From: Clostridiales bacterium GWD2_32_19
GTDB lineage: Bacteria; Bacillota; Clostridia; Lachnospirales; UBA12420
Assembly: GCA_001795385.1 (NCBI GenBank)
Contig: MGOU01000043.1
Location: forward strand, 1 to 59,934
Length of the DNA stretch: 59,934 bases
Direction of reading: 5' to 3'
The position numbers and the translations under genes were made by a program. Positions within the stretch are counted from its first letter, which is position 1. Each line of letters opens with the position of its first letter. The notes under the pieces were generated by a model that saw only the letters and a list, made by a program, of their open reading frames with translations, was not told the DNA's origin and ran no database searches. Below, one piece after another: positions 1 to 59,934 of this stretch.

Positions 1-166
1 AAAGCCTCCAGCGGGGGTTTGGGGGAGAAAATACTTTTTGTTTCTTTTTGGTATGTCAAAAAGAAAATAACTGTATTTAATATATAAAACAATAGTGTAT
101 TTACTTTTTTTCAAAAAAAAGGTAACAAAAAAACTAAACCCCCTAACCCCCATCCTTGGGTGACTA

Positions 167-220
167 GCCGCAAGAACTCGTGCGTTTCGCATGAGCTACA
201 CTTACTCAAACAGTTTGCGG
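167..220. repeat. REP-like palindromic sequence
   Basis: This is a nested inverted repeat. The outer arms are CCGCAA (168-173) and TTTGCGG (214-220). The inner arms are CTCGTGCG (177-184) and CGCATGAG (188-195), which pair with one G-U. It is more GC-rich than its surroundings, as is usual for interspersed intergenic palindromes. No second copy was seen in the window, so calling it a repeat family is inference. Confidence 0.4.
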
Positions 221-496
221 ATTAGGAGAAAAGATAATTTAATTTTGGATGGGGGATGTTGACGGTCTGCCCTTTCCGTTCAAGAGTACTGAACGCTGGG
301 ACATACCTATGGAGGGGATATAACGGATGTGGGGTTTTATATGTTAATTGGTATAGGATTAGTAAGAATTTGTAGGGATGGGTAAAACATGAAGGGAATC
401 GTTATAGAATGATAGGGAGAGGAGAGATATATTGTAATATATTAAAAGAAATATTTAAGTATAGTTAATAAGTTATCCGAGTAATCAACAAAATAA

Positions 497-653
497 TGTG
501 TATAAGTATAAAAAGTAGTATAAACCTACAAAATATGGGGTGTTAACATGAGTTTTGAGTAGCATATAGGTAGTAAAAATAGAGAAAATTTGTGTATAAC
601 ATGTGGATAAGGGTAGAAATACTGTGTGTAATGTGTTTATAAGATGTGTATAA
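497..653 (-). promoter_or_regulatory. Cluster of DnaA-box-like 9-mers
   Basis: Four sites match the DnaA-box form TTATMCACA on the minus strand: 497-505 (TTATACACA), 591-599 (TTATACACA), 602-610 (TTATCCACA, the perfect consensus) and 645-653 (TTATACACA). A weaker one lies at 634-642. All point the same way and an AT-rich stretch (654-722) follows. This resembles a DnaA-binding cluster or an origin-like region. No dnaA, dnaN or other origin marker gene is present, so a regulatory or titration site is equally possible. Confidence 0.55.
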
Positions 654-739
654 CAGCATATAAAACACATATATATTCATTACATAAATATTACAAAAAT
701 AACAATTATTACAGTAAATTTACAAGTTCGAAAGAACTA

Positions 740-800
740 TTGACATATAAAAACAACCTTGGTATAATCTCTCTTGTAAGTGGAAATTAACCAATGCCAC
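740..800 (+). promoter_or_regulatory. Promoter and 5' UTR hairpin of first S-layer-like gene
   Basis: TTGACA (740-745) and TATAAT (763-768) are separated by 17 bp. The leader carries AGTGG (779-783) pairing with CCAC (797-800). The same arrangement stands before the paralogous gene at 6172, with the shared leader core TGTAAGTGG followed by a CCAC arm. The ribosome site AAAGGAGG lies just upstream of the ATG at 835. The consensus promoter fits strong expression. Confidence 0.85.
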
Positions 801-834
801 GAAAATTAAAAAAATTTAAAGGAGGAATTCATTA

Positions 835-3800
835 ATGAAGAGATTAAAAAGAGCATTAGCATCGATTTTAGCAGTAGCTATGTTAGCGACAAGTATTAAT
901 GTAAGTTTCGCTGCAAGCACAAACTTTACTGATGTAGACAGCAAATATTCTACAGCAGTAACAAGATTAGCAAGTATCGACATATTAACAGGATATGAAG
1001 ATGGAACATTCAAACCAGAAGGTACTATAACAAGAGCAGAAGCTGCAGCGGTTATGGTAAGAATGTTAGGAAAAGAAAAATTAGCTGGTTATTCAGCAGG
1101 TTTAACACAATTTTCTGATATGACAGGACACTGGGCAAACGGTTATGTAAACGTAGCTGCAGGTGCTGGACTAGTTAAAGGATATGAAGACGGAACATAC
1201 AAACCAGACGCACAAGTAACTTATGCAGAAACAGTTACAATGATGGTTAGAGCATTAGGAGCAGGAGAAGCAGTTGGAGCACAAGGAGTATGGCCAAACA
1301 ACTACTTAAACTTTGCACTAGTAGAAGGTTTAACTGATGATGTAGCAGTAGTACCTAACGCACCAGCAGTAAGAGGGGATGTAGCTATAATGGCTAACAC
1401 AACTCTTGATGCACAATTATGGGAAGCAACAGGGTACAATACTGACGGAACTAGAACTTATGCAAAATATGACGATAAAGATTCTAGCGACGAGATTATA
1501 GAGAAAACATTATTTACAGAAAAACTTGAATTAACAAAACTTACAATGAAAACTATAACAGCTAAATTGGGCGAAGGTACATTAGATGTTGATCAATTCA
1601 AAGCTAATGGAGCAACTTATACTTTTGCTGAAAATATGGCTCAACCAGTTGTTACTGGTCTTGAAGTAGATTTATGGCTTAACGATGACAACGATGTTGT
1701 TATGGTACAAATAGCAGAAGATTCTAAACAAGAATTAGTTTCATTCGTTGATGTGACTGATGTAGCAGCTGATACAATCAAAGTTAAATTAGCTAACGGA
1801 GACGAAGAAAAATATGATTTAGCAGATGTAGTTGGTTACTCTTTAGATGGAGAAACAGCGGTTAAAGCTGATATCGACGAAGAGTTAGACTTACAAGGTA
1901 AATTAATATTAGATGAAGATAATGAAGTAGCAGTTGTACACGCTACAGAATTTACAGAGTACATGATAGTTGATGAAATTGACATCGACGAAGAAGATGT
2001 AACTATAGATCCAGATAGTGATATAAGAACATCTTCAGCATCACTTACTTATGATACTGATGAAGATGTAACTTACATCTACGATGCTAAGGGAAAAACT
2101 CTTACATTTGCAGATATCAAAGCAGGGGATGCAGTAGTATACACTACAAATGAAGAGTATATAATGGTTCTTGAAAAAGAAGCTATAGAAGGAACAGTTG
2201 ATGGAGACGATACAGGAGTAATCGAAATCGACGGAACAGAATATGATATAAGCCCTAACTTTACTGTTAACGTTAACGTTGATGATGAAGTAGCAGCATA
2301 TTTAGATGCTATGGGTCAAGTAGTATTCGTTGACGAATTAACATCAGCAGGAGCAACAGGTGATTATGGTATAATCGTTGACTTCTATTCATTAGAAGGA
2401 GACAGAGATAAAACTGAAGCTAAAATAGAAATATTAGACTTAGCGACAGGAGAACCAACAGGAATGAAGATATTTGATGCTGAAGAAACTGATGAAGAAA
2501 TATTCAGTGACAAAACTGTAGCAGTACCAGTAGTTTACGACTTCTACGAAACAGCAGACGGAACGGATTTAGACGCAATAGCTGAGGAATTTGATGAAAC
2601 AGTTGTTACAGCAAACTTAGTAGGAAAAGTTGTTAAATATGAAGTACAAGATACTAAAATAGTAATATATGATGTTGATACTACAGAAGTTTCTGTTGGT
2701 ACAGCAGGAATAGATGTAAGTGTAGAAAAATTCACTGTAGCAGCAGGTGGAGTAAATGACGGAACATACTATGTAAATGGTGAAGAAGTTGTTGTTTACG
2801 ACGCTGATAAATTAGATGGTGACGGAATATTAGAAGTAGATAAAGTTAGCTGGTCAACTTTAGAAGATCAGTCAGAAGCAGTAGTTTTAGTAGAAATAGA
2901 TGATGATAATGATGAAGCTAAATTTGTTTACTTCACAGATAAACTTGATTCACTTGTAAAAACAAATGATGATGCTATGGGTATAATAGTTGATGCAAGA
3001 GAAATAACAAGTAATGATGTTAAATTATCAGTGTTAGCTTTAGACGGTACAACATTAACATTATATGTTGACGAAGATGACTGGTCTGATGTAGATGCTT
3101 TATTAGCAGGAACAGGATATAATAGTTTTGAAGGAGCTTTAATATCTTATGGAGCTAAAGATGCAGACTATATAACTAAAGATGATATAACAGTAGAAGG
3201 ATTTGCAGCATTAGAAAAATCAAAATTATATGAATTAAATGATAGAGGCGAATATGAATTCTTAGCTGATCCAAATGGAGAAGTTAAAGTTAGTGGATTC
3301 GCAAATGTATTAGTATTAAACGCTGATATAACACCAGAAGTAACAGGAGTAGTAGGAGTAACAGAAGTAAAAGGTGTATATTCAGTAGACATTACAACAA
3401 ACATTGCAATTGGTGATACAATTACAATAGCTGGAAAAACTTTAACAGCAGTAGCAGCAACACCAGTTGTTGGTACATCATTTGTACCAGGTGTAGACGC
3501 TGATGCAACTAGAACAGAAATATTAGCAGCATTAGTAGGATTTATGCCAACAAACTATACTGTAACAGCGGATGGTGTAGATGCTAGTACATTAGTTTTA
3601 ACACAAACTAATGCTAATCTTACAGCACCAACAGTAACTACAGTAGGTACAGGAGTAGTTGGAGTAGTAACACAAGTTACACTACCAGTATTACCAGTAA
3701 CAGCAGTAACAGCAGTAGCATTCAATGCTAAAGACTTAGAAGTAGCTGAATTATCAGCTATAGAAACTGCTAAAGATACATTAACAACATTTGCAGCTTC

Positions 3801-3933
3801 AGAAACAGCAAAAGATACAACAGTTTACTATTATTCAGTAAAAACTAATGATGATGGTGAACTAGTAGATTTAACTGAAGATGGAACAGATGATGCAGTA
3901 GTTGTAATAATATTTGACAAAGACCAATTCTAG
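835..3933 (+). CDS. SLH-domain surface protein (probable S-layer protein), 1032 aa
   Basis: The N-terminus is a Sec signal peptide (basic MKRLKRAL, hydrophobic core, likely cleavage after VSFA near residue 26). SLH modules follow: one at about 29-75 (FTDV, then GYEDGTFKPEGTITRAE) and one at about 93-142 (FSDM, then GYEDGTYKPDAQVTYAE). A third, weak module at about 150-195 is marked by VRGDVAIMAN. SLH modules bind pyruvylated secondary wall polymer, so the protein should be held non-covalently on the wall. The remaining 800 or so residues are acidic, rich in Thr, Val, Asp and Glu, and probably beta-rich with Ig-like repeats. A Thr/Val-rich stretch from about residue 840 resembles a domain of the second paralogue at 6172-9240. 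Length, acidity, a strong promoter and a strong terminator suggest an abundant S-layer-type protein. The exact outer-layer role is inference. Confidence 0.88.
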   Translation: MKRLKRALASILAVAMLATSINVSFAASTNFTDVDSKYSTAVTRLASIDILTGYEDGTFKPEGTITRAEAAAVMVRMLGKEKLAGYSAGLTQFSDMTGHWANGYVNVAAGAGLVKGYEDGTYKPDAQVTYAETVTMMVRALGAGEAVGAQGVWPNNYLNFALVEGLTDDVAVVPNAPAVRGDVAIMANTTLDAQLWEATGYNTDGTRTYAKYDDKDSSDEIIEKTLFTEKLELTKLTMKTITAKLGEGTLDVDQFKANGATYTFAENMAQPVVTGLEVDLWLNDDNDVVMVQIAEDSKQELVSFVDVTDVAADTIKVKLANGDEEKYDLADVVGYSLDGETAVKADIDEELDLQGKLILDEDNEVAVVHATEFTEYMIVDEIDIDEEDVTIDPDSDIRTSSASLTYDTDEDVTYIYDAKGKTLTFADIKAGDAVVYTTNEEYIMVLEKEAIEGTVDGDDTGVIEIDGTEYDISPNFTVNVNVDDEVAAYLDAMGQVVFVDELTSAGATGDYGIIVDFYSLEGDRDKTEAKIEILDLATGEPTGMKIFDAEETDEEIFSDKTVAVPVVYDFYETADGTDLDAIAEEFDETVVTANLVGKVVKYEVQDTKIVIYDVDTTEVSVGTAGIDVSVEKFTVAAGGVNDGTYYVNGEEVVVYDADKLDGDGILEVDKVSWSTLEDQSEAVVLVEIDDDNDEAKFVYFTDKLDSLVKTNDDAMGIIVDAREITSNDVKLSVLALDGTTLTLYVDEDDWSDVDALLAGTGYNSFEGALISYGAKDADYITKDDITVEGFAALEKSKLYELNDRGEYEFLADPNGEVKVSGFANVLVLNADITPEVTGVVGVTEVKGVYSVDITTNIAIGDTITIAGKTLTAVAATPVVGTSFVPGVDADATRTEILAALVGFMPTNYTVTADGVDASTLVLTQTNANLTAPTVTTVGTGVVGVVTQVTLPVLPVTAVTAVAFNAKDLEVAELSAIETAKDTLTTFAASETAKDTTVYYYSVKTNDDGELVDLTEDGTDDAVVVIIFDKDQF

Positions 3934-3962
3934 AATTAACATAATATAAACAAACTACAGAG

Positions 3963-3986
3963 AGAACCCTTCGGGGTTCTTTTTGC
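3963..3986 (+). terminator. Intrinsic terminator of SLH gene 1
   Basis: AGAACCC, a TTCG tetraloop, GGGTTCT and then a T run. This is a compact stable hairpin 29 bp after the stop codon of the 835-3933 gene. Confidence 0.93.
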
Positions 3987-4211
3987 TATGCACATAATTA
4001 ATCTCTTAGGGTCCAATTTCCTGTCTGCTGCCACATATAAAGCGTCCGTGGTCATATTCGACAATTGGATATGTGCAAATATATAATATCAGAGAGTGAT
4101 ATTATTTAAGAATACTAGATCCTTTAAAATAAAACAGTATAATATGTAGATACTAAAGATAAAAATAGTAAAGGAGTAACATAGTGAGATATAAACGAGG
4201 AGGGGATACTG

Positions 4212-4394
4212 ATGGGGAAATATGAGATGATAATATATTGGAGTGAAGAGGATGAATCATATGTAGCAGAAGTCCCAGAATTATCGGGCTGTATGGCGGA
4301 TGGAAAAACATATAAGGATGCAGTAGAAAATGTAGAAATAGTTATGAAGGAATGGATCGAAATAGCAAAAACTATGGGAAGAGATATACCCTAA
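4212..4394 (+). CDS. HicB-like antitoxin family protein, 60 aa, without HicA
   Basis: This small protein has the HicB-type partial RNase H fold pattern: a Tyr-rich first strand, then EEDESYVAEVPELSGCMADG, then KDAVENVEIVMKEWIE. HicB normally neutralises the mRNA interferase HicA, encoded next to it. No HicA-like frame is present on either side, and the usual C-terminal DNA-binding domain is missing; 60 aa fits the minimal form. The ribosome site GAGGAGGGG precedes the ATG. It may be an orphan antitoxin, a leftover of a lost pair, or a stand-alone family member. Confidence 0.75.
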   Translation: MGKYEMIIYWSEEDESYVAEVPELSGCMADGKTYKDAVENVEIVMKEWIEIAKTMGRDIP

Positions 4395-4425
4395 ATAGGT
4401 TTACAAATGGGTTGTTATATTTAGA

Positions 4426-4512
4426 GAGATTGCTTCGTACACCCTCCCAGAGGACCCCTATGTTCTAGGTTTGCACAATACACAAACCAAGTCTTAGGAT
4501 GTCCGAATGACA
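4426..4512. repeat. Interspersed repeat, long form, copy 1
   Basis: This is about 90% identical over its length to 12221-12304, with blocks such as TTTGCACAATACACAAACC and AAGTCTTAGGATGTC shared exactly. Its ends (GAGATTGCTTCGT and CGAATGACA) match the reverse complement of the short repeat at 37792-37819. The long form therefore looks like the short palindrome with about 58 bp added in its middle. The inner part can itself form a hairpin (CCTA...GTTTG with CAAAC...TTAGG). No protein is encoded. Confidence 0.85.
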
Positions 4513-4551
4513 GGGTGGGAGAAGGGACAAATACTTACCTCAGAACTGTAA

Positions 4552-4616
4552 TAATTTATTATATAATAGTTCAAAATTATATTGATAAAAGTTTTAAACT
4601 ATTATATAATAAATTA
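4552..4616. repeat. Perfect 20-bp inverted repeat
   Basis: The left arm 4552-4571 (TAATTTATTATATAATAGTT) is exactly complementary to the right arm 4597-4616, with a 25-nt loop. There is no adjacent T run beyond the arm, so it is not a simple terminator. It sits 120 bp upstream of the lipoprotein gene at 4739. It could be an operator, a stabilising RNA hairpin or a cruciform. Confidence 0.7.
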
Positions 4617-4738
4617 AGATAATATAAGAATTCAGTGGATAAGATGGTTTTTAAAAATAAAGCTATAATATCCGACTCTAAATGGAAACATTGTTAAAAT
4701 AACAAACATATTTTATATACCTAGGAGGTAGTTTACAG

Positions 4739-5761
4739 ATGAAAAGGATGACTTTAGGGGCTTTATTAGTATTTATAATATTATTTAATATTGGTTGTAG
4801 TAGGGCAGAGGAAGGGATAGGGACACACATTAAAGTGGTGTTAGATGGACAAGAAGTGGTGTTTGAAGATCAGCAGCCAGTTATAGTAGAAGGTAGAACT
4901 TTGGTTCCAGTTAGAAAGATATTTGAGATGCTAGGGTTTACGGTAGAATGGGATGGGAAGAACAAAAAGATAACAGGCGAAAAAGTAGGAAAAAGAGTAG
5001 AGTTATACATAAATAACGAAAAATCAAATGTAAATGGCCAAGAAGTAGAGTTAGATGTATCAGCGAAGATAATAAATAATAGAACTATGGTGCCACTAAG
5101 ATTTATAGTTGAAACTTGTGATAAGGCCGTTAATTATAAAGAAGAATCGAAAACAGTGGTGATTAATATAGAGTCATATGTGGATTTTGATTTGATTAAA
5201 TCAGATCATCTAGTATATATGAATGGTAAGAAGATTGATTTTAAAAATGTATTTACAACGAGTGATACTGAACAAAAATTATATATATCTTTAAAAGAAC
5301 TTGCGACAGCTTCTAATGAGCAAATATTCGTTGATGATAAAAACAAAAGTGTAAAGATGAGTATTTATAAAACAGAAATTACAGTTCAAGATAAAAGCAA
5401 AACGGCAATTGTTAAAACGCCTTTAGAAACATATTATATTAATTCAAATAGTGCATGTACTACTTTTGGAGATGAGGTTTTAGTTCCAATTGATATGTTT
5501 GTGGGCATATATCAACCACATATACAAAATAGTAGTATATATTTTTTTAATGATTTATTAGGTAGTATTATGTTAAAAGGTGAGAGATATTATTATGATA
5601 GTAAAGAAAGTAAATCAATTGATAGTATAGAAGGTAAAGTTGTAGGATATACAAATAATGGAATGGAGATTTGGAAAGAAGATTTGGGAGGACGTATTTA
5701 TGTATATAATGGCGAACTCTTTTATCAGTATACTCAAGATATGATAGATATAGCTAGCTAG
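4739..5761 (+). CDS. Copper amine oxidase N-terminal-domain lipoprotein, 340 aa
   Basis: The signal peptide ends in a lipobox-like FNIGC (Cys20), predicting a lipid-anchored extracellular protein, although the -3 position is not a typical Leu. Residues about 30-135 form a copper-amine-oxidase-N1-like module, with the signatures VEGRTLVPVRKIFEMLGF and NNRTMVPLRFIVE. These modules occur alone in many clostridial surface proteins and do not imply amine oxidase activity; the catalytic domain is absent. The C-terminal 200 residues are unassigned. Ribosome site TAGGAGGT lies 9 bp before the ATG. The gene stands alone between two S-layer-like genes, so a wall-related role is plausible but unproved. 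Confidence 0.8.
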   Translation: MKRMTLGALLVFIILFNIGCSRAEEGIGTHIKVVLDGQEVVFEDQQPVIVEGRTLVPVRKIFEMLGFTVEWDGKNKKITGEKVGKRVELYINNEKSNVNGQEVELDVSAKIINNRTMVPLRFIVETCDKAVNYKEESKTVVINIESYVDFDLIKSDHLVYMNGKKIDFKNVFTTSDTEQKLYISLKELATASNEQIFVDDKNKSVKMSIYKTEITVQDKSKTAIVKTPLETYYINSNSACTTFGDEVLVPIDMFVGIYQPHIQNSSIYFFNDLLGSIMLKGERYYYDSKESKSIDSIEGKVVGYTNNGMEIWKEDLGGRIYVYNGELFYQYTQDMIDIAS

Positions 5762-5809
5762 TGATATGTATTTAAATTAAGGCAGATGAGTGGGAGAGTA
5801 TTAATAATT

Positions 5810-5842
5810 TGGGATAGCATTGCGATGCTGTCTCTTTTATTT
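5810..5842 (+). terminator. Intrinsic terminator after CuAO-N gene
   Basis: GATAGCAT, loop TGCG, ATGCTGTC (one G-U pair), followed by TCTTTTATTT. It lies about 50 bp after the stop codon. Confidence 0.75.
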
Positions 5843-6073
5843 GCTATTTAAGTCTTATTTTTTTGTAATTGCGTTAGTGTCTTGTGAAGAATGAACGATT
5901 TTTGGAGTAAATAGATAATGATTATATAGAAGGAAGTATGTTAGGTTTAACTTTGACAATATCGGAACTCAATGTCAGAGCTGGCTCAGCGCAAATTGCC
6001 TAAATACCCCATTATTACAGGGTTACAGAAACTTTACGGTATTTACGTGTAGATTACAGGTTGGGCGTTTATA

Positions 6074-6134
6074 TTGACACTTATCATCTCTGGTGTTATA
6101 ATTACGAATGTAAGTGGGAATCAATCAAACCACT
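6074..6134 (+). promoter_or_regulatory. Promoter and 5' UTR hairpin of second S-layer-like gene
   Basis: TTGACA (6074-6079) and TATAAT (6097-6102) have a 17-bp spacer. The leader hairpin pairs AGTGG (6113-6117) with CCACT (6130-6134). It parallels 740-800 in both layout and sequence. The ribosome site AGAAGGGGG follows. The remainder of 5843-6073 shows no gene. Confidence 0.85.
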
Positions 6135-6171
6135 AAAAATAAAATATAATCTCTAGAAGGGGGATATTTGA

Positions 6172-9100
6172 ATGAAAAGTTTAAAAAGAACATTAGCATC
6201 AATATTAACAGTAGTAATGATGGCAACAAGTATTAACTTATCATTTGCTGCTAGCACAAATTTTACTGACGTAGACAGCAATAGTTCTACAGCGGTAAAC
6301 AGATTATCAAGTATAGATATTATTGAAGGTTACGAAGATGGAACATTCAAACCAGAAGGAACTATTACAAGAGCAGAAGCAGCAGCAGTAATGGTTAGAA
6401 TGTTAGGAAAAGAAAGTTTAGCAAGTTATTCAACAGGTTTAGCACAATTTAATGATATGACTTCAGCTCACTGGGCAAACGGTTATGTAAACGTAGCAGC
6501 TAGTGCAGGAATTATCAAAGGATATCCAGATGGTTCATTTGGAGCAGAAAACAAAGTAACTTATGCTGAAATCGTTACAATGATGGTTAGAGCATTAGGA
6601 GCAGGAGAAGCAGTAGGGGCGAGTGGTACATGGCCAACAAATTATTTAAACTTTGCTTTAATAGAAGGTTTAACTGATAATGTAGCTATAATACCAAATG
6701 CACCAGCAACAAGAGGGAATGTAGCTATAATGGCTAACGAAACTTTAGATATACCAATGTGGAAAGCAACAGGATACAATTCTGATGGAACAAGAACATT
6801 TGAAAAAACAGGTTCAACTGTTAATCTTCCAGAAGAAACATTATTTATTGAAAAATTAGAATTAACAAAAGTAGAAATGACTACAGTAACAGCATCATTA
6901 GGAGTAGACGGTAAACCAGAAAAGTTTACAGCTCAAAAAGGTTCTGACCCAGCAATAGATTATACATTTGCTGATGGAATGGCTAAATCAGTATTACCAG
7001 GACAAGAAATAGATATATTCCAAAATGAAGATGGAGAAGTAGTTTCAATCCAACTTGCAAAAGATTCTAAGCAAAAAGTAGTATCATTTATGGATATTAC
7101 AAGTAATACAACATCAAAAGTAGAAGTTACATTAGCAGATGGTACTGAAAAATCATATGACTATGCAACTGTAGCATCAAATATTCTTGATGGTGTAATA
7201 GGAGCAAAAGGTTCAGCTAATGAAGATTTAGATTTAACAGGAAAAGCTATATTAGATAAAGATGGAGATGTAACTTATTTATATCTTTACAACTATGATT
7301 CAGTTTTAATAGTTGATGAAGTAAAAGTAGATGAAGACGATAATGTATATACAATAAAATCAGACTCAGATATGCCAAGAACTAATTCATCATCACTTGT
7401 ATATGATTTAGATGACGAAGTGGTATATGTAAATAATGCAACAGGTAGTTCAATATCACTTGCAGATATTAAAGCAGGAGATATGATAATGTATGCAGGA
7501 GCACAAGAAGAGTATATATTAGTATTACCAGCTAACACAGTAGAAGGAACAGTAGATGCAATAGATTCAGAATCTATTGAAGTTAATGGAACTGATTATA
7601 AGTTCAGCCCTAACTTCTCTGGTTCAGTAATAGATACACATGAAGTTGATGATTCAGTTGAATTGTATTTAGATGCTCAAGGACAAATAGCAATGCTAGA
7701 CAAAATAACTGGTTCACAATCTTCAGGTGAGTATGGTATAATCACAGATATGTATAGAGATCTTGCAGATGCAAAAGGAAACACAAATGCAAAAATAGAA
7801 TTGATGGACTTAAAATCAGGAAATACAACAGCATTGAAAGTATTTGATGCAGAAGAAACAGATGACCAAGGTATAGTATTTGCAGGGGTAGACTTCTTTG
7901 ATGGAACAAACCCAACAGCAGACGGAGAACTTGACGGCGTAGCAGGAGACCAAGCAGGAATGGACACTTATGCAGAGCTATTAGGTCAAGTAGTAAAATA
8001 CGAAATAACATCTGACAAAATAGTAATTTATGCAGTAGAAGCAGATGAAATAGCAGTAGGAAATATAACTCTTGATGTAGAAAAAGAAAAATTCACAATG
8101 GGTGCAACTAACTACTATGTAGATGGAAGCTCAGTAAAAGTATATCAAGCAGATAGTTTAGATGATGGTGTAATGCCAATTAAGAATGTGGATTGGTCAT
8201 CTCTAAAAGATCAAACAGCAGCAAAATCAGCTATAATGGTAGAATTTGATGATGATAAAGAAGTTGCTGAATATGTATTCTTTAATAACTCAGCAGAAGT
8301 ATTAGCAAAATCAAATGATGACAATGTAGGTGTAATAACAAATGTTAGAAAATTAACAGGTGGAGACTATAAAGTATCAGTAACAACAAATGAAGGTTCT
8401 AAAGATTTCTATGTAACTGAAGATGAAGCAGCAGATATAGATGCAACAGGATTTGACGCTTCAACTCTAGACTTAGATAATTCAGCAGAATGGACAAAAT
8501 TTGTAGGTATCTTAGCAACATATTCATCAGACGCTGAAGGATATGTAACTAAAGAAAATATTGAATTTGATAATAATATAAAAACAGCTAAATTCTATGA
8601 AGTAACTTCAAGAAATGAAGTTAAGATGTTAGACAATACAAATGCAAAAATAGCATATGATTCATACAAAAATATGTTCGTAGTAGAATCAGAAATAACT
8701 ACATCAGTAGCAGCAGTAGCAGCAACAGGAACAATAACATTAGTACCAGCAAACTTAGTAGATGGAGATACAGTAACAGTAAGTGGAACAACATTCACTT
8801 ATAATTCACTAGATAACACAGCAGCAAACTTTACAACAGCAGCAGATTTACAAGCTGATATCGATGCATTAGGAAATGTAGCAGCATCAGTAGTAGGAAA
8901 TGTAGTAACAGTAACAGCATCAGCAGCAGGAATAGCAGGAAATGCAATAACATTAGCAAAAACTGAAGATGCAACAAACGCAGGAGATATAACACTCACA
9001 GGTGCAACATTATCAGGCGGAATAGATGCAATCAACTTAGCAATTAAAAATATTGGAGAATCAGAAGTAACTTCAATAGTTGAAACAGATAGTGATATAA

Positions 9101-9240
9101 TAACTTATGCAGCAGCACAAACAGACGAAGCAAGTACAGTTTACTACTATGTAGTTGATATCGATAATGATGGAGACTTAGAAAACTTAAATGGATCAGA
9201 ATCAGTAACTATAATGATATTTGATTCAAGCGAATTCTAA
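6172..9240 (+). CDS. SLH-domain surface protein, paralogue of the first, 1022 aa
   Basis: The signal peptide, SLH modules and following 180 residues are close to those of the gene at 835 (for example GYEDGTFKPEGTITRAE and a WANGYVNVAA block). The middle is acidic and Thr/Val-rich and follows the first protein with many changes, which points to an old tandem-type duplication. Near residues 850-945 lies a beta-type module with GDTVTVSGTTFTYN, then NFTTAADLQADIDAL (about 886-900), then VTVTASAAG and ATLSGG. Similar modules are common in phage and other extracellular structural proteins, and one also appears in the pilin-like protein at 51944-52756. Probably an S-layer or major wall-associated protein. 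Two paralogues with similar promoters could be used together or under different conditions. Confidence 0.88.
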   Translation: MKSLKRTLASILTVVMMATSINLSFAASTNFTDVDSNSSTAVNRLSSIDIIEGYEDGTFKPEGTITRAEAAAVMVRMLGKESLASYSTGLAQFNDMTSAHWANGYVNVAASAGIIKGYPDGSFGAENKVTYAEIVTMMVRALGAGEAVGASGTWPTNYLNFALIEGLTDNVAIIPNAPATRGNVAIMANETLDIPMWKATGYNSDGTRTFEKTGSTVNLPEETLFIEKLELTKVEMTTVTASLGVDGKPEKFTAQKGSDPAIDYTFADGMAKSVLPGQEIDIFQNEDGEVVSIQLAKDSKQKVVSFMDITSNTTSKVEVTLADGTEKSYDYATVASNILDGVIGAKGSANEDLDLTGKAILDKDGDVTYLYLYNYDSVLIVDEVKVDEDDNVYTIKSDSDMPRTNSSSLVYDLDDEVVYVNNATGSSISLADIKAGDMIMYAGAQEEYILVLPANTVEGTVDAIDSESIEVNGTDYKFSPNFSGSVIDTHEVDDSVELYLDAQGQIAMLDKITGSQSSGEYGIITDMYRDLADAKGNTNAKIELMDLKSGNTTALKVFDAEETDDQGIVFAGVDFFDGTNPTADGELDGVAGDQAGMDTYAELLGQVVKYEITSDKIVIYAVEADEIAVGNITLDVEKEKFTMGATNYYVDGSSVKVYQADSLDDGVMPIKNVDWSSLKDQTAAKSAIMVEFDDDKEVAEYVFFNNSAEVLAKSNDDNVGVITNVRKLTGGDYKVSVTTNEGSKDFYVTEDEAADIDATGFDASTLDLDNSAEWTKFVGILATYSSDAEGYVTKENIEFDNNIKTAKFYEVTSRNEVKMLDNTNAKIAYDSYKNMFVVESEITTSVAAVAATGTITLVPANLVDGDTVTVSGTTFTYNSLDNTAANFTTAADLQADIDALGNVAASVVGNVVTVTASAAGIAGNAITLAKTEDATNAGDITLTGATLSGGIDAINLAIKNIGESEVTSIVETDSDIITYAAAQTDEASTVYYYVVDIDNDGDLENLNGSESVTIMIFDSSEF

Positions 9241-9261
9241 GATGAAATAAAGATGTGAAAA

Positions 9262-9288
9262 AAGAATCCTTCGGGATTCTTTTTTTTG
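9262..9288 (+). terminator. Intrinsic terminator of SLH gene 2
   Basis: AAGAATCC, TTCG loop, GGATTCTT and an eight-T run. It also marks where the opposing broken ASCH gene loses its 3' end. Confidence 0.93.
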
Positions 9289-9289
9289 T

Positions 9290-9611
9290 TAGGGACTGTA
9301 ATGCGTTGCAATTTTTAAATCCATAGCCATAATAATCTATTATTTCATTTTTATCGTCTCTAGTATTATAACCGGTTAAAGATAATATTTGATCTAAATT
9401 TCCTTTGAATATATCGCGAACCTTCATATGACCAATAATAGCTTTATCTTCTTTAGCAGAATATATATATTTCTTTATTCAAATCTACTTCGTCAATAGG
9501 GGGTTTTCTAAATTCAAATGGTTTAGTACCATTAAAAATTTGTCTTGCATACTTGCTTTCTATAGACATTAACATAATACGATTGTCAGAGTCTTTGTTA
9601 AATTTACTCAT
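9290..9611 (-). pseudogene. Frameshifted, 3'-truncated ASCH-domain gene
   Basis: Reading the minus strand from ATG at 9611 gives an ASCH/EVE-like start: MSKFNKDSDNRIMLMSIESK, then YARQIFNGTKPFEFRKPP. This frame ends after 54 residues at a TAA just past a TA-dinucleotide run (about 9461-9472). Two extra bases there would restore the reading frame through IYIYSAKEDKAIIGHMKV and on to IIDYYGYGFKNCNAL. The family normally continues for some tens of residues; here it runs into the S-layer terminator instead. So it carries a frameshift and has lost its C-terminus. The dinucleotide run makes slippage, or a sequencing error, the likely cause of the frameshift. Confidence 0.75.
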
Positions 9612-9757
9612 AAACACACCTCAAATTATTTTCCACAATAATACATCATATAAGATAAAAAGTCAAATGAAAAACTAATAACAATATAGTGTAAAATATT
9701 GATAATATACTTAATATATGCTAAAATAAAAAAAATCATACTAAGGAGGGAACGTAT

Positions 9758-10096
9758 ATGCTACACGAAATGAAACTTAGACCTGTATATTTTGATTTAA
9801 TACAAGCAGGAGAAAAAACGATAGAAATAAGGTTGAATGATGAAAAAAGACAGGAAATAAAAATAGGGGATATGATTAGATTTCAAAAAGAACCTGAATT
9901 ACAAGAAACACTAGATGCCGAAGTAATTGGATTATTAAGATATAAGAAATTTGAAGATATGTACAATGATTTGCCCCATAAAACAATGGGCTTTGAGGGT
10001 AAAACCACAGAAGAGATGGTAAATATTACTTATGAATTTTACACACCTGAAAGAGAACAAAACTATGGGGCATTAGGAATAAAAATTAGAATTTAG
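9758..10096 (+). CDS. ASCH-domain protein, 112 aa
   Basis: The sequence follows the ASCH pattern: MKLRPVYFDLIQAGEKTIEI, RLNDEKRQEIKIGDMIRF, then an AEVIGLLRYKKFEDMY block and a closing YGALGIKIRI strand. ASCH domains are RNA-binding, PUA-like folds; some members are small ribonucleases or RNA-modification partners. The substrate here is unknown. The length fits a single-domain protein. Ribosome site AAGGAGGG precedes the ATG. It is divergent from the broken ASCH gene at 9290-9611, and a ribosome site followed by the broken acetyltransferase frame comes directly after it. Confidence 0.85.
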   Translation: MLHEMKLRPVYFDLIQAGEKTIEIRLNDEKRQEIKIGDMIRFQKEPELQETLDAEVIGLLRYKKFEDMYNDLPHKTMGFEGKTTEEMVNITYEFYTPEREQNYGALGIKIRI

Positions 10097-10105
10097 GAGG
10101 TACCA

Positions 10106-10600
10106 ATGAATAATGTTGAGAGCATAAAAGGTTATATAAATAATTTATCTGAATTTGAAAGAATTGCAACGGAAGCCTATGCTATAACTGATTTTATTAA
10201 TGTGGATACCCTAAACATAAAGAGTGGTATTGGAATAAACAATTACCTGGCGTTATTAACGGAGATAGGGATATCTTGTTCATAAGACTGGATACAGGAA
10301 TAGTTGGAGTCTCATTTATAAAAAACTCTGTAGACGAGAAAAAAAATCTGTACTTTATATGTAAAAGATGAATGTAGAGGTATGAAAATAGGGACTTCTT
10401 TAATAGAGGAATCAATGGAAGCACTGGGTACTGAGCAACCTATGATAACTATTGCAGAATATAAATTAGATATGTTTAAACCTGCAATAGAAAAATATGG
10501 TTGGGAGTTAACACAAGAAGTTTCTGGCCTTTATAATGATAAATATAAAGAGCTAGTTTTTAATGGGGAGCTTGTTTGTGAGGAAGAAGAATCTTTATAA
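10106..10600 (+). pseudogene. GNAT-family N-acetyltransferase with two frameshifts
   Basis: A ribosome site (AGGAGG) and ATG at 10106 begin MNNVESIKGYINNLSEFERI. The frame breaks near 10200 after DFINV, where one base appears lost. The downstream frame continues as GYPKHKEWYWNKQLPGVING up to an A8 run at 10337-10344. Removing one A there restores EKKICTLYVKDECRGMKIGT and the acetyl-CoA-binding region, then a C-terminal half ending at 10600. The joined product is a recognisable GNAT enzyme, acceptor unknown. Both breaks are single-base, one in a homopolymer, so an assembly error is possible. Several neighbouring genes are also broken, which favours real decay. Confidence 0.75.
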
Positions 10601-11237
10601 AGGGACCATCAATCATTATGTCAATATCTTTTTCCCCTAAGAACTTCAAATTTCCCTCATCAAAAAGGATACCACATCTTTCAGGAATCAAATATATACT
10701 TAAATCTTTAAGTTGTGTGGATATTTCCATTAAATCTGAGTTTTGACTTTCACTATTACTATCATAATGAACTTCCACAGCAATACCCTTCGCAATATTT
10801 AAGCCTTCGGTTATACCTATTTACGTATAATCGTCATATCTTGTTGTTATAGAATACTCACACAAATTTAAGGCCCCAGCACTCGTACCTATTAAGATCC
10901 CTTGAAATTCTTTAATTTTTTCTTCAATGCCTAACTTATTTATTAATTCTAGTTGAGTATGAGGTAATCCACCCATCAAATAAATTACATCTGATTTTTC
11001 TAACTTATTAACCGCTGACTTCTTATCATCATCTATACCTATTATAAATGATTCTTCAAAGGTAATGCCTATTTCTTTGAGCCATTTTATATTTACTGTT
11101 TTATATTTCTCTACAGTTTCAACATCTTCCTGAGAAGTTGGTATAAAAGTTATGTTACTGCCCTGCACTATATTTTTTATAAATGATTCTGCTATTTTTT
11201 CACTAAAGCCTTTTCCTCCACCTAGTAAATAAACCAT
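10560..11237 (-). pseudogene. Peptidase E-like (S51) gene interrupted by an in-frame stop
   Basis: From ATG 11237 (ribosome site GGAGGATG) the protein starts MVYLLGGGKGFSEKIAESF and includes the nucleophile motif GTSAGALNL typical of S51 dipeptidases. A TAA at 10821-10823 interrupts the frame after TTRYDDYT. The same frame then continues with IGITEGLNIAKGIAVEVHYD and LIPERCGILFDEGNLKFLG, which is the rest of the S51 domain. One substitution (for example AAA to TAA) explains the stop. The 3' end overlaps the opposing acetyltransferase by about 40 bp, so the junction may be a recombination scar. Known family members cleave Asp-X dipeptides; this copy is probably inactive unless the stop is a sequencing error. 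Confidence 0.8.
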
Positions 11238-11280
11238 ATTAACATCCTCCATCAATTTAATATTTGCCCTATACTATGAG

Positions 11281-11323
11281 ATTGCGGGTACAGGATTTGA
11301 ACCTATGACCTTCGGGTTATGAG
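11281..11323 (-). repeat. Remnant of tRNA-fMet 3' half (candidate att site 1)
   Basis: 42 of 43 bases match 14877-14919, the part of the intact tRNA-fMet from the anticodon loop to the 3' end (one change: GCGGGTAC for GCGGGGAC). The 5' half of the tRNA is absent. tRNA 3' halves are the usual attachment cores of tyrosine-recombinase elements. Confidence 0.85.
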
Positions 11324-11349
11324 GCGTTTAAGGCGCAGAAATTGAAATA

Positions 11350-12132
11350 CTAAATTATTTCTACATCACTTATACACAGAAAATGATCTGATTTTGTATC
11401 ATTTATTGTATATGTATTTATTTCTCTTAATTTATTTGTTTTTATTATTATATTATCTGTTTTCCTACCATCTTTTCTTGATGGTTCTTTTAATATATCT
11501 ATGTATTTATCAAAAAATTCTGGTATAACATCTTTCATATTATATATATTCGAGTCCATTCCTAAAATGATCGGAAACCCTTTTATACTATATTCTTCTG
11601 CTATAGTATAAATCTCTCTTACAATCTCTTTGTTCTCTATATCTGTCGAATTAAATCTTGTATATGGATGCCCATGGCTTGTTATAAAATAGAATTGTCC
11701 ATCTGGATGATCTATTTTAGCTACAATTGTACTTTTATCAAACGTTGTATATATTTTTCCAGTTTTACTTTTTACCTTTAAATACGGATTTGTATATAAT
11801 ATTTTTTCAAATTCTATTATGGGATACTTTGATAATATTGCATTACCTGATCTAGAATATTCAATCAAGTGAGCATCACAAGTTTCATGATCAATATAAT
11901 ATTTCAAGTCTGTATTCTCTGCTATTAATTTAACATGAGAATCATATTTGGTAGATGAAGTTACAATTTCTTGCATACCAATTACATCGATATCTTCATT
12001 TTTTATAAAATCAATTATCTCATATATAAATCCTGCTTTCTTTGTGTATTCTTCTTTTTTAACTCCTTCAACCAAAGACCATTTAGCCGATATTCCATTG
12101 CTTATATTCCATGTAGATACTCTTATACTCAT
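11350..12132 (-). CDS. Endonuclease/exonuclease/phosphatase (DNase I-like) family protein, 260 aa
   Basis: All hallmark motifs of the EEP fold are present in order: VSTWNIS at the N-terminus (catalytic Asn), GMQEIV (metal-binding Glu), ITSHGHPY (catalytic His region), LGMDSN (Asp/Asn pair) and KSDHFL near the C-terminus (Asp-His). It should be an Mg-dependent phosphodiesterase acting on nucleic acid or another phosphoester; the substrate cannot be told. No signal peptide is seen, so it is probably cytoplasmic. Ribosome site AAGGAGG lies before the ATG, and a repeated hairpin leader (12154-12194) stands directly upstream. It is the only intact gene between two tRNA-fMet remnants, so it probably arrived as cargo of an integrated element. 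Confidence 0.87.
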   Translation of the reverse strand: MSIRVSTWNISNGISAKWSLVEGVKKEEYTKKAGFIYEIIDFIKNEDIDVIGMQEIVTSSTKYDSHVKLIAENTDLKYYIDHETCDAHLIEYSRSGNAILSKYPIIEFEKILYTNPYLKVKSKTGKIYTTFDKSTIVAKIDHPDGQFYFITSHGHPYTRFNSTDIENKEIVREIYTIAEEYSIKGFPIILGMDSNIYNMKDVIPEFFDKYIDILKEPSRKDGRKTDNIIIKTNKLREINTYTINDTKSDHFLCISDVEII

Positions 12133-12153
12133 TTAAAACCTCCTTATATTTTT

Positions 12154-12194
12154 TGGTAGTGTAAAATATTTATAATACTACATACTAAATACTA
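12154..12194 (-). promoter_or_regulatory. Recurrent 5' UTR hairpin leader, copy 1
   Basis: On the minus strand this reads ATAGTATTTAG ... TATAAATATTTTACACTACCA and lies about 20 bp before the start codon of the EEP gene. Very similar blocks stand before pfkA (22563-22603) and before the SLH gene at 42561 (42498-42538). The shared parts are GTATTTAGT, AAATATTT and CACTACCA. Confidence 0.75.
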
Positions 12195-12220
12195 TTTATA
12201 GCATTCTTTCTTAAAAACGG

Positions 12221-12304
12221 GATTGTTTCGTTCACCCTCCTAGAGGACTCCTATGTCTAAGTTTGCACAATACACAAACCAAGTCTTAGGATGTCGCAAT
12301 GACA
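12221..12304. repeat. Interspersed repeat, long form, copy 2
   Basis: This is about 90% identical to 4426-4512. Its ends GATTGTTTCGTTC and CGCAATGACA match the arms of the short form at 37792-37819 even better than copy 1 does. It lies inside the accessory region, just behind the leader hairpin of the EEP gene. Confidence 0.85.
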
Positions 12305-12543
12305 AATTTGAGGCTTTCATTTTTTCATAAAACTTTTGACATTATCCGATTTTATATTTGCGCTATACTATTAACTACATCCAAAGTTACCTCTATTCTA
12401 ATTTACTTTTTATTATTATATCACAGTCATAAAAATTATAAAATATCTTTCAAAAAATAGTGATAAATCCATAAGACACCACTTGGACACTAGTTCACCT
12501 TTTTAAGCAAAAAAAGAACCAGCTAAACGCTGATTCAATTGAG

Positions 12544-12586
12544 ATTGCGGGGACAGGATTTGAACCTATGACCTTCGGGTTATGAG
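12544..12586 (-). repeat. Remnant of tRNA-fMet 3' half (candidate att site 2)
   Basis: All 43 bases are identical to 14877-14919 of the intact tRNA-fMet. Together with 11281-11323 this makes three spaced copies of the same core, only the last of which belongs to a complete tRNA. The first two copies also share TGAG immediately outside the core. Confidence 0.88.
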
Positions 12587-13252
12587 CAGTATAGGTTTAT
12601 TTTGCTTATCCGTTATAGCAACATAAAAGCCGTATGTATAGGATTCCTTTATTGTATACATTATCTATTTCTTATCCAATACTGCATTGTTTTTGCGGTT
12701 TTGTTAGAGATCTGATAGAGATTTGCTTATACTTAATGTAAGGTGATATGGGTCTCATGTATTTAAAATTCCTATAAGTTTCAAAAGCAATTTATCATAT
12801 TTCCCTCTTTTTTCTATCCACATATATCATCCCTCCTAATTCTACAAGTTAAGGTTATTCCTATATAACATATTATTCCTCGTTTACACAGTATATAAGT
12901 GCTTCAAGAAAATCTATGTCTGCATTGTTAACCTTATTCTCATAGAAATATCTCCATTACGTGAAAGCATTTTTCGCCTTTGTTAGCATATCTATAAAAA
13001 CTGGTTTTGTAAGTAGCTCTCCTTTTTTAGTTTTTCTGTTTTTCTATTATAATTCTTTATAGTAATGTTACAACACTAATTTTAATTTTATCTGGTAATT
13101 TATTAAATAATTTGGTGAAATGTAACGGGTTTTGTTGAAATGTTCAAATAACTCTTGCTAAAAAAAATGAAAGATGGTAAACTATTAATATAAATAATAG
13201 TTATGAAAGGATAAATAAAGATTTGGAATATGGCACTTGAAAGGAGATACAT
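12587..13252. other. Decayed gene-poor stretch
   Basis: No intact gene is present. At 12762-12827 the minus strand has a ribosome site and a 22-codon frame starting MWIEKRGKYDKLLLKLIG, perhaps the start of a lost gene. A degraded frame at 12873-13050 is listed separately. The block 12692-12720 (GTTAGAGATCTG core) recurs at 14762-14790 near the other end of this segment. Confidence 0.5.
12873..13050 (-). pseudogene. Remnant of an unrecognised small gene
   Basis: One minus-strand frame reads KKGELLTKPVFIDMLTKAKN then AFT, meets a TAA, and continues in the same frame as WRYFYENKVNNADIDFLEAL IYCVNEE to a second TAA at 12873-12875. Protein-like composition on both sides of the internal stop suggests a decayed coding sequence. 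I do not recognise the family. Confidence 0.4.
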
Positions 13253-13462
13253 ATGGATAATATGAGTTCTAATACTAAATTAGAAATTGCAGTTGAAATT
13301 ATTGCGGCAAAAATTGCAATGTATTCAATGAATGGCTATAAATCAGAAGATGAAGATATAAAAAAGCTTATAGAAGAAAGAAATGAAATGTACAAAGGAA
13401 ATGAAATAATCATAGATAAAATAATAAGAGATTATGGAAAAAAAAATAAAAAAGAGCTATGA
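13253..13462 (+). CDS. Small protein, probable antitoxin partner of zeta toxin, 69 aa
   Basis: This is a small, helix-forming, charged protein (MDNMSSNTKLEIAVEIIAAK, then SEDEDIKKLIEERNEMYKGN). It lies 15 bp upstream of a zeta-toxin gene with a good ribosome site (AAAGGAG), the normal antitoxin-toxin gene order. It does not clearly match classical epsilon or PezA; many clostridial zeta toxins have unrelated short partners. The antitoxin role is inferred from position. Confidence 0.65.
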   Translation: MDNMSSNTKLEIAVEIIAAKIAMYSMNGYKSEDEDIKKLIEERNEMYKGNEIIIDKIIRDYGKKNKKEL

Positions 13463-13477
13463 AAGTGAGGATTAAAA

Positions 13478-14392
13478 ATGGATTTGAATTTGGAAAAAAT
13501 ATGTGAATATTATAAACTTTCAGAAGAAGAACACAAAAGAATTGGAAATTCTATAAATGAACTTATGCTATCAGGAAAAGTATCAGAACAAAGACCCATA
13601 GCTATTATAGATATAGCTCCTCCTGGTTCTGGAAAAACAGGATTAAATGGATATGCTCTTAAACAATTTAAAAATGATAATCTAATAATAGTAAACAATG
13701 ATGAATTGAGACCATTTCACCCAAAAGCAGATGAAATAGCTAGAGTATATCCAGAATATTATATTAAAGTAACAAATGAAGAGAGTAAATTTTGGACAGA
13801 TGATTTAATGGATAAGGCTATAGAATGTAGATTTAACGTTTTATATGAAGGAACTGGGAGAAAAATTGAAATATTTGAAAAAATGATATCTAAGATGAAA
13901 GGTTATAAGATAATTGTGAGAGCAATGGCTGTAAATGAACTGAATTGTTTAATGTCTATAGTTGAAAGATATGAAGGTCAAGTAGAAGAAAAGGGTTGGG
14001 GAAGAGTTGTTTCTACAAAAACTTTTTATAAGGCTTATGATGATGAAATGCTAAATACCATTAATACTTTTGAAAAAGCAGGTATGGTATATACTGTAGA
14101 GGTTTATATAAGAGGAGAATCACCAGCAGAACCTGTAAAAATTTATAGCAGTGACACTGGAGAATTTGCTGATGCTGGATCTGCAGTAATTAATGGTAGA
14201 GAAAAAGACAGAAAAATAGCTAGGCATTATTTTAAAACAAATTTTAACAAAAGATCACTAAATAGTACTAATTTCACAGAAAAAAATGAACTTTTAGAAA
14301 AAATAAATAATCTGTATAATGGTTACAGTTCAGATGTCATAAATAACAATATCCCCGTCGAGCGTCATCCTGAGGAGGCTGAGCTGACGTGA
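13478..14392 (+). CDS. Zeta toxin family protein, 304 aa
   Basis: This is a P-loop kinase of the zeta/PezT type. The Walker A motif PPGSGKTG lies near residues 48-55, NNDELRPFHP matches the zeta segment near the catalytic Asp, and YEGTGR follows. Known zeta toxins phosphorylate UDP-N-acetylglucosamine and block wall synthesis. The core ends near residue 265. The final 15 residues or so (VERHPEEAELT and just before) are encoded by a palindromic repeat at about 14363-14399, which also supplies the stop codon. The native C-terminus has therefore been replaced or extended. The catalytic motifs look intact, so activity may be kept. Confidence 0.82.
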   Translation: MDLNLEKICEYYKLSEEEHKRIGNSINELMLSGKVSEQRPIAIIDIAPPGSGKTGLNGYALKQFKNDNLIIVNNDELRPFHPKADEIARVYPEYYIKVTNEESKFWTDDLMDKAIECRFNVLYEGTGRKIEIFEKMISKMKGYKIIVRAMAVNELNCLMSIVERYEGQVEEKGWGRVVSTKTFYKAYDDEMLNTINTFEKAGMVYTVEVYIRGESPAEPVKIYSSDTGEFADAGSAVINGREKDRKIARHYFKTNFNKRSLNSTNFTEKNELLEKINNLYNGYSSDVINNNIPVERHPEEAELT

Positions 14393-14399
14393 GGATCTG
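14363..14399 (+). repeat. Palindromic repeat that supplies the zeta gene's 3' end
   Basis: CGTCATCCTGAGGAGGCTGA continues to TGACGTGAGGATCTG, with CGTCA and TGACG arms. It resembles the widespread CGTCATCCTGAGG-type intergenic repeats of gut bacteria. It is out of character with the AT-rich coding sequence before it, and the toxin frame runs through it to a TGA. Confidence 0.65.
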
Positions 14400-14406
14400 T
14401 TTTTTC

Positions 14407-14457
14407 ACACTACAAAAAAAGTTAATTTTCAACTTTACTGTAGTGTTATTTTTTTAC
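14407..14457 (+). terminator. Terminator after zeta toxin
   Basis: ACACTACA (14407-14414) pairs with TGTAGTGT (14439-14446), with further AAGTT/AACTT pairing inside, followed by an interrupted T run. Confidence 0.75.
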
Positions 14458-14480
14458 CTTCAAAGATATTTTCATGCATT

Positions 14481-14537
14481 TATTATAGCATAAAAGCCAT
14501 ATAAAGTCCAGCATCTATAAGGCTTTATGCTATTTAT
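14481..14537. repeat. Inverted repeat in accessory region
   Basis: TATTATAGCATAAAAGCC (14481-14498) faces GGCTTTATGCTATTTAT (14521-14537), a near-complete palindrome with a loop of about 22 nt. No T run follows. It may be a remnant of element-end or regulatory DNA. Confidence 0.5.
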
Positions 14538-14729
14538 GATAAATGGTTTTATGCAGTTTTGTCTCCATGCGAACAATGTATCTTGAAACCAAATTTGATA
14601 GTTTTGAAACCTAAAATACGCGTCATGTGGCCCGTTCATATCGCACGGAGGCCCTTTTTGTTTCTTAAACATTATTATAACTATTATTATTATTAAACGC
14701 ATTATAAGGACTAATTTAATACCAAAAAA

Positions 14730-14765
14730 GAGAGCCAAACTGAAAGCTATATTGGCTCTCCTTTT
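14730..14765 (+). terminator. Intrinsic terminator-like hairpin
   Basis: GAGAGCCA (14730-14737) pairs with TGGCTCTC (14753-14760), followed by CTTTT. No recognisable + strand gene precedes it directly, so it may belong to a lost gene of the integrated element. Confidence 0.6.
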
Positions 14766-14837
14766 CGCAGTTGTTAGAGATCTGTTAGAAGTAGTGCGTT
14801 TCAGACCATAAAACACACTTAACCCACATAAATGGGT

Positions 14838-14870
14838 ACAAAAAATACAGCTCTAAGTCAAGCTGTATTT
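14838..14870 (-). terminator. Terminator of the tRNA operon
   Basis: On the minus strand AAATACAGCT pairs with AGCTGTATTT, followed by TTTTTTG. It lies about 8 bp beyond the 3' end of tRNA-fMet. Confidence 0.85.
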
Positions 14871-14877
14871 AGGTTTA

Positions 14878-14951
14878 TTGCGGGGACAGGATTTGAACCT
14901 ATGACCTTCGGGTTATGAGCCCGACGAGCTGCCAGACTGCTCCACCCCGCG
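14878..14951 (-). tRNA. tRNA-fMet (CAT), initiator
   Basis: The anticodon is CAT. The first acceptor pair is a C-A mismatch (5' CGCGGGG, 3' CCCCGCA) and the anticodon stem has three consecutive G-C pairs (GGG/CCC). Both are hallmarks of initiator tRNA. CCA is not encoded. It is the last gene of the Asn-Glu-Cys-fMet operon. Its 3' half is copied at 11281 and 12544. Confidence 0.95.
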
Positions 14952-14971
14952 ATATTTTATTTTAGGTAGTA

Positions 14972-15042
14972 AGGCGCCAACCAGATTTGAACTGGTGATG
15001 AAGGTGTTGCAGACCTTTGCCTTACCACTTGGCTATGGCGCC
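14972..15042 (-). tRNA. tRNA-Cys (GCA)
   Basis: A 71-nt cloverleaf with acceptor GGCGCCA/TGGCGCC, anticodon GCA and discriminator U, as expected for Cys. Confidence 0.95.
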
Positions 15043-15054
15043 AATTATTTACGA

Positions 15055-15126
15055 TAGTCCATAGGGGAATCGAACCCCTGTTACCGCCGTGAAAGGGCGA
15101 TGTCTTGACCGCTTGACCAATGGACC
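15055..15126 (-). tRNA. tRNA-Glu (TTC)
   Basis: A cloverleaf with acceptor GGTCCAT/ATGGACT, anticodon loop CTTTCAC (anticodon TTC) and a standard T arm (GGGGTTCGATTCCCC). Confidence 0.95.
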
Positions 15127-15132
15127 AGAAAA

Positions 15133-15204
15133 CTCCTCGAGTGGGGCTCGAACCTACGACCCTTCGGTTAACAGCCGAATGCTCTACCACTGAGCTATCG
15201 AGGA
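15133..15204 (-). tRNA. tRNA-Asn (GTT)
   Basis: A cloverleaf with acceptor TCCTCGA/TCGAGGA, anticodon GTT, D arm AGCTCAGTGGTAGAGC and discriminator G. The first 20 bases are repeated 127 bp upstream, at 15312-15331. Confidence 0.95.
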
Positions 15205-15334
15205 TTATAACTCTTTGTTTTCTTTTTGATAATCTAATCTCAATATTATTCATGTTTGTGGACTAAGCGATTCAGTCAAAATCTAAAATACATATTTTGC
15301 TTCTCTGCTTATACCACTGAGCTATCGAGGATTA
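15205..15334 (-). ncRNA. tRNA-Asn 5' copy plus structured element (copy 1)
   Basis: On the minus strand, 20 nt identical to the tRNA-Asn 5' end (15331-15312) run directly into TAAGCAGAGAAGC, a hairpin (AAAATA-TG-TATTTT), and then TGAATCGCTTAGTCCAC. TAAGC pairs with GCTTA, and GTGG from the copied tRNA D loop pairs with CCAC. The same architecture occurs before tRNA-Thr at 59181-59306 with compensatory changes. The unit (tRNA start to tRNA start) is 127 bp here and 126 bp there. The piece cannot fold as a tRNA because it lacks the 3' acceptor strand. It lies between the operon promoter and the intact tRNA, so it should be transcribed. Confidence 0.65.
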
Positions 15335-15402
15335 CCTGTTCATTTTACTGTCTTGTTAACACCATATTGCCAATTAAGCAATTAATAATGCTGACAAAGA
15401 GT

Positions 15403-15431
15403 ATTATATCATGATTCAAAGTCATTGTCAA
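15403..15431 (-). promoter_or_regulatory. Promoter of the tRNA operon
   Basis: On the minus strand TTGACA (15431-15426) and TATAAT (15408-15403) are separated by 17 bp. Transcription runs through the tRNA-like element and then Asn-Glu-Cys-fMet. Confidence 0.88.
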
Positions 15432-15646
15432 GCATGCAATATCATATTTTTATTATTTTTTGTTTTGATTGATTTTTACTTACAATTCAAGTATATGAAG
15501 CAGTGTAGATTTCTATTCAATCTCTATGGAAAAAATTATAACCTTTTTGCTAGTTTCTCATTGTAAGAATTATTAAAGTTTGATATACTCTAATGAAACA
15601 AGTGCGGTGGTGATATTTTTTATTGTATTAAAGGAGGTAGAGATAT

Positions 15647-15853
15647 ATGCAATATAATATTGAGGATATTGTACAAATGAAGAAGAAACATCCTTGCGGA
15701 AGCTTTGAATGGGAAGTGCTAAGGGTAGGGGCTGATTTTAGAATAAAATGTACAAAATGTGGAAGAATGGTAATGCTTACACGGTCAGATTTTGAAAAGA
15801 GCGTTAAAAAGCTAATTAAATCAAATTTTTCAGGTTCAGCCCTTGACAAATGA
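15647..15853 (+). CDS. DUF951 family protein, 68 aa
   Basis: This small protein opens with the DUF951 pattern (DIVQMKKKHPCGSFEWEVLR) followed by DFRIKCTKCGRMVMLTRSDF. The Cys residues in HPCG and CTKCG suggest metal binding. The family is conserved in Firmicutes, often near translation or replication genes, and its function is unknown. Ribosome site AAAGGAGG precedes the ATG. It sits upstream of rplM-rpsI but is separated from it by a 183-bp leader. Confidence 0.85.
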   Translation: MQYNIEDIVQMKKKHPCGSFEWEVLRVGADFRIKCTKCGRMVMLTRSDFEKSVKKLIKSNFSGSALDK

Positions 15854-15889
15854 CAAATAATGTTATATTATATAAAGGCATATTTTCAT

Positions 15890-15995
15890 TTTAAAAACCA
15901 TAGCCCGGTTTATATAAATAGATTAGATATGATGACAGGCCTGGGAACCAGTTGTTATACCCTAATTGCTTAAATGTTTAAAAAATAAAATTTAA
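15890..15995 (+). promoter_or_regulatory. Possible ribosomal-protein leader before rplM
   Basis: The 183-bp gap before rplM holds a GC-richer block (AGCCCGGTTT, then GACAGGCCTGGGAACCAGTT) that can form short stems. An L13-binding autoregulatory leader is known before rplM in Firmicutes, so one is expected here. I could not confirm the consensus by eye. Confidence 0.4.
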
Positions 15996-16036
15996 AGATG
16001 ATTCATTGTGAATTCAAAAAGAAGGAGGTTATATAA

Positions 16037-16465
16037 GTGAAGACATACTTACCAAAAGAAAACGAGATTGAAAAGAAATGGTTTATAATCGATGCAGAAG
16101 GAATAGCACTAGGGAGAATTGCAGCTAAGGTTGCAAGCGTACTTAGAGGGAAAAACAAAGTTATATTTACACCTCATTTAGACACAGGAGATTTTGTAAT
16201 AGTTGTCAATGCTGAAAAGGTTCTACTTACAGGAAAGAAACTTGATCAAAAATACTACAGACATCATTCAGGATATATGGGTGGACTTAAATCGACAGTA
16301 TATAGAGAGATGTTAGAAAAGAAACCAGAGTTTGTTATGGAACTTGCAGTTAAAGGCATGTTACCAAAAAACAGACTAGGAAGAAAAATGATTACAAAGC
16401 TTAAAGTATTTAAAGGTACAGAACATAATCATGAAGCACAACAACCAATAGAAATGAAAATCTAA
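16037..16465 (+). CDS. rplM: 50S ribosomal protein L13, 142 aa
   Basis: This is a full-length L13 with the conserved [17 protein letters not shown] start region, [20 protein letters not shown] and the [18 protein letters not shown] region near the C-terminus. L13 is an early assembly protein of the large subunit. The start codon is GTG with ribosome site AAGGAGG. rpsI follows after 23 bp, the usual bacterial L13-S9 operon. Confidence 0.98.
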
Positions 16466-16488
16466 TATAATAAAAGGAGGGATATATC

Positions 16489-16884
16489 TTGGATAGTAAA
16501 AAACAATTTTATGGAACAGGAAGAAGAAAAAGTTCAGTAGCTAGAGTTTATCTAGTACCTGGAAAAGGTAAAATTACTATAAATAAAAGAGACATAGAAG
16601 AATATTTCGGAATAGAAACGTTAAAAGTTATTACAAAACAAGCATTAACAATAACAAATACATTAGAAAAATTTGATATTAACGTAAATGTTCACGGTGG
16701 TGGATTTACAGGTCAAGCAGGAGCAATAAGACTTGGTATAGCTAGAGCATTACTTGAAGCAGATGCAGATCAAAGAAAAATACTTAAACAAGCAGGTTTC
16801 TTAACAAGAGATTCAAGAATGAAAGAAAGAAAAAAATATGGACTAAAGGCTGCAAGACGTGCACCTCAATTCAGCAAAAGATAA
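16489..16884 (+). CDS. rpsI: 30S ribosomal protein S9, 131 aa
   Basis: This is a complete S9 with the signature [20 protein letters not shown] and the C-terminal tail [17 protein letters not shown], whose last Arg reaches the P-site tRNA. The start codon is TTG with ribosome site AAAGGAGG. A strong terminator follows. Confidence 0.98.
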
Positions 16885-16892
16885 TTTTAAAG

Positions 16893-16916
16893 AAGCTGGC
16901 TATGCCAGCTTTTTTG
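16893..16916 (+). terminator. rplM-rpsI terminator
   Basis: AAGCTGGC, TAT loop, GCCAGCTT, then a T run, immediately after the rpsI stop codon. Confidence 0.93.
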
Positions 16917-17070
16917 TTGTTAAAAGGGAAGTTCTCTAGTGTTGTCATTGTGCTTTTATATTCCTGTTTTTGGGGAATAAAATGTGAGTATTATTATTTA
17001 CAATTTCGCCAAAATGAAGTATAATATAGCAGTAGTATCGAAAAAAGCTAATAAGGAAGAGGCGAATATA

Positions 17071-18045
17071 TTGAAATTTATATTACCAAGATATAAGAAA
17101 GTTGTGACGTTTTTTTTCGCATTAATATTTTTTCTAACTTTATATAGCGTTATTGCAATCGCTGTTTTATTTCATAGCCCTTATACTGAATTTAAGGAGT
17201 ATTGGGTTACTACGGCGATGTCTACTATGGAGCATCAGTATCTTGCAGAAATGCTCGTTTCAGATGATGAGATAGCTGAAATAATGGAGAATAACAAAGT
17301 GATTCAATCAGGTTTGAATGCTGATACGTCTGAAATTTTAATTAAAAAAGGAAAAGGTTCTAGTATTGAGAAGATAGATTTAAGAGGAAAAGGGTATAAA
17401 GGAATAATGTTAGTAATATCAGATCCGTCAAAAGTTTTTGTCGGTAGTGCTAAAGCGGAACAGTCTAAGGGTATGTTTCTTAAAGATATAGTAAAGAAAT
17501 ACGGTGCTGTGGCGGGTATCAACGCTGGTGGATTTATAAATCAAAGTAGCAAGCATGGAGATGCTAGAGAAGCTGACGGTCTTTTAATATCAGAGGGTGT
17601 GATATTAAAGGGAGCTGACGGTGCTTCATATAATGTTATTGGATTTACAGATAAAGATAAATTTATACTTGGGGTACATAACCTTTCGGAAATTAAAAAG
17701 CTAAAAGTAAGAGATGCAGTTTCTTTTGCACCGTTTCTTATTGTTAATGGAAAGCCATCTAAGATAATAGGAAATGGAGGATGGGGTATAAACCCAAGAA
17801 CGGCGATAGGTCAGAAAAAAGATGGAACAGTGCTGCTTCTTGCTATAGACGGCAGACAGGCATCGAGCGTGGGGGCAACTATAGGACAAGTACAAGATAT
17901 TATGATGGAATACGGAGCATATAACGCAACAAACCTAGATGGTGGGTCATCAACGATAATGGTTTATAAAGACGAGATTATAAATAATCCGTGTAGCTTG
18001 AAGACAGGAAGATTTTTGCCGGATGCATTTTTAGTGAGAGAGTAA
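17071..18045 (+). CDS. Phosphodiester glycosidase (NAGPA) domain protein, membrane anchored, 324 aa
   Basis: The C-terminal domain carries the NAGPA/DUF2233 pattern: AGINAGGF, then INPRTAIGQKKDG, LLLAIDGRQ and NATNLDGGSSTIM. Relatives remove GlcNAc-1-phosphate caps or act in exopolysaccharide and wall glycan metabolism. A single N-terminal membrane segment (VTFFFALIFFLTLYSVIAI) with basic residues before it anchors the domain outside the cell. I prefer the TTG at 17071, which has ribosome site AAGGAAGAGG. A longer frame from GTG 16984 is open but lacks a good site. It is a single gene between rpsI and dnaE. Confidence 0.82.
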   Translation: MKFILPRYKKVVTFFFALIFFLTLYSVIAIAVLFHSPYTEFKEYWVTTAMSTMEHQYLAEMLVSDDEIAEIMENNKVIQSGLNADTSEILIKKGKGSSIEKIDLRGKGYKGIMLVISDPSKVFVGSAKAEQSKGMFLKDIVKKYGAVAGINAGGFINQSSKHGDAREADGLLISEGVILKGADGASYNVIGFTDKDKFILGVHNLSEIKKLKVRDAVSFAPFLIVNGKPSKIIGNGGWGINPRTAIGQKKDGTVLLLAIDGRQASSVGATIGQVQDIMMEYGAYNATNLDGGSSTIMVYKDEIINNPCSLKTGRFLPDAFLVRE

Positions 18046-18173
18046 GGAATGATGTATGAGGGATAGTGTACATCATTTTTTATATTTTAAAAGTAATTAT
18101 TAAAAGAAAATTGCAAGATATGTAGATATTTGATATAATAAAGTTAGTTATTAGTATAAAGACGAAATCCTCA

Positions 18174-18205
18174 GGCACTAATGTGCCACTCCCCTAACAA
18201 GGGAG
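18174..18205 (+). promoter_or_regulatory. Two small hairpins in the dnaE leader
   Basis: GGCAC (18174-18178) pairs with GTGCC (18183-18187), and CTCCC (18189-18193) pairs with GGGAG (18201-18205), just before the dnaE ribosome site. They may affect mRNA stability. No known riboswitch is recognised. Confidence 0.4.
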
Positions 18206-18228
18206 CTGTACGAAGAAAGGAACAGACT

Positions 18229-21200
18229 ATGGAAAATCTAAAATTTACGCATCTACATGTACATACAGAATATAGTCTGCTTGACGGATTGGCTAGGGTT
18301 AAGGATATTATTAAGCGTGCTAAAGAGCTTGATATGGATAGCCTTGCAATAACTGATCACGGAAGCATGTTCGGGGTTATCGAGTTTTACAAAGAGGCTA
18401 AGAAACAGGGAATCAAGCCTATAATAGGGTGTGAGGTTTATGTTGCACCACGTACTAGGTTTGACAGGGAACCGAAAATTGATGATGAGAGATATCATCT
18501 TGTTTTGCTTGCAGAAAATAATGAGGGGTATAGAAATCTTGTTAAAATAGTATCTAGAAGCTATGTTGAAGGCTTTTATTATAAACCAAGAGTAGATAAA
18601 GATTTACTAAAAGAGTATAGCAAAGGACTTATAGCTACAAGTGCTTGTATGAGTGGAGTAGTAGCTAGAAGGCTAATGAAACATGGGTATGAAGATGCTA
18701 AAGATGTGGCGCTTGAATATAGAGATATATTTGGAGAAGGCAACTTTTTCTTGGAAATTCAGCATAACACATTGCCAGAACAACAACCAGTAAATGAGCA
18801 ACTGATTAAGATGAGCAAAGAGACAGGTATTGGACTGGTTATAACGAATGATGTGCATTATACATATGAAGATGATTATAAATCTCACGATATACTTTTA
18901 TGCATACAGACGGCAAAAACCGTGGATGATGAAAATAGAATGAGAATGGACAAAAATGATTTTTATTTAAAATCAAAACAAGAAGTTTACGAAAAGTTTA
19001 AACATGTTTATGAGGCAATGGAAAATACATATAAGATAGCAGAACGTTGCAATGTTGAGTTTGAGTTTAATGTGACAAAAATGCCAAAGTTTGATGTGCC
19101 AGAGGGATATAAGCCACACGAGTACTTGAATATGTTATGTGAGAAAGGTTTAGCTGAAAGATATAAAGATATTACTGAGGATCTAAAAGCTAGGATGGAG
19201 TATGAGCTTGGAATAATAAATCAAATGGAGTTTGTAGATTACTTCTTGATTGTGTGGGATTTTATAAGATATGCAAAGGAAAAGGACATAGCTGTAGGCC
19301 CTGGACGTGGTTCGGGAGCAGGAAGTATTGTCGCATATGTGCTTAAGATAACAAATGTGGATCCGATAAAATATGGTCTTATATTTGAGAGATTTTTGAA
19401 TCCTGAGAGAATAAGCATGCCCGACTTCGATATAGATTTTTGCTATGAGCGACGTGGTGAAGTTATTGAGTATGTTATAGAAAAGTATGGGAAAGAGAGA
19501 GTAGCGCAAATTATAACATTTGGTACAATGTCTGCAAGATCGGTTATAAGAGATGTGGGTAGGGCTTTAAACATGGCTTACAGTGAAGTGGATATGATTG
19601 CCAAGATGATTCCATTTGAGATAAAAATAACGATAGATAAGGCGCTTGAAGTGAATTCTCAGCTAAAGGGTTTTTATGATAATGATGAGAAAATAAAATA
19701 TTTAATAGATATGGCACGCAAACTAGAGGGAATACCTCGTCATTCATCTACACACGCGGCTGGAGTTGTTATAGCGGATAGACCGATTGACGAATATATA
19801 CCGCTTTCTATGAATGACGACATGCCTGTAACTCAGTTTACGATGGGTACAGTAGAGGAATTAGGTTTGCTTAAAATGGACTTTTTAGGGCTTAGGACTC
19901 TTACTGTTATACAAAATGCAATTAGTCAAATAAAGTATAATTACGGCAAAGTGATTGATCTTGATACACTACCACTTGAAGATGAAAAGGTATTTAAAAT
20001 AATATCAGATGGCAATACGCAAGGTGTTTTTCAGCTTGAGAGCAAGGGTATGACTAGTTTTATGAAGGACTTGAAGCCAGACTGTATAGAAGACATAATT
20101 GCTGGTGTTTCGCTGTATAGACCTGGGCCAATGGATTTTATACCAAAGTACATAAGGGGAAAAAAGACTCCGAAAGAGATTGAGTATCAGATTGATGAGC
20201 TAGAACCAATACTTAAATCCACTTATGGGTGTATAGTTTATCAAGAGCAGGTTATGCAGATAGTTAGACAGCTTGCAGGTTATTCTTTAGGAAGAAGTGA
20301 TTTGGTCCGTCGTGCGATGGGTAAGAAAAAGATGGATGTCATGATTAAAGAAAAACAAGTGTTTTTATACGGAGATAAGGAAAGTGGAATAGAAGGTTGT
20401 GTTGCACGCGGGATACCAGAGCATTTGGCTGAAGTAATATTTAATGAAATGATTGATTTTGCAAACTATGCATTCAATAAGTCTCATGCGGCATGTTATG
20501 CAGTAATTGCTTATCAAACTGCCTATCTTAAGACTTACTACCCAGCTGAATTTATGGCGGCTACGATGACTTCTGTTATGGATTCACTTGATAAGGTAGG
20601 AGAATACATATATGATTCTAAAAAAATTGGTATAAGTATATTGCCTCCAGATATTAATGAGGGTTACAGTAAGTTTTCTGTGTCAAATGGCAATATCAGA
20701 TATGCACTATCTGCTATAAAAAATGTAGGAACAGCAGTTATCGAGGATGTTGTTAAGGAAAGAAAGATTAACGGAGTTTTTAAGAGTATGACAGATTTTC
20801 TAGAAAGAATGGTAAAATACAACATCAACAAAAGATGCGTGGAAAGCTTGATAAAAGCTGGGGCTTTCGATTCGCTAGAGGGAAAGAGAAGCCAATACCT
20901 GACTGTATATGAAAAGCTGCTAGAAGCAATTCATCAAAAGGATAGGAAAAATATTATAGGACAAATAGATATGTTTGCACTTAATGGAGAAGATACAGCA
21001 GAGGTAAAAGAAGAATTGCCGAAGATGGAGGAATTTAATAAGAAGATATTTTTAAATATGGAAAAGGAAGTTCTAGGTATATATGTAAGCGGGCATCCGC
21101 TGGAGGGTTACATGGAAATAATTAATAAATATACAACGACAACCACATCCGAATTGAATCAAAAAGATGAACACACTGAAGAATATATAAAGCATGATGG

Positions 21201-21690
21201 TGAAATGGTTACAATAGTAGGAATAGTATCGAAGAAAACGATTAAGACTACGAAAAACTATAAGCAAATGGCATTTGTAGAAATAGAAGATTTATATGGT
21301 ATTGTAGAACTTATCGTTTTTCCTAATTTATATGATGAATACATGAGAGATATTCAGGTGGATGATATAATAATAGTTCAAGGCAGGCTGACGATAAAAG
21401 AAGATGAGGGAGTAAAAATTATATGCAATAAAATAAAACCCATTGAAGATTTGATGCAAGATGAGAGAACTAGAAGGAAAATTGTGATAAGCGTACAAGA
21501 CATGAATGACAAAGAAGTATTTGATAAAATAAAGGGTATACTAAATCTATATCAGGGTGATGTAGAGGTAAACATACATACAAAAAATGATGATAAAATT
21601 CGTACAGCAAAGATGAAAGTGGCACTTGAGGACGAGATGATAGAGAAGCTTGAGGAGTTGCTTGGAGAAGAAAATGTCAAAGTCATTTAG
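18229..21690 (+). CDS. dnaE: DNA polymerase III alpha subunit DnaE, 1153 aa
   Basis: The N-terminal PHP domain begins THLHVHTEYSLLDG. The polymerase active site motif PDFDIDF lies near residues 398-404 with the two catalytic Asp residues. The GPGRGSGAGSIVAYVL loop, SHAACYAVIAYQTAYLKTYY, a helix-hairpin-helix region and an OB-fold near residue 990 follow in normal order. The length is typical of DnaE1/DnaE3-type enzymes. The ATG at 18229 has ribosome site GAAAGGA; an upstream in-frame ATG at 18181 lies within the hairpin leader and is less likely. In Firmicutes, DnaE works beside PolC in replication. Confidence 0.97.
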   Translation: MENLKFTHLHVHTEYSLLDGLARVKDIIKRAKELDMDSLAITDHGSMFGVIEFYKEAKKQGIKPIIGCEVYVAPRTRFDREPKIDDERYHLVLLAENNEGYRNLVKIVSRSYVEGFYYKPRVDKDLLKEYSKGLIATSACMSGVVARRLMKHGYEDAKDVALEYRDIFGEGNFFLEIQHNTLPEQQPVNEQLIKMSKETGIGLVITNDVHYTYEDDYKSHDILLCIQTAKTVDDENRMRMDKNDFYLKSKQEVYEKFKHVYEAMENTYKIAERCNVEFEFNVTKMPKFDVPEGYKPHEYLNMLCEKGLAERYKDITEDLKARMEYELGIINQMEFVDYFLIVWDFIRYAKEKDIAVGPGRGSGAGSIVAYVLKITNVDPIKYGLIFERFLNPERISMPDFDIDFCYERRGEVIEYVIEKYGKERVAQIITFGTMSARSVIRDVGRALNMAYSEVDMIAKMIPFEIKITIDKALEVNSQLKGFYDNDEKIKYLIDMARKLEGIPRHSSTHAAGVVIADRPIDEYIPLSMNDDMPVTQFTMGTVEELGLLKMDFLGLRTLTVIQNAISQIKYNYGKVIDLDTLPLEDEKVFKIISDGNTQGVFQLESKGMTSFMKDLKPDCIEDIIAGVSLYRPGPMDFIPKYIRGKKTPKEIEYQIDELEPILKSTYGCIVYQEQVMQIVRQLAGYSLGRSDLVRRAMGKKKMDVMIKEKQVFLYGDKESGIEGCVARGIPEHLAEVIFNEMIDFANYAFNKSHAACYAVIAYQTAYLKTYYPAEFMAATMTSVMDSLDKVGEYIYDSKKIGISILPPDINEGYSKFSVSNGNIRYALSAIKNVGTAVIEDVVKERKINGVFKSMTDFLERMVKYNINKRCVESLIKAGAFDSLEGKRSQYLTVYEKLLEAIHQKDRKNIIGQIDMFALNGEDTAEVKEELPKMEEFNKKIFLNMEKEVLGIYVSGHPLEGYMEIINKYTTTTTSELNQKDEHTEEYIKHDGEMVTIVGIVSKKTIKTTKNYKQMAFVEIEDLYGIVELIVFPNLYDEYMRDIQVDDIIIVQGRLTIKEDEGVKIICNKIKPIEDLMQDERTRRKIVISVQDMNDKEVFDKIKGILNLYQGDVEVNIHTKNDDKIRTAKMKVALEDEMIEKLEELLGEENVKVI

Positions 21691-21831
21691 GTAGGCGTGG
21701 TAAAAAATGTAATGAATCTTTTCTGCAGAAGCAACTGAAAATTAGACCTTAGAGGGATTAAATAATTATAGTAATTGGGAGGAAAACAAAAAGCTAATAC
21801 TAGCACTAAAGATTAACAGGGAGGTTTTACC

Positions 21832-22473
21832 ATGAAATTTAACAAATATATATCTATTCTTATATTTTTATCTATTATAGGTAATATATTAGTTTACCCT
21901 TATTTGCCAGATGTGATTCCAGTTCATTGGGGTATAAATGGAGAAGTTAATGGGCACGGGGAAAAATGGATGAGTTTTATAACAGCATTACTGCCTCTGG
22001 GTATGTATTTATTAGCATATTTGGCACCTTTCATTGATCCTAAAAGAGAAAATTACAAATTACATGCAACGGCGTACTCATATATCACAATTGCTGTTGT
22101 AATATTTTTAATTATTTTGCACTGGCTGACGGTTGCGGTGAATTTTTATGATAATATTGATGTTGTATTTTCAATGAGAGTCATATTTGGATTGCTCTTT
22201 GTTGTGTTAGGAAAATATATGAGACAACTTAAATTTAACTATTTTGCTGGTATAAGGACACCATGGACTTTAGCAAGTGAAGAGGTATGGAATAAAACGC
22301 ATGATTTGGGTGGATATGTTTTTATGATACTTGGGATAATAATGCTAGCAACTATTTTTTTAAGTCATGAGATAGGATTTGCTATAATGATGATTGGTGT
22401 AATAGTTCTTACTTTAGGATTATTTATATACTCATATTTTGAATTCGCAAGGATTAGAAAAAATAATAAGTGA
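21832..22473 (+). CDS. SdpI/DUF1648 family membrane protein, 213 aa
   Basis: The protein has about six membrane segments. The N-terminal DUF1648 region contains DVIPVHWGINGEVNGHGEKW, and the C-terminal SdpI-like part contains NYFAGIRTPWTLASEEVWNK followed by THDLGGYVF. SdpI gives Bacillus immunity to the SdpC toxin; many relatives exist without a toxin gene, as here, and may have other signalling or envelope roles. Ribosome site GGGAGG. No SdpC-like or SdpR-like regulator gene is adjacent. Confidence 0.87.
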   Translation: MKFNKYISILIFLSIIGNILVYPYLPDVIPVHWGINGEVNGHGEKWMSFITALLPLGMYLLAYLAPFIDPKRENYKLHATAYSYITIAVVIFLIILHWLTVAVNFYDNIDVVFSMRVIFGLLFVVLGKYMRQLKFNYFAGIRTPWTLASEEVWNKTHDLGGYVFMILGIIMLATIFLSHEIGFAIMMIGVIVLTLGLFIYSYFEFARIRKNNK

Positions 22474-22562
22474 AAAATAGATTATGATTGATTATTTTGT
22501 AGATTTAAGGTAAAATGGGTAAATAAATATTATAAAAAGGAAAAATATATTGAATATAAAGG

Positions 22563-22603
22563 GATAGTGTAGTATTTAGTACTAAAAATATTTTGCACTA
22601 CCA
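22563..22603 (+). promoter_or_regulatory. Recurrent 5' UTR hairpin leader, copy 2 (pfkA)
   Basis: This begins GGATAGTGTAGTATTTAG and ends AAATATTTTGCACTACCAG. Its outer arms AGTG and CACT and inner TATTT and AAATA arms pair. It lies about 20 bp before the pfkA start codon. It matches 42498-42538 closely and 12154-12194 in part. Confidence 0.8.
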
Positions 22604-22625
22604 GAAAATAGAGGGGGAGAAATAA

Positions 22626-23600
22626 ATGAGTAAAGTTAAAACGATTGGAGTATTAACAAGTGGTGGAGATGCGCCAGGGATGAATGCGTGTGTTAGAGCT
22701 ATTGTAAGATATGCTTTACATAATGGACTTAGAGTTAAAGGAATAAAAAGAGGTTATGCGGGGCTGTTAGATGAAGAAATCTTTGAGTTTACTCACAGAA
22801 GTGAGGTTGCTGAGATAATACACAGGGGTGGTACTATTTTATTTACAGCTAGATCAAAGGAGTTTTTTGAGGAAGAGTATAGAGTAAAAGGTGCAGAAAT
22901 AATTAAAAAGCATGAAATTGATGCTCTTATAGTTATAGGGGGAAATGGATCTTATAAAGGAGCAGAAGATTTAGCAAGACTTGGAATTAATGTTATTGGG
23001 TTGCCGGGAACGATAGATTTAGACATAGGTAGTACGGATTATACAATAGGATTTGATACATCTGTAAATATAGTTATGGATGCGATAAACAGAATAAGAG
23101 ATACATCTAACTCACATGAAAGATGCAGCCTCGTTGAAGTAATGGGAAGGCATGCAGGACATATAGCTTTATGGGCTGGGATAGCTGGTGGAGCTGATCT
23201 TATTCTTTTACCTGAGCACAAGGATACGATAACGGATGATGATATAGTAAATGCTGTAATGGAGGATAAAAGAGAAAATCATACACATAGTTTAATCGTG
23301 GTTGCAGAAGGATTTGGGGGAAGCGATAGACTCGCAAAATTAATTGAAGAAAGAACAGGAATAGAAACCAGAGCAACGATACTTGGATATCTACAAAGAG
23401 GTGGAAGTCCTACAGCACTAGACAGAGTACGTGCTACAATGATGGGTGTAAAGGCAGTAGAAGTCTTGCTAGAAGGCAAAGAAAATAGAATAATAAATTA
23501 TAGGGATGGGAAATATATAGATGATGATATACATGAAGCAAATCAAATGACAAAGAGTATAGATGAAAGAATGTACGATATTTCGAAGATAGTTGGGTAA
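22626..23600 (+). CDS. pfkA: ATP-dependent 6-phosphofructokinase, 324 aa
   Basis: This is a full-length bacterial Pfk with the nucleotide loop LTSGGDAPGMNACVRA, GGNGSYKGA, and the substrate region GLPGTIDLDIGSTDYTIGFD with catalytic Asp and Thr. EVMGRHAGHIALWAG and ILGYLQRGGSPTALDR follow. It phosphorylates fructose-6-phosphate in glycolysis. Variation in the catalytic loop (GTIDLDI rather than GTIDNDI) is worth noting but does not remove the catalytic Asp. Ribosome site GAGGGGGAG. A recurrent hairpin leader precedes it. Confidence 0.96.
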   Translation: MSKVKTIGVLTSGGDAPGMNACVRAIVRYALHNGLRVKGIKRGYAGLLDEEIFEFTHRSEVAEIIHRGGTILFTARSKEFFEEEYRVKGAEIIKKHEIDALIVIGGNGSYKGAEDLARLGINVIGLPGTIDLDIGSTDYTIGFDTSVNIVMDAINRIRDTSNSHERCSLVEVMGRHAGHIALWAGIAGGADLILLPEHKDTITDDDIVNAVMEDKRENHTHSLIVVAEGFGGSDRLAKLIEERTGIETRATILGYLQRGGSPTALDRVRATMMGVKAVEVLLEGKENRIINYRDGKYIDDDIHEANQMTKSIDERMYDISKIVG

Positions 23601-23613
23601 AGGTATCACACCT

Positions 23614-23670
23614 AACCTTTCCTAATTTAGGAGAGGAACCCAAAAACACATAACGCGAGTTATGTGTTTT
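23614..23670 (+). terminator. pfkA terminator region
   Basis: A first hairpin (TTCCTAA with TTTAGGA) is followed by AAACACATAAC, GCGA loop, GTTATGTGTTT at 23644-23669 with a short T run. The ribosome site of the next gene follows at once, so some read-through into the peptidase gene is likely. Confidence 0.7.
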
Positions 23671-23688
23671 GTTGAAAGGGGAATATAT

Positions 23689-26619
23689 ATGCCGTATGAG
23701 GTAGGAAAAAAGTATCACGGATTTATACTGAAGGAAGAAAGAGAAGTAAAAGATATAAGCTCTGTATGCAGACTTTTTGAGCATGAAAAAACTGGAGCAA
23801 GATTACTATATATATCAAATGAGGATGAAAATAAGGTTTTTTCCATAACTTTTAGAACTCCGCCGAGCGATAATAAAGGAATACCTCATATATTAGAGCA
23901 TTCGGTTTTATGTGGATCTAGAAAATTTCCAACGAGGGAGCCATTTGTTGAACTCCTAAAAAGTTCGCAAAAGACTTTTTTGAATGCAAGTACCTATCCA
24001 GACAAGACTATGTATCCTGTTGCGAGTATGAATAATAAGGATCTGCAGAATTTAATGGATGTATATTTAGATGCAGTTTTTTATCCTAATATATATAAGA
24101 AGGAAGAAATTTTTTTGCAAGAAGGTTGGCATTATGAGCTAAAAGATAACAATGATGACTTGATATACAAGGGCGTTGTATATAATGAAATGAAGGGAAT
24201 ACTCTCGGACCCAGTAGAAACTATTGTTCAAAAAAGTTTTAAACATATGTATCCTAATACTTGTTATAGTAATGAATCAGGTGGAAATCCCGAAGAAATA
24301 GTAAAGCTGAAATACGAAGACTTCTTGGAATTTCATAAAAAGTACTATCATCCATCAAATAGCTATATATATATGTACGGCAATGGAGATATAGACACTT
24401 ACTTAAGCTTTATAGATAGGGAATATTTAAACGATTTTGAAAAGAAAGAGATAGAATCAAGAATAAAACTACAACACAGTTTTGAAGCTATGAGAGAATA
24501 TGAGAGTGAGTATCCAATAAGCAAGGATGAAGATGAGAAGGACAAGTCATATTTTGCTTTGAGTTTTGTGGCAGGAAATGCTTTAAATAGAGAGTTGGCA
24601 CTTGCTATAGAAATACTAGGTGATGTGCTTATGGGGAACAACTCGTCACCTCTTAAAAAGACACTGCTTGAGTCAGGAATAGCAAAAGATTTTGCACTAG
24701 ATGCAGGGAATGACCCGACTTTGCAACCGAGTATAAATATATATGCTTTCGAAGCTGATAATAAGAAGAAAGAACTATTTAAGAAAATAGTTTTTGATAG
24801 ACTTGAAAAACTGATAACTGAAAAAATAGATCCTGAACTAATACAGGGAACGATAAACAAAAAGGAATTTATACTAAGAGAAGCTAATGCAGGGTCGTAT
24901 CCAAAGGGATACATATACAATATAGAGGTAATGAAAACTTGGTTATATGATGGCAATCCAATAGATGCTATTGAATACGGTAAGCAATTAGATATAATGA
25001 AAATTAAATTCGTAGAAGGATATTTTGAAAATATTATAAGAACATATATTTTAAATAATACACACGCTATATATGTAACTCTTAAACCGAAAAAAGGATT
25101 GTCAGAAAAAAAGATAAAGAATGAAAAGATGGAGCTAAAAAAGATTAAAAAATCAATGAATAAAGATCAGATAAACGAGCTTGTAGAAAAAACAATTAAA
25201 CTTATAGAGATACAAGGAACAGAAGACACCAAAGAAAATTTAGAAAAGATACCGAGATTAGGTATAGCTGATGTGAAAAAGGAAGATACATGGATTGATT
25301 TAGAAAGTAAAGAGACAGAGGGTATACGTACTTTGTACTACAGTGAGTCAACTAACAAAATTATGTATACAACTCTAATATTTGATTTGAAAACTGTGGA
25401 TAAAGAAATGATAAAGTATATCACATTATTTAGAATTGCACTGGGGGAACTTAGCACTGTAAATTATAAATATGATGATCTTGCAAAAATGATTGATAAA
25501 AATATAGGTGGATTTAAAATAATAACAAGAAATATAGTAGAATTTAATAAACCTGAACACTACGAACCACAGCTAGTTATAGCTATTAAAGGATTAACAT
25601 CAAAATCAAAAGAAATGTTTGAGATTTTAAGTGAAATAATGCAAAACACAAAGTTTGATGATGATAATAAAACACATGAAATAATAAAAATGTTACGGTC
25701 AAATATTAAAAGTGCTATATCCATGGATGGGATAGAGGCTGCGGCAGATAAACTAACTGCAAGCTTTATGGAATCATCAAGATATAATGAGTTTGCTGCA
25801 GGATTTGATTTCTATAACTTTTTAATAGATTTAGATGATAATTTTGATAAAAAGAAGGAAGAAATAAAGACAAATTTACAAAAACTAAAAGAAATAATAT
25901 TCAATAAGAAATACATGTATATGCTGGTGGTGTGCGATAAAGATGATTATAGTACATTCGAAGAAAATATAAAAGTAGTGATTGAAAATATAGGCACGAA
26001 GGAACTTGACAAAAAAGAATATGTATTCGATGAAGAAAGTAAAAAGCTGGGTCTTACAACACAATCTGATGGCCAATATGTAGCAAAAGGATATAGGTAC
26101 GACAAGCTAGGCTATGAGTATTCAGGAAAGCAAATGGTTTTAAAGAAGATACTAGGACTTGATTATTTGTGGAATGAAGTAAGGGTTAAAGGTGGAGCAT
26201 ACGGTAGTACAGTATTAGGAAGCTCTTTAGGAAACCTTATAATGGTGTCATGGCAAGACCCTAATCTAAAAGAAACATTAGATATATATGATAATGCATA
26301 TAAATACCTGGAAAACCTAGACATTGATATGACAGAGATAGAGAAATATATAGTAAGCATAATAGGGGCACTTGATCCACCGTTCTCAACGCCATATCAT
26401 AAAGCATATACCTTTGAATATAAGATGTCTTCAGGAATAACAAAAGAACTTCAACAAAAATTTAGAGATGATGTACTAGATACAAAGATAGAAGATATAA
26501 AAAACTTTAGCAAAATGCTAAAAGAAATAATGGAGCATGGGCATATATGTGTTCTAGGGAGTGAAGGGAAGATAAAAGAGAATAAAGATATATTTGATAA
26601 GATTGAGAGAGTAAAGTAA
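23689..26619 (+). CDS. M16C family zinc metallopeptidase (PreP-like), 976 aa
   Basis: The inverted zinc motif HILEH (about residues 67-71) sits in the M16C signature GIPHILEHSVLCGSRKFP. The length, near 980 residues, and the two-fold repeat of M16 domains fit the presequence protease/insulinase class, which closes as a clamshell around small peptides. The C-terminal half keeps the YRYDKLGYEYSGKQ and GGAYGS type motifs. No signal peptide is seen, so it probably degrades peptides in the cytoplasm. The ATG at 23689 has ribosome site GAAAGGGG. Confidence 0.92.
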   Translation: MPYEVGKKYHGFILKEEREVKDISSVCRLFEHEKTGARLLYISNEDENKVFSITFRTPPSDNKGIPHILEHSVLCGSRKFPTREPFVELLKSSQKTFLNASTYPDKTMYPVASMNNKDLQNLMDVYLDAVFYPNIYKKEEIFLQEGWHYELKDNNDDLIYKGVVYNEMKGILSDPVETIVQKSFKHMYPNTCYSNESGGNPEEIVKLKYEDFLEFHKKYYHPSNSYIYMYGNGDIDTYLSFIDREYLNDFEKKEIESRIKLQHSFEAMREYESEYPISKDEDEKDKSYFALSFVAGNALNRELALAIEILGDVLMGNNSSPLKKTLLESGIAKDFALDAGNDPTLQPSINIYAFEADNKKKELFKKIVFDRLEKLITEKIDPELIQGTINKKEFILREANAGSYPKGYIYNIEVMKTWLYDGNPIDAIEYGKQLDIMKIKFVEGYFENIIRTYILNNTHAIYVTLKPKKGLSEKKIKNEKMELKKIKKSMNKDQINELVEKTIKLIEIQGTEDTKENLEKIPRLGIADVKKEDTWIDLESKETEGIRTLYYSESTNKIMYTTLIFDLKTVDKEMIKYITLFRIALGELSTVNYKYDDLAKMIDKNIGGFKIITRNIVEFNKPEHYEPQLVIAIKGLTSKSKEMFEILSEIMQNTKFDDDNKTHEIIKMLRSNIKSAISMDGIEAAADKLTASFMESSRYNEFAAGFDFYNFLIDLDDNFDKKKEEIKTNLQKLKEIIFNKKYMYMLVVCDKDDYSTFEENIKVVIENIGTKELDKKEYVFDEESKKLGLTTQSDGQYVAKGYRYDKLGYEYSGKQMVLKKILGLDYLWNEVRVKGGAYGSTVLGSSLGNLIMVSWQDPNLKETLDIYDNAYKYLENLDIDMTEIEKYIVSIIGALDPPFSTPYHKAYTFEYKMSSGITKELQQKFRDDVLDTKIEDIKNFSKMLKEIMEHGHICVLGSEGKIKENKDIFDKIERVK

Positions 26620-26636
26620 GGATTGTAAAACATAAG

Positions 26637-26667
26637 AAAATGTCAGCATACGCTTGACATTTTTTTA
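26637..26667 (+). terminator. Terminator after the M16C gene
   Basis: AAAATGTCA pairs with TGACATTTT, followed by TTTT. A terminator with similar sequence follows the gene at 26822-29548. Confidence 0.85.
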
Positions 26668-26738
26668 CATTTAAGATATAATAATAAATGCATTTTAAAG
26701 ATAAAGTGACATAAACATCCAAATAATACAAAAAAAGG

Positions 26739-26767
26739 TTGACATATTATGGAAAATAATATATAAT
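26739..26767 (+). promoter_or_regulatory. Promoter A of the coiled-coil cluster
   Basis: TTGACA (26739-26744), a 17-bp spacer with ATGGAAAATAAT, then TATAAT (26762-26767). The ATGGAAAA spacer block recurs in the promoters at 29693 and 31751 and, as TTGGAAAC, at 31867. Confidence 0.85.
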
Positions 26768-26821
26768 ATCAATATGGTAAATGAGAGAAGATAAAAATGA
26801 TTAAAAGGGGAGAGGGTTAGT

Positions 26822-29548
26822 ATGAAGAAAACAAAACATCAAAAGCACATAGAAAAAACAGCAAGAGCAGCAGAAGTAGAAGCAGCAAAAAAAGTAAAAT
26901 TAGAAGAGCAAGCAAGAGAAATAGCAGCAACACAAAAAGTAACAGCAAAAAAAATGGCAGCATTGCAAAAAGTAAAAGCAAAAGAGGCACTAGAGAAGGA
27001 ATACATTGAAAAAAGTGAAGAATTGAAAAAAATAGATTTAAATATGGGATATATTAGTGCTTGGAATTTATATAAAATGTCAAAAGAACAAACGAAAGGA
27101 ATTAGTGATACATTACAAGTGATTTACGATAAAGCTGAGGATACAATACAAAAAGCAGCTAATGAGCGTAAAGTAACATTTGAGGTAATGATGGATGAAA
27201 TAAGTCATTATAATAATTTAAGGCAGGAAGTGCAGAAGCTAGAAAACAACATGAATGCAGAAAAAATATCAGAAAGGTTAACCGTGAAAGGTATCTGGGA
27301 AAAAATTAAGACATTAACAGGAGAAACTGTACAGAAAATAGGCATAGGTAAGGTGTTTTCAAAAACAAAAGTAAAAGTAAAAGAACAAGAAAAAGGAACA
27401 CCAGTGGAAGTTATGAGAATAACAAAAGAGAGAATAGATGAAATCGGAGTTATTCGTGGGTTAAACTCCGATGGAATGGAAAAGAAAATAAATGCAAGAA
27501 AAGAACAAATGGCAGCACAAAAATTGGAAGCAGCAGCATTAGCAAAAGTAAATGAAACACCAGAGCAAAAACTGAGTCGAATAATAAAAGAAAGAGAAGA
27601 ATTAAATATAAATTCTAAAGATATAAAGGTTTTAAAAACTTATATATCTTCACAAGGACAATCTGAAAAAGTAAGACAATCCATAAAAGATAGAAAAGCA
27701 GCAGTAAAGACTATGGGCGAAGCTAAAAAGACGATAGAAACAATAGCCAATATTCGTGGGGTAACGTTTGAGCAAATGAAAGATATAATAGAGTGTCATG
27801 TTGAATTAGGACTGGAAGCAAAAGAATTACAAAAACAAATAAATGAGGAAAATGTAAAGGCTAATGAGATAGATAAAGGACAAAAAGAAAATCCAAATAG
27901 AGGTATAAATGTTAGTTTTAAAAGAGTGATAGATTGGGGAAAAGAAAAACTCGAATCAGCAAAACAATTAGTTAATGGAGGAAAAAAAATTATTAATGAC
28001 GGTACTAAAAGAAGAAATGTAGCCATAGCTGGAGGAGTAATAGTAGCAACAGTACTTGGTGGAAATATGGTAAGTGCTTCTAAAATTCAAGCGACACCAG
28101 AAGTAGCACCAAAAACAACATCTACAATGATGGATACTACAAAAATAGAACCAACAAGTCTAGTACAAACAATAAGAAAAATGATAGGACAACAAAAAGT
28201 ATCAGAAATAGCACCAAAAACAACAACTGTAAGGATTGATACTACAAAAATAGAACAAACAAGTCTAGTACAAACAATAAGAAAAATGAGAACACCAGTA
28301 GTGACACCAAAAGTGACACCAGCAGTAACATCAACAGTGACACCAGCAGTGACACCAGCAGTGACACCAGCAGTAACACTAGCAGTAACACCAGCAGTAA
28401 CACTAGCAGTAACACCAGCAGTAACACCAGCAGTAACACTAGCAGTAACACCAGCAGTAACACCAGCAGTAACACCAGCAGTAACACCAGTAGTGACATC
28501 AGCAGTGACACCAGCAGTAACACCAGCAGTAACACCAGTAGTAAAACCAATAGAAAAACCAGTAGTGACACCAGTCGTTGATGAAGCTACACGAAAAGCA
28601 TATACACAAAAAAGTAATAATTACCTTGCAAGTAAATATTTAAGTTTCACAAAACACCTTCCAGAGGGAGCATTAAGTGAATCAAAAATGCTAAAGGTGT
28701 TTGAAAATGAATTACTTATAGGGGCACTTTTAGCAAGTGGAGTTAATCTAGATGAGATTAGCGCAGAAAACCCATTAACAACACAACAGTTAGAAGTAAT
28801 GACTCAAAGTATTAAGTTGGCAAAGAATGTATATCCTACTAAAAAGCCAATGAGTAATGAGAGTGGAACGGCAGTTGTTGCAGGTGTGAATGATTTTTAT
28901 AATGAGATGATTCCGGGAGGAAGTATCGTAGGCAAATATTATGATGGTAATCTTCAAAATACAGTTAATGATGGAAAAGTTGTTAAAGCAGTTTTGAAAA
29001 AAGTTATTGCAACAGATTCTAAAGCGACATTTAAAAGTGCTCAAGAAGCTGCAGAAAATCAAGTAAAAATGGCAGCAGAAAAAGTTGAAGAAACTAAAAG
29101 GTCTTTATTAAAGGCACAAAATGAAGTAGCTAATGAGAAAAAACAAGGTGTAGAAGCGGCGGTAGTTTTAAATACGGCAGAAGATACAAAAGAAAGAGAA
29201 GATAAGGAACTGAAGATAGCTAAGAAGAATAAAGAAAACGCACAACATGAGGTAACTGAACAAACTGAAGAGTATAATGAAGCAACAGGATTAGAAAAAG
29301 CAAAGGAACTTAAAGATGTTCAGCAGGCTAGAGCAAAGCTAGCAGAAGAAGACGCTGATTTAGCTAGAGAAGTTCAAGAAAATAAAGCTGCTAATAATGC
29401 AGTAACAGCTGCAAGTAATGTAGTAAAAACAGAAGCCAAAGAACTTAGCGTAGATGAACTATTTGCACAAGATGTACAAGTTGCAGTTGACAAGGCGACT
29501 TCATCATACGAGGAAATTGCAGACCAATATGTAAAAATAGAGTTATAA
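26822..29548 (+). CDS. Membrane-anchored coiled-coil protein with Thr-Pro repeat stalk, 908 aa
   Basis: I do not recognise a family. Residues 1-395 are charged and helix-forming, with coiled-coil stretches rich in Lys, Glu and Ala. Basic residues (TKRRN) precede one membrane segment (VAIAGGVIVATVLGGNMVSA, about 399-420). This predicts a cytoplasmic N-terminus and an outer C-terminus. A Pro/Thr/Val stalk (about 490-590) is built from VTPA repeats. A domain of about 130 residues and then a long Ala/Glu/Lys coiled coil close the protein. The layout suggests a tether or filament crossing from the cytoplasm through the wall. It shares promoter type, terminator type and overall plan with the next gene. 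A function is not claimed. Confidence 0.75.
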   Translation: MKKTKHQKHIEKTARAAEVEAAKKVKLEEQAREIAATQKVTAKKMAALQKVKAKEALEKEYIEKSEELKKIDLNMGYISAWNLYKMSKEQTKGISDTLQVIYDKAEDTIQKAANERKVTFEVMMDEISHYNNLRQEVQKLENNMNAEKISERLTVKGIWEKIKTLTGETVQKIGIGKVFSKTKVKVKEQEKGTPVEVMRITKERIDEIGVIRGLNSDGMEKKINARKEQMAAQKLEAAALAKVNETPEQKLSRIIKEREELNINSKDIKVLKTYISSQGQSEKVRQSIKDRKAAVKTMGEAKKTIETIANIRGVTFEQMKDIIECHVELGLEAKELQKQINEENVKANEIDKGQKENPNRGINVSFKRVIDWGKEKLESAKQLVNGGKKIINDGTKRRNVAIAGGVIVATVLGGNMVSASKIQATPEVAPKTTSTMMDTTKIEPTSLVQTIRKMIGQQKVSEIAPKTTTVRIDTTKIEQTSLVQTIRKMRTPVVTPKVTPAVTSTVTPAVTPAVTPAVTLAVTPAVTLAVTPAVTPAVTLAVTPAVTPAVTPAVTPVVTSAVTPAVTPAVTPVVKPIEKPVVTPVVDEATRKAYTQKSNNYLASKYLSFTKHLPEGALSESKMLKVFENELLIGALLASGVNLDEISAENPLTTQQLEVMTQSIKLAKNVYPTKKPMSNESGTAVVAGVNDFYNEMIPGGSIVGKYYDGNLQNTVNDGKVVKAVLKKVIATDSKATFKSAQEAAENQVKMAAEKVEETKRSLLKAQNEVANEKKQGVEAAVVLNTAEDTKEREDKELKIAKKNKENAQHEVTEQTEEYNEATGLEKAKELKDVQQARAKLAEEDADLAREVQENKAANNAVTAASNVVKTEAKELSVDELFAQDVQVAVDKATSSYEEIADQYVKIEL
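28303..28572 (+). repeat. 12-bp minisatellite encoding VTPA stalk
   Basis: Many tandem copies of a 12-bp unit (ACACCAGCAGTA and close variants such as ACACTAGCAGTA) encode Thr-Pro-Ala-Val or Thr-Leu-Ala-Val. The near identity of units suggests recent expansion and contraction by slippage, which changes stalk length without breaking the frame. The antisense frame of Leu/Val repeats here is a shadow. Confidence 0.9.
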
Positions 29549-29593
29549 TAATTATAAAGGTAATATATACATATAACAAACAAAGAACTAAAG

Positions 29594-29625
29594 AAAGATG
29601 TCAGCAAAGACTCGACATCTTTTTA
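29594..29625 (+). terminator. Terminator of coiled-coil gene A
   Basis: AAAGATGTC pairs with GACATCTTT, followed by TT. It is similar in sequence to the hairpin at 26637. Confidence 0.85.
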
Positions 29626-29692
29626 CATTTTATTTATAATGGGAATGGATTTAGTAGTAAAATGACATAAATATCCAAAACAATCAAAAAGG

Positions 29693-29721
29693 TTGACAAG
29701 TTATGGAAAATAATGTATACT
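29693..29721 (+). promoter_or_regulatory. Promoter B of the coiled-coil cluster
   Basis: TTGACA (29693-29698), a 17-bp spacer containing TTATGGAAAATAATG, then TATACT (29716-29721). The spacer is nearly that of promoter A, and so is the upstream GACATAAA-TATCCAAA sequence. Confidence 0.83.
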
Positions 29722-29769
29722 ATGAAATAAACAAAAAGAAAATATAAAACTTTAAAGGGAGATAAAATT

Positions 29770-31593
29770 ATGATAAATACAAGTAGAAAAGAATTAGATG
29801 AATATAAAGAAAGATTAACAGAACTTGGAATGAAAAAAGGAAATGAAAAGGAAATAGAAAAATTAAAATTAGATATAAAAGCACTAGAGGCTGATATAAA
29901 AAAAGAAAGTATAGGAACAATTAGACAATATATGGATAAAAAAGCGGGAAGACAGGTTTCGCTACCAAATGAAACATTACGAAAAAATCAAGAACTAGAT
30001 AAAGTTAAATTGGCTCAATTGATAAAAGAACTAGTAGAACAAGCAATAATGGAACAAGAAATAAGAAAGGAAGAAATAGAAAAACAAAGAATAAAAAACA
30101 AAAAAGCAAGAAGCCTTTGGTCAAGGACTAAAGTCGCTATAGGGAATTTTTTTGGGGAAAAAGAAGAGGATATTAATAAGCCAATTATAGGCAAAAAATC
30201 TACAGGTTCAAAAAATAAAAGACCTTTTAAGAAAGCTATAGCAACAATTGTAGCAGGAGCAGTTTTGCTAGGGACATTAGCTATTGGAGGTTTATATGCT
30301 TATACCAAAGGACCAAAAACACCACATGATTCAATAACTCCGCCCACTCCAATGGGAGATAAGGTAGATCAAACAAAAGATACAAGCGAATCTCTTATTA
30401 AGGCTGCAGATAAGACAGTTGAGAGTAAGATAACTAACGATTTGACAGAAGATGTTCCATCAGGTGCTAAAAATAGCGGTACAAAAACAGTTGTACCAGA
30501 GGTTAAAAATGCATCACCAGCTGTTGTATATGTACACACTATTACATCACCAGCTGTTGCGTCACCAGTTGTAGTGGAAGTTACGCCAATTATTGAAGCT
30601 CCAGTTGTTACTGAAGCAGGAGGTGTTTTTGATGAGCAACTTGCTAAACTAAGAACTATTGTAGATGATTTAAGAAAAAAAGTGAGAGATAAGTCTGCAG
30701 AAGTTGAAGTTGCTGATGAAGATGTTAAAGCTAAAGAAAGTAAGTCGAAAAGACTAGCTGGAGAAGCTAAAAAGGCTGAAAATGTTTACAATGATTTAAA
30801 AAAAATAGCGAATCAATCGCTTAGACCATATGAAGATGATGTTAAAGATTTAAATAAAAAGTTAGGTCAAGCGAAGGTAGAACTTGAAAATGCTAGAAAA
30901 GCTATACCGGAATTAGAAAAAAACATGAGTCAAGCGCGTATAGACTCAGAGCAAGCTGTTATTGCCGCAGGAAATGCAGAAGAAAAAGTAGATCAAGCGG
31001 CTGTAGAATTTAACGAAGCTACAAGACTTGAAAATATTGCAGCGGCAAATGCGACTAAAGAAGCAGAGGATGTAAAAAATGCTCAAGAATCTGAAAAAGC
31101 TAGAGAAATGAGTGAAGCTGAAATTGCTGCTGCTGAAGCTGATAAAGCAGTTACTCAAACAAATAATAAGAGAGAGGCACTTGAAGCTGCTCAAGTTGTT
31201 GCTAAAAATGCAAATAATGAAAAAATTGCAAAGGCTGAAGAACTTGAAAAAGCACAGAATGATTTAGATAATGCAAAAAGTGAATTACAAGAAAAGCCTG
31301 CTGAAGTTGAAAAAATAGAAGCTAAGTTAGATGATGCAGAAATATTATTAGAAAACAAGTCTAACGAAGTTAAAAATGCAAAAAACGATTTAGATGATGC
31401 TAAAGATGAAAAAGATGAAAAGCTAGAAGAAGCTGAAAAAGCAATAGAAGCAGCATATGATGCAAATAATAACAGAAATAATAAAGTTGAACAAGCTAAT
31501 GATGCAGTTAATCAATTAAAAAGCGCGGAACGAGATTATCAAGACATGGTGAATTTACAAAGTGCTGAACAATCTAATGAGAATGTACTATAA
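29770..31593 (+). CDS. Membrane-anchored coiled-coil protein B, 607 aa
   Basis: No known family is recognised. The plan repeats that of gene A in shorter form. A charged helical N-terminus of about 155 residues is followed by one membrane segment (IATIVAGAVLLGTLAIGGLY, about 158-177) after basic residues (KNKRPFKK). A Pro/Val/Thr-rich linker (about 185-285) leads to a C-terminal Ala/Glu/Lys/Asn coiled coil of about 300 residues. The predicted topology is N-in, C-out. Its own promoter and the next ones share the ATGGAAAA spacer. The outer coiled coil could form a rod or bind a partner; this is inference. Confidence 0.75.
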   Translation: MINTSRKELDEYKERLTELGMKKGNEKEIEKLKLDIKALEADIKKESIGTIRQYMDKKAGRQVSLPNETLRKNQELDKVKLAQLIKELVEQAIMEQEIRKEEIEKQRIKNKKARSLWSRTKVAIGNFFGEKEEDINKPIIGKKSTGSKNKRPFKKAIATIVAGAVLLGTLAIGGLYAYTKGPKTPHDSITPPTPMGDKVDQTKDTSESLIKAADKTVESKITNDLTEDVPSGAKNSGTKTVVPEVKNASPAVVYVHTITSPAVASPVVVEVTPIIEAPVVTEAGGVFDEQLAKLRTIVDDLRKKVRDKSAEVEVADEDVKAKESKSKRLAGEAKKAENVYNDLKKIANQSLRPYEDDVKDLNKKLGQAKVELENARKAIPELEKNMSQARIDSEQAVIAAGNAEEKVDQAAVEFNEATRLENIAAANATKEAEDVKNAQESEKAREMSEAEIAAAEADKAVTQTNNKREALEAAQVVAKNANNEKIAKAEELEKAQNDLDNAKSELQEKPAEVEKIEAKLDDAEILLENKSNEVKNAKNDLDDAKDEKDEKLEEAEKAIEAAYDANNNRNNKVEQANDAVNQLKSAERDYQDMVNLQSAEQSNENVL

Positions 31594-31750
31594 TTATTAC
31601 AAAACTAATTTATGGTTACATATAACAAACCAATCAGTATAAGAAAAAATGTCAGCGAAAGGGTTGATGTTTTTTACATTTACAAGGTAGTGGATAATTA
31701 GTTATAAGTGATAAATCGACAAAAAAATACAAAAATTTTTAAAAAGTCCA
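31594..31750. other. Gap between coiled-coil genes B and C
   Basis: Only a weak hairpin is seen at 31644-31676 (ATGTCAGCG ... TTGATGTTTTTT), an imperfect version of the terminators after genes at 23689 and 26822. Confidence 0.5.
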
Positions 31751-31895
31751 TTGACAAAAAATGGAAAACATTGTATAATCTTAATATGTAAAATATAGAA
31801 AACACATAGAGTGTTAAAACTATAAATAAAACCAGATGAAAAAATTAGAATAATTTCCCAAACATATTGACAAAAAATTGGAAACGTTGTATAAT
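31751..31895 (+). promoter_or_regulatory. Two tandem promoters C1 and C2
   Basis: C1: TTGACA (31751-31756), spacer with ATGGAAAACATTG, TATAAT (31774-31779). C2: TTGACA (31867-31872), spacer with TTGGAAACGTTG, TATAAT (31890-31895). Both have 17-bp spacers. C2's spacer holds a small dyad (AACGTT). They belong to the same promoter family as A and B. Confidence 0.83.
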
Positions 31896-31934
31896 GTTGT
31901 ATGTTGTCATTATTAACATAAAAGGAGGTCTTGT

Positions 31935-32249
31935 ATGAGAGAAATAAGAAATGCATCGGGAATAGCAAAAACTAAATATATGGAACAATTCGGAATAGAT
32001 GCCACTAGATTTGCCAATAGTATTAAATCTGGGATAGGATTTCTTGTTGAAGCTTCAGGATTACCTTTGAATAATAATGTGACAGAAATTAATTATTATG
32101 AAGAACCAAGAAAAGAACCAATTAGTGAAGGGCATATAAAAGGACTACAGGATATATATATAGTAAAAGGTGCAGAGGATAACAATGAGAAACCTTTTGT
32201 TATACCAGAAGCGGAAGAAATTAGTAACTATTTTGATCAAGCAATGTAA
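31935..32249 (+). CDS. Small protein of unknown function, 104 aa
   Basis: Unrecognised. It starts MREIRNASGIAKTKYMEQFG with ribosome site AAAGGAGG. There is no signal peptide or membrane segment. Residues 60-104 are acidic with many Glu. It is expressed from two promoters of the cluster's type, so it probably works with the coiled-coil proteins. A terminator follows at about 32267-32292 (AAAACCTC with GAGGTTTT). Confidence 0.7.
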   Translation: MREIRNASGIAKTKYMEQFGIDATRFANSIKSGIGFLVEASGLPLNNNVTEINYYEEPRKEPISEGHIKGLQDIYIVKGAEDNNEKPFVIPEAEEISNYFDQAM

Positions 32250-32266
32250 ATTTGCATATATAACCT

Positions 32267-32292
32267 AAAAAAACCTCATGGGAGGTTTTTAT
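32267..32292 (+). terminator. Terminator after the 104-aa gene
   Basis: AAAACCTC, short ATGG loop, GAGGTTTTT. Confidence 0.8.
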
Positions 32293-32396
32293 TAGTTAAA
32301 TAGTAAAATATTAATAAAGTTTATTTTTAATTATTGAAAATATCTTAAATAAGAGATATAATAGACATAATGTAGATAATGAACAGAGGTGATAGC

Positions 32397-33182
32397 ATGG
32401 CTAATCCAAAGTATAAGTTGACCATAAATGATAAGGAACATGTAGAAAATTCATATTTTAAGATGCCGACTATAACTGTTGAAGAGTTGAGTGAAAAAGA
32501 GCCAGAGGCATGTTCTACGGCTTCGATTCCTGCGGCAGCGGCAGCAGCAGGTAATGAACAAACAGATGAAGCTAGGAAAAAAGAGTTGGATAGAATAAAG
32601 AAATGGATTGAAGATAGAAGAAAAACGATGGAAGCGACTAAGGGAAGCGAAAATAAGGAAGCACCTATTCTACAAAAAACTCAAATTAATGAAGAATGTG
32701 AAAGTGGAGAGCGAGATAAAATACGACTAGAAAAAGAATTAGATGAAAAAAGAAATGCAGTAGAAGAAAAGCGTAAGAAGATGGAAGAGATGATTGCTAA
32801 GATGAGAGCTGCGGCAATGAAGGAAGACGAAGATGATGATAAAGATGAAGATGAAGACAAAGATGAAGAAAAAGAGGAAGATACTGGTTTAGATCAGGCA
32901 CGAATGCTAAGGAAAAAGGTGCAGGGAAAGATAGAGTGTTTAAATCCTGAAAAGGCTAAAGAGGAAATAAAAGAAAAACTGGTACAATATGAAAAGAGAG
33001 AAGAAAACACAACTATAACATTGAAAGATGATATGAAAGAGGTAATTAGGGAATCAGTAGTGATAAAGCCTAAGGCAGAATTGCAAAATAAGTTGATTCA
33101 CGATTTGAATGAGTTAAAGCCACCAACTAAAAAGGATGTTCATAGCATATTTAACCAACTAAATAAAATAAAAAATTCTTGA
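32397..33182 (+). CDS. Acidic coiled-coil protein of unknown function, 261 aa
   Basis: No family is recognised. The ATG at 32397 has ribosome site AGAGGTGATAG; an upstream in-frame ATG at 32379 is poorer. The protein has an Ala-rich patch (AAAAAAG-like, near residue 55), a Glu/Lys/Arg coiled coil (about 60-150), a strongly acidic Asp/Glu/Lys tract (about 145-165), and a C-terminal helical part. No signal peptide or membrane segment is present, so it is cytoplasmic. Position suggests it belongs to the coiled-coil cluster. Confidence 0.7.
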   Translation: MANPKYKLTINDKEHVENSYFKMPTITVEELSEKEPEACSTASIPAAAAAAGNEQTDEARKKELDRIKKWIEDRRKTMEATKGSENKEAPILQKTQINEECESGERDKIRLEKELDEKRNAVEEKRKKMEEMIAKMRAAAMKEDEDDDKDEDEDKDEEKEEDTGLDQARMLRKKVQGKIECLNPEKAKEEIKEKLVQYEKREENTTITLKDDMKEVIRESVVIKPKAELQNKLIHDLNELKPPTKKDVHSIFNQLNKIKNS

Positions 33183-33230
33183 ATTTTACACTGTTATATG
33201 TGATATAGGATAGATGACAATAAAAAACAT

Positions 33231-33504
33231 TTGACAAATTTTAGGTTTTGTAGTAATATAAATTAAATACGGTGAAGAGGATTAGTAGGTATATGAAAGC
33301 TTTTAGAGAGCTGTTGGTTGGTGAAAAACAGTAGCGAGTATTATCCGAACCTACTTTGGAGTAGTTTGAAAAACAAACCGAAGAACCTGCGTTAAGGGAA
33401 ATTGAGAAAATTGAAAATGAAAATTTTTAATTTTAAATTGAGTGGTACCACGGAAACCCCGTCTCATGTCTAGACTTATAGTCTGATATGAGACGGGGTT
33501 TTTA
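33231..33504 (+). promoter_or_regulatory. T-box leader of proS with its promoter
   Basis: Promoter TTGACA (33231-33236) and TAATAT (33254-33259), 17-bp spacer. The leader has Stem I arms AGTAGGT and ACCTACT. CCG at 33345-33347, a proline codon, is the candidate specifier. The T-box core GAGTGGTACCACGG lies at 33440-33453, and the terminator ACCCCGTCTCAT / ATGAGACGGGGT with a T run at 33456-33504. Uncharged tRNA-Pro should bind, favour the antiterminator and raise proS expression. Confidence 0.88.
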
Positions 33505-33530
33505 TTTATATAAAAAGGAGATGTTTTAAG

Positions 33531-34967
33531 ATGGGTAATGATAAAAATTTTGTACAAGAGATAACGAACAGAGATGTGGATTTTTCACAATGGTATACAG
33601 ATGTTGTAAAAAAGGCTGAGATGGTAGATTATTCGCCAGTAAGGGGGTGTATGATTTATAGACCATATGGATATGCACTTTGGGAAAATATTCAAGGTAT
33701 ATTAGATAAGAAATTTAAAGAAGTGGGAACAGAGAATGTATATATGCCTATGTTTATTCCTGAAAGTTTACTTCAAAAAGAAAAGGATCATATAGAAGGA
33801 TTTGCTCCAGAAGTAGCTTGGGTTACACATGGTGGGAGTGAAGAATTGCAGGAAAGGTTGTGTATAAGACCAACATCAGAAACCCTATTTTGTGATCATT
33901 ATGCAAGAACAGTTGAATCTTTTAGGGATTTACCAAAGGTGTATAATCAATGGTGTTCGGTAGTTAGATGGGAGAAGACAACGAGGCCGTTCCTTAGAAC
34001 AGCTGAGTTTTTATGGCAGGAAGGGCATACAATTCACAGAGATGAAAAAGATGCAAGAGAAAAAACTATGCAAATGTTAGAAGTATATATAGATTTTGTT
34101 GAAAACTACCTTGCTATGCCTGTAATAAAAGGACAAAAGACAGAAAAAGAAAAATTTGCAGGAGCTATTAATACCTATACATTTGAATGCATGATGCATG
34201 ATGGTAAGGCTCTACAGTCTGGCACAAGCCATTATCTGGGCACAGGCTTTGCGGAGGCTTTTGGTATAAAATTCACTGATAGTGATAATAAATTAAAAAC
34301 TCCCCATCAGACTTCTTGGGGAGTAAGTGCAAGAATGATTGGCGGAATAATAATGGTGCATGGTGATGATAGTGGATTAATATTACCTCCAATGATTGCT
34401 CCTGTACAAGTAAACATAATACCTATAATGCAACATATCGATGGAGTTCTGGATAAAGCAAAAGAGATACAAAAAGAAATTAGAGATATTGTGAGGGTTA
34501 AACTTGACGATTCTGATAACAAACCAGGATGGAAATTCAGTCAAAGTGAGATGAAAGGAATACCACTTAGAATAGAGATAGGACCAAAAGATATAGAAGC
34601 CGGGCAAGTTGTAGTTGTTCGAAGGGATACAAGAGAAAAGATATTTGTACCTATTTCTGAAATTAAAAGTGAGTTGCCTAGGATTATGGAAACAATGCAA
34701 AAAGATATGTATAATAGAGCATTAAAACATAGAGAAGAAAACACATATTCGGCGCAAACAATGGAAGAACTTGAAAATATAATGAATACAAGTCAAGGAT
34801 TCGTAAAAGCAATGTGGTGTGGGGGTATAGAATGTGAAAATAAAATAAAAGAAAATCTTGGTGTAACATCACGGTGTATACCATTTGAACAGGAAAAAGT
34901 ATCTGATAAATGTATATGTTGTGGTAATACAGCAAAAGAAATGGTATATTGGGCAAAAGCATATTAA
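33531..34967 (+). CDS. proS: Prolyl-tRNA synthetase, short (type 3) form, 478 aa
   Basis: This is a class II synthetase with no editing insertion, so the archaeal/eukaryote-like ProRS. Motif 2 is near [14 protein letters not shown], and motif 3 is probably in [12 protein letters not shown]. The anticodon domain follows, then a C-terminal zinc-type extension with Cys pairs (SRCIPF, KCICCGN) ending in WAKAY. The length of 478 aa fits this form rather than the bacterial 570-aa form. It charges tRNA-Pro. Expression is controlled by the T-box directly upstream. Confidence 0.96.
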
Positions 34968-34980
34968 GATTTTATATATC

Positions 34981-35012
34981 AAAAAAAGTTTGCATAATTG
35001 CAAACTTTTTTT
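34981..35012. terminator. Bidirectional terminator after proS
   Basis: AAAAAAAGTTTGC, loop ATAATT, GCAAACTTTTTTT. The symmetric A and T runs allow use from both sides. Confidence 0.9.
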
Positions 35013-35106
35013 GATAGCCTATTATAGGCTATCGTATATTTGAGTAAATCGCTGGCATGTCTGCGACAAGAGAGAGTCACAGGCATGTCAAACAGTTGAC
35101 AATTAA

Positions 35107-35613
35107 TTAATACACATTTACCTGTGTTGCTCCATAACTGTTCAAGATATTTTGAATAGCTGTTGAATTTTCTTCGTCTGCAGTAACAGATAAAAATACT
35201 TTTCCTGATTTTATGTCTGTTTCGTATTGTTTGCTTTCGTTTTCTGGAACGCCAAGGTCAACAAGAGCACCTACGATACCGCCTGTCACTGCGCCAGATA
35301 TAAGTCCTGCAAGAGGTCCAGCTGCTGCTATTACACCAAGACCAGGAACTGCAAACGTTCCAGCACCTATAAGAAGACCTGCTACCCCACCTAGTATACT
35401 CCCTGCAGTTACACCATCTGATATGTTGTCATTAGTTGCTTTATAATCTTTGTCGGCATTATTAGTATAGCCTGTAGCATCTTTACTATAGTCACTAGGA
35501 TCTTTAGTAATAATAGATACATTATCAAGGCTATACCCTTCGTTTCTAAGTTGATAAGTAACATCTTCTGCATCTTTTCTGGCAGTAAATACGCCAACGA
35601 TTGTTTTCTTCAT
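35107..35613 (-). CDS. YflT-like general stress domain protein, 168 aa
   Basis: The N-terminus (KTIVGVFTARKDAEDVTYQL, then NVSIITKDPSD) matches the general stress protein 17M/YflT domain. The middle is a long Gly-rich hydrophobic zipper (about 70-125, including GGVAGLLIGAG and GAVTGGIVGAL) likely to insert in or associate with membrane. The C-terminus, with a short ferredoxin-like fold, ends QVNVY. Related proteins are induced by heat, salt or ethanol stress in Bacillus; the exact role is unknown. Ribosome site AAGGAGG on the minus strand. It is convergent with proS. Confidence 0.85.
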   Translation of the reverse strand: MKKTIVGVFTARKDAEDVTYQLRNEGYSLDNVSIITKDPSDYSKDATGYTNNADKDYKATNDNISDGVTAGSILGGVAGLLIGAGTFAVPGLGVIAAAGPLAGLISGAVTGGIVGALVDLGVPENESKQYETDIKSGKVFLSVTADEENSTAIQNILNSYGATQVNVY

Positions 35614-35786
35614 ATTAAATCCTCCTTTAAATAAATAGTATATAGAATATTCTTATATATTTTTAACAATAAATGATAGATTATTCAATTAAGATGCTAA
35701 ATTTATAAAAATTGTAAAAAACTACTAGATTTAAGTATTAAATTATGGTAGAATATAAGTTCTTATTAAAGCAGAGAGGGATTCTT

Positions 35787-37700
35787 ATGGAAAATATTTT
35801 GAAAAACACATTTAAATCGGTTGTAGTTATTTTATTTATATGCGTTTACTACTTAGTAACATTGAGTATTTCCGCATATATTATTAAATTTTGCGAAAAA
35901 AACTTTTCTCAAACCATACATCAAGAAACAAATATTACTATTACACAAGTCGTTAATGGTGAAAAGATACAGAATAAATCTATAATAAGTGATATTTCTA
36001 GAGATGTTAAAGTAGTTACAGACAATCAAGTAAACAAGTATATATATATATTTATTTCTACATTAGTTTTGGTTGCAATTGCATTTAACATAAGGAAGAT
36101 ATCATATAAGAAAGAGGATACAAATTCTTTACTTGAAGAAAAATGGCTTGGGCTAGAAGATATAAGGTTACTTGAGGAGAGGAAAATTATATCTCAAAAA
36201 GAGGGTATAATTTTAGGTAAATACCAGTCAAAAGGTGTATCTCGCATTTTGACTATAACAGGAATAGGTCTGATGAATAAGCATGTGATTGTGGTCGACA
36301 GTGAAGGATTTAAGAAGTCTAATGCTTATGTAAAAACGAATATATTAAATATGAGCAAAGAGTTTAATAGTTTTGTTATTTCAGACCCAAAAGGTGAATA
36401 TCTAAAGGATACAGCCTGTTTTTTGCGTGAGAAGGGGTACGATATTAAAATACTAAATTTGTCTAATATTAAGCAGAGCCATAGATGGAATCCACTTGAT
36501 TGCGTGGTAGATGGACTTGATGCACATTATATGGCGGAGGTTATTGTAGAAAAGCTATATAGAGATAATAAAAACGAAATATGTGAGGATGTTAAAAAGA
36601 CAGAAAGCGAACTTTTAAAAAACATGATAATTTATATAAAAGAAAACTTTGACAAAAAATCTCAAAATATAACTGCAATATATCATATGTTATGTACGCT
36701 AAAGGCAGATGACATAGATATATTGTTTGAACAAGAAAACAGCTTAATAAGGATGTCTGAGTTCGAGTTTTACTTAAATCAACCAATAGAAATAAAAATA
36801 GCTGCAATAAATGATTTGATAGATAAACTAGAAGTGTTCGATATGAAAATTTTGAGTAATATGATGAAGGTGTCTGAAATAAAAATACAAATGTTAAAAT
36901 TAAGACCTTGTGCGTATTATATTATTTTACCAGATACGAATGAGAAGCTGGATTTGATAGCCACTTTGTTTATTACACAAATATTTAAAGAAATTGGTGA
37001 GATTCAAGAGAGTGCAAAAGATGAGCTTATAAGAAATAGAGAAGTTTATTTTATGTTAGATGAATTTGTTGAATTTGGATATATTCCCAAATTTGCTGAT
37101 AGACTTGTTAGGCTCAAGTCTAGAAAAATCAATTGCAGTATTATTATTAACTCGATATCTAGCTTAAAGAGTATATATAATGAAGTAGAATGTACTGAGA
37201 TGATGAATCATTCTGACACGAAAATTTTTTACGACTGTAATGACAGTCAAACTGCTTTGTATTTTGCGTTAGGATTGTCAAAGAGTGTAAATTGCTCAAA
37301 AAGAAAGGTTGTTGCTGCAAAAGATTTAATGAACTTAGAAATTGAAAAGTGTATAGTCGCGATTAGAGGCCAGAAACCGATGTTGTTGCATAAATATGAT
37401 TGGACAAATTTACAAAAATATAAATATGGTGTACATAGAACGATAAATGAGAAGTTAAAGCGGATAAAGGATATACTACAGAACGGATTAACTAGGCGGG
37501 TTAAAGTGACTGAGTATATAGAACCGGAAATAAATATATACGAGCCTGAAAGTAAGTTTGCAGAAAAGAAAAATAATGTTACATATTATAATGACTATAA
37601 AAATGTACCTAAAATAAAGTTGCATGATAAGCCAGATGATGAGTATGAAACGGAAGTTTGGGACAATAGCATGAATGAGTATGATGAAAAAGCAGAGTAA
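35787..37700 (+). CDS. VirD4/TraG-like protein with degenerate Walker A, 637 aa
   Basis: Two N-terminal membrane segments (VVVILFICVYYLVTLSISAY, and IYIFISTLVLVAIAF) precede a cytoplasmic domain that aligns with type IV coupling proteins. It has FVISDPKGEYLKDTACFLRE, WNPLD, and a Walker B FMLDEFVEFGYIPKF (Asp425-Glu426). At the Walker A position, between HVIVV and VKTNIL, residues 171-178 read DSEGFKKS instead of a GxxxxGK[ST] loop, so ATP binding may be lost. No relaxase, VirB4 or other conjugation gene is nearby. The start ATG at 35787 has ribosome site AGAGAGGG. It may be a relic, or a protein reused for another role. Confidence 0.82.
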   Translation: MENILKNTFKSVVVILFICVYYLVTLSISAYIIKFCEKNFSQTIHQETNITITQVVNGEKIQNKSIISDISRDVKVVTDNQVNKYIYIFISTLVLVAIAFNIRKISYKKEDTNSLLEEKWLGLEDIRLLEERKIISQKEGIILGKYQSKGVSRILTITGIGLMNKHVIVVDSEGFKKSNAYVKTNILNMSKEFNSFVISDPKGEYLKDTACFLREKGYDIKILNLSNIKQSHRWNPLDCVVDGLDAHYMAEVIVEKLYRDNKNEICEDVKKTESELLKNMIIYIKENFDKKSQNITAIYHMLCTLKADDIDILFEQENSLIRMSEFEFYLNQPIEIKIAAINDLIDKLEVFDMKILSNMMKVSEIKIQMLKLRPCAYYIILPDTNEKLDLIATLFITQIFKEIGEIQESAKDELIRNREVYFMLDEFVEFGYIPKFADRLVRLKSRKINCSIIINSISSLKSIYNEVECTEMMNHSDTKIFYDCNDSQTALYFALGLSKSVNCSKRKVVAAKDLMNLEIEKCIVAIRGQKPMLLHKYDWTNLQKYKYGVHRTINEKLKRIKDILQNGLTRRVKVTEYIEPEINIYEPESKFAEKKNNVTYYNDYKNVPKIKLHDKPDDEYETEVWDNSMNEYDEKAE

Positions 37701-37746
37701 TTGAAATGTAGAATATCTAAAGTGGTGATGTAAGAAAGATAAAAAT

Positions 37747-37767
37747 CAGGAGTAATCCTGTTTTTTT
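37747..37767 (+). terminator. Terminator after VirD4-like gene
   Basis: CAGGA, GTAA loop, TCCTG, seven T residues. Confidence 0.85.
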
Positions 37768-37880
37768 ATTTACTAGGAAAGTCCTCCGATTTGTCATTGC
37801 GAGGAACGAAGCAATCTCGTATTTTCAAGCATAAAAATAAAAACGTGCTGGTTAAATTCATTTTTTATTTACTAGGAAAG
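37762..37880. repeat. Short-form interspersed repeat between direct repeats
   Basis: The palindrome at 37792-37819 reads TGTCATTGCGAGGAACGAAG then CAATCTCG. It matches the arms of the long repeats at 4426 and 12221, in inverted orientation. It is flanked by an exact 20-bp direct repeat (TTTTTTATTTACTAGGAAAG at 37762-37781 and 37861-37880). The rest of 37701-38041 shows no gene. Confidence 0.8.
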
Positions 37881-38041
37881 AATTCCACGGCATGTAATCC
37901 TGAATAACGAATGATTTAGTATTTTAAAAAAAATTAATAATTTTGATTTTACTATTGCATATTATTTAAAAATAAAATAGAATAGAAGAAAGGATTGGCA
38001 ATAAGTGATTAGTACATTACAAGAAAATGGGGGGAATTTAA

Positions 38042-39652
38042 ATGTTTGGTAAAAAAACAACAATGGCTTTGGCAATGGTAATGATATTTAATTTTATATT
38101 TATAGGATTGGCTAGTGCTGAGTCTAAAGTTAAGGATGTAGAGTTGACAAATTATGCATATGATTCAATAATTAAATTAATAGAGCAGGGCGTTATGAAT
38201 GTGGATGGCAAAGGGAATTTTTATCCAAATCAAACTCTTAATAAATTTGATGTTGTAAAAGTAATAGCAAAGATATTAGGATATGATGCAGTAATATTAT
38301 CTAGTGCAAAAGAAGGAACTCAGGCAGAATTAAAATTCGTGAGCAAATACAAAACCTTGATAGGTTTATATGTAAAGAAGTTTAAAGGTTGGGATAGTAC
38401 CGCAAATATGCAAACTTCATTTCTACTTGACAAGGGAATTATAAATGATGCCGATTTGGCTAAATTTGTTATTGAATATATTGATGGTGAGCAAGTAACA
38501 AAAAGTATGACTAAGCAAGAGATTGCAATATGGATAGTAAAAGTACTAGGAAAAGAAGCATTTGTAACGAATTATGAATCAAAGTTTAAATTTACTGATG
38601 ATGATTTGATAGATGAGAAAAACAAAGCATATATTTATTATTTAAAAGATATGGGAATACTTAAAGGGGATGAGAAAAACAACTTTAATCCTAAGAGTAT
38701 AATAAAAAAAGATGTTCTTGCGATATTATTAGATAGAACTCTCAATGCGAAGAATGGTATTAGTGAAGTAAGCACTCAACCCATACCGAATCAAACAAGT
38801 CAGACTGTAGTTGTACAGCCTGAGAACGCTATAAGTAATGACAAAAAGGTAAAAATATATAGTGGAGAGTTAGAAGAGTTATATGAGAATAACTATGCAA
38901 TAAAAATAAGGCAAATAGATGGTGTTAGCCGAATAGCAACTTTAAGCAAAAGTGTAGAAGTGATAAAGCAAAATCAAAAAGTAAATGTTACAGATATGAA
39001 GAGTGGAACAATAATAATGTGTGTAGAAAAAGAAAGCAACATTATAAAGGTATATATTACTACGATAGATGATATAAACAGCGTATATAGTGATGTAAGC
39101 AAAGATATAATAAGCCAGGGGTTAGAAATAATAGAGAGTAATGTAGCATTAAAAACAAAAACAGAAGATGTTGACTCGAAAGTATTAGAAGGTACATTAA
39201 AGCAAATATTGATCGCTGATGAGTCTAAAATAACAATAGAATCATCTAGTGGAGAGCAGAGCGTTTATAAATTAGCCAAAAATTATGAAATAAGCATGGG
39301 TAACCAAAAGTATAATATATATGATTTGAGACTAGGACAAAAACTTAAAATTACCAATAGTGGAGACGATGCGTCTGTGATAATTATAGAGACACAGATT
39401 ACCCAAAAAGATTATAAAGCTAATGTAGAATATATAAATAAATTAGAAAGTTATATAAACATAATAAATGTAGAAGATAATTCGGTGATAAGCAAGATAT
39501 ACATAGATAAGAATACATATATATATAATGCAGAAAAAGGCGAGATTGCTTCGGTTGATAAACTAGAAAAGAACGATAATGTGTTTATGGTTGTAGAAGA
39601 TCAACAAGGAATAAGAAAGTTAGCAAAGAGTATAACAATTCTTAAAGATTAA
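38042..39652 (+). CDS. SLH-domain protein, 536 aa
   Basis: Signal peptide (cleavage near GLASAES, residue 27) and three divergent SLH modules. The first is at about 30-85 (YAYDSIIKLIEQGVMNVDGK), the second at about 105-180, and the third at about 180-235 with FTDDDLIDEKNKAYIYYLKD. A region of about 290 residues follows with short beta repeats (residues 255-536). Ribosome site GGGGGGAA lies before the ATG. It heads a run of genes (38.0-42.4 kb) with small gaps, so an envelope-related operon is likely. The outer part has no recognised enzyme motif. Confidence 0.82.
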   Translation: MFGKKTTMALAMVMIFNFIFIGLASAESKVKDVELTNYAYDSIIKLIEQGVMNVDGKGNFYPNQTLNKFDVVKVIAKILGYDAVILSSAKEGTQAELKFVSKYKTLIGLYVKKFKGWDSTANMQTSFLLDKGIINDADLAKFVIEYIDGEQVTKSMTKQEIAIWIVKVLGKEAFVTNYESKFKFTDDDLIDEKNKAYIYYLKDMGILKGDEKNNFNPKSIIKKDVLAILLDRTLNAKNGISEVSTQPIPNQTSQTVVVQPENAISNDKKVKIYSGELEELYENNYAIKIRQIDGVSRIATLSKSVEVIKQNQKVNVTDMKSGTIIMCVEKESNIIKVYITTIDDINSVYSDVSKDIISQGLEIIESNVALKTKTEDVDSKVLEGTLKQILIADESKITIESSSGEQSVYKLAKNYEISMGNQKYNIYDLRLGQKLKITNSGDDASVIIIETQITQKDYKANVEYINKLESYINIINVEDNSVISKIYIDKNTYIYNAEKGEIASVDKLEKNDNVFMVVEDQQGIRKLAKSITILKD

Positions 39653-39683
39653 TAATTTTTGTTAAAATTTTGGGGTGAAGAAA

Positions 39684-40796
39684 TTGAAAAAAAACTTAAG
39701 GTATGTAGGTATTATAGTTGTTTGTATTTTAATATACATGCTTATTGATGGAAAATATGGATTTGGAGATAGAGTCAAGGTGCTTGAAAAGGAAAGTGTC
39801 ACAGAACATACAGAAAAAGAAACGATTGGGACTCAATATGGCACCTTAAAGGACAGTAGTTTTATTTGTACTAACGAAGAAATAAAACTAAAAAATCTAT
39901 CAAATAATACAATATTGTGGAATCAGAAAATAAACATACAAAACAGAATATATAAAAAGACAAAGGACAAAGTTATCGTTGCATCAAAGTACGGATACAA
40001 AATATTCTTGTTTAATGAAAAGGGAAAAATTGTAGAGTTTAACACACAGCATCCTATAGTAGATATTGAATTAAACAATAATGGATATATGGGAGTAGTA
40101 CAGGAAGATGGAGATAAAAATCTAATAACGGTATATGACAACAAGGCAAAGAAAATTATAGAGAGAATTACATATATAAATAAATCGGGTAGGATAATGT
40201 GTTGTGCGTTGTCTGAAGATAATAAATATTTGACGATTGCTTATTTGAGAGCTAATGGCAATAGCATAAACTCGGATATAGAATTTTTAAATATAAAAGA
40301 TGAAGACCTCATAGATAACATATATGCAACAAAAACTTATAGAGATAGGATCATATATAAGGTTGGATATCATAATGGAGATAAGCTATTTGCCCTATCA
40401 GATAAAGAGATTTATGATATAGATATATTGAAAGATGTGACGCGTAACAAATTATTAGAAGGTAACATAAATATGTTTAGTTTAGCTGAATCTGAAAATA
40501 AGCTAGTAGGTGTTTTGAGTAATAAATTAGATGCAACAAAAGAAAGCTTGGTAGTTTATGATATGTCGACCTTGAAGGCGAAAAAAGTAGAAATAAAAGA
40601 ACAAGTAACATATTTTAGATATGACAAAGGAAATATCATTATTAATCAGAAAAATATGATTTATTGTTTTAATTTGAATGGTGAGATTGTTTGGAAAATA
40701 AAATCACCTCAACCATTCAGTGAAATTTTATTTGTAAATCAAAACAAAATAATGGTTGTATCAGGAAATCAAGATATTGTATACAATGTGAGATGA
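39684..40796 (+). CDS. DUF5711-like beta-propeller membrane protein, 370 aa
   Basis: One N-terminal membrane segment (VGIIVVCILIYMLIDG) is followed by an outer domain with repeated short beta units and LSEDNKYLTIAYLRANG- and YDMSTLKAKK-type strands, as in DUF5711 or PQQ-like propellers. Function is unknown. TTG at 39684 is preferred because GGGGTG lies 7 bp upstream of it; the GTG at 39675 overlaps that site. It follows the SLH gene by about 30 bp and precedes cvpA. Confidence 0.72.
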   Translation: MKKNLRYVGIIVVCILIYMLIDGKYGFGDRVKVLEKESVTEHTEKETIGTQYGTLKDSSFICTNEEIKLKNLSNNTILWNQKINIQNRIYKKTKDKVIVASKYGYKIFLFNEKGKIVEFNTQHPIVDIELNNNGYMGVVQEDGDKNLITVYDNKAKKIIERITYINKSGRIMCCALSEDNKYLTIAYLRANGNSINSDIEFLNIKDEDLIDNIYATKTYRDRIIYKVGYHNGDKLFALSDKEIYDIDILKDVTRNKLLEGNINMFSLAESENKLVGVLSNKLDATKESLVVYDMSTLKAKKVEIKEQVTYFRYDKGNIIINQKNMIYCFNLNGEIVWKIKSPQPFSEILFVNQNKIMVVSGNQDIVYNVR

Positions 40797-40894
40797 TGAC
40801 AAAGCACAAAGTACAGAAAAGATAGGTTTATATTAAGTTTTTTAAACTTGGTACTTTGTTATTTGAACTTTGAATTTTGGTAAGGGGGTATAAC

Positions 40895-41605
40895 ATGGAT
40901 TTTAATATGAATTGGGCAGATGTTGTAGTAATACTTGTAATAGCAGCAAGCTGTATGCTTGAGTATAAAAGAGGTTTTGTAAAATCAATATTTAAGACTT
41001 TTTCATTTGTTATTGCTATATTTGTGAGTTGGACTGTACATCCTTATGTAACTGAATTTTTGAAGAATTCATTTATATATCAATGGATAAAGGGCGGAGT
41101 AGGAGCAAATTTATTTAAAGAAGCTGCCTCAGGCGAAATAGTAAGCAAAGAACAACAAATGGAAATAATAGATAAGTTAAGTATGCCAGATTTCTTTAAA
41201 AATCTAATTAAAGATAGTGAAGGTATAAAAAACAATGATATTTTAAATTTTTTAGATTTTAAAGAAAGTATAGTGAACTCTGTATCAAATTTTTGCATAG
41301 GAATCTTGGCTATTATAATCGTTATAATAGTTACTATGGTAATACTGAGAATGACATCGACTTCTCTAGATATAATATCAAAAATACCTGTAATAAAAGA
41401 AATAAACGAAATATTTGGTTTTCTACTTGGTTTAGTTATAGGGGTTATAGAAGTATGGTTAAGTTTTATAGTAATGCTATTGTTATTTAGTACTAATCAA
41501 AAGATGTCATTTATATTTACAGAAATCAACAACTCCGTTGTAGCAAAACTGCTATATGAGAACAATTTATTAAATTATATAATTGCGGGAATATTTGGCA
41601 AGTAA
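40895..41605 (+). CDS. CvpA family membrane protein, 236 aa
   Basis: This is a multi-pass protein with the CvpA pattern: WADVVVILVIAASCMLEYKR, then GFVKSIFKTFSF, and C-terminal membrane helices including FGFLLGLVIGVIEVW. CvpA was first linked to colicin V secretion in E. coli; in Firmicutes the family is associated with envelope and wall biology. The ATG at 40895 has ribosome site AAGGGGGT. The next gene starts 17 bp after its stop codon. Confidence 0.83.
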   Translation: MDFNMNWADVVVILVIAASCMLEYKRGFVKSIFKTFSFVIAIFVSWTVHPYVTEFLKNSFIYQWIKGGVGANLFKEAASGEIVSKEQQMEIIDKLSMPDFFKNLIKDSEGIKNNDILNFLDFKESIVNSVSNFCIGILAIIIVIIVTMVILRMTSTSLDIISKIPVIKEINEIFGFLLGLVIGVIEVWLSFIVMLLLFSTNQKMSFIFTEINNSVVAKLLYENNLLNYIIAGIFGK

Positions 41606-41622
41606 CTTTGGGGGGAATACTG

Positions 41623-42408
41623 ATGGGGATAAACTATATTATATGCGATGATCAGCAGTCAGCTATTGATATACTTAAGAATAATTTAAATAGAATAATA
41701 AATAACAATAACTTACCAGGTAAAATAGCACTGGCAACCAAAGATGCTAACGAGGTTATAAAATATGCAAAGGATTACGAGGTAGATACATATGATATTA
41801 ATGTATATTTGCTAGATGTAGATCTAAATGCGAATAGAAATGGGCTAGAGCTAGCTAAGCAGATTAGAAAGATGGATCCTCTTGCCTATATAATATTTAT
41901 TACAGCTCATCTAGAATATGGGATGTTAGTATTTAAATACAAGTTGAGAGCGTATGAGTATCTTATAAAGCCTGTAGACTATGCAGATTTTAGAAAATGC
42001 ATTATGTCTTTGAATGAAGATTATATAAAACTGCTTAATTCCATTGAAAATAACAAGCAATCTTTTTTGAACATTATATCAGGATATAAGGAGTATAGAA
42101 TAAATACAAATGATATACTTTATATAGAGTCAAAAGGAGCAAAGGCAGTAATACATACAATAAATAATAATATAGAGACATATATGAGCTTAGGTACGCT
42201 AGAAGTCATATTAAATGGCATAAAGATGAATTATTTTAGGATACATAAAACATTTTTAATTAATATTATGCATATAGAACAAGTTAATTTTTCACAACTT
42301 TATGTAAAGATAATTAATGGTGACATATGCATGATATCACGTAACAAGAAACAAGAATTCAAAAAGGCGATGAATAATTCTAACCTTACAATAAGTTATA
42401 GAGAATAA
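41623..42408 (+). CDS. LytTR-type response regulator, 261 aa
   Basis: The N-terminal receiver domain has the acidic pair DD (YIICDDQQ), phospho-acceptor Asp in YLLDVDLNANRNG, and the later TAH and KP residues (FITAHLEYG, YLIKPVDY). The C-terminal LytTR DNA-binding domain includes ILYIESKGAKAVIHTINNN and YFRIHKTFLINIMHI. This resembles AgrA/LytR regulators of surface and peptide-signalling genes. No sensor kinase lies nearby. Ribosome site GGGGGGAA. A strong terminator follows at 42411. Confidence 0.9.
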   Translation: MGINYIICDDQQSAIDILKNNLNRIINNNNLPGKIALATKDANEVIKYAKDYEVDTYDINVYLLDVDLNANRNGLELAKQIRKMDPLAYIIFITAHLEYGMLVFKYKLRAYEYLIKPVDYADFRKCIMSLNEDYIKLLNSIENNKQSFLNIISGYKEYRINTNDILYIESKGAKAVIHTINNNIETYMSLGTLEVILNGIKMNYFRIHKTFLINIMHIEQVNFSQLYVKIINGDICMISRNKKQEFKKAMNNSNLTISYRE

Positions 42409-42410
42409 AT

Positions 42411-42445
42411 AAAAAATTCAAGTGGAAACTTGAATTTTTTATTTA
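42411..42445. terminator. Terminator after LytTR gene
   Basis: AAAAAATTCAAGT, GGAA loop, ACTTGAATTTTTT. Confidence 0.9.
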
Positions 42446-42497
42446 TTTAACACTAGTTATGTGATATAATGAGGGGAGTAATTATCGAGTTATATTT

Positions 42498-42538
42498 GGA
42501 TAGTGTAGTATTTAGTGCTATAAATATTTACACTACCA
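42498..42538 (+). promoter_or_regulatory. Recurrent 5' UTR hairpin leader, copy 3
   Basis: GGATAGTGTAGTATTTAGTG then CTATAAATATTTACACTACCA lies just before the ribosome site of the 42561 gene. It is nearly the same as the pfkA copy at 22563-22603; both are followed by an A/T stretch and TAGGGGGAG or AGAGGGGGAG. Confidence 0.8.
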
Positions 42539-42560
42539 TATTTATAGGGGGAGATTTTTT

Positions 42561-45503
42561 ATGAAACGATTAGTATCGGTGATTTTAATAATCATAAACA
42601 TAAGTACATATAATGTTTTTGCTGCTAATGACTTTGATGATACTATATTGTCAGACATTGTAAGTAACGCTTATATAGGAAATATAAGTGCAGGTGCTAT
42701 TATAAAAAACATAAATTTCACAGATATCCCAGCAGGACACTGGGCAAAGGAAGCTATAACAAGAGCGGGTGCGCTTAATATAGTAAAAGGATATGAAAAA
42801 CAATATAGACCTAATGAGCAAGTGAGTAATGAGGAAGCCTTGGCTTTTATAATAAGGGCTATGGGCAATGAGGGAGTAGCACAAATTGAGGGAGAAAGGA
42901 TTAACCCTACATTGCCAGAGTCATCTAAAGACCCAGCTGAAGTATGGGCATATGGATATCTAAAGACTGCACAAAATATGGGGCTTATAACTGCAGCGCA
43001 GTATAGTGATGTTTTACAGATAGATACCACACTACTCGCTCCAGGTGAGAGTTTTTATAGAAAAAACAAAGCGACAAGAGAACAGGTAGCAGAATGGATA
43101 GTAAAAGCCATAAAATATGTTGACGCTACTGTGTTACAAGAGACGAGAGGTCAGCAATATATATATAATTATAGTGACTGGAAACAGATAGATGCTGTAA
43201 AGATACCGTATGTAGAATCGGCGATTGCGAATGACATTATGAAGGGTGACGCTCAGAAAATGTTCAAGCCAAAAGCATACCTAACGAGAGCTGAAATGGC
43301 ACAAATAATGGAGAATATGGATGATGTATATTATACTGCAATGAAAATGGAAAGAAAGAGTGGGTATATAGGAGAGATTGTAGATGAGCTTGAATCAAGA
43401 AGCGGAAACAATATTTCAAAACGCAACATTTATATTAGAAATTCTGAGGGAGGAGTAGACACTATAACAGCAGAAAGCTCTAAAAACCTCATAAATCAGA
43501 TATCAGACCAACAAGTAGTTGTTTACAGAGGTGGAAAAGTTCAAGGGGTTGAAGAATTAAAAAAAGAAGATAAGATTGAGTACATTGTAAATCAAAATAA
43601 AGAGGCAGTATATATAGTTGCAAGCGAACTTGAGACAGACAGTATGTTAGGTAGATTTAAAACCATAGACTTTGACAAAGGTGTTTTGACTATGTACAAG
43701 AATGATGGAAGTGTTGTGAATTACCAAATTAGGGAAGGACTTTTAAACAAAATAGATAAAACTATAATTATAAATGGGGAAATAATTAATGCAAATAGCA
43801 TGCCATTTTCAACGGGTATGAATTTGACATTAAATAACGGAATCGTAAATAAAATAGAAAGTGTAGGGGAAGAAGAGCAATTTCAAAGAATAAAAGGAAT
43901 AGTAAAAGAAATAGATATAAACACCAAACAAATTACAATTATGGATGAAAAAGGTAATCAGTTGAAAAAGTATTGGTCGAGCGATTTGGTTGTTGAGAAG
44001 AATAATTACTATAATATAAATGACAATACTGGGTACATAGATGAGATTTTCGCTAATTATGAGTATGATGATAGGGATACAGATGAAAAAAGTATAGAAA
44101 TAGGTGATGTAGTTGAACTTCTGATGGACGAAAAAGGATACATAGATAAGATGAGCGTATCTACAAATTTTGTCATTAGATATGCAAATGTAAAACAGCT
44201 GAACTTTGTTGAATTAGACAATACAAAGATGTTGATACAATATGAGGATTACTCAAATGACTTGTTGGATATATCACCACATACATATATAAGTAAAAAA
44301 GGTAAAAAGATAAATATCTCTGATATTATAGCAGGAGATTGGATAAAGTTATTGGTAAAGAGGTCCATATTGAAACCAGGGCAAGTAACAGAATCGATAA
44401 AAGAGATAGTGGTAAATGGTAAAGAAGAATATATAACTGACATATATAAAGGTCAACTAGCTTATGTAGATAAAGTCCAAAATCAATTGGTAATTAATAA
44501 TGCAGAAACATTTTACAAGAATGGATGGATGGATTATAAGAATTTATACAAAATTAAAATGGGTGACAATGTTAGTTGGCATAACAACGGAGAAAGAGTT
44601 TCTTTGGATTATGTTGATAAATTTTTAAAGAGTGATGACATTGAGGTTTATGTAGCAATAAAAAAGCGTTTCAATGAAGAACAGGCTGAAAAGGTAACTT
44701 TCAGGACAGAAAAAGAAAAAGTATTAAGTACAGATAATGTTAATTATGTAAATGGTAACGGAGATTTTAAGGTTACTTATCTAGCGAATAACCTTACTAC
44801 CGATGAGGGAACCATCGTTAGAAGGTATGGAAGGCTGGTAGAACCCCAAAACATAACAATGCTAGATTATGCAAAAGTAGTGTTAAATGGTGAAGATAAA
44901 GCTGCCATTGTAGATATAATTGAGGAGATAGACAATAGCAGGGTCCAAGTTTTTAGAGGTAGAATAGAAGGGATAGAAGAAAACAAAAACTTTAATATTT
45001 CTTCATCTGCAAGTTTGCAAGGTGTAGCATGGGAATATGTGCCTATTGAGAAGCAATTTAACATAGACAACAAGACGAGAATTTATAATGAGGAAGGATT
45101 AACAAGTCTAAGTACATTTATTGATTACACAGATGAGTCAAAGCTAGACAATGTATATACTATTATTGCTAGAAATGGTAAAGCAGAGTGTTTGTTAGAT
45201 GCACCATACTCGACAGAAGCTGTAAAGGGAGAAATATACAAGATTCAGGACGGAACAATATTTTTGAAAGATGTAAAGAAGTATGACTCAAGCAGTTTGT
45301 CATTTGCAGATATAAGTAGAAAAGATAATACCATACAAGCAAAGGTAGCAAATAATGGAGTCATCATTAATAATGGAAAGATAATAAAAGTAGATGAATT
45401 AAAGATAGGAGATATAGTAAAGGTAATGACAAATACAAATCCTAGTGATGTAAAAAATTCTGGTGGAGTATTAAGAGGATATATAATGTTTGTGGAAAAA
45501 TAA
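42561..45503 (+). CDS. SLH-domain protein, 980 aa
   Basis: Signal peptide MKRLVSVILIIINISTYNVF then AAND. SLH modules at about 50-105 (FTDIPAGHWAKEAITRAGAL), 125-205 and 210-265 (KGDAQKMFKPKAYLTRAEMA). The long remainder is built from repeated beta units with patterns such as GIVKEIDINTKQITIMDEKG, often seen in clostridial SLH proteins of unknown role. Ribosome site AGGGGGAG. It lies downstream of the LytTR regulator but behind a terminator, with the recurrent hairpin leader. Probably a wall-bound structural or sensory protein. Confidence 0.84.
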   Translation: MKRLVSVILIIINISTYNVFAANDFDDTILSDIVSNAYIGNISAGAIIKNINFTDIPAGHWAKEAITRAGALNIVKGYEKQYRPNEQVSNEEALAFIIRAMGNEGVAQIEGERINPTLPESSKDPAEVWAYGYLKTAQNMGLITAAQYSDVLQIDTTLLAPGESFYRKNKATREQVAEWIVKAIKYVDATVLQETRGQQYIYNYSDWKQIDAVKIPYVESAIANDIMKGDAQKMFKPKAYLTRAEMAQIMENMDDVYYTAMKMERKSGYIGEIVDELESRSGNNISKRNIYIRNSEGGVDTITAESSKNLINQISDQQVVVYRGGKVQGVEELKKEDKIEYIVNQNKEAVYIVASELETDSMLGRFKTIDFDKGVLTMYKNDGSVVNYQIREGLLNKIDKTIIINGEIINANSMPFSTGMNLTLNNGIVNKIESVGEEEQFQRIKGIVKEIDINTKQITIMDEKGNQLKKYWSSDLVVEKNNYYNINDNTGYIDEIFANYEYDDRDTDEKSIEIGDVVELLMDEKGYIDKMSVSTNFVIRYANVKQLNFVELDNTKMLIQYEDYSNDLLDISPHTYISKKGKKINISDIIAGDWIKLLVKRSILKPGQVTESIKEIVVNGKEEYITDIYKGQLAYVDKVQNQLVINNAETFYKNGWMDYKNLYKIKMGDNVSWHNNGERVSLDYVDKFLKSDDIEVYVAIKKRFNEEQAEKVTFRTEKEKVLSTDNVNYVNGNGDFKVTYLANNLTTDEGTIVRRYGRLVEPQNITMLDYAKVVLNGEDKAAIVDIIEEIDNSRVQVFRGRIEGIEENKNFNISSSASLQGVAWEYVPIEKQFNIDNKTRIYNEEGLTSLSTFIDYTDESKLDNVYTIIARNGKAECLLDAPYSTEAVKGEIYKIQDGTIFLKDVKKYDSSSLSFADISRKDNTIQAKVANNGVIINNGKIIKVDELKIGDIVKVMTNTNPSDVKNSGGVLRGYIMFVEK

Positions 45504-45563
45504 GTTTGGTCACTAAAAAAGTCCCTCTCCTACTTTAGGGGAGAGACTAAAACATAATAGTGA

Positions 45564-45617
45564 AAGAATATAGTAAAAAGAACCCATCAATTGATGAGTT
45601 CTTTTTACTATATTCTT
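45564..45617. terminator. Long convergent terminator
   Basis: A 54-nt, near-perfect palindrome centred at 45590/45591 with one mismatch (AGAATATAGTAAAAAGAAC on one side). It serves the SLH gene on + and the MecA-like gene on minus. The minus-strand stop codon lies inside it. Confidence 0.85.
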
Positions 45618-46234
45618 GAAAGTTTTTGCACTGCCATGTCACCTATTAAAAGCTCACCATGTTCACTTAGGTGAGAAATAAAGAGCTTATTGTTTGTAAC
45701 ACATTTATCAGTGTATTCAGATATAATGTAATCTAAATTATTAATAGCATCATTATTAGAATTTACATAAAATACTAAATAATATTCAGAGTCATATTTA
45801 TACAAAGAGCTTGAAACATCAGAAATTCTATTTGAAATCTTGTTAATCATGTTAATAATATCATCAAGAGTTTTGAAACAATAAATAGATAAAATACTAT
45901 TAATGCTTTTAAAAACTGTTGAATTTGATTTTACAAGAGGTGCTTGATTGTGATAAATAGAACTTATTTTTTCTTCTGCTTCTAAAGGGTTTTTGATTTT
46001 TGTAACAACAATCATAATACTTGTTTTAGAAACAGGTATTGCCTCAATCATAGTTGGGGTATTAGAAGTGTTGAAATTATAATCATCAAAAGCCTTTTGA
46101 ATAATATCATGAAACAATTGTTGAGTTTTTTCAGAACCATACGCTAAGTCTGAAAGCTCTATATTTCTAGATTTTAAATCTGTTTTTGATAATATAAACT
46201 TTATTTGACTATCATTAATCTTCTCTATCTTCAT
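45608..46234 (-). CDS. MecA/NegA-like adaptor protein, 208 aa
   Basis: The N-terminus MKIEKINDSQIKFILSKTDL and the following ELSDLAYGSEKTQQLFHDI match the substrate-binding domain of MecA adaptors. The C-terminal half (about 110-205) has the alternating pattern of the MecA domain that binds ClpC. In Bacillus, MecA brings targets such as ComK to ClpCP. The ATG at 46234 has ribosome site GGATGTGAT (one mismatch from GGAGGTGAT); an upstream ATG at 46249 is weaker. It is divergent from the pilus operon. Confidence 0.78.
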   Translation of the reverse strand: MKIEKINDSQIKFILSKTDLKSRNIELSDLAYGSEKTQQLFHDIIQKAFDDYNFNTSNTPTMIEAIPVSKTSIMIVVTKIKNPLEAEEKISSIYHNQAPLVKSNSTVFKSINSILSIYCFKTLDDIINMINKISNRISDVSSSLYKYDSEYYLVFYVNSNNDAINNLDYIISEYTDKCVTNNKLFISHLSEHGELLIGDMAVQKLSRI

Positions 46235-46719
46235 AATTATCACATCCATTCTAAGTAGTTTGTAAGATATTTTATATTATATACATGTACTATTTTAAAA
46301 CAAAGAAAAACATCAAAGTTTTATATTTTACAATACTTTTACAAATATAGAGTTTAAAATATAAAAAGTCAAGTAAAAAAAAGGAATGTAACAAAAACTT
46401 AACAAATGCAATTATGTGGAGTATAAAAACTGATATACCTATTATATACTATATATGCTGGGTTTGTAAAGAGGATAATCTTGTAAAGTATGATTTTTTA
46501 TAAATATTCCAAATATTTCAAATAAAAAAAAATTGACAAAATAGGCCTATAAATAGTATAATGTAAATAAAAAGAGGTTTTTCATATAGTGTTTTATAAG
46601 AAAAAGAAAAAAAATCTGTCCATAAAACTCTAAAACCAATGAAATATATTAATTAATTTCAAAAATATGACATAAATTATACAATAGACTTTGTAATTGT
46701 ATTAGGGGGGGCCTAAACA
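46235..46719 (+). promoter_or_regulatory. Long intergenic region with pilus-operon promoter
   Basis: A promoter TTGACA (46533-46538) and TATAAT (46557-46562) with an 18-bp spacer reads toward pilB. About 155 nt of untranslated leader follows, with no clear riboswitch. The remaining sequence is AT-rich and has no recognisable gene. Confidence 0.7.
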
Positions 46720-48369
46720 GTGATGAAAAAATTATTAGGTCAGATTTTAATAGAAAAAGGATACATAGATGATGAAAAGTTAAATGTAGCTTTGGACAAG
46801 CAAAAACAAACTGACCAAAGGCTTGGTCAAGTGCTGCTTGCTATGAGACTTATCACCTCCGAACAAATGGTCGATGCTATGCAGGAACAAGGGTACAAAA
46901 GAATTAACATATTAGAAGAAGAGCCCGATTGGAACTTGATGCACAATGTAGATGAAAAATTTATGAGAACCAATAGAATACTACCATATAAACTAGAAAA
47001 TCAAGTATTACAAGTAGTTACGCACGACCCTCTTAACTATCAAGTTTTAGATTACCTTGAAAAGCTTTTTGGAGCACTTAAAGTTGAACCTCTACTTGGG
47101 ACAGAAGATGAAATAATTAGAACTATTGACAAAGTTTTTGTTACTTACACTAATGAACTTAATGTAGACGAGATAAAGACAACGAACACCGAAGAAGATA
47201 ATTACGATGAAGATATAGAGTTAGCGGAAGGACCACTGGTTGAATTTATAGATGAAATTATACATAGAGCTATAACTCAAAAAGCATCAGATATACATAT
47301 AGAGCCACAAACTGGCGAAAATACAAGAGTTAGATTTAGAGTAGACGGAGAATTATCTGAAAACACTAGCGTTTCAAGGTCTTGGCATAAGCAAATAATA
47401 TCTCGTATAAAGATCATGGCAAAGCTAGATATTTCGAAAAAGTTAGAACCACAAGATGGTCAAATTACTATGAAGCATAATAGCGGTAAGGTGGATATTC
47501 GTGTTAGTACACTACCCACACTTTCTGGTGAAAAAGTAGTTTTGCGTATAATAGATAAGAGTACATCATTATTTGATATTGCACATTTAGGATTTGCACC
47601 TGAACATCTGAGTATAGTAGAAAATGAATTGAAGAAAAAGCAGGGGATTATACTTATAACAGGGCCTACAGGTTCTGGAAAAACAACAACTTTATATTCA
47701 ATGCTAACTAAATTAAACAAACCAAATTTAAATATATCAACCATAGAAGACCCAGTAGAGCTACCACTCGTAGGTATAAATCAAGTACAAGTTAATAAAA
47801 AAATAGGTTTTGCAGAAGCACTTAGAAGTCTTTTAAGACAAGACCCTGATGTAATAATGTTAGGAGAAATAAGAGACTTAGAGACTGCAAAGACCGCAAT
47901 AAACTCATCTTTGACAGGACATTTATTCTTGTCAACAATACATACAAATGACGCAATAGGCGTTATATCTAGAATGATAAATATGGGAGTAGAACCTTAT
48001 TTATTGGCGGATGCATTGAAAATCATAATTTCACAGAGATTAGTGAGAAAAGTATGCCCGAAATGTAAGAAACCAGATGAAGAAGGACTGAGACTAGCAA
48101 AAAAGATGTTTCCAACAGAGTTTGAGAACACAGAAGTAATATATAAAGGTAAAGGATGTCCGTACTGTTCTAATTTGGGCTCAGTAGGAAGAATGGGATT
48201 ATATGAGATATTTATTCCTGATGAGGAGATAGCATATATGGTATCTCACAATATGATAGAAGAAATAAGAGAAAGTAAGAAAATTATCCCTATAATACAG
48301 GATGCGATCAATAAGGTGAAAGATGGAAGCATTGCTTTTACTGAACTTATAGAAAAAATGATGTATTAG
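46720..48369 (+). CDS. pilB: Type IV pilus assembly ATPase PilB, 549 aa
   Basis: The N-terminal MshEN-type domain (about 1-140) contains GQILIEKGYIDDEKLNVAL and RILPYKLENQVLQVV. The secretion ATPase core has Walker A GPTGSGKTTTLYS (about 317-329), the Asp box IEDPVELPL, Walker B DPDVIMLGEIRD, and His box LSTIHTNDAI. A tetracysteine zinc site (VCPKCKKP, CPYC) lies at about 445-485. It drives pilin polymerisation. The start is GTG 46720 or ATG 46723 behind AGGGGGGG. It is the first gene of the operon; pilT and a prepilin peptidase are not in the window. Confidence 0.97.
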   Translation: MMKKLLGQILIEKGYIDDEKLNVALDKQKQTDQRLGQVLLAMRLITSEQMVDAMQEQGYKRINILEEEPDWNLMHNVDEKFMRTNRILPYKLENQVLQVVTHDPLNYQVLDYLEKLFGALKVEPLLGTEDEIIRTIDKVFVTYTNELNVDEIKTTNTEEDNYDEDIELAEGPLVEFIDEIIHRAITQKASDIHIEPQTGENTRVRFRVDGELSENTSVSRSWHKQIISRIKIMAKLDISKKLEPQDGQITMKHNSGKVDIRVSTLPTLSGEKVVLRIIDKSTSLFDIAHLGFAPEHLSIVENELKKKQGIILITGPTGSGKTTTLYSMLTKLNKPNLNISTIEDPVELPLVGINQVQVNKKIGFAEALRSLLRQDPDVIMLGEIRDLETAKTAINSSLTGHLFLSTIHTNDAIGVISRMINMGVEPYLLADALKIIISQRLVRKVCPKCKKPDEEGLRLAKKMFPTEFENTEVIYKGKGCPYCSNLGSVGRMGLYEIFIPDEEIAYMVSHNMIEEIRESKKIIPIIQDAINKVKDGSIAFTELIEKMMY

Positions 48370-48381
48370 GAGAATGATAAT

Positions 48382-49569
48382 ATGATATTTAGGTATAGGG
48401 CGCAAACATATGAGGGTAATATTGTCAATGGAACATTAGATGCAGAAAGCGCGAGTGCTGTAAGAAACATATTACTGCAGAGAAAATTTATAATAAAAAG
48501 CATAAAAGAAGTAAAAGAAACAAGTAGTTTTGATATGTTCATAAAAAAAGTAAATAAGAAGGAAATGATATTTGTATTTAAAAACTTTAGTACTATGCTT
48601 AGGGCCGGCATACCCATAATACAAGCAGTAGAAATGATGCAAGATCAAGTAAAACAGCCTGAATTTAGAAAAGCATTGAAAAAGATGAGAATAGATTTAA
48701 GTAAAGGGTTACTGCTATCACAAAGTATATTAGAGACTAGAATGTTTCCAACATTAGTTACTGCTATAATTAGAATAGGAGAGGAAACAGGAGGTCTAGA
48801 TAAGAGCTTTTTGCAACTTTCATCTTTTTTCTTAAAGCAAGACAAAACAACAGGAAAAATATTTGGAGCAATGCTTTATCCAATAGTAACTATGGTAGCA
48901 GCAATTATAGCTATGTGGTATCTAACAACAGGAATATTGCCAACGATACTAAATGTACTTCCAAATAAAGAGGATGTTGGTTGGACAACAAAAGCACTGA
49001 TGATGGTATCAGATGTTATGGGGAAACACCAAACATTTATAGGAATAACGATTTTGCTGTTAATATTTGTAGTTCCATGGTTAAGTACAACTGTTTTCAG
49101 AAACCAAAAAGACTACATAATTTTAAAAATTCCAGGGTTTGGAGATATTATAAGAAAAACCAAAGCAGTGCAGTTTACAACCACTTTAGCGATACTTGCT
49201 GAGGCGGGTATAAATATAACAGATGCTTTGGACATTATAATTCAAGTCATAGGGAATGAGGCTTTTAGAGACAATATAAGAGAAGTTAAAGGGGGTGTTA
49301 TGAAAGGAGAAACGATAAGTAAAAATTTATCTCCAAAGTTGTTTGACAAACTGGTAATAACAATTGTTTCTATAGGAGAGTCAACAGGGGATATGCAAAA
49401 TCCATTGAGAGACATTGCAGAGTTTTTAGATGATGAGGTTGACAGGACAATCAATAATATGATTACACTAATAACTCCACTGTCAATCGTGTTTATGGCA
49501 GGAATAGTAACAATAATTGTATTTGGAGTAATAGGTCCTATGTACTCCATGTATGGAAGCATACAATAA
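48382..49569 (+). CDS. pilC: Type IV pilus inner-membrane platform protein PilC, 395 aa
   Basis: Two T2SSF domains (MLRAGIPIIQAVEMM and LAEAGINITDALDII repeats) and three membrane segments (about 165-190, 215-240 and 365-390). This is the platform on which PilB acts. 12 bp after pilB. Length typical of the family. Confidence 0.96.
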   Translation: MIFRYRAQTYEGNIVNGTLDAESASAVRNILLQRKFIIKSIKEVKETSSFDMFIKKVNKKEMIFVFKNFSTMLRAGIPIIQAVEMMQDQVKQPEFRKALKKMRIDLSKGLLLSQSILETRMFPTLVTAIIRIGEETGGLDKSFLQLSSFFLKQDKTTGKIFGAMLYPIVTMVAAIIAMWYLTTGILPTILNVLPNKEDVGWTTKALMMVSDVMGKHQTFIGITILLLIFVVPWLSTTVFRNQKDYIILKIPGFGDIIRKTKAVQFTTTLAILAEAGINITDALDIIIQVIGNEAFRDNIREVKGGVMKGETISKNLSPKLFDKLVITIVSIGESTGDMQNPLRDIAEFLDDEVDRTINNMITLITPLSIVFMAGIVTIIVFGVIGPMYSMYGSIQ

Positions 49570-49598
49570 AATTAAATTTAAAAGGGGGAAAAAAGAAC

Positions 49599-50141
49599 AT
49601 GAAAAAATTAAACAAAAAAGGTTTTACATTACTGGAATTATTAGCAGTGCTAGTAATATTAGCAGCACTAGCAACAATAGCAATACCAATATTTACAAAC
49701 AAGGGTGATGCAGCAAGACTTGCAGCTCACAAAGAAAATCTAAGAGTTATTGAAGATGCAGCTCAAAGATACGAATGGGAGAAAGGTGTTCCGATTGCAA
49801 CTGATGCAACTTATTATTGCAGAGTGAACTTAGCAACACACCCACTTATAGATGATGGATTCTTATCTGCAATTCCAGTATCTCCGTATGCATCATTAAC
49901 TAATGGGATGCAGTACTATGTATATGCTATAGGAAGAACTGTTGCAGGTGGAAGAACAGTTGCTAAACTTGTAGCACAAGGTGAAGCAGATGATGCAAAT
50001 GCTGCAACAGTTGAAGGTGTAATCCCAACTGCTGATACCGAAATCATTACAGCAGCAGATGGAGTGTTCCGTGCATATGGAGTGCTTACAGGTACTCAAA
50101 TATTTGAGATATTAAGTGATGGAACAGTAAAAAAATCATAA
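49599..50141 (+). CDS. Type IV pilin 1, 180 aa
   Basis: Class III-type prepilin signal MKKLNKKG / FTLLELLAVLVILAALATIA with cleavage after Gly8 and Glu at +5. The globular part (about 35-180) contains RYEWEKGVP and a Cys. Likely a major or near-major pilin. Its N-terminal coding DNA is nearly the same as in the next two genes, showing recent duplication. Ribosome site AAAGGGGG. Confidence 0.92.
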   Translation: MKKLNKKGFTLLELLAVLVILAALATIAIPIFTNKGDAARLAAHKENLRVIEDAAQRYEWEKGVPIATDATYYCRVNLATHPLIDDGFLSAIPVSPYASLTNGMQYYVYAIGRTVAGGRTVAKLVAQGEADDANAATVEGVIPTADTEIITAADGVFRAYGVLTGTQIFEILSDGTVKKS

Positions 50142-50196
50142 TATAGTTGATTAATTCAATAAACACAGAAAAATAAACTTAAAGGGGAGATAAACC

Positions 50197-50730
50197 ATGT
50201 TAAAGAACAAAAGAGGATTTACATTACTAGAGTTATTAGCAGTATTAGTAATATTAGCAGCATTAGCAACAATAGCAATACCAATATTCATGAACAAAGG
50301 TGACACAGCAAGAAATACAGCAAATGCAGAAAATTTAAGAATAATACAAGATGCAATCTCAAGATATGAATGGGAAAAAGGAACGCCACTCATAACAGAC
50401 ACAGCTTACTATACACTTTTAAATCAATCAACTCACAAACTAATAGCAGACGGATATTTAACTGCAGTACCTACTCAACCTTATGCAGGTTTAACAACTG
50501 ACGCGACAAAGAGAAATTTAGCTGTATATGTTATTGGTAGAGATATAACTACAGGATCAACAACAGTAAAATTAGTATTGAACGGTAGTGGGTTGATAGC
50601 TCCGACCCTTGCAACGGCATTAGCTGGTAATACAGTTCCTGCTGACCAAAGTAAATTTTTACCATATGGAACAGTAGCGGATACAACGATTAGATATATC
50701 GATGGAACAGGAACAGTTAAGAGTGCATAA
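50197..50730 (+). CDS. Type IV pilin 2, 177 aa
   Basis: Prepilin signal MLKNKRG / FTLLELLAVLVILAALATIA. The C-terminal globular part is of similar length to that of pilin 1, with related blocks (ISRYEWEKGTP, LTAVPTQPYAGL). Paralogue of pilin 1. A stable hairpin lies downstream (50747-50780). Confidence 0.92.
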   Translation: MLKNKRGFTLLELLAVLVILAALATIAIPIFMNKGDTARNTANAENLRIIQDAISRYEWEKGTPLITDTAYYTLLNQSTHKLIADGYLTAVPTQPYAGLTTDATKRNLAVYVIGRDITTGSTTVKLVLNGSGLIAPTLATALAGNTVPADQSKFLPYGTVADTTIRYIDGTGTVKSA

Positions 50731-50746
50731 TATATACATAACATAA

Positions 50747-50780
50747 ACACACATACGTGGGATTTCCTACGTATGTGTGT
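50747..50780 (+). other. Intercistronic hairpin in pilus operon
   Basis: ACACACATACGT...GG pairs with CC...ACGTATGTGTGT, loop GATTT. It lacks a T run, so it is more likely an RNA-stability or processing hairpin, or a weak attenuator, than a full terminator. It separates the two longer pilins from the downstream minor genes. Confidence 0.7.
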
Positions 50781-50797
50781 ATAAATAAGTTTAAGAG

Positions 50798-51097
50798 GTG
50801 ATAGTGGTGGTAGATAACAAAAGAGGGTTCACATTATTAGAATTATTGGCAGTACTAGTAATTCTAGCTGCATTAGCTACTATAGCCATATCAATATTTG
50901 CTAATAAAAGCGAAGAAGCAAAGACTCAATCAAACAATGTAAATGTTCAAGAGATTCAAAAAGTAGCTCAAAGTTATGAGTGGGATCAAGATGTAACGGT
51001 TGATCCAGCTACATTTTATGGTGAAATAAATGAAACTCATCCACTTATTACAAACGGAAACCTAAAGGAAGAAGTGAAAAATCCATGGGTAGAGTAG
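50798..51097 (+). CDS. Short type IV pilin 3, 99 aa
   Basis: Prepilin signal, MVVDNKRG (GTG or ATG start region) / FTLLELLAVLVILAALATIA. The protein ends at NPWVE, at the point where pilins 1 and 2 continue with their second half, so it is about 80 residues shorter. Its last 13 bp overlap the next gene. Probably a minor pilin or a truncated duplicate. Confidence 0.8.
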   Translation: MIVVVDNKRGFTLLELLAVLVILAALATIAISIFANKSEEAKTQSNNVNVQEIQKVAQSYEWDQDVTVDPATFYGEINETHPLITNGNLKEEVKNPWVE

Positions 51098-51573
51098 ATA
51101 TATACAAAGATGAAAATGGATTTACATTGTTAGAACTAATAATAGTGATAATAATTATGTCTATATTGTCTCTTATGGCAATACCGATATACCAAAACAT
51201 AGTAAATAATATGACAAAGACAAATGTATCAACACAAGTAAAATCGGTTCTTAATGTAGCAGAAAGCACGGCAAGAGTCAATCTAAAGAAGACAAAAGTT
51301 AGATTTGAGCAAAAAGAAATAAAACTAATATTAATGGAAAAAGTTCCTGCATTAGATTTATTGGGTGACCCAATTGAAACATGGACAGATGAGAAAATAC
51401 TGGAAGTAATCGAACTTGATAATCAAGTTAGTATAGAGAGTGAGAAAGAAGTTGTATATGATGTAAATGGGGTTCCAGAGGAAGATGTAATAGTTGTGAT
51501 AAAATTTGGAGCTTTAACTATGAATCTTAGTATTTATAAAGATGGAAGAGTTACATTAGAAGATATTATATAA
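51085..51573 (+). CDS. Pilin-like protein 4, 162 aa
   Basis: Prepilin signal MGRVDIYKDENG / FTLLELIIVIIIMSILSLMA with Glu at +5. The globular part is helical and acidic (RFEQKEIKLILMEKVP), unlike pilins 1-3. Likely a minor pilin or pseudopilin. It overlaps the end of pilin 3. Confidence 0.85.
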   Translation: MGRVDIYKDENGFTLLELIIVIIIMSILSLMAIPIYQNIVNNMTKTNVSTQVKSVLNVAESTARVNLKKTKVRFEQKEIKLILMEKVPALDLLGDPIETWTDEKILEVIELDNQVSIESEKEVVYDVNGVPEEDVIVVIKFGALTMNLSIYKDGRVTLEDII

Positions 51574-51592
51574 AGATAGGTTGTGATGGAAG

Positions 51593-51937
51593 ATGTCTTA
51601 TGTAGAAATATTGATCATTACAGTAGTATTAGCAATAATTGTGATACCAATTACTATGTCAATAACTGGCAACGCATATACAGTAGCAGAAAATGTAGGG
51701 CTTGAAAGAGCTGTCGTTATGGCACAAAAAGAGATCAGTAGCGAATTAATAGGACTTGCATCAGCACCAGTTGGAGACTATGAAGTTGTAGCTTACACAG
51801 TTGGAGATTATACAATTACAAAAAATGTACTAAGATCTGAAAATTATGTAAAAGTAACTGTTACATGGAAAGTTGCTGGGGAAAGTAAACAATATGTTTT
51901 ATATGAAACAATTCCAGTAACAGATTATAATAGTTAG
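51593..51937 (+). CDS. Pilin-like protein 5 with very short leader, 114 aa
   Basis: MSYVEILIITVVLAIIVIPI resembles the membrane helix of PilV/GspI-type minor pilins (usually GFSYVEVL), but the positively charged leader and cleavage Gly are missing because an in-frame TGA lies just upstream. Either the annotated frame starts inside the helix, or the gene lost its leader. The remainder (about 30-114) is beta-rich with repeats of GDY. Located between two pilin-like genes. Confidence 0.65.
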   Translation: MSYVEILIITVVLAIIVIPITMSITGNAYTVAENVGLERAVVMAQKEISSELIGLASAPVGDYEVVAYTVGDYTITKNVLRSENYVKVTVTWKVAGESKQYVLYETIPVTDYNS

Positions 51938-51943
51938 AAAAAC

Positions 51944-52756
51944 TTGAGCAAAGTGTGGAAGGTGATTTTTATAAAACCAAAAATCAAATCAAATAAGGGT
52001 TTCACATTGCTAGAACTTTTAATAAGTTTAATAATAATGAGCATTATGTCGATATCATTATTAGGGTTATATACAACAATGACAACAGATTTTTTTGAAG
52101 GTTCAGAAAAGATGAAAGGTTTACATGAAAAAACAAGAATCATGAATTTAATAAAAAAAGATATTACATATGGAACGCAAACTGAGGTATTAAATAGCGG
52201 ATCTGATTTAAAATTTACACAACCTAATGAAACAGAAATTGTATACACATTTGCGTCAGACAAATTAACAAGAGATGAAAGTGGAATAGTAGTAGAAATA
52301 TTGAGTGGATTATCAGGTACAGGTTTCCAAGCTATAAAAGATGGATCTCATGTAACAGTTACATCAGCAACTGTGGGAGAATTGGGCAATGATATAACAT
52401 TGGGAGTAACAGGCGATTATTTTACTAGATCTGTAGCAACACTTTCAGGAGGAACAATAGGAACTAAAGCTTCAGGCACAATAACCTATGCAGCAGGTAT
52501 AGGAGAAGTAGTTGTAGATGGAAACACCTTCACTTACAACGCAAGTGACGCTGTGGGTAATAATTTCACAACGATTGATGATTTGGTGGCAGATATAGAT
52601 GCATTAGCTAGTGTAAATGCAATAAGGGAAGTTAAATATATAGAAGTACAAGGAACATTAACTGGGAAAACAAGTAAATCAACAATAGATTTTAGTTATA
52701 TATTTGAGATATTAGATAAAAAGTGGGAGTATAGTTATATATATCCAGAGGTATAG
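51944..52756 (+). CDS. PilJ/PulJ-type minor pseudopilin with inserted beta module, 270 aa
   Basis: The prepilin signal IKPKIKSNKG / FTLLELLISLIIMSIMSISL has a Glu at +5. Residues about 85-235 hold a beta module not expected in a minor pilin: HVTVTSATVGELGNDITLG, TLSGG, then VVVDGNTFTYN and NFTTIDDLVADIDAL (about 207-221). This is very close to a module of the S-layer-like protein at 6172-9240. The start codon is uncertain (TTG 51944 or GTG 51953 or 51962). It may sit at the pilus tip or prime assembly, as PulJ/PilJ-like proteins do. Confidence 0.75.
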   Translation: MSKVWKVIFIKPKIKSNKGFTLLELLISLIIMSIMSISLLGLYTTMTTDFFEGSEKMKGLHEKTRIMNLIKKDITYGTQTEVLNSGSDLKFTQPNETEIVYTFASDKLTRDESGIVVEILSGLSGTGFQAIKDGSHVTVTSATVGELGNDITLGVTGDYFTRSVATLSGGTIGTKASGTITYAAGIGEVVVDGNTFTYNASDAVGNNFTTIDDLVADIDALASVNAIREVKYIEVQGTLTGKTSKSTIDFSYIFEILDKKWEYSYIYPEV

Positions 52757-52782
52757 ATGTTACAGAAGTGAGGTTATGGGTC

Positions 52783-53664
52783 ATGAATGTTATAGGGATA
52801 CAATTTTTAAAAAAGTCAATATCAGTTGTCTTCTATGATAAAAATAGACTGACAGGGAGAACTATATCTTCAGAGCAAATAATAGATGAGTCTGATTATG
52901 CTCTTTATTTGAATAACATTTTTGAACAATTAAATATACATAAGAATACTAAGTATAGAGTTGTGATATCTTTGCCTACAGAATTGGTAGAAGTATTTAC
53001 ACTGAAACAATTAGTTCCTATAACTAAAAAAATTTTTAACCCAAAGACAAAACAAAATCTGATAATGGGTCAAATAGAAAGTACTTTAGAAAAAAACACG
53101 CATGAGTATGAGATAGAATATGAGATAATAGATGAAAAACAGTTATATAATAACAAGATGCTTGCAACTATTTTATGTATTAAAGTAGAAGATGCGATAA
53201 GATTTATAAATAAAGTCAATTCCTTTAAAAACATGACAACTATTGCAATAGACACAGAGTACGAGGCACTAAGAAGGTTAATACCTCATGGTTACATTGA
53301 TGTCGCAATAATAAACTTTTTTACAGAAGATAAGAACATGATTGGTATTTATATGTATAAAGGTTTTAAACTTATAGGATTAAGGTACTTATATAAAGAA
53401 TTGTACGATACTGATTCAATAGTATCAGAAATAGAAAGAATGGATACATACTGTAAAACTTTTTATAGGGATTTTGATATTGAGAGATGGTTTGTTTTTG
53501 GAGATAAAGAAGAAACGGCAGAAATTATAATGAATGAGAATGTACAAGAACATGAACTTTCAAACTGCTCATATGCGGTAGCAGCAGGTCTTGCTATAAA
53601 AGAAGAGCATGAGAAAAAGAGGATAAAAGATAAAAAAGGTGGTGCGGGTAAGAATGGCATATAA
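52783..53664 (+). CDS. pilM: PilM-like actin-fold protein, 293 aa
   Basis: The N-terminus MNVIGIQFLKKSISVVFYDK and the alternating alpha/beta pattern fit the PilM/FtsA-like ATPase fold, and the position before pilN/pilO-like genes supports this. Known PilM is a cytoplasmic ring that binds the PilN tail. Sequence conservation is low. The ATG at 52783 follows GAGGTT; an upstream GTG is possible. The end overlaps the next gene by 11 bp. Confidence 0.72.
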   Translation: MNVIGIQFLKKSISVVFYDKNRLTGRTISSEQIIDESDYALYLNNIFEQLNIHKNTKYRVVISLPTELVEVFTLKQLVPITKKIFNPKTKQNLIMGQIESTLEKNTHEYEIEYEIIDEKQLYNNKMLATILCIKVEDAIRFINKVNSFKNMTTIAIDTEYEALRRLIPHGYIDVAIINFFTEDKNMIGIYMYKGFKLIGLRYLYKELYDTDSIVSEIERMDTYCKTFYRDFDIERWFVFGDKEETAEIIMNENVQEHELSNCSYAVAAGLAIKEEHEKKRIKDKKGGAGKNGI

Positions 53665-54196
53665 TTTGATACCAAAAGAATTCAAACCACAAAAGCCATT
53701 GTATATAGCGTATATACTTACTGGTATTTATGCAATTGTATGTCTAGGAATAGGAATGATTATGTTTAATGCAAGTATAAAATATTCTGAGCCACTAGCA
53801 CAAAACAAAGAAAATGAAAATCTTTTAATATTATTAAAGGCGGAAGAACAAAAGCTTAGTGGAGATTTTAGCACATTAAATAAAAATTTAGAGAATGATC
53901 AAGAATATAATGCAAAGGTAAAACTGAAAAGAGAATATGAAACTATTACAAAAACATATGGATTTAACTACGGTGATTTTATTAAAAAGTTAGGAACGAT
54001 AACGCCCATGGAAGTAGGTATACAATCAATACAAACTGAAAACGGCAATTTAATAATAGAGACAGAAGCGAAGAGTAAAGAATATTTTGATATATTCGAA
54101 AACAAATTAAAGGATATGAAGCTGTTTTCGCATATTTCATCAAATGTTGTAGGTGATGAAAACAGTAAAAGGTATAAAACAAGTTGTCAAAAGTAA
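53654..54196 (+). CDS. PilN-like protein, 180 aa
   Basis: A short cytoplasmic tail containing NLIPKEF (resembling the PilM-binding INLLP motif of PilN) is followed by one membrane segment (LYIAYILTGIYAIVCLGIGM), a coiled coil and a small C-terminal domain. ATG 53654 with ribosome site AAAGGTGG. Size and context fit PilN. Confidence 0.78.
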   Translation: MAYNLIPKEFKPQKPLYIAYILTGIYAIVCLGIGMIMFNASIKYSEPLAQNKENENLLILLKAEEQKLSGDFSTLNKNLENDQEYNAKVKLKREYETITKTYGFNYGDFIKKLGTITPMEVGIQSIQTENGNLIIETEAKSKEYFDIFENKLKDMKLFSHISSNVVGDENSKRYKTSCQK

Positions 54197-54217
54197 TTGA
54201 GGAGTGGGGTGAAATAC

Positions 54218-55387
54218 ATGGATATCAAGGAATTTTATATAAGAAATAAATATAGCATAAATGGAGTAATTAGTGTGCTTATATTTATAGTAGCATTGAT
54301 ACCTATGTATTTCTTATATAATACTCAAAGTAATTATCCTAAAATAATAGAAAAAGAAAAGATTATAATAAATAATGATATTAAAGCGATTAATAAAAAG
54401 ATAAGTAAAAGCAGAGAAGATATAAAATTGAAAAATGATGATATACAAAAGGCAAAAGATGAGAGTCAAAAAATGGCTGAGGATTCAGAAAAATATCCAC
54501 AAGACGACAGGAAAACAGCCATATTTAGTACGAGAGTGTATTTATTAGAAGTAACCTCCAATATAGAAGTAATAAGACTAGAGGCAAAGGAAAATGGAAT
54601 AGTACCGGGAGAAATAGAACAAATACCCTTTATACTTGAGTGTAGGGGTGATTACATAAATATGATAGGTTTATTAAATAGAATAAACGAGAAAAAGTTT
54701 ATATATATAAAAGATATAAACATAAAACTTGATGGAAATGTACTTGCATATAATCTGGAAATAGTCACTCTTGCTAGAAAGACAGATATTAAAGATGTTG
54801 TACCAAATATAGAAACACCGACACAGACTCAAGAAATAAAGATTGTAATGAGAAGTGATAATCCTTTTGGAAGTACTGCATCTAGCGAACAACAACCAGT
54901 AATACCTACCGATAATCCTGTGACAACGCCTGATTTACCATATAACGAGGAGGCACCATCAAATAACAATAACCAGCAACCAAATATAGAAAGATTATAT
55001 CCATTAGATGTGGACGCAGAATTACTACGGGATTATAATGAAAAGAAAAACATTATAGACGATAATCTATCTAATTTTAGTCATAGTATTAGCTTAAAGA
55101 CTTCAGCAGGTACAGAAGTGAAATCAGTAAAAAATGGAAAGGTAATTTTCGTTGGTAAACTTGGGACACATGGTAATAGTATAATGATAGAACACCAAGA
55201 AGGAAATATAAGTTATTATGGAAACCTAGGAAATGTTACAGTATATAAAGGTCAAAGTGTTAATATTGGAAAAGTAATAGGTTATACAGGAGGGGCAGGA
55301 GATTTATCTGTACCACACTTGAATTTTGGATATACCATAGACGGTCAGTTTGTAGACCCAAAACAATTTATGAATATGTCAATATAA
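54218..55387 (+). CDS. PilO-like protein fused to a degenerate LytM domain, 389 aa
   Basis: A membrane segment (INGVISVLIFIVALIPMYFL), a coiled coil (about 45-95) and a PilO-like core (about 95-190) are followed by a Pro/Thr/Asn-rich linker (about 205-265) and an M23/LytM-like domain (about 285-389). In active M23 enzymes the zinc ligands are in HxGxD and HxH; here those sites read SHSISL and HLNF (His367, Asn369), so the metal site is not complete. Such dead LytM domains (as in SpoIIQ or EnvC) bind partners or peptidoglycan. It could couple the pilus machine to the wall. ATG 54218 with ribosome site GAGGAGTGGGG. Confidence 0.8.
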   Translation: MDIKEFYIRNKYSINGVISVLIFIVALIPMYFLYNTQSNYPKIIEKEKIIINNDIKAINKKISKSREDIKLKNDDIQKAKDESQKMAEDSEKYPQDDRKTAIFSTRVYLLEVTSNIEVIRLEAKENGIVPGEIEQIPFILECRGDYINMIGLLNRINEKKFIYIKDINIKLDGNVLAYNLEIVTLARKTDIKDVVPNIETPTQTQEIKIVMRSDNPFGSTASSEQQPVIPTDNPVTTPDLPYNEEAPSNNNNQQPNIERLYPLDVDAELLRDYNEKKNIIDDNLSNFSHSISLKTSAGTEVKSVKNGKVIFVGKLGTHGNSIMIEHQEGNISYYGNLGNVTVYKGQSVNIGKVIGYTGGAGDLSVPHLNFGYTIDGQFVDPKQFMNMSI

Positions 55388-55459
55388 TAAAGAGGAGATA
55401 GGTAGATTATTTAGCCTAAACGAAAAACTTCCAACTGTGAACTGTATTGAGGTGTAGCT

Positions 55460-57169
55460 ATGAAACTTAAAGACCAAAATGGTAATATGATGATGATTAT
55501 ACTTGTTGTACTTGTTCTAATGGCTGCAGCTGGAATATATTTCACACAGGGACTTAGACTCAATAAACAATCTATATTGCAGGATGCTTATAAAGTAAAA
55601 TCAGATATGGGTGCAAATCACGGATTGACGATTTTACTAAAAGATGTAGCAAACTATTATAAAACAAAAGGTGATATAAGTACTCCTACAGGGTTTGCTG
55701 AAAGAAACAAATATTTACCAGATCTAGCAACTAAAGATATCCAAATAGATTATGTGTATGAAGTAAATGGTACAAATACTCAAACTACAACGAGTTATGA
55801 ACTCAAACAAAGAACAAAAACAAGTGATATAAATTATAGGTTTTATGACATGATACCCTCTATAAGTGAACAATTCGAAGTTGCTAAAGATAATACGACT
55901 GAGGATTTGAATATAACAGATGGCACAAGCAAAATTTTATCAGGACAGATTGCTATAACAGGGGTATCGAATAGTACCGATAGTATGTCAACTTTTTTTA
56001 TAGTAGCAAACGATAGTACGAGTAAAACATTAAATATATATTCAATGAATGCACTATTAGATGCAAATAAATCAATAAATTTAATAACACCAATATCAAT
56101 ATTGGATTTATATAAACTTAAGGATATCTTTTCCAACAAGGACTCAATAACCTTAGACAATCAAATAAAAGCCCAAGCTATATATAATCCGGGTGATACA
56201 AGCACTAATATATATATAGCAATAACAGACAAGGCAAATGAAAGCATAGATATATTTGTTGTGGATGTTGATAATGTCTATGCACCAAGGTATATAACGA
56301 CTTTAGATACAGCCCCAGTAGATTTGGAATCATCAGAATATACAATGGATTTTTCAGGAGCATATTTCTATGATGGATTTAATAATAAGGATGGTATATT
56401 TATTGTAACGTCTCGGGCTACAGGTGTAGTTAATAATGCAGATGTAAAGATATATGAATGCTATCCTAAAGATGCTGTGCCAGATATAGTTCAAAAAGGA
56501 AATACACTTAGCTTAGGGTATAAGCCGGCTAACTTATCATTATCAGTAATTTGGGATTTAGCTATGACAGGACCTCCTATAGAGCCAGATATATATATCA
56601 GTGTAGTTTCTAGTGATAAGTTAACAGCGAATATGTATAAATTTATAGCAGCAAATTTTACAATTCAAAATGACGATATTATGAACCAAGTACAGTGTGG
56701 AAATATGGACATAGTTCCTTTTTATATTGATCAAATTAAATTATTAACAGTATATCATACTTTAAATGGAGTCAAGGCTCATGTATTGATAGGAAACTCA
56801 AAAGATAGCAAAATATTTTCATACTACAAAGATATAGGAGTAGTTGGAAATTGGAGCAATACAAAAATTAATTTTGCAACAGATGAAGGGGTTGGAAGAA
56901 TTTCATGTGCAGTTGTTAAGCATTACACAAGAGGAGCAAATGAATTTAAAATACTTTCAGTGACTCCTACACCAATACTAAAACATGTAACAATAGTTAA
57001 TGAACCGACAGCGCCTAATATAACAACTAGTTCATTTATAAAAACTACAACAGAAGTATCAAAAAGCAATATGAGACCTAAAATATCAATAGAATACATG
57101 GAAGAGGATGCAGAAGGAAGTAGGAAAATTGAAAAAGTTAATGTATTAGAATCTAATATAAATCAATAA
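55460..57169 (+). CDS. PilX-like membrane-anchored protein, 569 aa
   Basis: MKLKDQNGNMMMIILVVLVL resembles the PilX/pre-pilin-like N-terminus (usual NQRG...), without a clear Gly-Phe cleavage site. The remaining 540 residues form an outer domain of unrecognised type, rich in beta structure and Thr/Asp/Asn. In many firmicute pilus operons a large protein of this sort lies near the end. Ribosome site TGAGGTG lies before the ATG. Confidence 0.68.
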   Translation: MKLKDQNGNMMMIILVVLVLMAAAGIYFTQGLRLNKQSILQDAYKVKSDMGANHGLTILLKDVANYYKTKGDISTPTGFAERNKYLPDLATKDIQIDYVYEVNGTNTQTTTSYELKQRTKTSDINYRFYDMIPSISEQFEVAKDNTTEDLNITDGTSKILSGQIAITGVSNSTDSMSTFFIVANDSTSKTLNIYSMNALLDANKSINLITPISILDLYKLKDIFSNKDSITLDNQIKAQAIYNPGDTSTNIYIAITDKANESIDIFVVDVDNVYAPRYITTLDTAPVDLESSEYTMDFSGAYFYDGFNNKDGIFIVTSRATGVVNNADVKIYECYPKDAVPDIVQKGNTLSLGYKPANLSLSVIWDLAMTGPPIEPDIYISVVSSDKLTANMYKFIAANFTIQNDDIMNQVQCGNMDIVPFYIDQIKLLTVYHTLNGVKAHVLIGNSKDSKIFSYYKDIGVVGNWSNTKINFATDEGVGRISCAVVKHYTRGANEFKILSVTPTPILKHVTIVNEPTAPNITTSSFIKTTTEVSKSNMRPKISIEYMEEDAEGSRKIEKVNVLESNINQ

Positions 57170-57190
57170 TCAAAAGAGGGAGGGTTAAAT

Positions 57191-58495
57191 ATGAAAAGAA
57201 TAATTGGAGTTCTATTGATATTTTGCATGGCTATATCTGTGACATATGCATCTTCTATTGAAAATGAAGAAGATTATGGAGAAACAACAGAAAAAACAAT
57301 CAGTTTAGCTGATGATAATTCCGCTGGCGATGAATCTGGAAAACAAGTGGGAGCTATAGATGGCACAGCTCAAGGAAAAATAGATTTTTATGAAGGAAAA
57401 TCAAATGATTATAAAAGGGCTCTCATGTCAGATGAACAGATAATTAAAAAATATAGTCTAGATAAGGAAGTTGAAGATTACAGAAAGAGTTTTTTAGCAG
57501 GATATAAATCCGTGTATCAAGAATCTTACAAGACTGCATACAGAGAGGGTTTTAACACGGAAGTTATGGAAAGTACATATAATAGCTCAGATGTAAGTTA
57601 TACTTTGGTTACAATGGATGGAGCAACAGTAACAAGTGATGATTCAGTTGTAAGTATAATATTTGAAGAAGGAGCAGTATATTTACAAAACAATGTAAGA
57701 ATAGATAAAAAGAACACTAAGTTAACAACTGAAGATTTAAAAAACAGATATATTCAAGCATCAAATGTGTATAATGTGCAAGTAAAGAATGAAGAAGGAT
57801 ATATGAATGTATATAAACCTAGTACATTAAACTTTAAATATATAGGTGGAGAAAATGTAGGAGTGTACAAGATTACAGAAACTGGATTAATGTATTATGC
57901 AAGCGAAATAAATGGTAGTTTAATAGAATGTGAAATTGATGAAAGAACATTTAAAGGTGGAGATTACGTTGTACTTATAGATAAAAGCTATAAAGGATTA
58001 TCAGATATAGATGATAATTGGGCAAAAGATGAAATAAATCTAATGGTAAAGCGTGGTTGGGTAAGTGGATACGAGGATGGATCATTTAGGCCAAATGAAA
58101 AAATAACAAGAGCGGAATATGCAGTAATGCTTTATAATATGTTAGGTTGGTATAATTATGGGGTAGCTGATAATGTACAAGTATATTTTTCAGATGCTAA
58201 TATGTTAGGAATGTGGGGAAGGAAAGCTGTATATGTTGCAGTTGTAGAAGGAATAATAACTGGATACCCCGATGGATCATTCAGACCTAATAACAAGATA
58301 ACTTATCAAGAAGTGGAATGGCTAGTACAACGAGTATATAAAAATAAAGGATATTCAAACTTTGTATGGGAAGACATTGCACAAATTATGATGGATGAAA
58401 AAGGAGTAATATCGAAGGGTATTACTGATAAAAGAAATTATATAACAAGAAATGAAGTTGCATATATGTTTTACATACTTAATAGGGGACTTTAG
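57191..58495 (+). CDS. SLH-domain protein at the end of the pilus operon, 434 aa
   Basis: Signal peptide (cleavage near TYASS, residue 20). The first 270 residues include a Tyr/Lys-rich helical stretch (YRKSFLAGYKSVYQESYKTA) and a beta domain. Three C-terminal SLH modules lie at about 273-320 (GYEDGSFRPNEKITRAEYA), 330-380 (GYPDGSFRPNNKITYQEVE) and 385-434. It is 21 bp after the PilX-like gene, so it is co-transcribed with the pilus genes. It could form the exit ring or wall collar for the pilus in a monoderm with an S-layer; this role is inference. Confidence 0.85.
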   Translation: MKRIIGVLLIFCMAISVTYASSIENEEDYGETTEKTISLADDNSAGDESGKQVGAIDGTAQGKIDFYEGKSNDYKRALMSDEQIIKKYSLDKEVEDYRKSFLAGYKSVYQESYKTAYREGFNTEVMESTYNSSDVSYTLVTMDGATVTSDDSVVSIIFEEGAVYLQNNVRIDKKNTKLTTEDLKNRYIQASNVYNVQVKNEEGYMNVYKPSTLNFKYIGGENVGVYKITETGLMYYASEINGSLIECEIDERTFKGGDYVVLIDKSYKGLSDIDDNWAKDEINLMVKRGWVSGYEDGSFRPNEKITRAEYAVMLYNMLGWYNYGVADNVQVYFSDANMLGMWGRKAVYVAVVEGIITGYPDGSFRPNNKITYQEVEWLVQRVYKNKGYSNFVWEDIAQIMMDEKGVISKGITDKRNYITRNEVAYMFYILNRGL

Positions 58496-58518
58496 AAGGT
58501 AAATAACATGATAATATC

Positions 58519-58547
58519 AATCCTCCTCTTTATAAGAGGAGGATTGG
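58519..58547 (+). terminator. Hairpin at the end of the pilus operon
   Basis: CAATCCTCCTCTT pairs perfectly with AAGAGGAGGATTG, loop 3 nt. G residues follow instead of a T run, so termination may be partial and sigH could receive read-through. Confidence 0.65.
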
Positions 58548-58588
58548 GGTTTGGATAAATGGATATTAAAGAATGGAGAGCGTGTTGT

Positions 58589-59191
58589 ATGGACTATAAA
58601 AGAGTTACAGATGAACAAATATTAGAATGGATATACAATGAGGAAAAATACGCAATGGATGAATTGATAGATAGATATAAAGATTTTGTAAAAAAGAAAG
58701 CAAGAGTATATTTCTTAGTAGGAGCAGACTCAGATGATATAATACAAGAAGGGATGATAGGTCTATACAAGGCAATAAGAGATTATAAAACAGAAAAGCA
58801 AAGTTCGTTTAAAACATTTGCAAGTATGTGTATCGATAGACAAATGATAACAGCTGTAAAATCTGCAACGAGAAACAAACATAAATTTTTAAATAACTAC
58901 ATATCATTGAACAAATTAGAATCAGATGAAGATACTGAGGACATAAGTCTAATTGATATCCTAGTTAAAGAGGGATCAAATCCTGAAAAGTTGCTATTAG
59001 TTAAGGAAAATATAAAAAACATACAAGAAAAGATAAAAGACAATCTAAGTGAATTTGAGAAGAAGATATTAAACATGTATTTAAAAGGTGCGAAATATAT
59101 AGAAATAGCAACAGAACTAAATGTTACTGTAAAATCAGTAGATAATTGCGTGCAAAGAATAAAAACAAAACTTTCAAAGGCACTTCTGTAG
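58589..59191 (+). CDS. sigH: RNA polymerase sigma factor SigH-like, 200 aa
   Basis: Sigma-70 region 2 contains DELIDRYKDFVKKKARVYFL, DSDDIIQEGMIGLYKAIRDY and FKTFASMCIDRQMITAVKSA; region 4 contains NMYLKGAKYIEIATELNVT and VKSVDNCVQRIKTKL. These match SigH, which turns on early sporulation and transition-state genes. The length is slightly below the usual 215. ATG 58589 is preferred (GGAGAG upstream); an ATG at 58559 is possible. Located between the pilus operon and the tRNA-Thr region. Confidence 0.92.
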   Translation: MDYKRVTDEQILEWIYNEEKYAMDELIDRYKDFVKKKARVYFLVGADSDDIIQEGMIGLYKAIRDYKTEKQSSFKTFASMCIDRQMITAVKSATRNKHKFLNNYISLNKLESDEDTEDISLIDILVKEGSNPEKLLLVKENIKNIQEKIKDNLSEFEKKILNMYLKGAKYIEIATELNVTVKSVDNCVQRIKTKLSKALL

Positions 59192-59306
59192 CTCGGTAGG
59201 TATAAGCAGAGAACCGAAATCTGTGTAATTCAGATTTAGAGTGAATCGCTTAGTCCTTAGTAGAGATAAAGTAGGGGAACAATAATGAAGTAACAAGTAA
59301 ATAAGT
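59181..59306 (+). ncRNA. tRNA-Thr 5' copy plus structured element (copy 2)
   Basis: ACTTCTGTAGCTCGGTAGGT differs by only two bases from the tRNA-Thr 5' end at 59307. It continues into TAAGCAGAGAACC, a hairpin AAATCTG-TGTAATT-CAGATTT, then TGAATCGCTTAGTCC. TAAGC pairs with GCTTA, and AGG from the copied tRNA pairs with CCT. The same order and core occur before tRNA-Asn (15205-15334), where the loop-stem bases differ in a compensated way. The tRNA-to-tRNA distance is 126 bp. Confidence 0.65.
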
Positions 59307-59379
59307 GCTTCTGTAGCTCAGTAGGTAGAGCAATACCATGGTAAGGTATAGGTCAGCGGTTCGATTCCGCTCAGGAGCT
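59307..59379 (+). tRNA. tRNA-Thr (GGT)
   Basis: A cloverleaf with acceptor GCTTCTG/CAGGAGC, anticodon loop ATGGTAA (anticodon GGT), and T arm GCGGTTCGATTCCGC. Discriminator U; CCA not encoded. Confidence 0.93.
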
Positions 59380-59431
59380 TGAAGAACTCAAAATTAAATG
59401 AAAATGTCAATCAACAAAATAAAAACAAATC

Positions 59432-59544
59432 TGTGGATAACAACACCAGTAAAGATGGTCATCCACAGACTTATACTGATTATCCACAGAAAGAGTACTG
59501 AATATGCTCAAGAAATACATAGAAATTATAAAATGTGTGGATAG
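59432..59544. promoter_or_regulatory. Second cluster of DnaA-box-like 9-mers
   Basis: Perfect TTATCCACA at 59432-59440 (minus) and 59480-59488 (plus); one-mismatch sites TCATCCACA at 59459-59467 (plus) and CTATCCACA at 59536-59544 (minus). It lies between tRNA-Thr and the tandem promoters at the window end. Confidence 0.6.
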
Positions 59545-59567
59545 TTAGTATATCTTATATTATATAG

Positions 59568-59615
59568 TAAGAACATAAAAAAATGTCTATAAATCGACAT
59601 TTTTTTATGTTCTTA
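59568..59615. terminator. Perfect 20-bp bidirectional terminator
   Basis: TAAGAACATAAAAAAATGTC, 8-nt loop, and the exact complement ending in ATGTTCTTA. It separates the tRNA-Thr transcript from the promoters that follow. Confidence 0.88.
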
Positions 59616-59626
59616 GGGGTTTTCTA

Positions 59627-59934
59627 TTGACAAAGTATAGTTGAGCTGATATAATAGCAAAGTCGCTTAGTTAAGAAAGCTGTTTTAAAAGAAGAAGAAT
59701 AAATGTAAATGTTATTCATGTCTGATGAGGCAACTTGAAAAGCTAAAATATACCTATTGACAAAAAGGGTATAGAGCTGATATAATAGCAAAGTCGCTCG
59801 GTTGAGAAAGCTGTTTTAAATGAAGGATGAATAAATGAAAAAGTTATTCATATCTGATGAGGCAACTTAATAAACTAAAATATACCTATTGACAAAATGG
59901 TGTATAGCTGATATAATGTGTAAGTCGCTCGAAA
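59627..59934 (+). promoter_or_regulatory. Three tandem strong promoters, probably of an rRNA operon
   Basis: Each has TTGACA and TATAAT: 59627/59650 (17 bp), 59757/59781 (18 bp), 59889/59912 (17 bp). Units of 130-132 bp repeat almost completely, including GCTGATATAAT, AAGTCGCT, a GAATAA...TTATTC hairpin and CTGATGAGGCAACTT. Such tandem identical promoters with leader repeats are typical of rRNA operons, which should begin just past the window. Confidence 0.8.

Follow-up and report, generated by a model that had tools for sequence, protein, structure and literature searches.

What is a partial copy of a tRNA gene doing upstream of the complete gene? The question arises at two loci in the window, by which we mean the whole stretch of 59,934 nt analysed here (contig MGOU01000043.1 of Clostridiales bacterium GWD2_32_19). 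At both loci the order from 5' to 3' is a tRNA 5' part (R1), a hairpin core (E), a linker (L) and, last, the entire tRNA; its initial 20-21 nt are termed R2. At the Asn locus, on the minus strand, a perfect promoter, TTGACA-17-TATAAT (15403-15431), is followed by R1 (15312-15331), which equals nt 1-20 of tRNA-Asn and runs from nt 1 to the GGTA closing the D loop, by E (15264-15311; TAAGC...GCTTA, 48 nt), by L (15205-15263; 59 nt, constrained in length and in its 5' part partly complementary to R1) and by tRNA-Asn (GTT) at 15133-15204, in which R2 (15185-15204) is the copy now used. At the Thr locus, on the plus strand, R1 (59182-59202), E (59203-59252; TAAGC...GCTTA, 50 nt) and L (59253-59306; 54 nt) precede tRNA-Thr (GGT) at 59307-59379, with R2 at 59307-59327. 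Both tRNA genes are supported by ARAGORN and Rfam, and both E cores by pattern, covariance model and covariation. An earlier note on this DNA had described a related element before the two tRNA genes, and both copies were recovered where it had placed them, with TAAGCAGAGAA and TGAATCGCTTAGTCC exact; the core in the window reads TAAGCAGAGAA...TGAATCGCTTA, in 48 and 50 nt. The copied tRNA 5' ends of 20-21 nt that it reported are present at both loci and identical to the tRNA at Asn, but the Thr copy mismatches its tRNA at 2 of 21 bases.

The conserved portion is a hairpin of ~50 nt, TAAGCAGAGAAcc...gTGAATCGCTTA, with strong covariation. Its exact bipartite pattern has 5 matches in the 1.97-Mb genome, against 0 for the reversed control, showing that the likeness of the two copies is beyond chance. 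Covariation among 25 diverse cores scores 0.330; shuffled sequences give 0.079 (0 of 500 shuffles) and slid structures at most 0.094. The hairpin is 97.3% paired in these 25 sequences, with 7 pairs changed on both sides, which bears out the earlier claim that it is kept by compensating changes. The invariant foot of E reads TAAGCAG/TCGCTTA, and the foot or outer stem also co-varies (TAAGC/GCTTA vs TAAGT/ACTTA). With a covariance model built from five copies, a search that the earlier note had proposed found 8 copies in the window genome (G000), 10 in the sister species (G001) and 0 in a third species of the genus (G002). A scan of genome contigs yielded at least 113 stretches with E; the matches listed come mostly from Bacillota (Clostridium, Sporomusa, Acetobacterium, Eubacterium and others) and Bacteroidota (mostly Flavobacteriaceae). 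Two matches to the E pattern in viral contigs both lack the hairpin and were taken as chance. At the Rfam gathering score no family (T-box, riboswitch, Flavo-1, etc.) matched the element in the window or in related loci, and identity with Flavo-1 was rejected as its matches in two loci fall elsewhere than E. A text search of the open literature for the core sequence returned only chance, primer-like matches. Elsewhere in the window, a T-box leader lies at 33263-33469 on the plus strand (Rfam RF00230, 119 bits).

In the window genus (G000 and G001), in the Acetobacterium/Eubacterium family and, among other Clostridia, in Clostridium sp. Cult1 and one Marinisporobacter genome, almost every copy of E examined belongs to an R1-E-L-R2 unit before a tRNA gene. 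That further tRNA genes carry a copied 5' end, as the earlier note had suggested checking, is evident from at least 11 tRNA types bearing units: Phe, Lys(ttt), Lys(ctt), Thr(ggt), Thr(tgt), Thr(cgt), Asn, Trp, Gly(gcc), Gly(tcc), Leu(caa), Arg(tct) and Cys(gca). Some units stand in tandem, two or three to an array, for instance at Trp with a period of 125 and likewise at Phe, Thr, Lys and Gly. L separates E from the tRNA by 53-65 nt at nearly all loci and by 28 at one Lys locus; its length has a mean of 57.8 and an SD of 2.9 and is near-constant despite diverged sequences. R1 and R2 are the same in most first units, and the flanks beyond tRNA nt 1 are only as alike as those of unrelated loci. 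The repeat measures 20, 21, 22 or 25 nt, yet always starts at tRNA nt 1, so a target-site duplication of fixed length was rejected. Features of a MITE were also looked for: no terminal inverted repeats were seen around E-L-R2, and the R1/R2 repeat of 20-25 nt tracks the tRNA instead of having a fixed length.

The order of events can be read from empty and filled sites. In the third species, which is E-free, a sigma-factor-like ORF ends in ...KTKLAKTLL* with its stop inside an intact tRNA-Thr, whereas in the window the same ORF ends in ...KTKLSKALL* with its stop (TAG, 59189-59191) inside R1, and the sister species is arranged alike. Therefore, R1 is the resident 5' end of the tRNA gene and E-L-R2 is the insert, comprising 50 + 54 + 21 nt between GGTA and GAGC of the tRNA. 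The duplicated 5' end proposed in the earlier note is thus present but has to be read differently: the upstream copy is the one the tRNA gene had originally, and the downstream copy, now in use, arrived with the insert. In the Asn locus of the third species a promoter of the same arrangement lies 25 nt before an uninterrupted tRNA-Asn, and in the window R1 lies downstream of this common promoter. The Tyr-Phe-Lys cluster of the third species has spacers of 7-10 nt. Altogether the Asn, Phe and Thr sites are occupied in the window genome and the sister species and empty in the third species, and the Lys-TTT site is occupied in the window genome and empty in the other two. It was also observed that the stranded tRNA-Thr 5' end shares its first 10 nt (59182-59191) with the sigma-factor-like ORF. 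Also at Thr, the window genome and the sister species have different bases at one D-loop position (CAGTAGG, CAGGAGG), in R1 as well as in R2, and this matching difference suggests a concerted change of both copies.

Units always lie after GGYA (GGATA at tRNA-Arg) and before GA, usually at A21|G22. The motif GGA?YAGA is present in 44 of 45 unit-bearing tRNA genes, the sole exception being an Asp gene, and in 39 of 93 genes without a unit (P = 9×10−12, Fisher test), where the motif is partly derived from the units themselves and the second group counts two window-genome loci (L175, L179) again; weight is therefore placed on the GA requirement and on comparisons within tRNA-Cys and tRNA-Gly. No unit is found at the tRNA-Cys D loop, which reads GGTA|AGGC. 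In Cult1, where tRNA-Cys has GGCA followed by GA, a unit with a 25-nt copy lies at GGCA|GAGG (A26|G27), between the D stem and the anticodon stem; tRNA-Cys genes with GGCA followed by AA or CG have none. Likewise, Gly-TCC genes with GGTAAAAC (GGTAAA; window genus) are empty, whereas those with GGTAGA (Marinisporobacter, f77) are occupied. Because the tRNA-Cys site is outside the D loop, the insertion site is set by sequence, not by D-loop structure, and strict D-loop targeting was ruled out. A small mobile element that enters the tRNA D loop and duplicates the 5' end, as first proposed, thus comes near the evidence, with the correction that the target is GGYA|GA, which usually forms the end of the D loop but lies outside it in tRNA-Cys.

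Units are also shared between loci within a genome. In A. dehalogenans, E and L are identical at 121 of 121 positions at two tRNA-Lys genes, and the flanks are unrelated (identity 0.38 upstream and 0.44 downstream). In Cult1, E and L are 96% identical at two tRNA-Cys loci in unrelated surroundings. Part of the identity between units of one genome could be due to gene conversion bounded by the tRNA gene. In Acetobacterium, Lys units and Phe units have homologous linkers (z up to 12), and therefore L belongs to the unit. As far as comparison of sequences goes, the insertion of E-L-R2, the order of events, its target and its spread are established.

It is thus probable that E-L-R2 is a tRNA-restoring, non-autonomous mobile palindromic element of ~125 bp inserted inside tRNA genes. 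The element would enter straight after GGYA where GA follows, with hairpin E as its left end and R2 as its right end, the latter replacing the tRNA from nt 1 to GGYA; after insertion a complete tRNA would lie downstream and the old 5' part, R1, would be stranded upstream. R2, the replacement end, presumably came in with the unit and was not generated upon insertion. Since the promoter at Asn lies upstream of R1, R1-E-L would be part of the primary transcript as a pre-tRNA leader, probably removed by RNase P. The insert, of ~100-140 bp, is too short for an integrase gene, and movement may depend on an enzyme encoded elsewhere in the genome. Tandem units may arise via further insertion or slippage. 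Such an element would be a very small one that inserts in tRNA genes without killing them, and a test case for how a short repeat picks its target. The tRNA leaders of carrier bacteria contain decoy tRNA 5' ends, which calls for caution.

As for the enzyme, one specific mechanism, tentative and doubtful as it stands, is that E is REP-like and mobilised in trans by a Y1/HUH single-strand transposase (RAYT or IS200/IS605-like). The hairpin with internal mismatches, the insertion into the loops of other hairpins and after a short fixed sequence, and the Y1 genes in 14 of 15 carrier or related genomes tested would all fit, and IS200/IS605 cleavage sites are known to be picked by short guide pairing (PMC8266576). 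However, E is absent within ~1.5 kb of all 30 Y1-transposase loci examined from carriers and relatives, its foot has no GTAG or CGTC tag, the third species has Y1 genes but no E, and one genome (G064) has E but no Y1 match; moreover, single-strand insertion alone leaves R2 unsupplied. A RAYT/REPtron origin was rejected, as Y1 genes are common yet unlinked to E.

Several points run counter to the mobile-element reading: no transposase was found with E beside it at the 30 Y1 loci, the identity of units within a genome could stem from gene conversion, R1 changes less than L, which plain decay of a stranded copy does not lead one to expect, and linker length is near-constant in spite of divergent sequence. 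At orthologous loci R1 identity is 0.86-1.0 vs 0.62-0.78 for L, and E is also better conserved than L; at Thr the conservation of R1 is partly explained by R1 also encoding the end of the ORF. The conservation of E and R1 and the near-constant spacing, together with the position of the units between promoter and tRNA, would suit R1-E-L as a tRNA-specific regulatory leader, in which L pairs either with R1, so that the tRNA folds, or with R2, so that its 5' part is sequestered; which of the two prevails would depend on a protein or ligand bound to E, as in an attenuator. Consistently, R1 pairs better with the linker of its own unit than with the linkers of other tRNAs (0 of 1000 permutations, RNAduplex), and an anchored test gives 1 of 2000 permutations overall, 6 of 2000 within the window genus and 37 of 2000 in f77. 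The outer stem drawing on D-loop bases described in the earlier note is marginal in that form (base beside GG, P = 0.02-0.06), whereas the broader complementarity of copy and linker holds in the anchored test. Nevertheless, when leader and tRNA were folded together, the real L had no significant effect on pairing in the native tRNA, R1 or R2 (P = 0.11-0.64), and L as a device that only sequesters R1 was rejected on this ground. Orthologous tRNAs of close relatives have no unit, E occurs in many non-tRNA settings, and the insertion site tracks sequence and not tRNA architecture, as at tRNA-Cys. A regulatory leader is unlikely to be the explanation of the units; the tRNA-mimic regulatory RNA that the earlier note had offered as an alternative may still be considered because of the complementarity between linker and copy. 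The same complementarity admits a speculative extension of the mobile-element reading, to which we give equally little weight: L, with its 5' part complementary to tRNA nt ~1-21, might be a guide and E a scaffold, forming a nucleic acid that directs insertion beside the GGYA of the matching tRNA gene, or else the unit might be a tRNA-specific attenuator domesticated from a mobile element. The guide, if true, would make a nucleic-acid-guided element ~125 bp long that also repairs its own target.

An RNA route, in which a tRNA 5' fragment was joined to E RNA, copied into DNA and recombined in, seems very improbable. It would account for an R1/R2 identity that starts exactly at the mature tRNA 5' end, and for E lying directly after tRNA CCA ends (Sporomusa) and at RNA hairpin loops; however, the Thr locus shows that R1 is the resident genomic end, and identity would start at nt 1 in any case because the two tRNA copies have unrelated flanks. 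Old tandem duplications of tRNA genes with a decayed first copy could be suggested by the tandem units, but this reading, including the single old duplication that the earlier note had named as its refutation, has practically no chance of being right, being refuted by the same E core at the same site in at least 11 tRNA types and several lineages and by the E-free relative, with no tRNA 3'-half remnant seen in the linkers inspected and the core also found far from tRNA genes.

E-L-R2, as a probable mobile element, can be compared with several known systems. Prophages and islands that integrate in tRNA genes restore usually the 3' part of the gene and carry an integrase gene. E-L-R2 likewise lies in a tRNA gene and makes good what it displaces, as the empty third species and its two filled relatives indicate, but it is ~125 bp long, codes for nothing, is without its own integrase and restores the 5' part; like tRNA-integrating phages it would repair the gene that it breaks, though at the 5' end and with no gene of its own. 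The 178-bp repeats of E. coli tyrT (rtT RNA) are tandem units after a tRNA gene, each with the 3' end of that tRNA. Both systems repeat a unit in tandem beside a tRNA gene and include part of that tRNA in every unit, but the E units have the 5' ends of many tRNAs, lie before the gene and have a common hairpin. Rickettsia palindromic elements (RPE), reviewed together with other small mobile palindromic repeats (PMC2229807), are also non-coding stem-loops of ~100-150 bp within functional genes, including RNA genes, that keep their function. RPEs, however, interrupt the gene and are tolerated, whereas E-L-R2 replaces the tRNA 5' part that it displaces, enters tRNA genes specifically at GGYA|GA and can be arrayed in tandem; here RPEs are compared by description, and the hosts differ. 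With the REP/REPIN elements and their RAYT transposases (PMC3116915, PMC8266576, PMC3733652), E shares a palindromic repeat with a conserved foot and a stem with conserved internal mismatches, a second hairpin and tandem arrays, and in Clostridium also a mainly extragenic location (84 copies in C. simiarum). E differs from them in lacking the GTAG or CGTC tag in its foot and a flanking RAYT (Y1) gene (30 Y1 loci, ~1.5 kb), and in having a tRNA-specific subfamily; Clostridia and Firmicutes are unmentioned in PMC3733652. E-L-R2 would be a new variant among small mobile palindromic elements, its core matching no Rfam family or published sequence found.

E is not confined to tRNA 5' units. The conserved core on which the earlier note remarked is real, but it belongs to a widespread palindromic element that also occurs outside tRNA genes, and E as a whole is a general insertion element of palindromic form, one branch of which is specialised for tRNA genes. 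In Bacteroidota (loci L026-L138), the TAA with which E begins doubles as the stop codon of a few conserved genes; these encode a protein of ~1150 aa ending in EVGGQYRRNM*, DnaK, an FKBP-like protein and a protein ending in DYNYYTQNM*, and E is followed by a second hairpin (TCCCG..CGGGATCT). A second hairpin also follows E in Clostridium, where copies lie between genes, inside the loop of another E or, as comparison of empty and filled sites indicates, in the apical loop of another repeat of ~90 nt. An unnamed mobility system probably acts in both Bacillota and Bacteroidota. In Sporomusa, E lies directly after tRNA CCA ends, and in two Clostridia MAGs (L118, L137) it is found on group II intron contigs, in L118 inside a match to group-II-D1D4-6. 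In C. simiarum (L217, L218, L272), many small CRISPR arrays in tandem have E within their leader-distal repeat (GATGTATT|TAAGCAGAGAACC), with a second hairpin behind each copy; in one case E occupies a first repeat. On one C. simiarum contig the ends of such arrays account for dozens of copies on the same strand, and integron-like cassettes were rejected. The structured host repeat of ~90 nt (CATCTGAGTCTTAGAAGAACTTATCCAGGCGCGTAGCAGTGC..GGATAAA) in the C. carboxidivorans group (L253-L260, L285-L314) has about 49 matches in one genome and no match in Rfam. At one locus (L308) the loop of a core E contains a variant element (TAAGCAGGCATCC..GGAGATGATCGCTTA), and a third variant element (TAAGCAGATATCC..GGTGATAGTCGCTTA) is present in C. 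simiarum.
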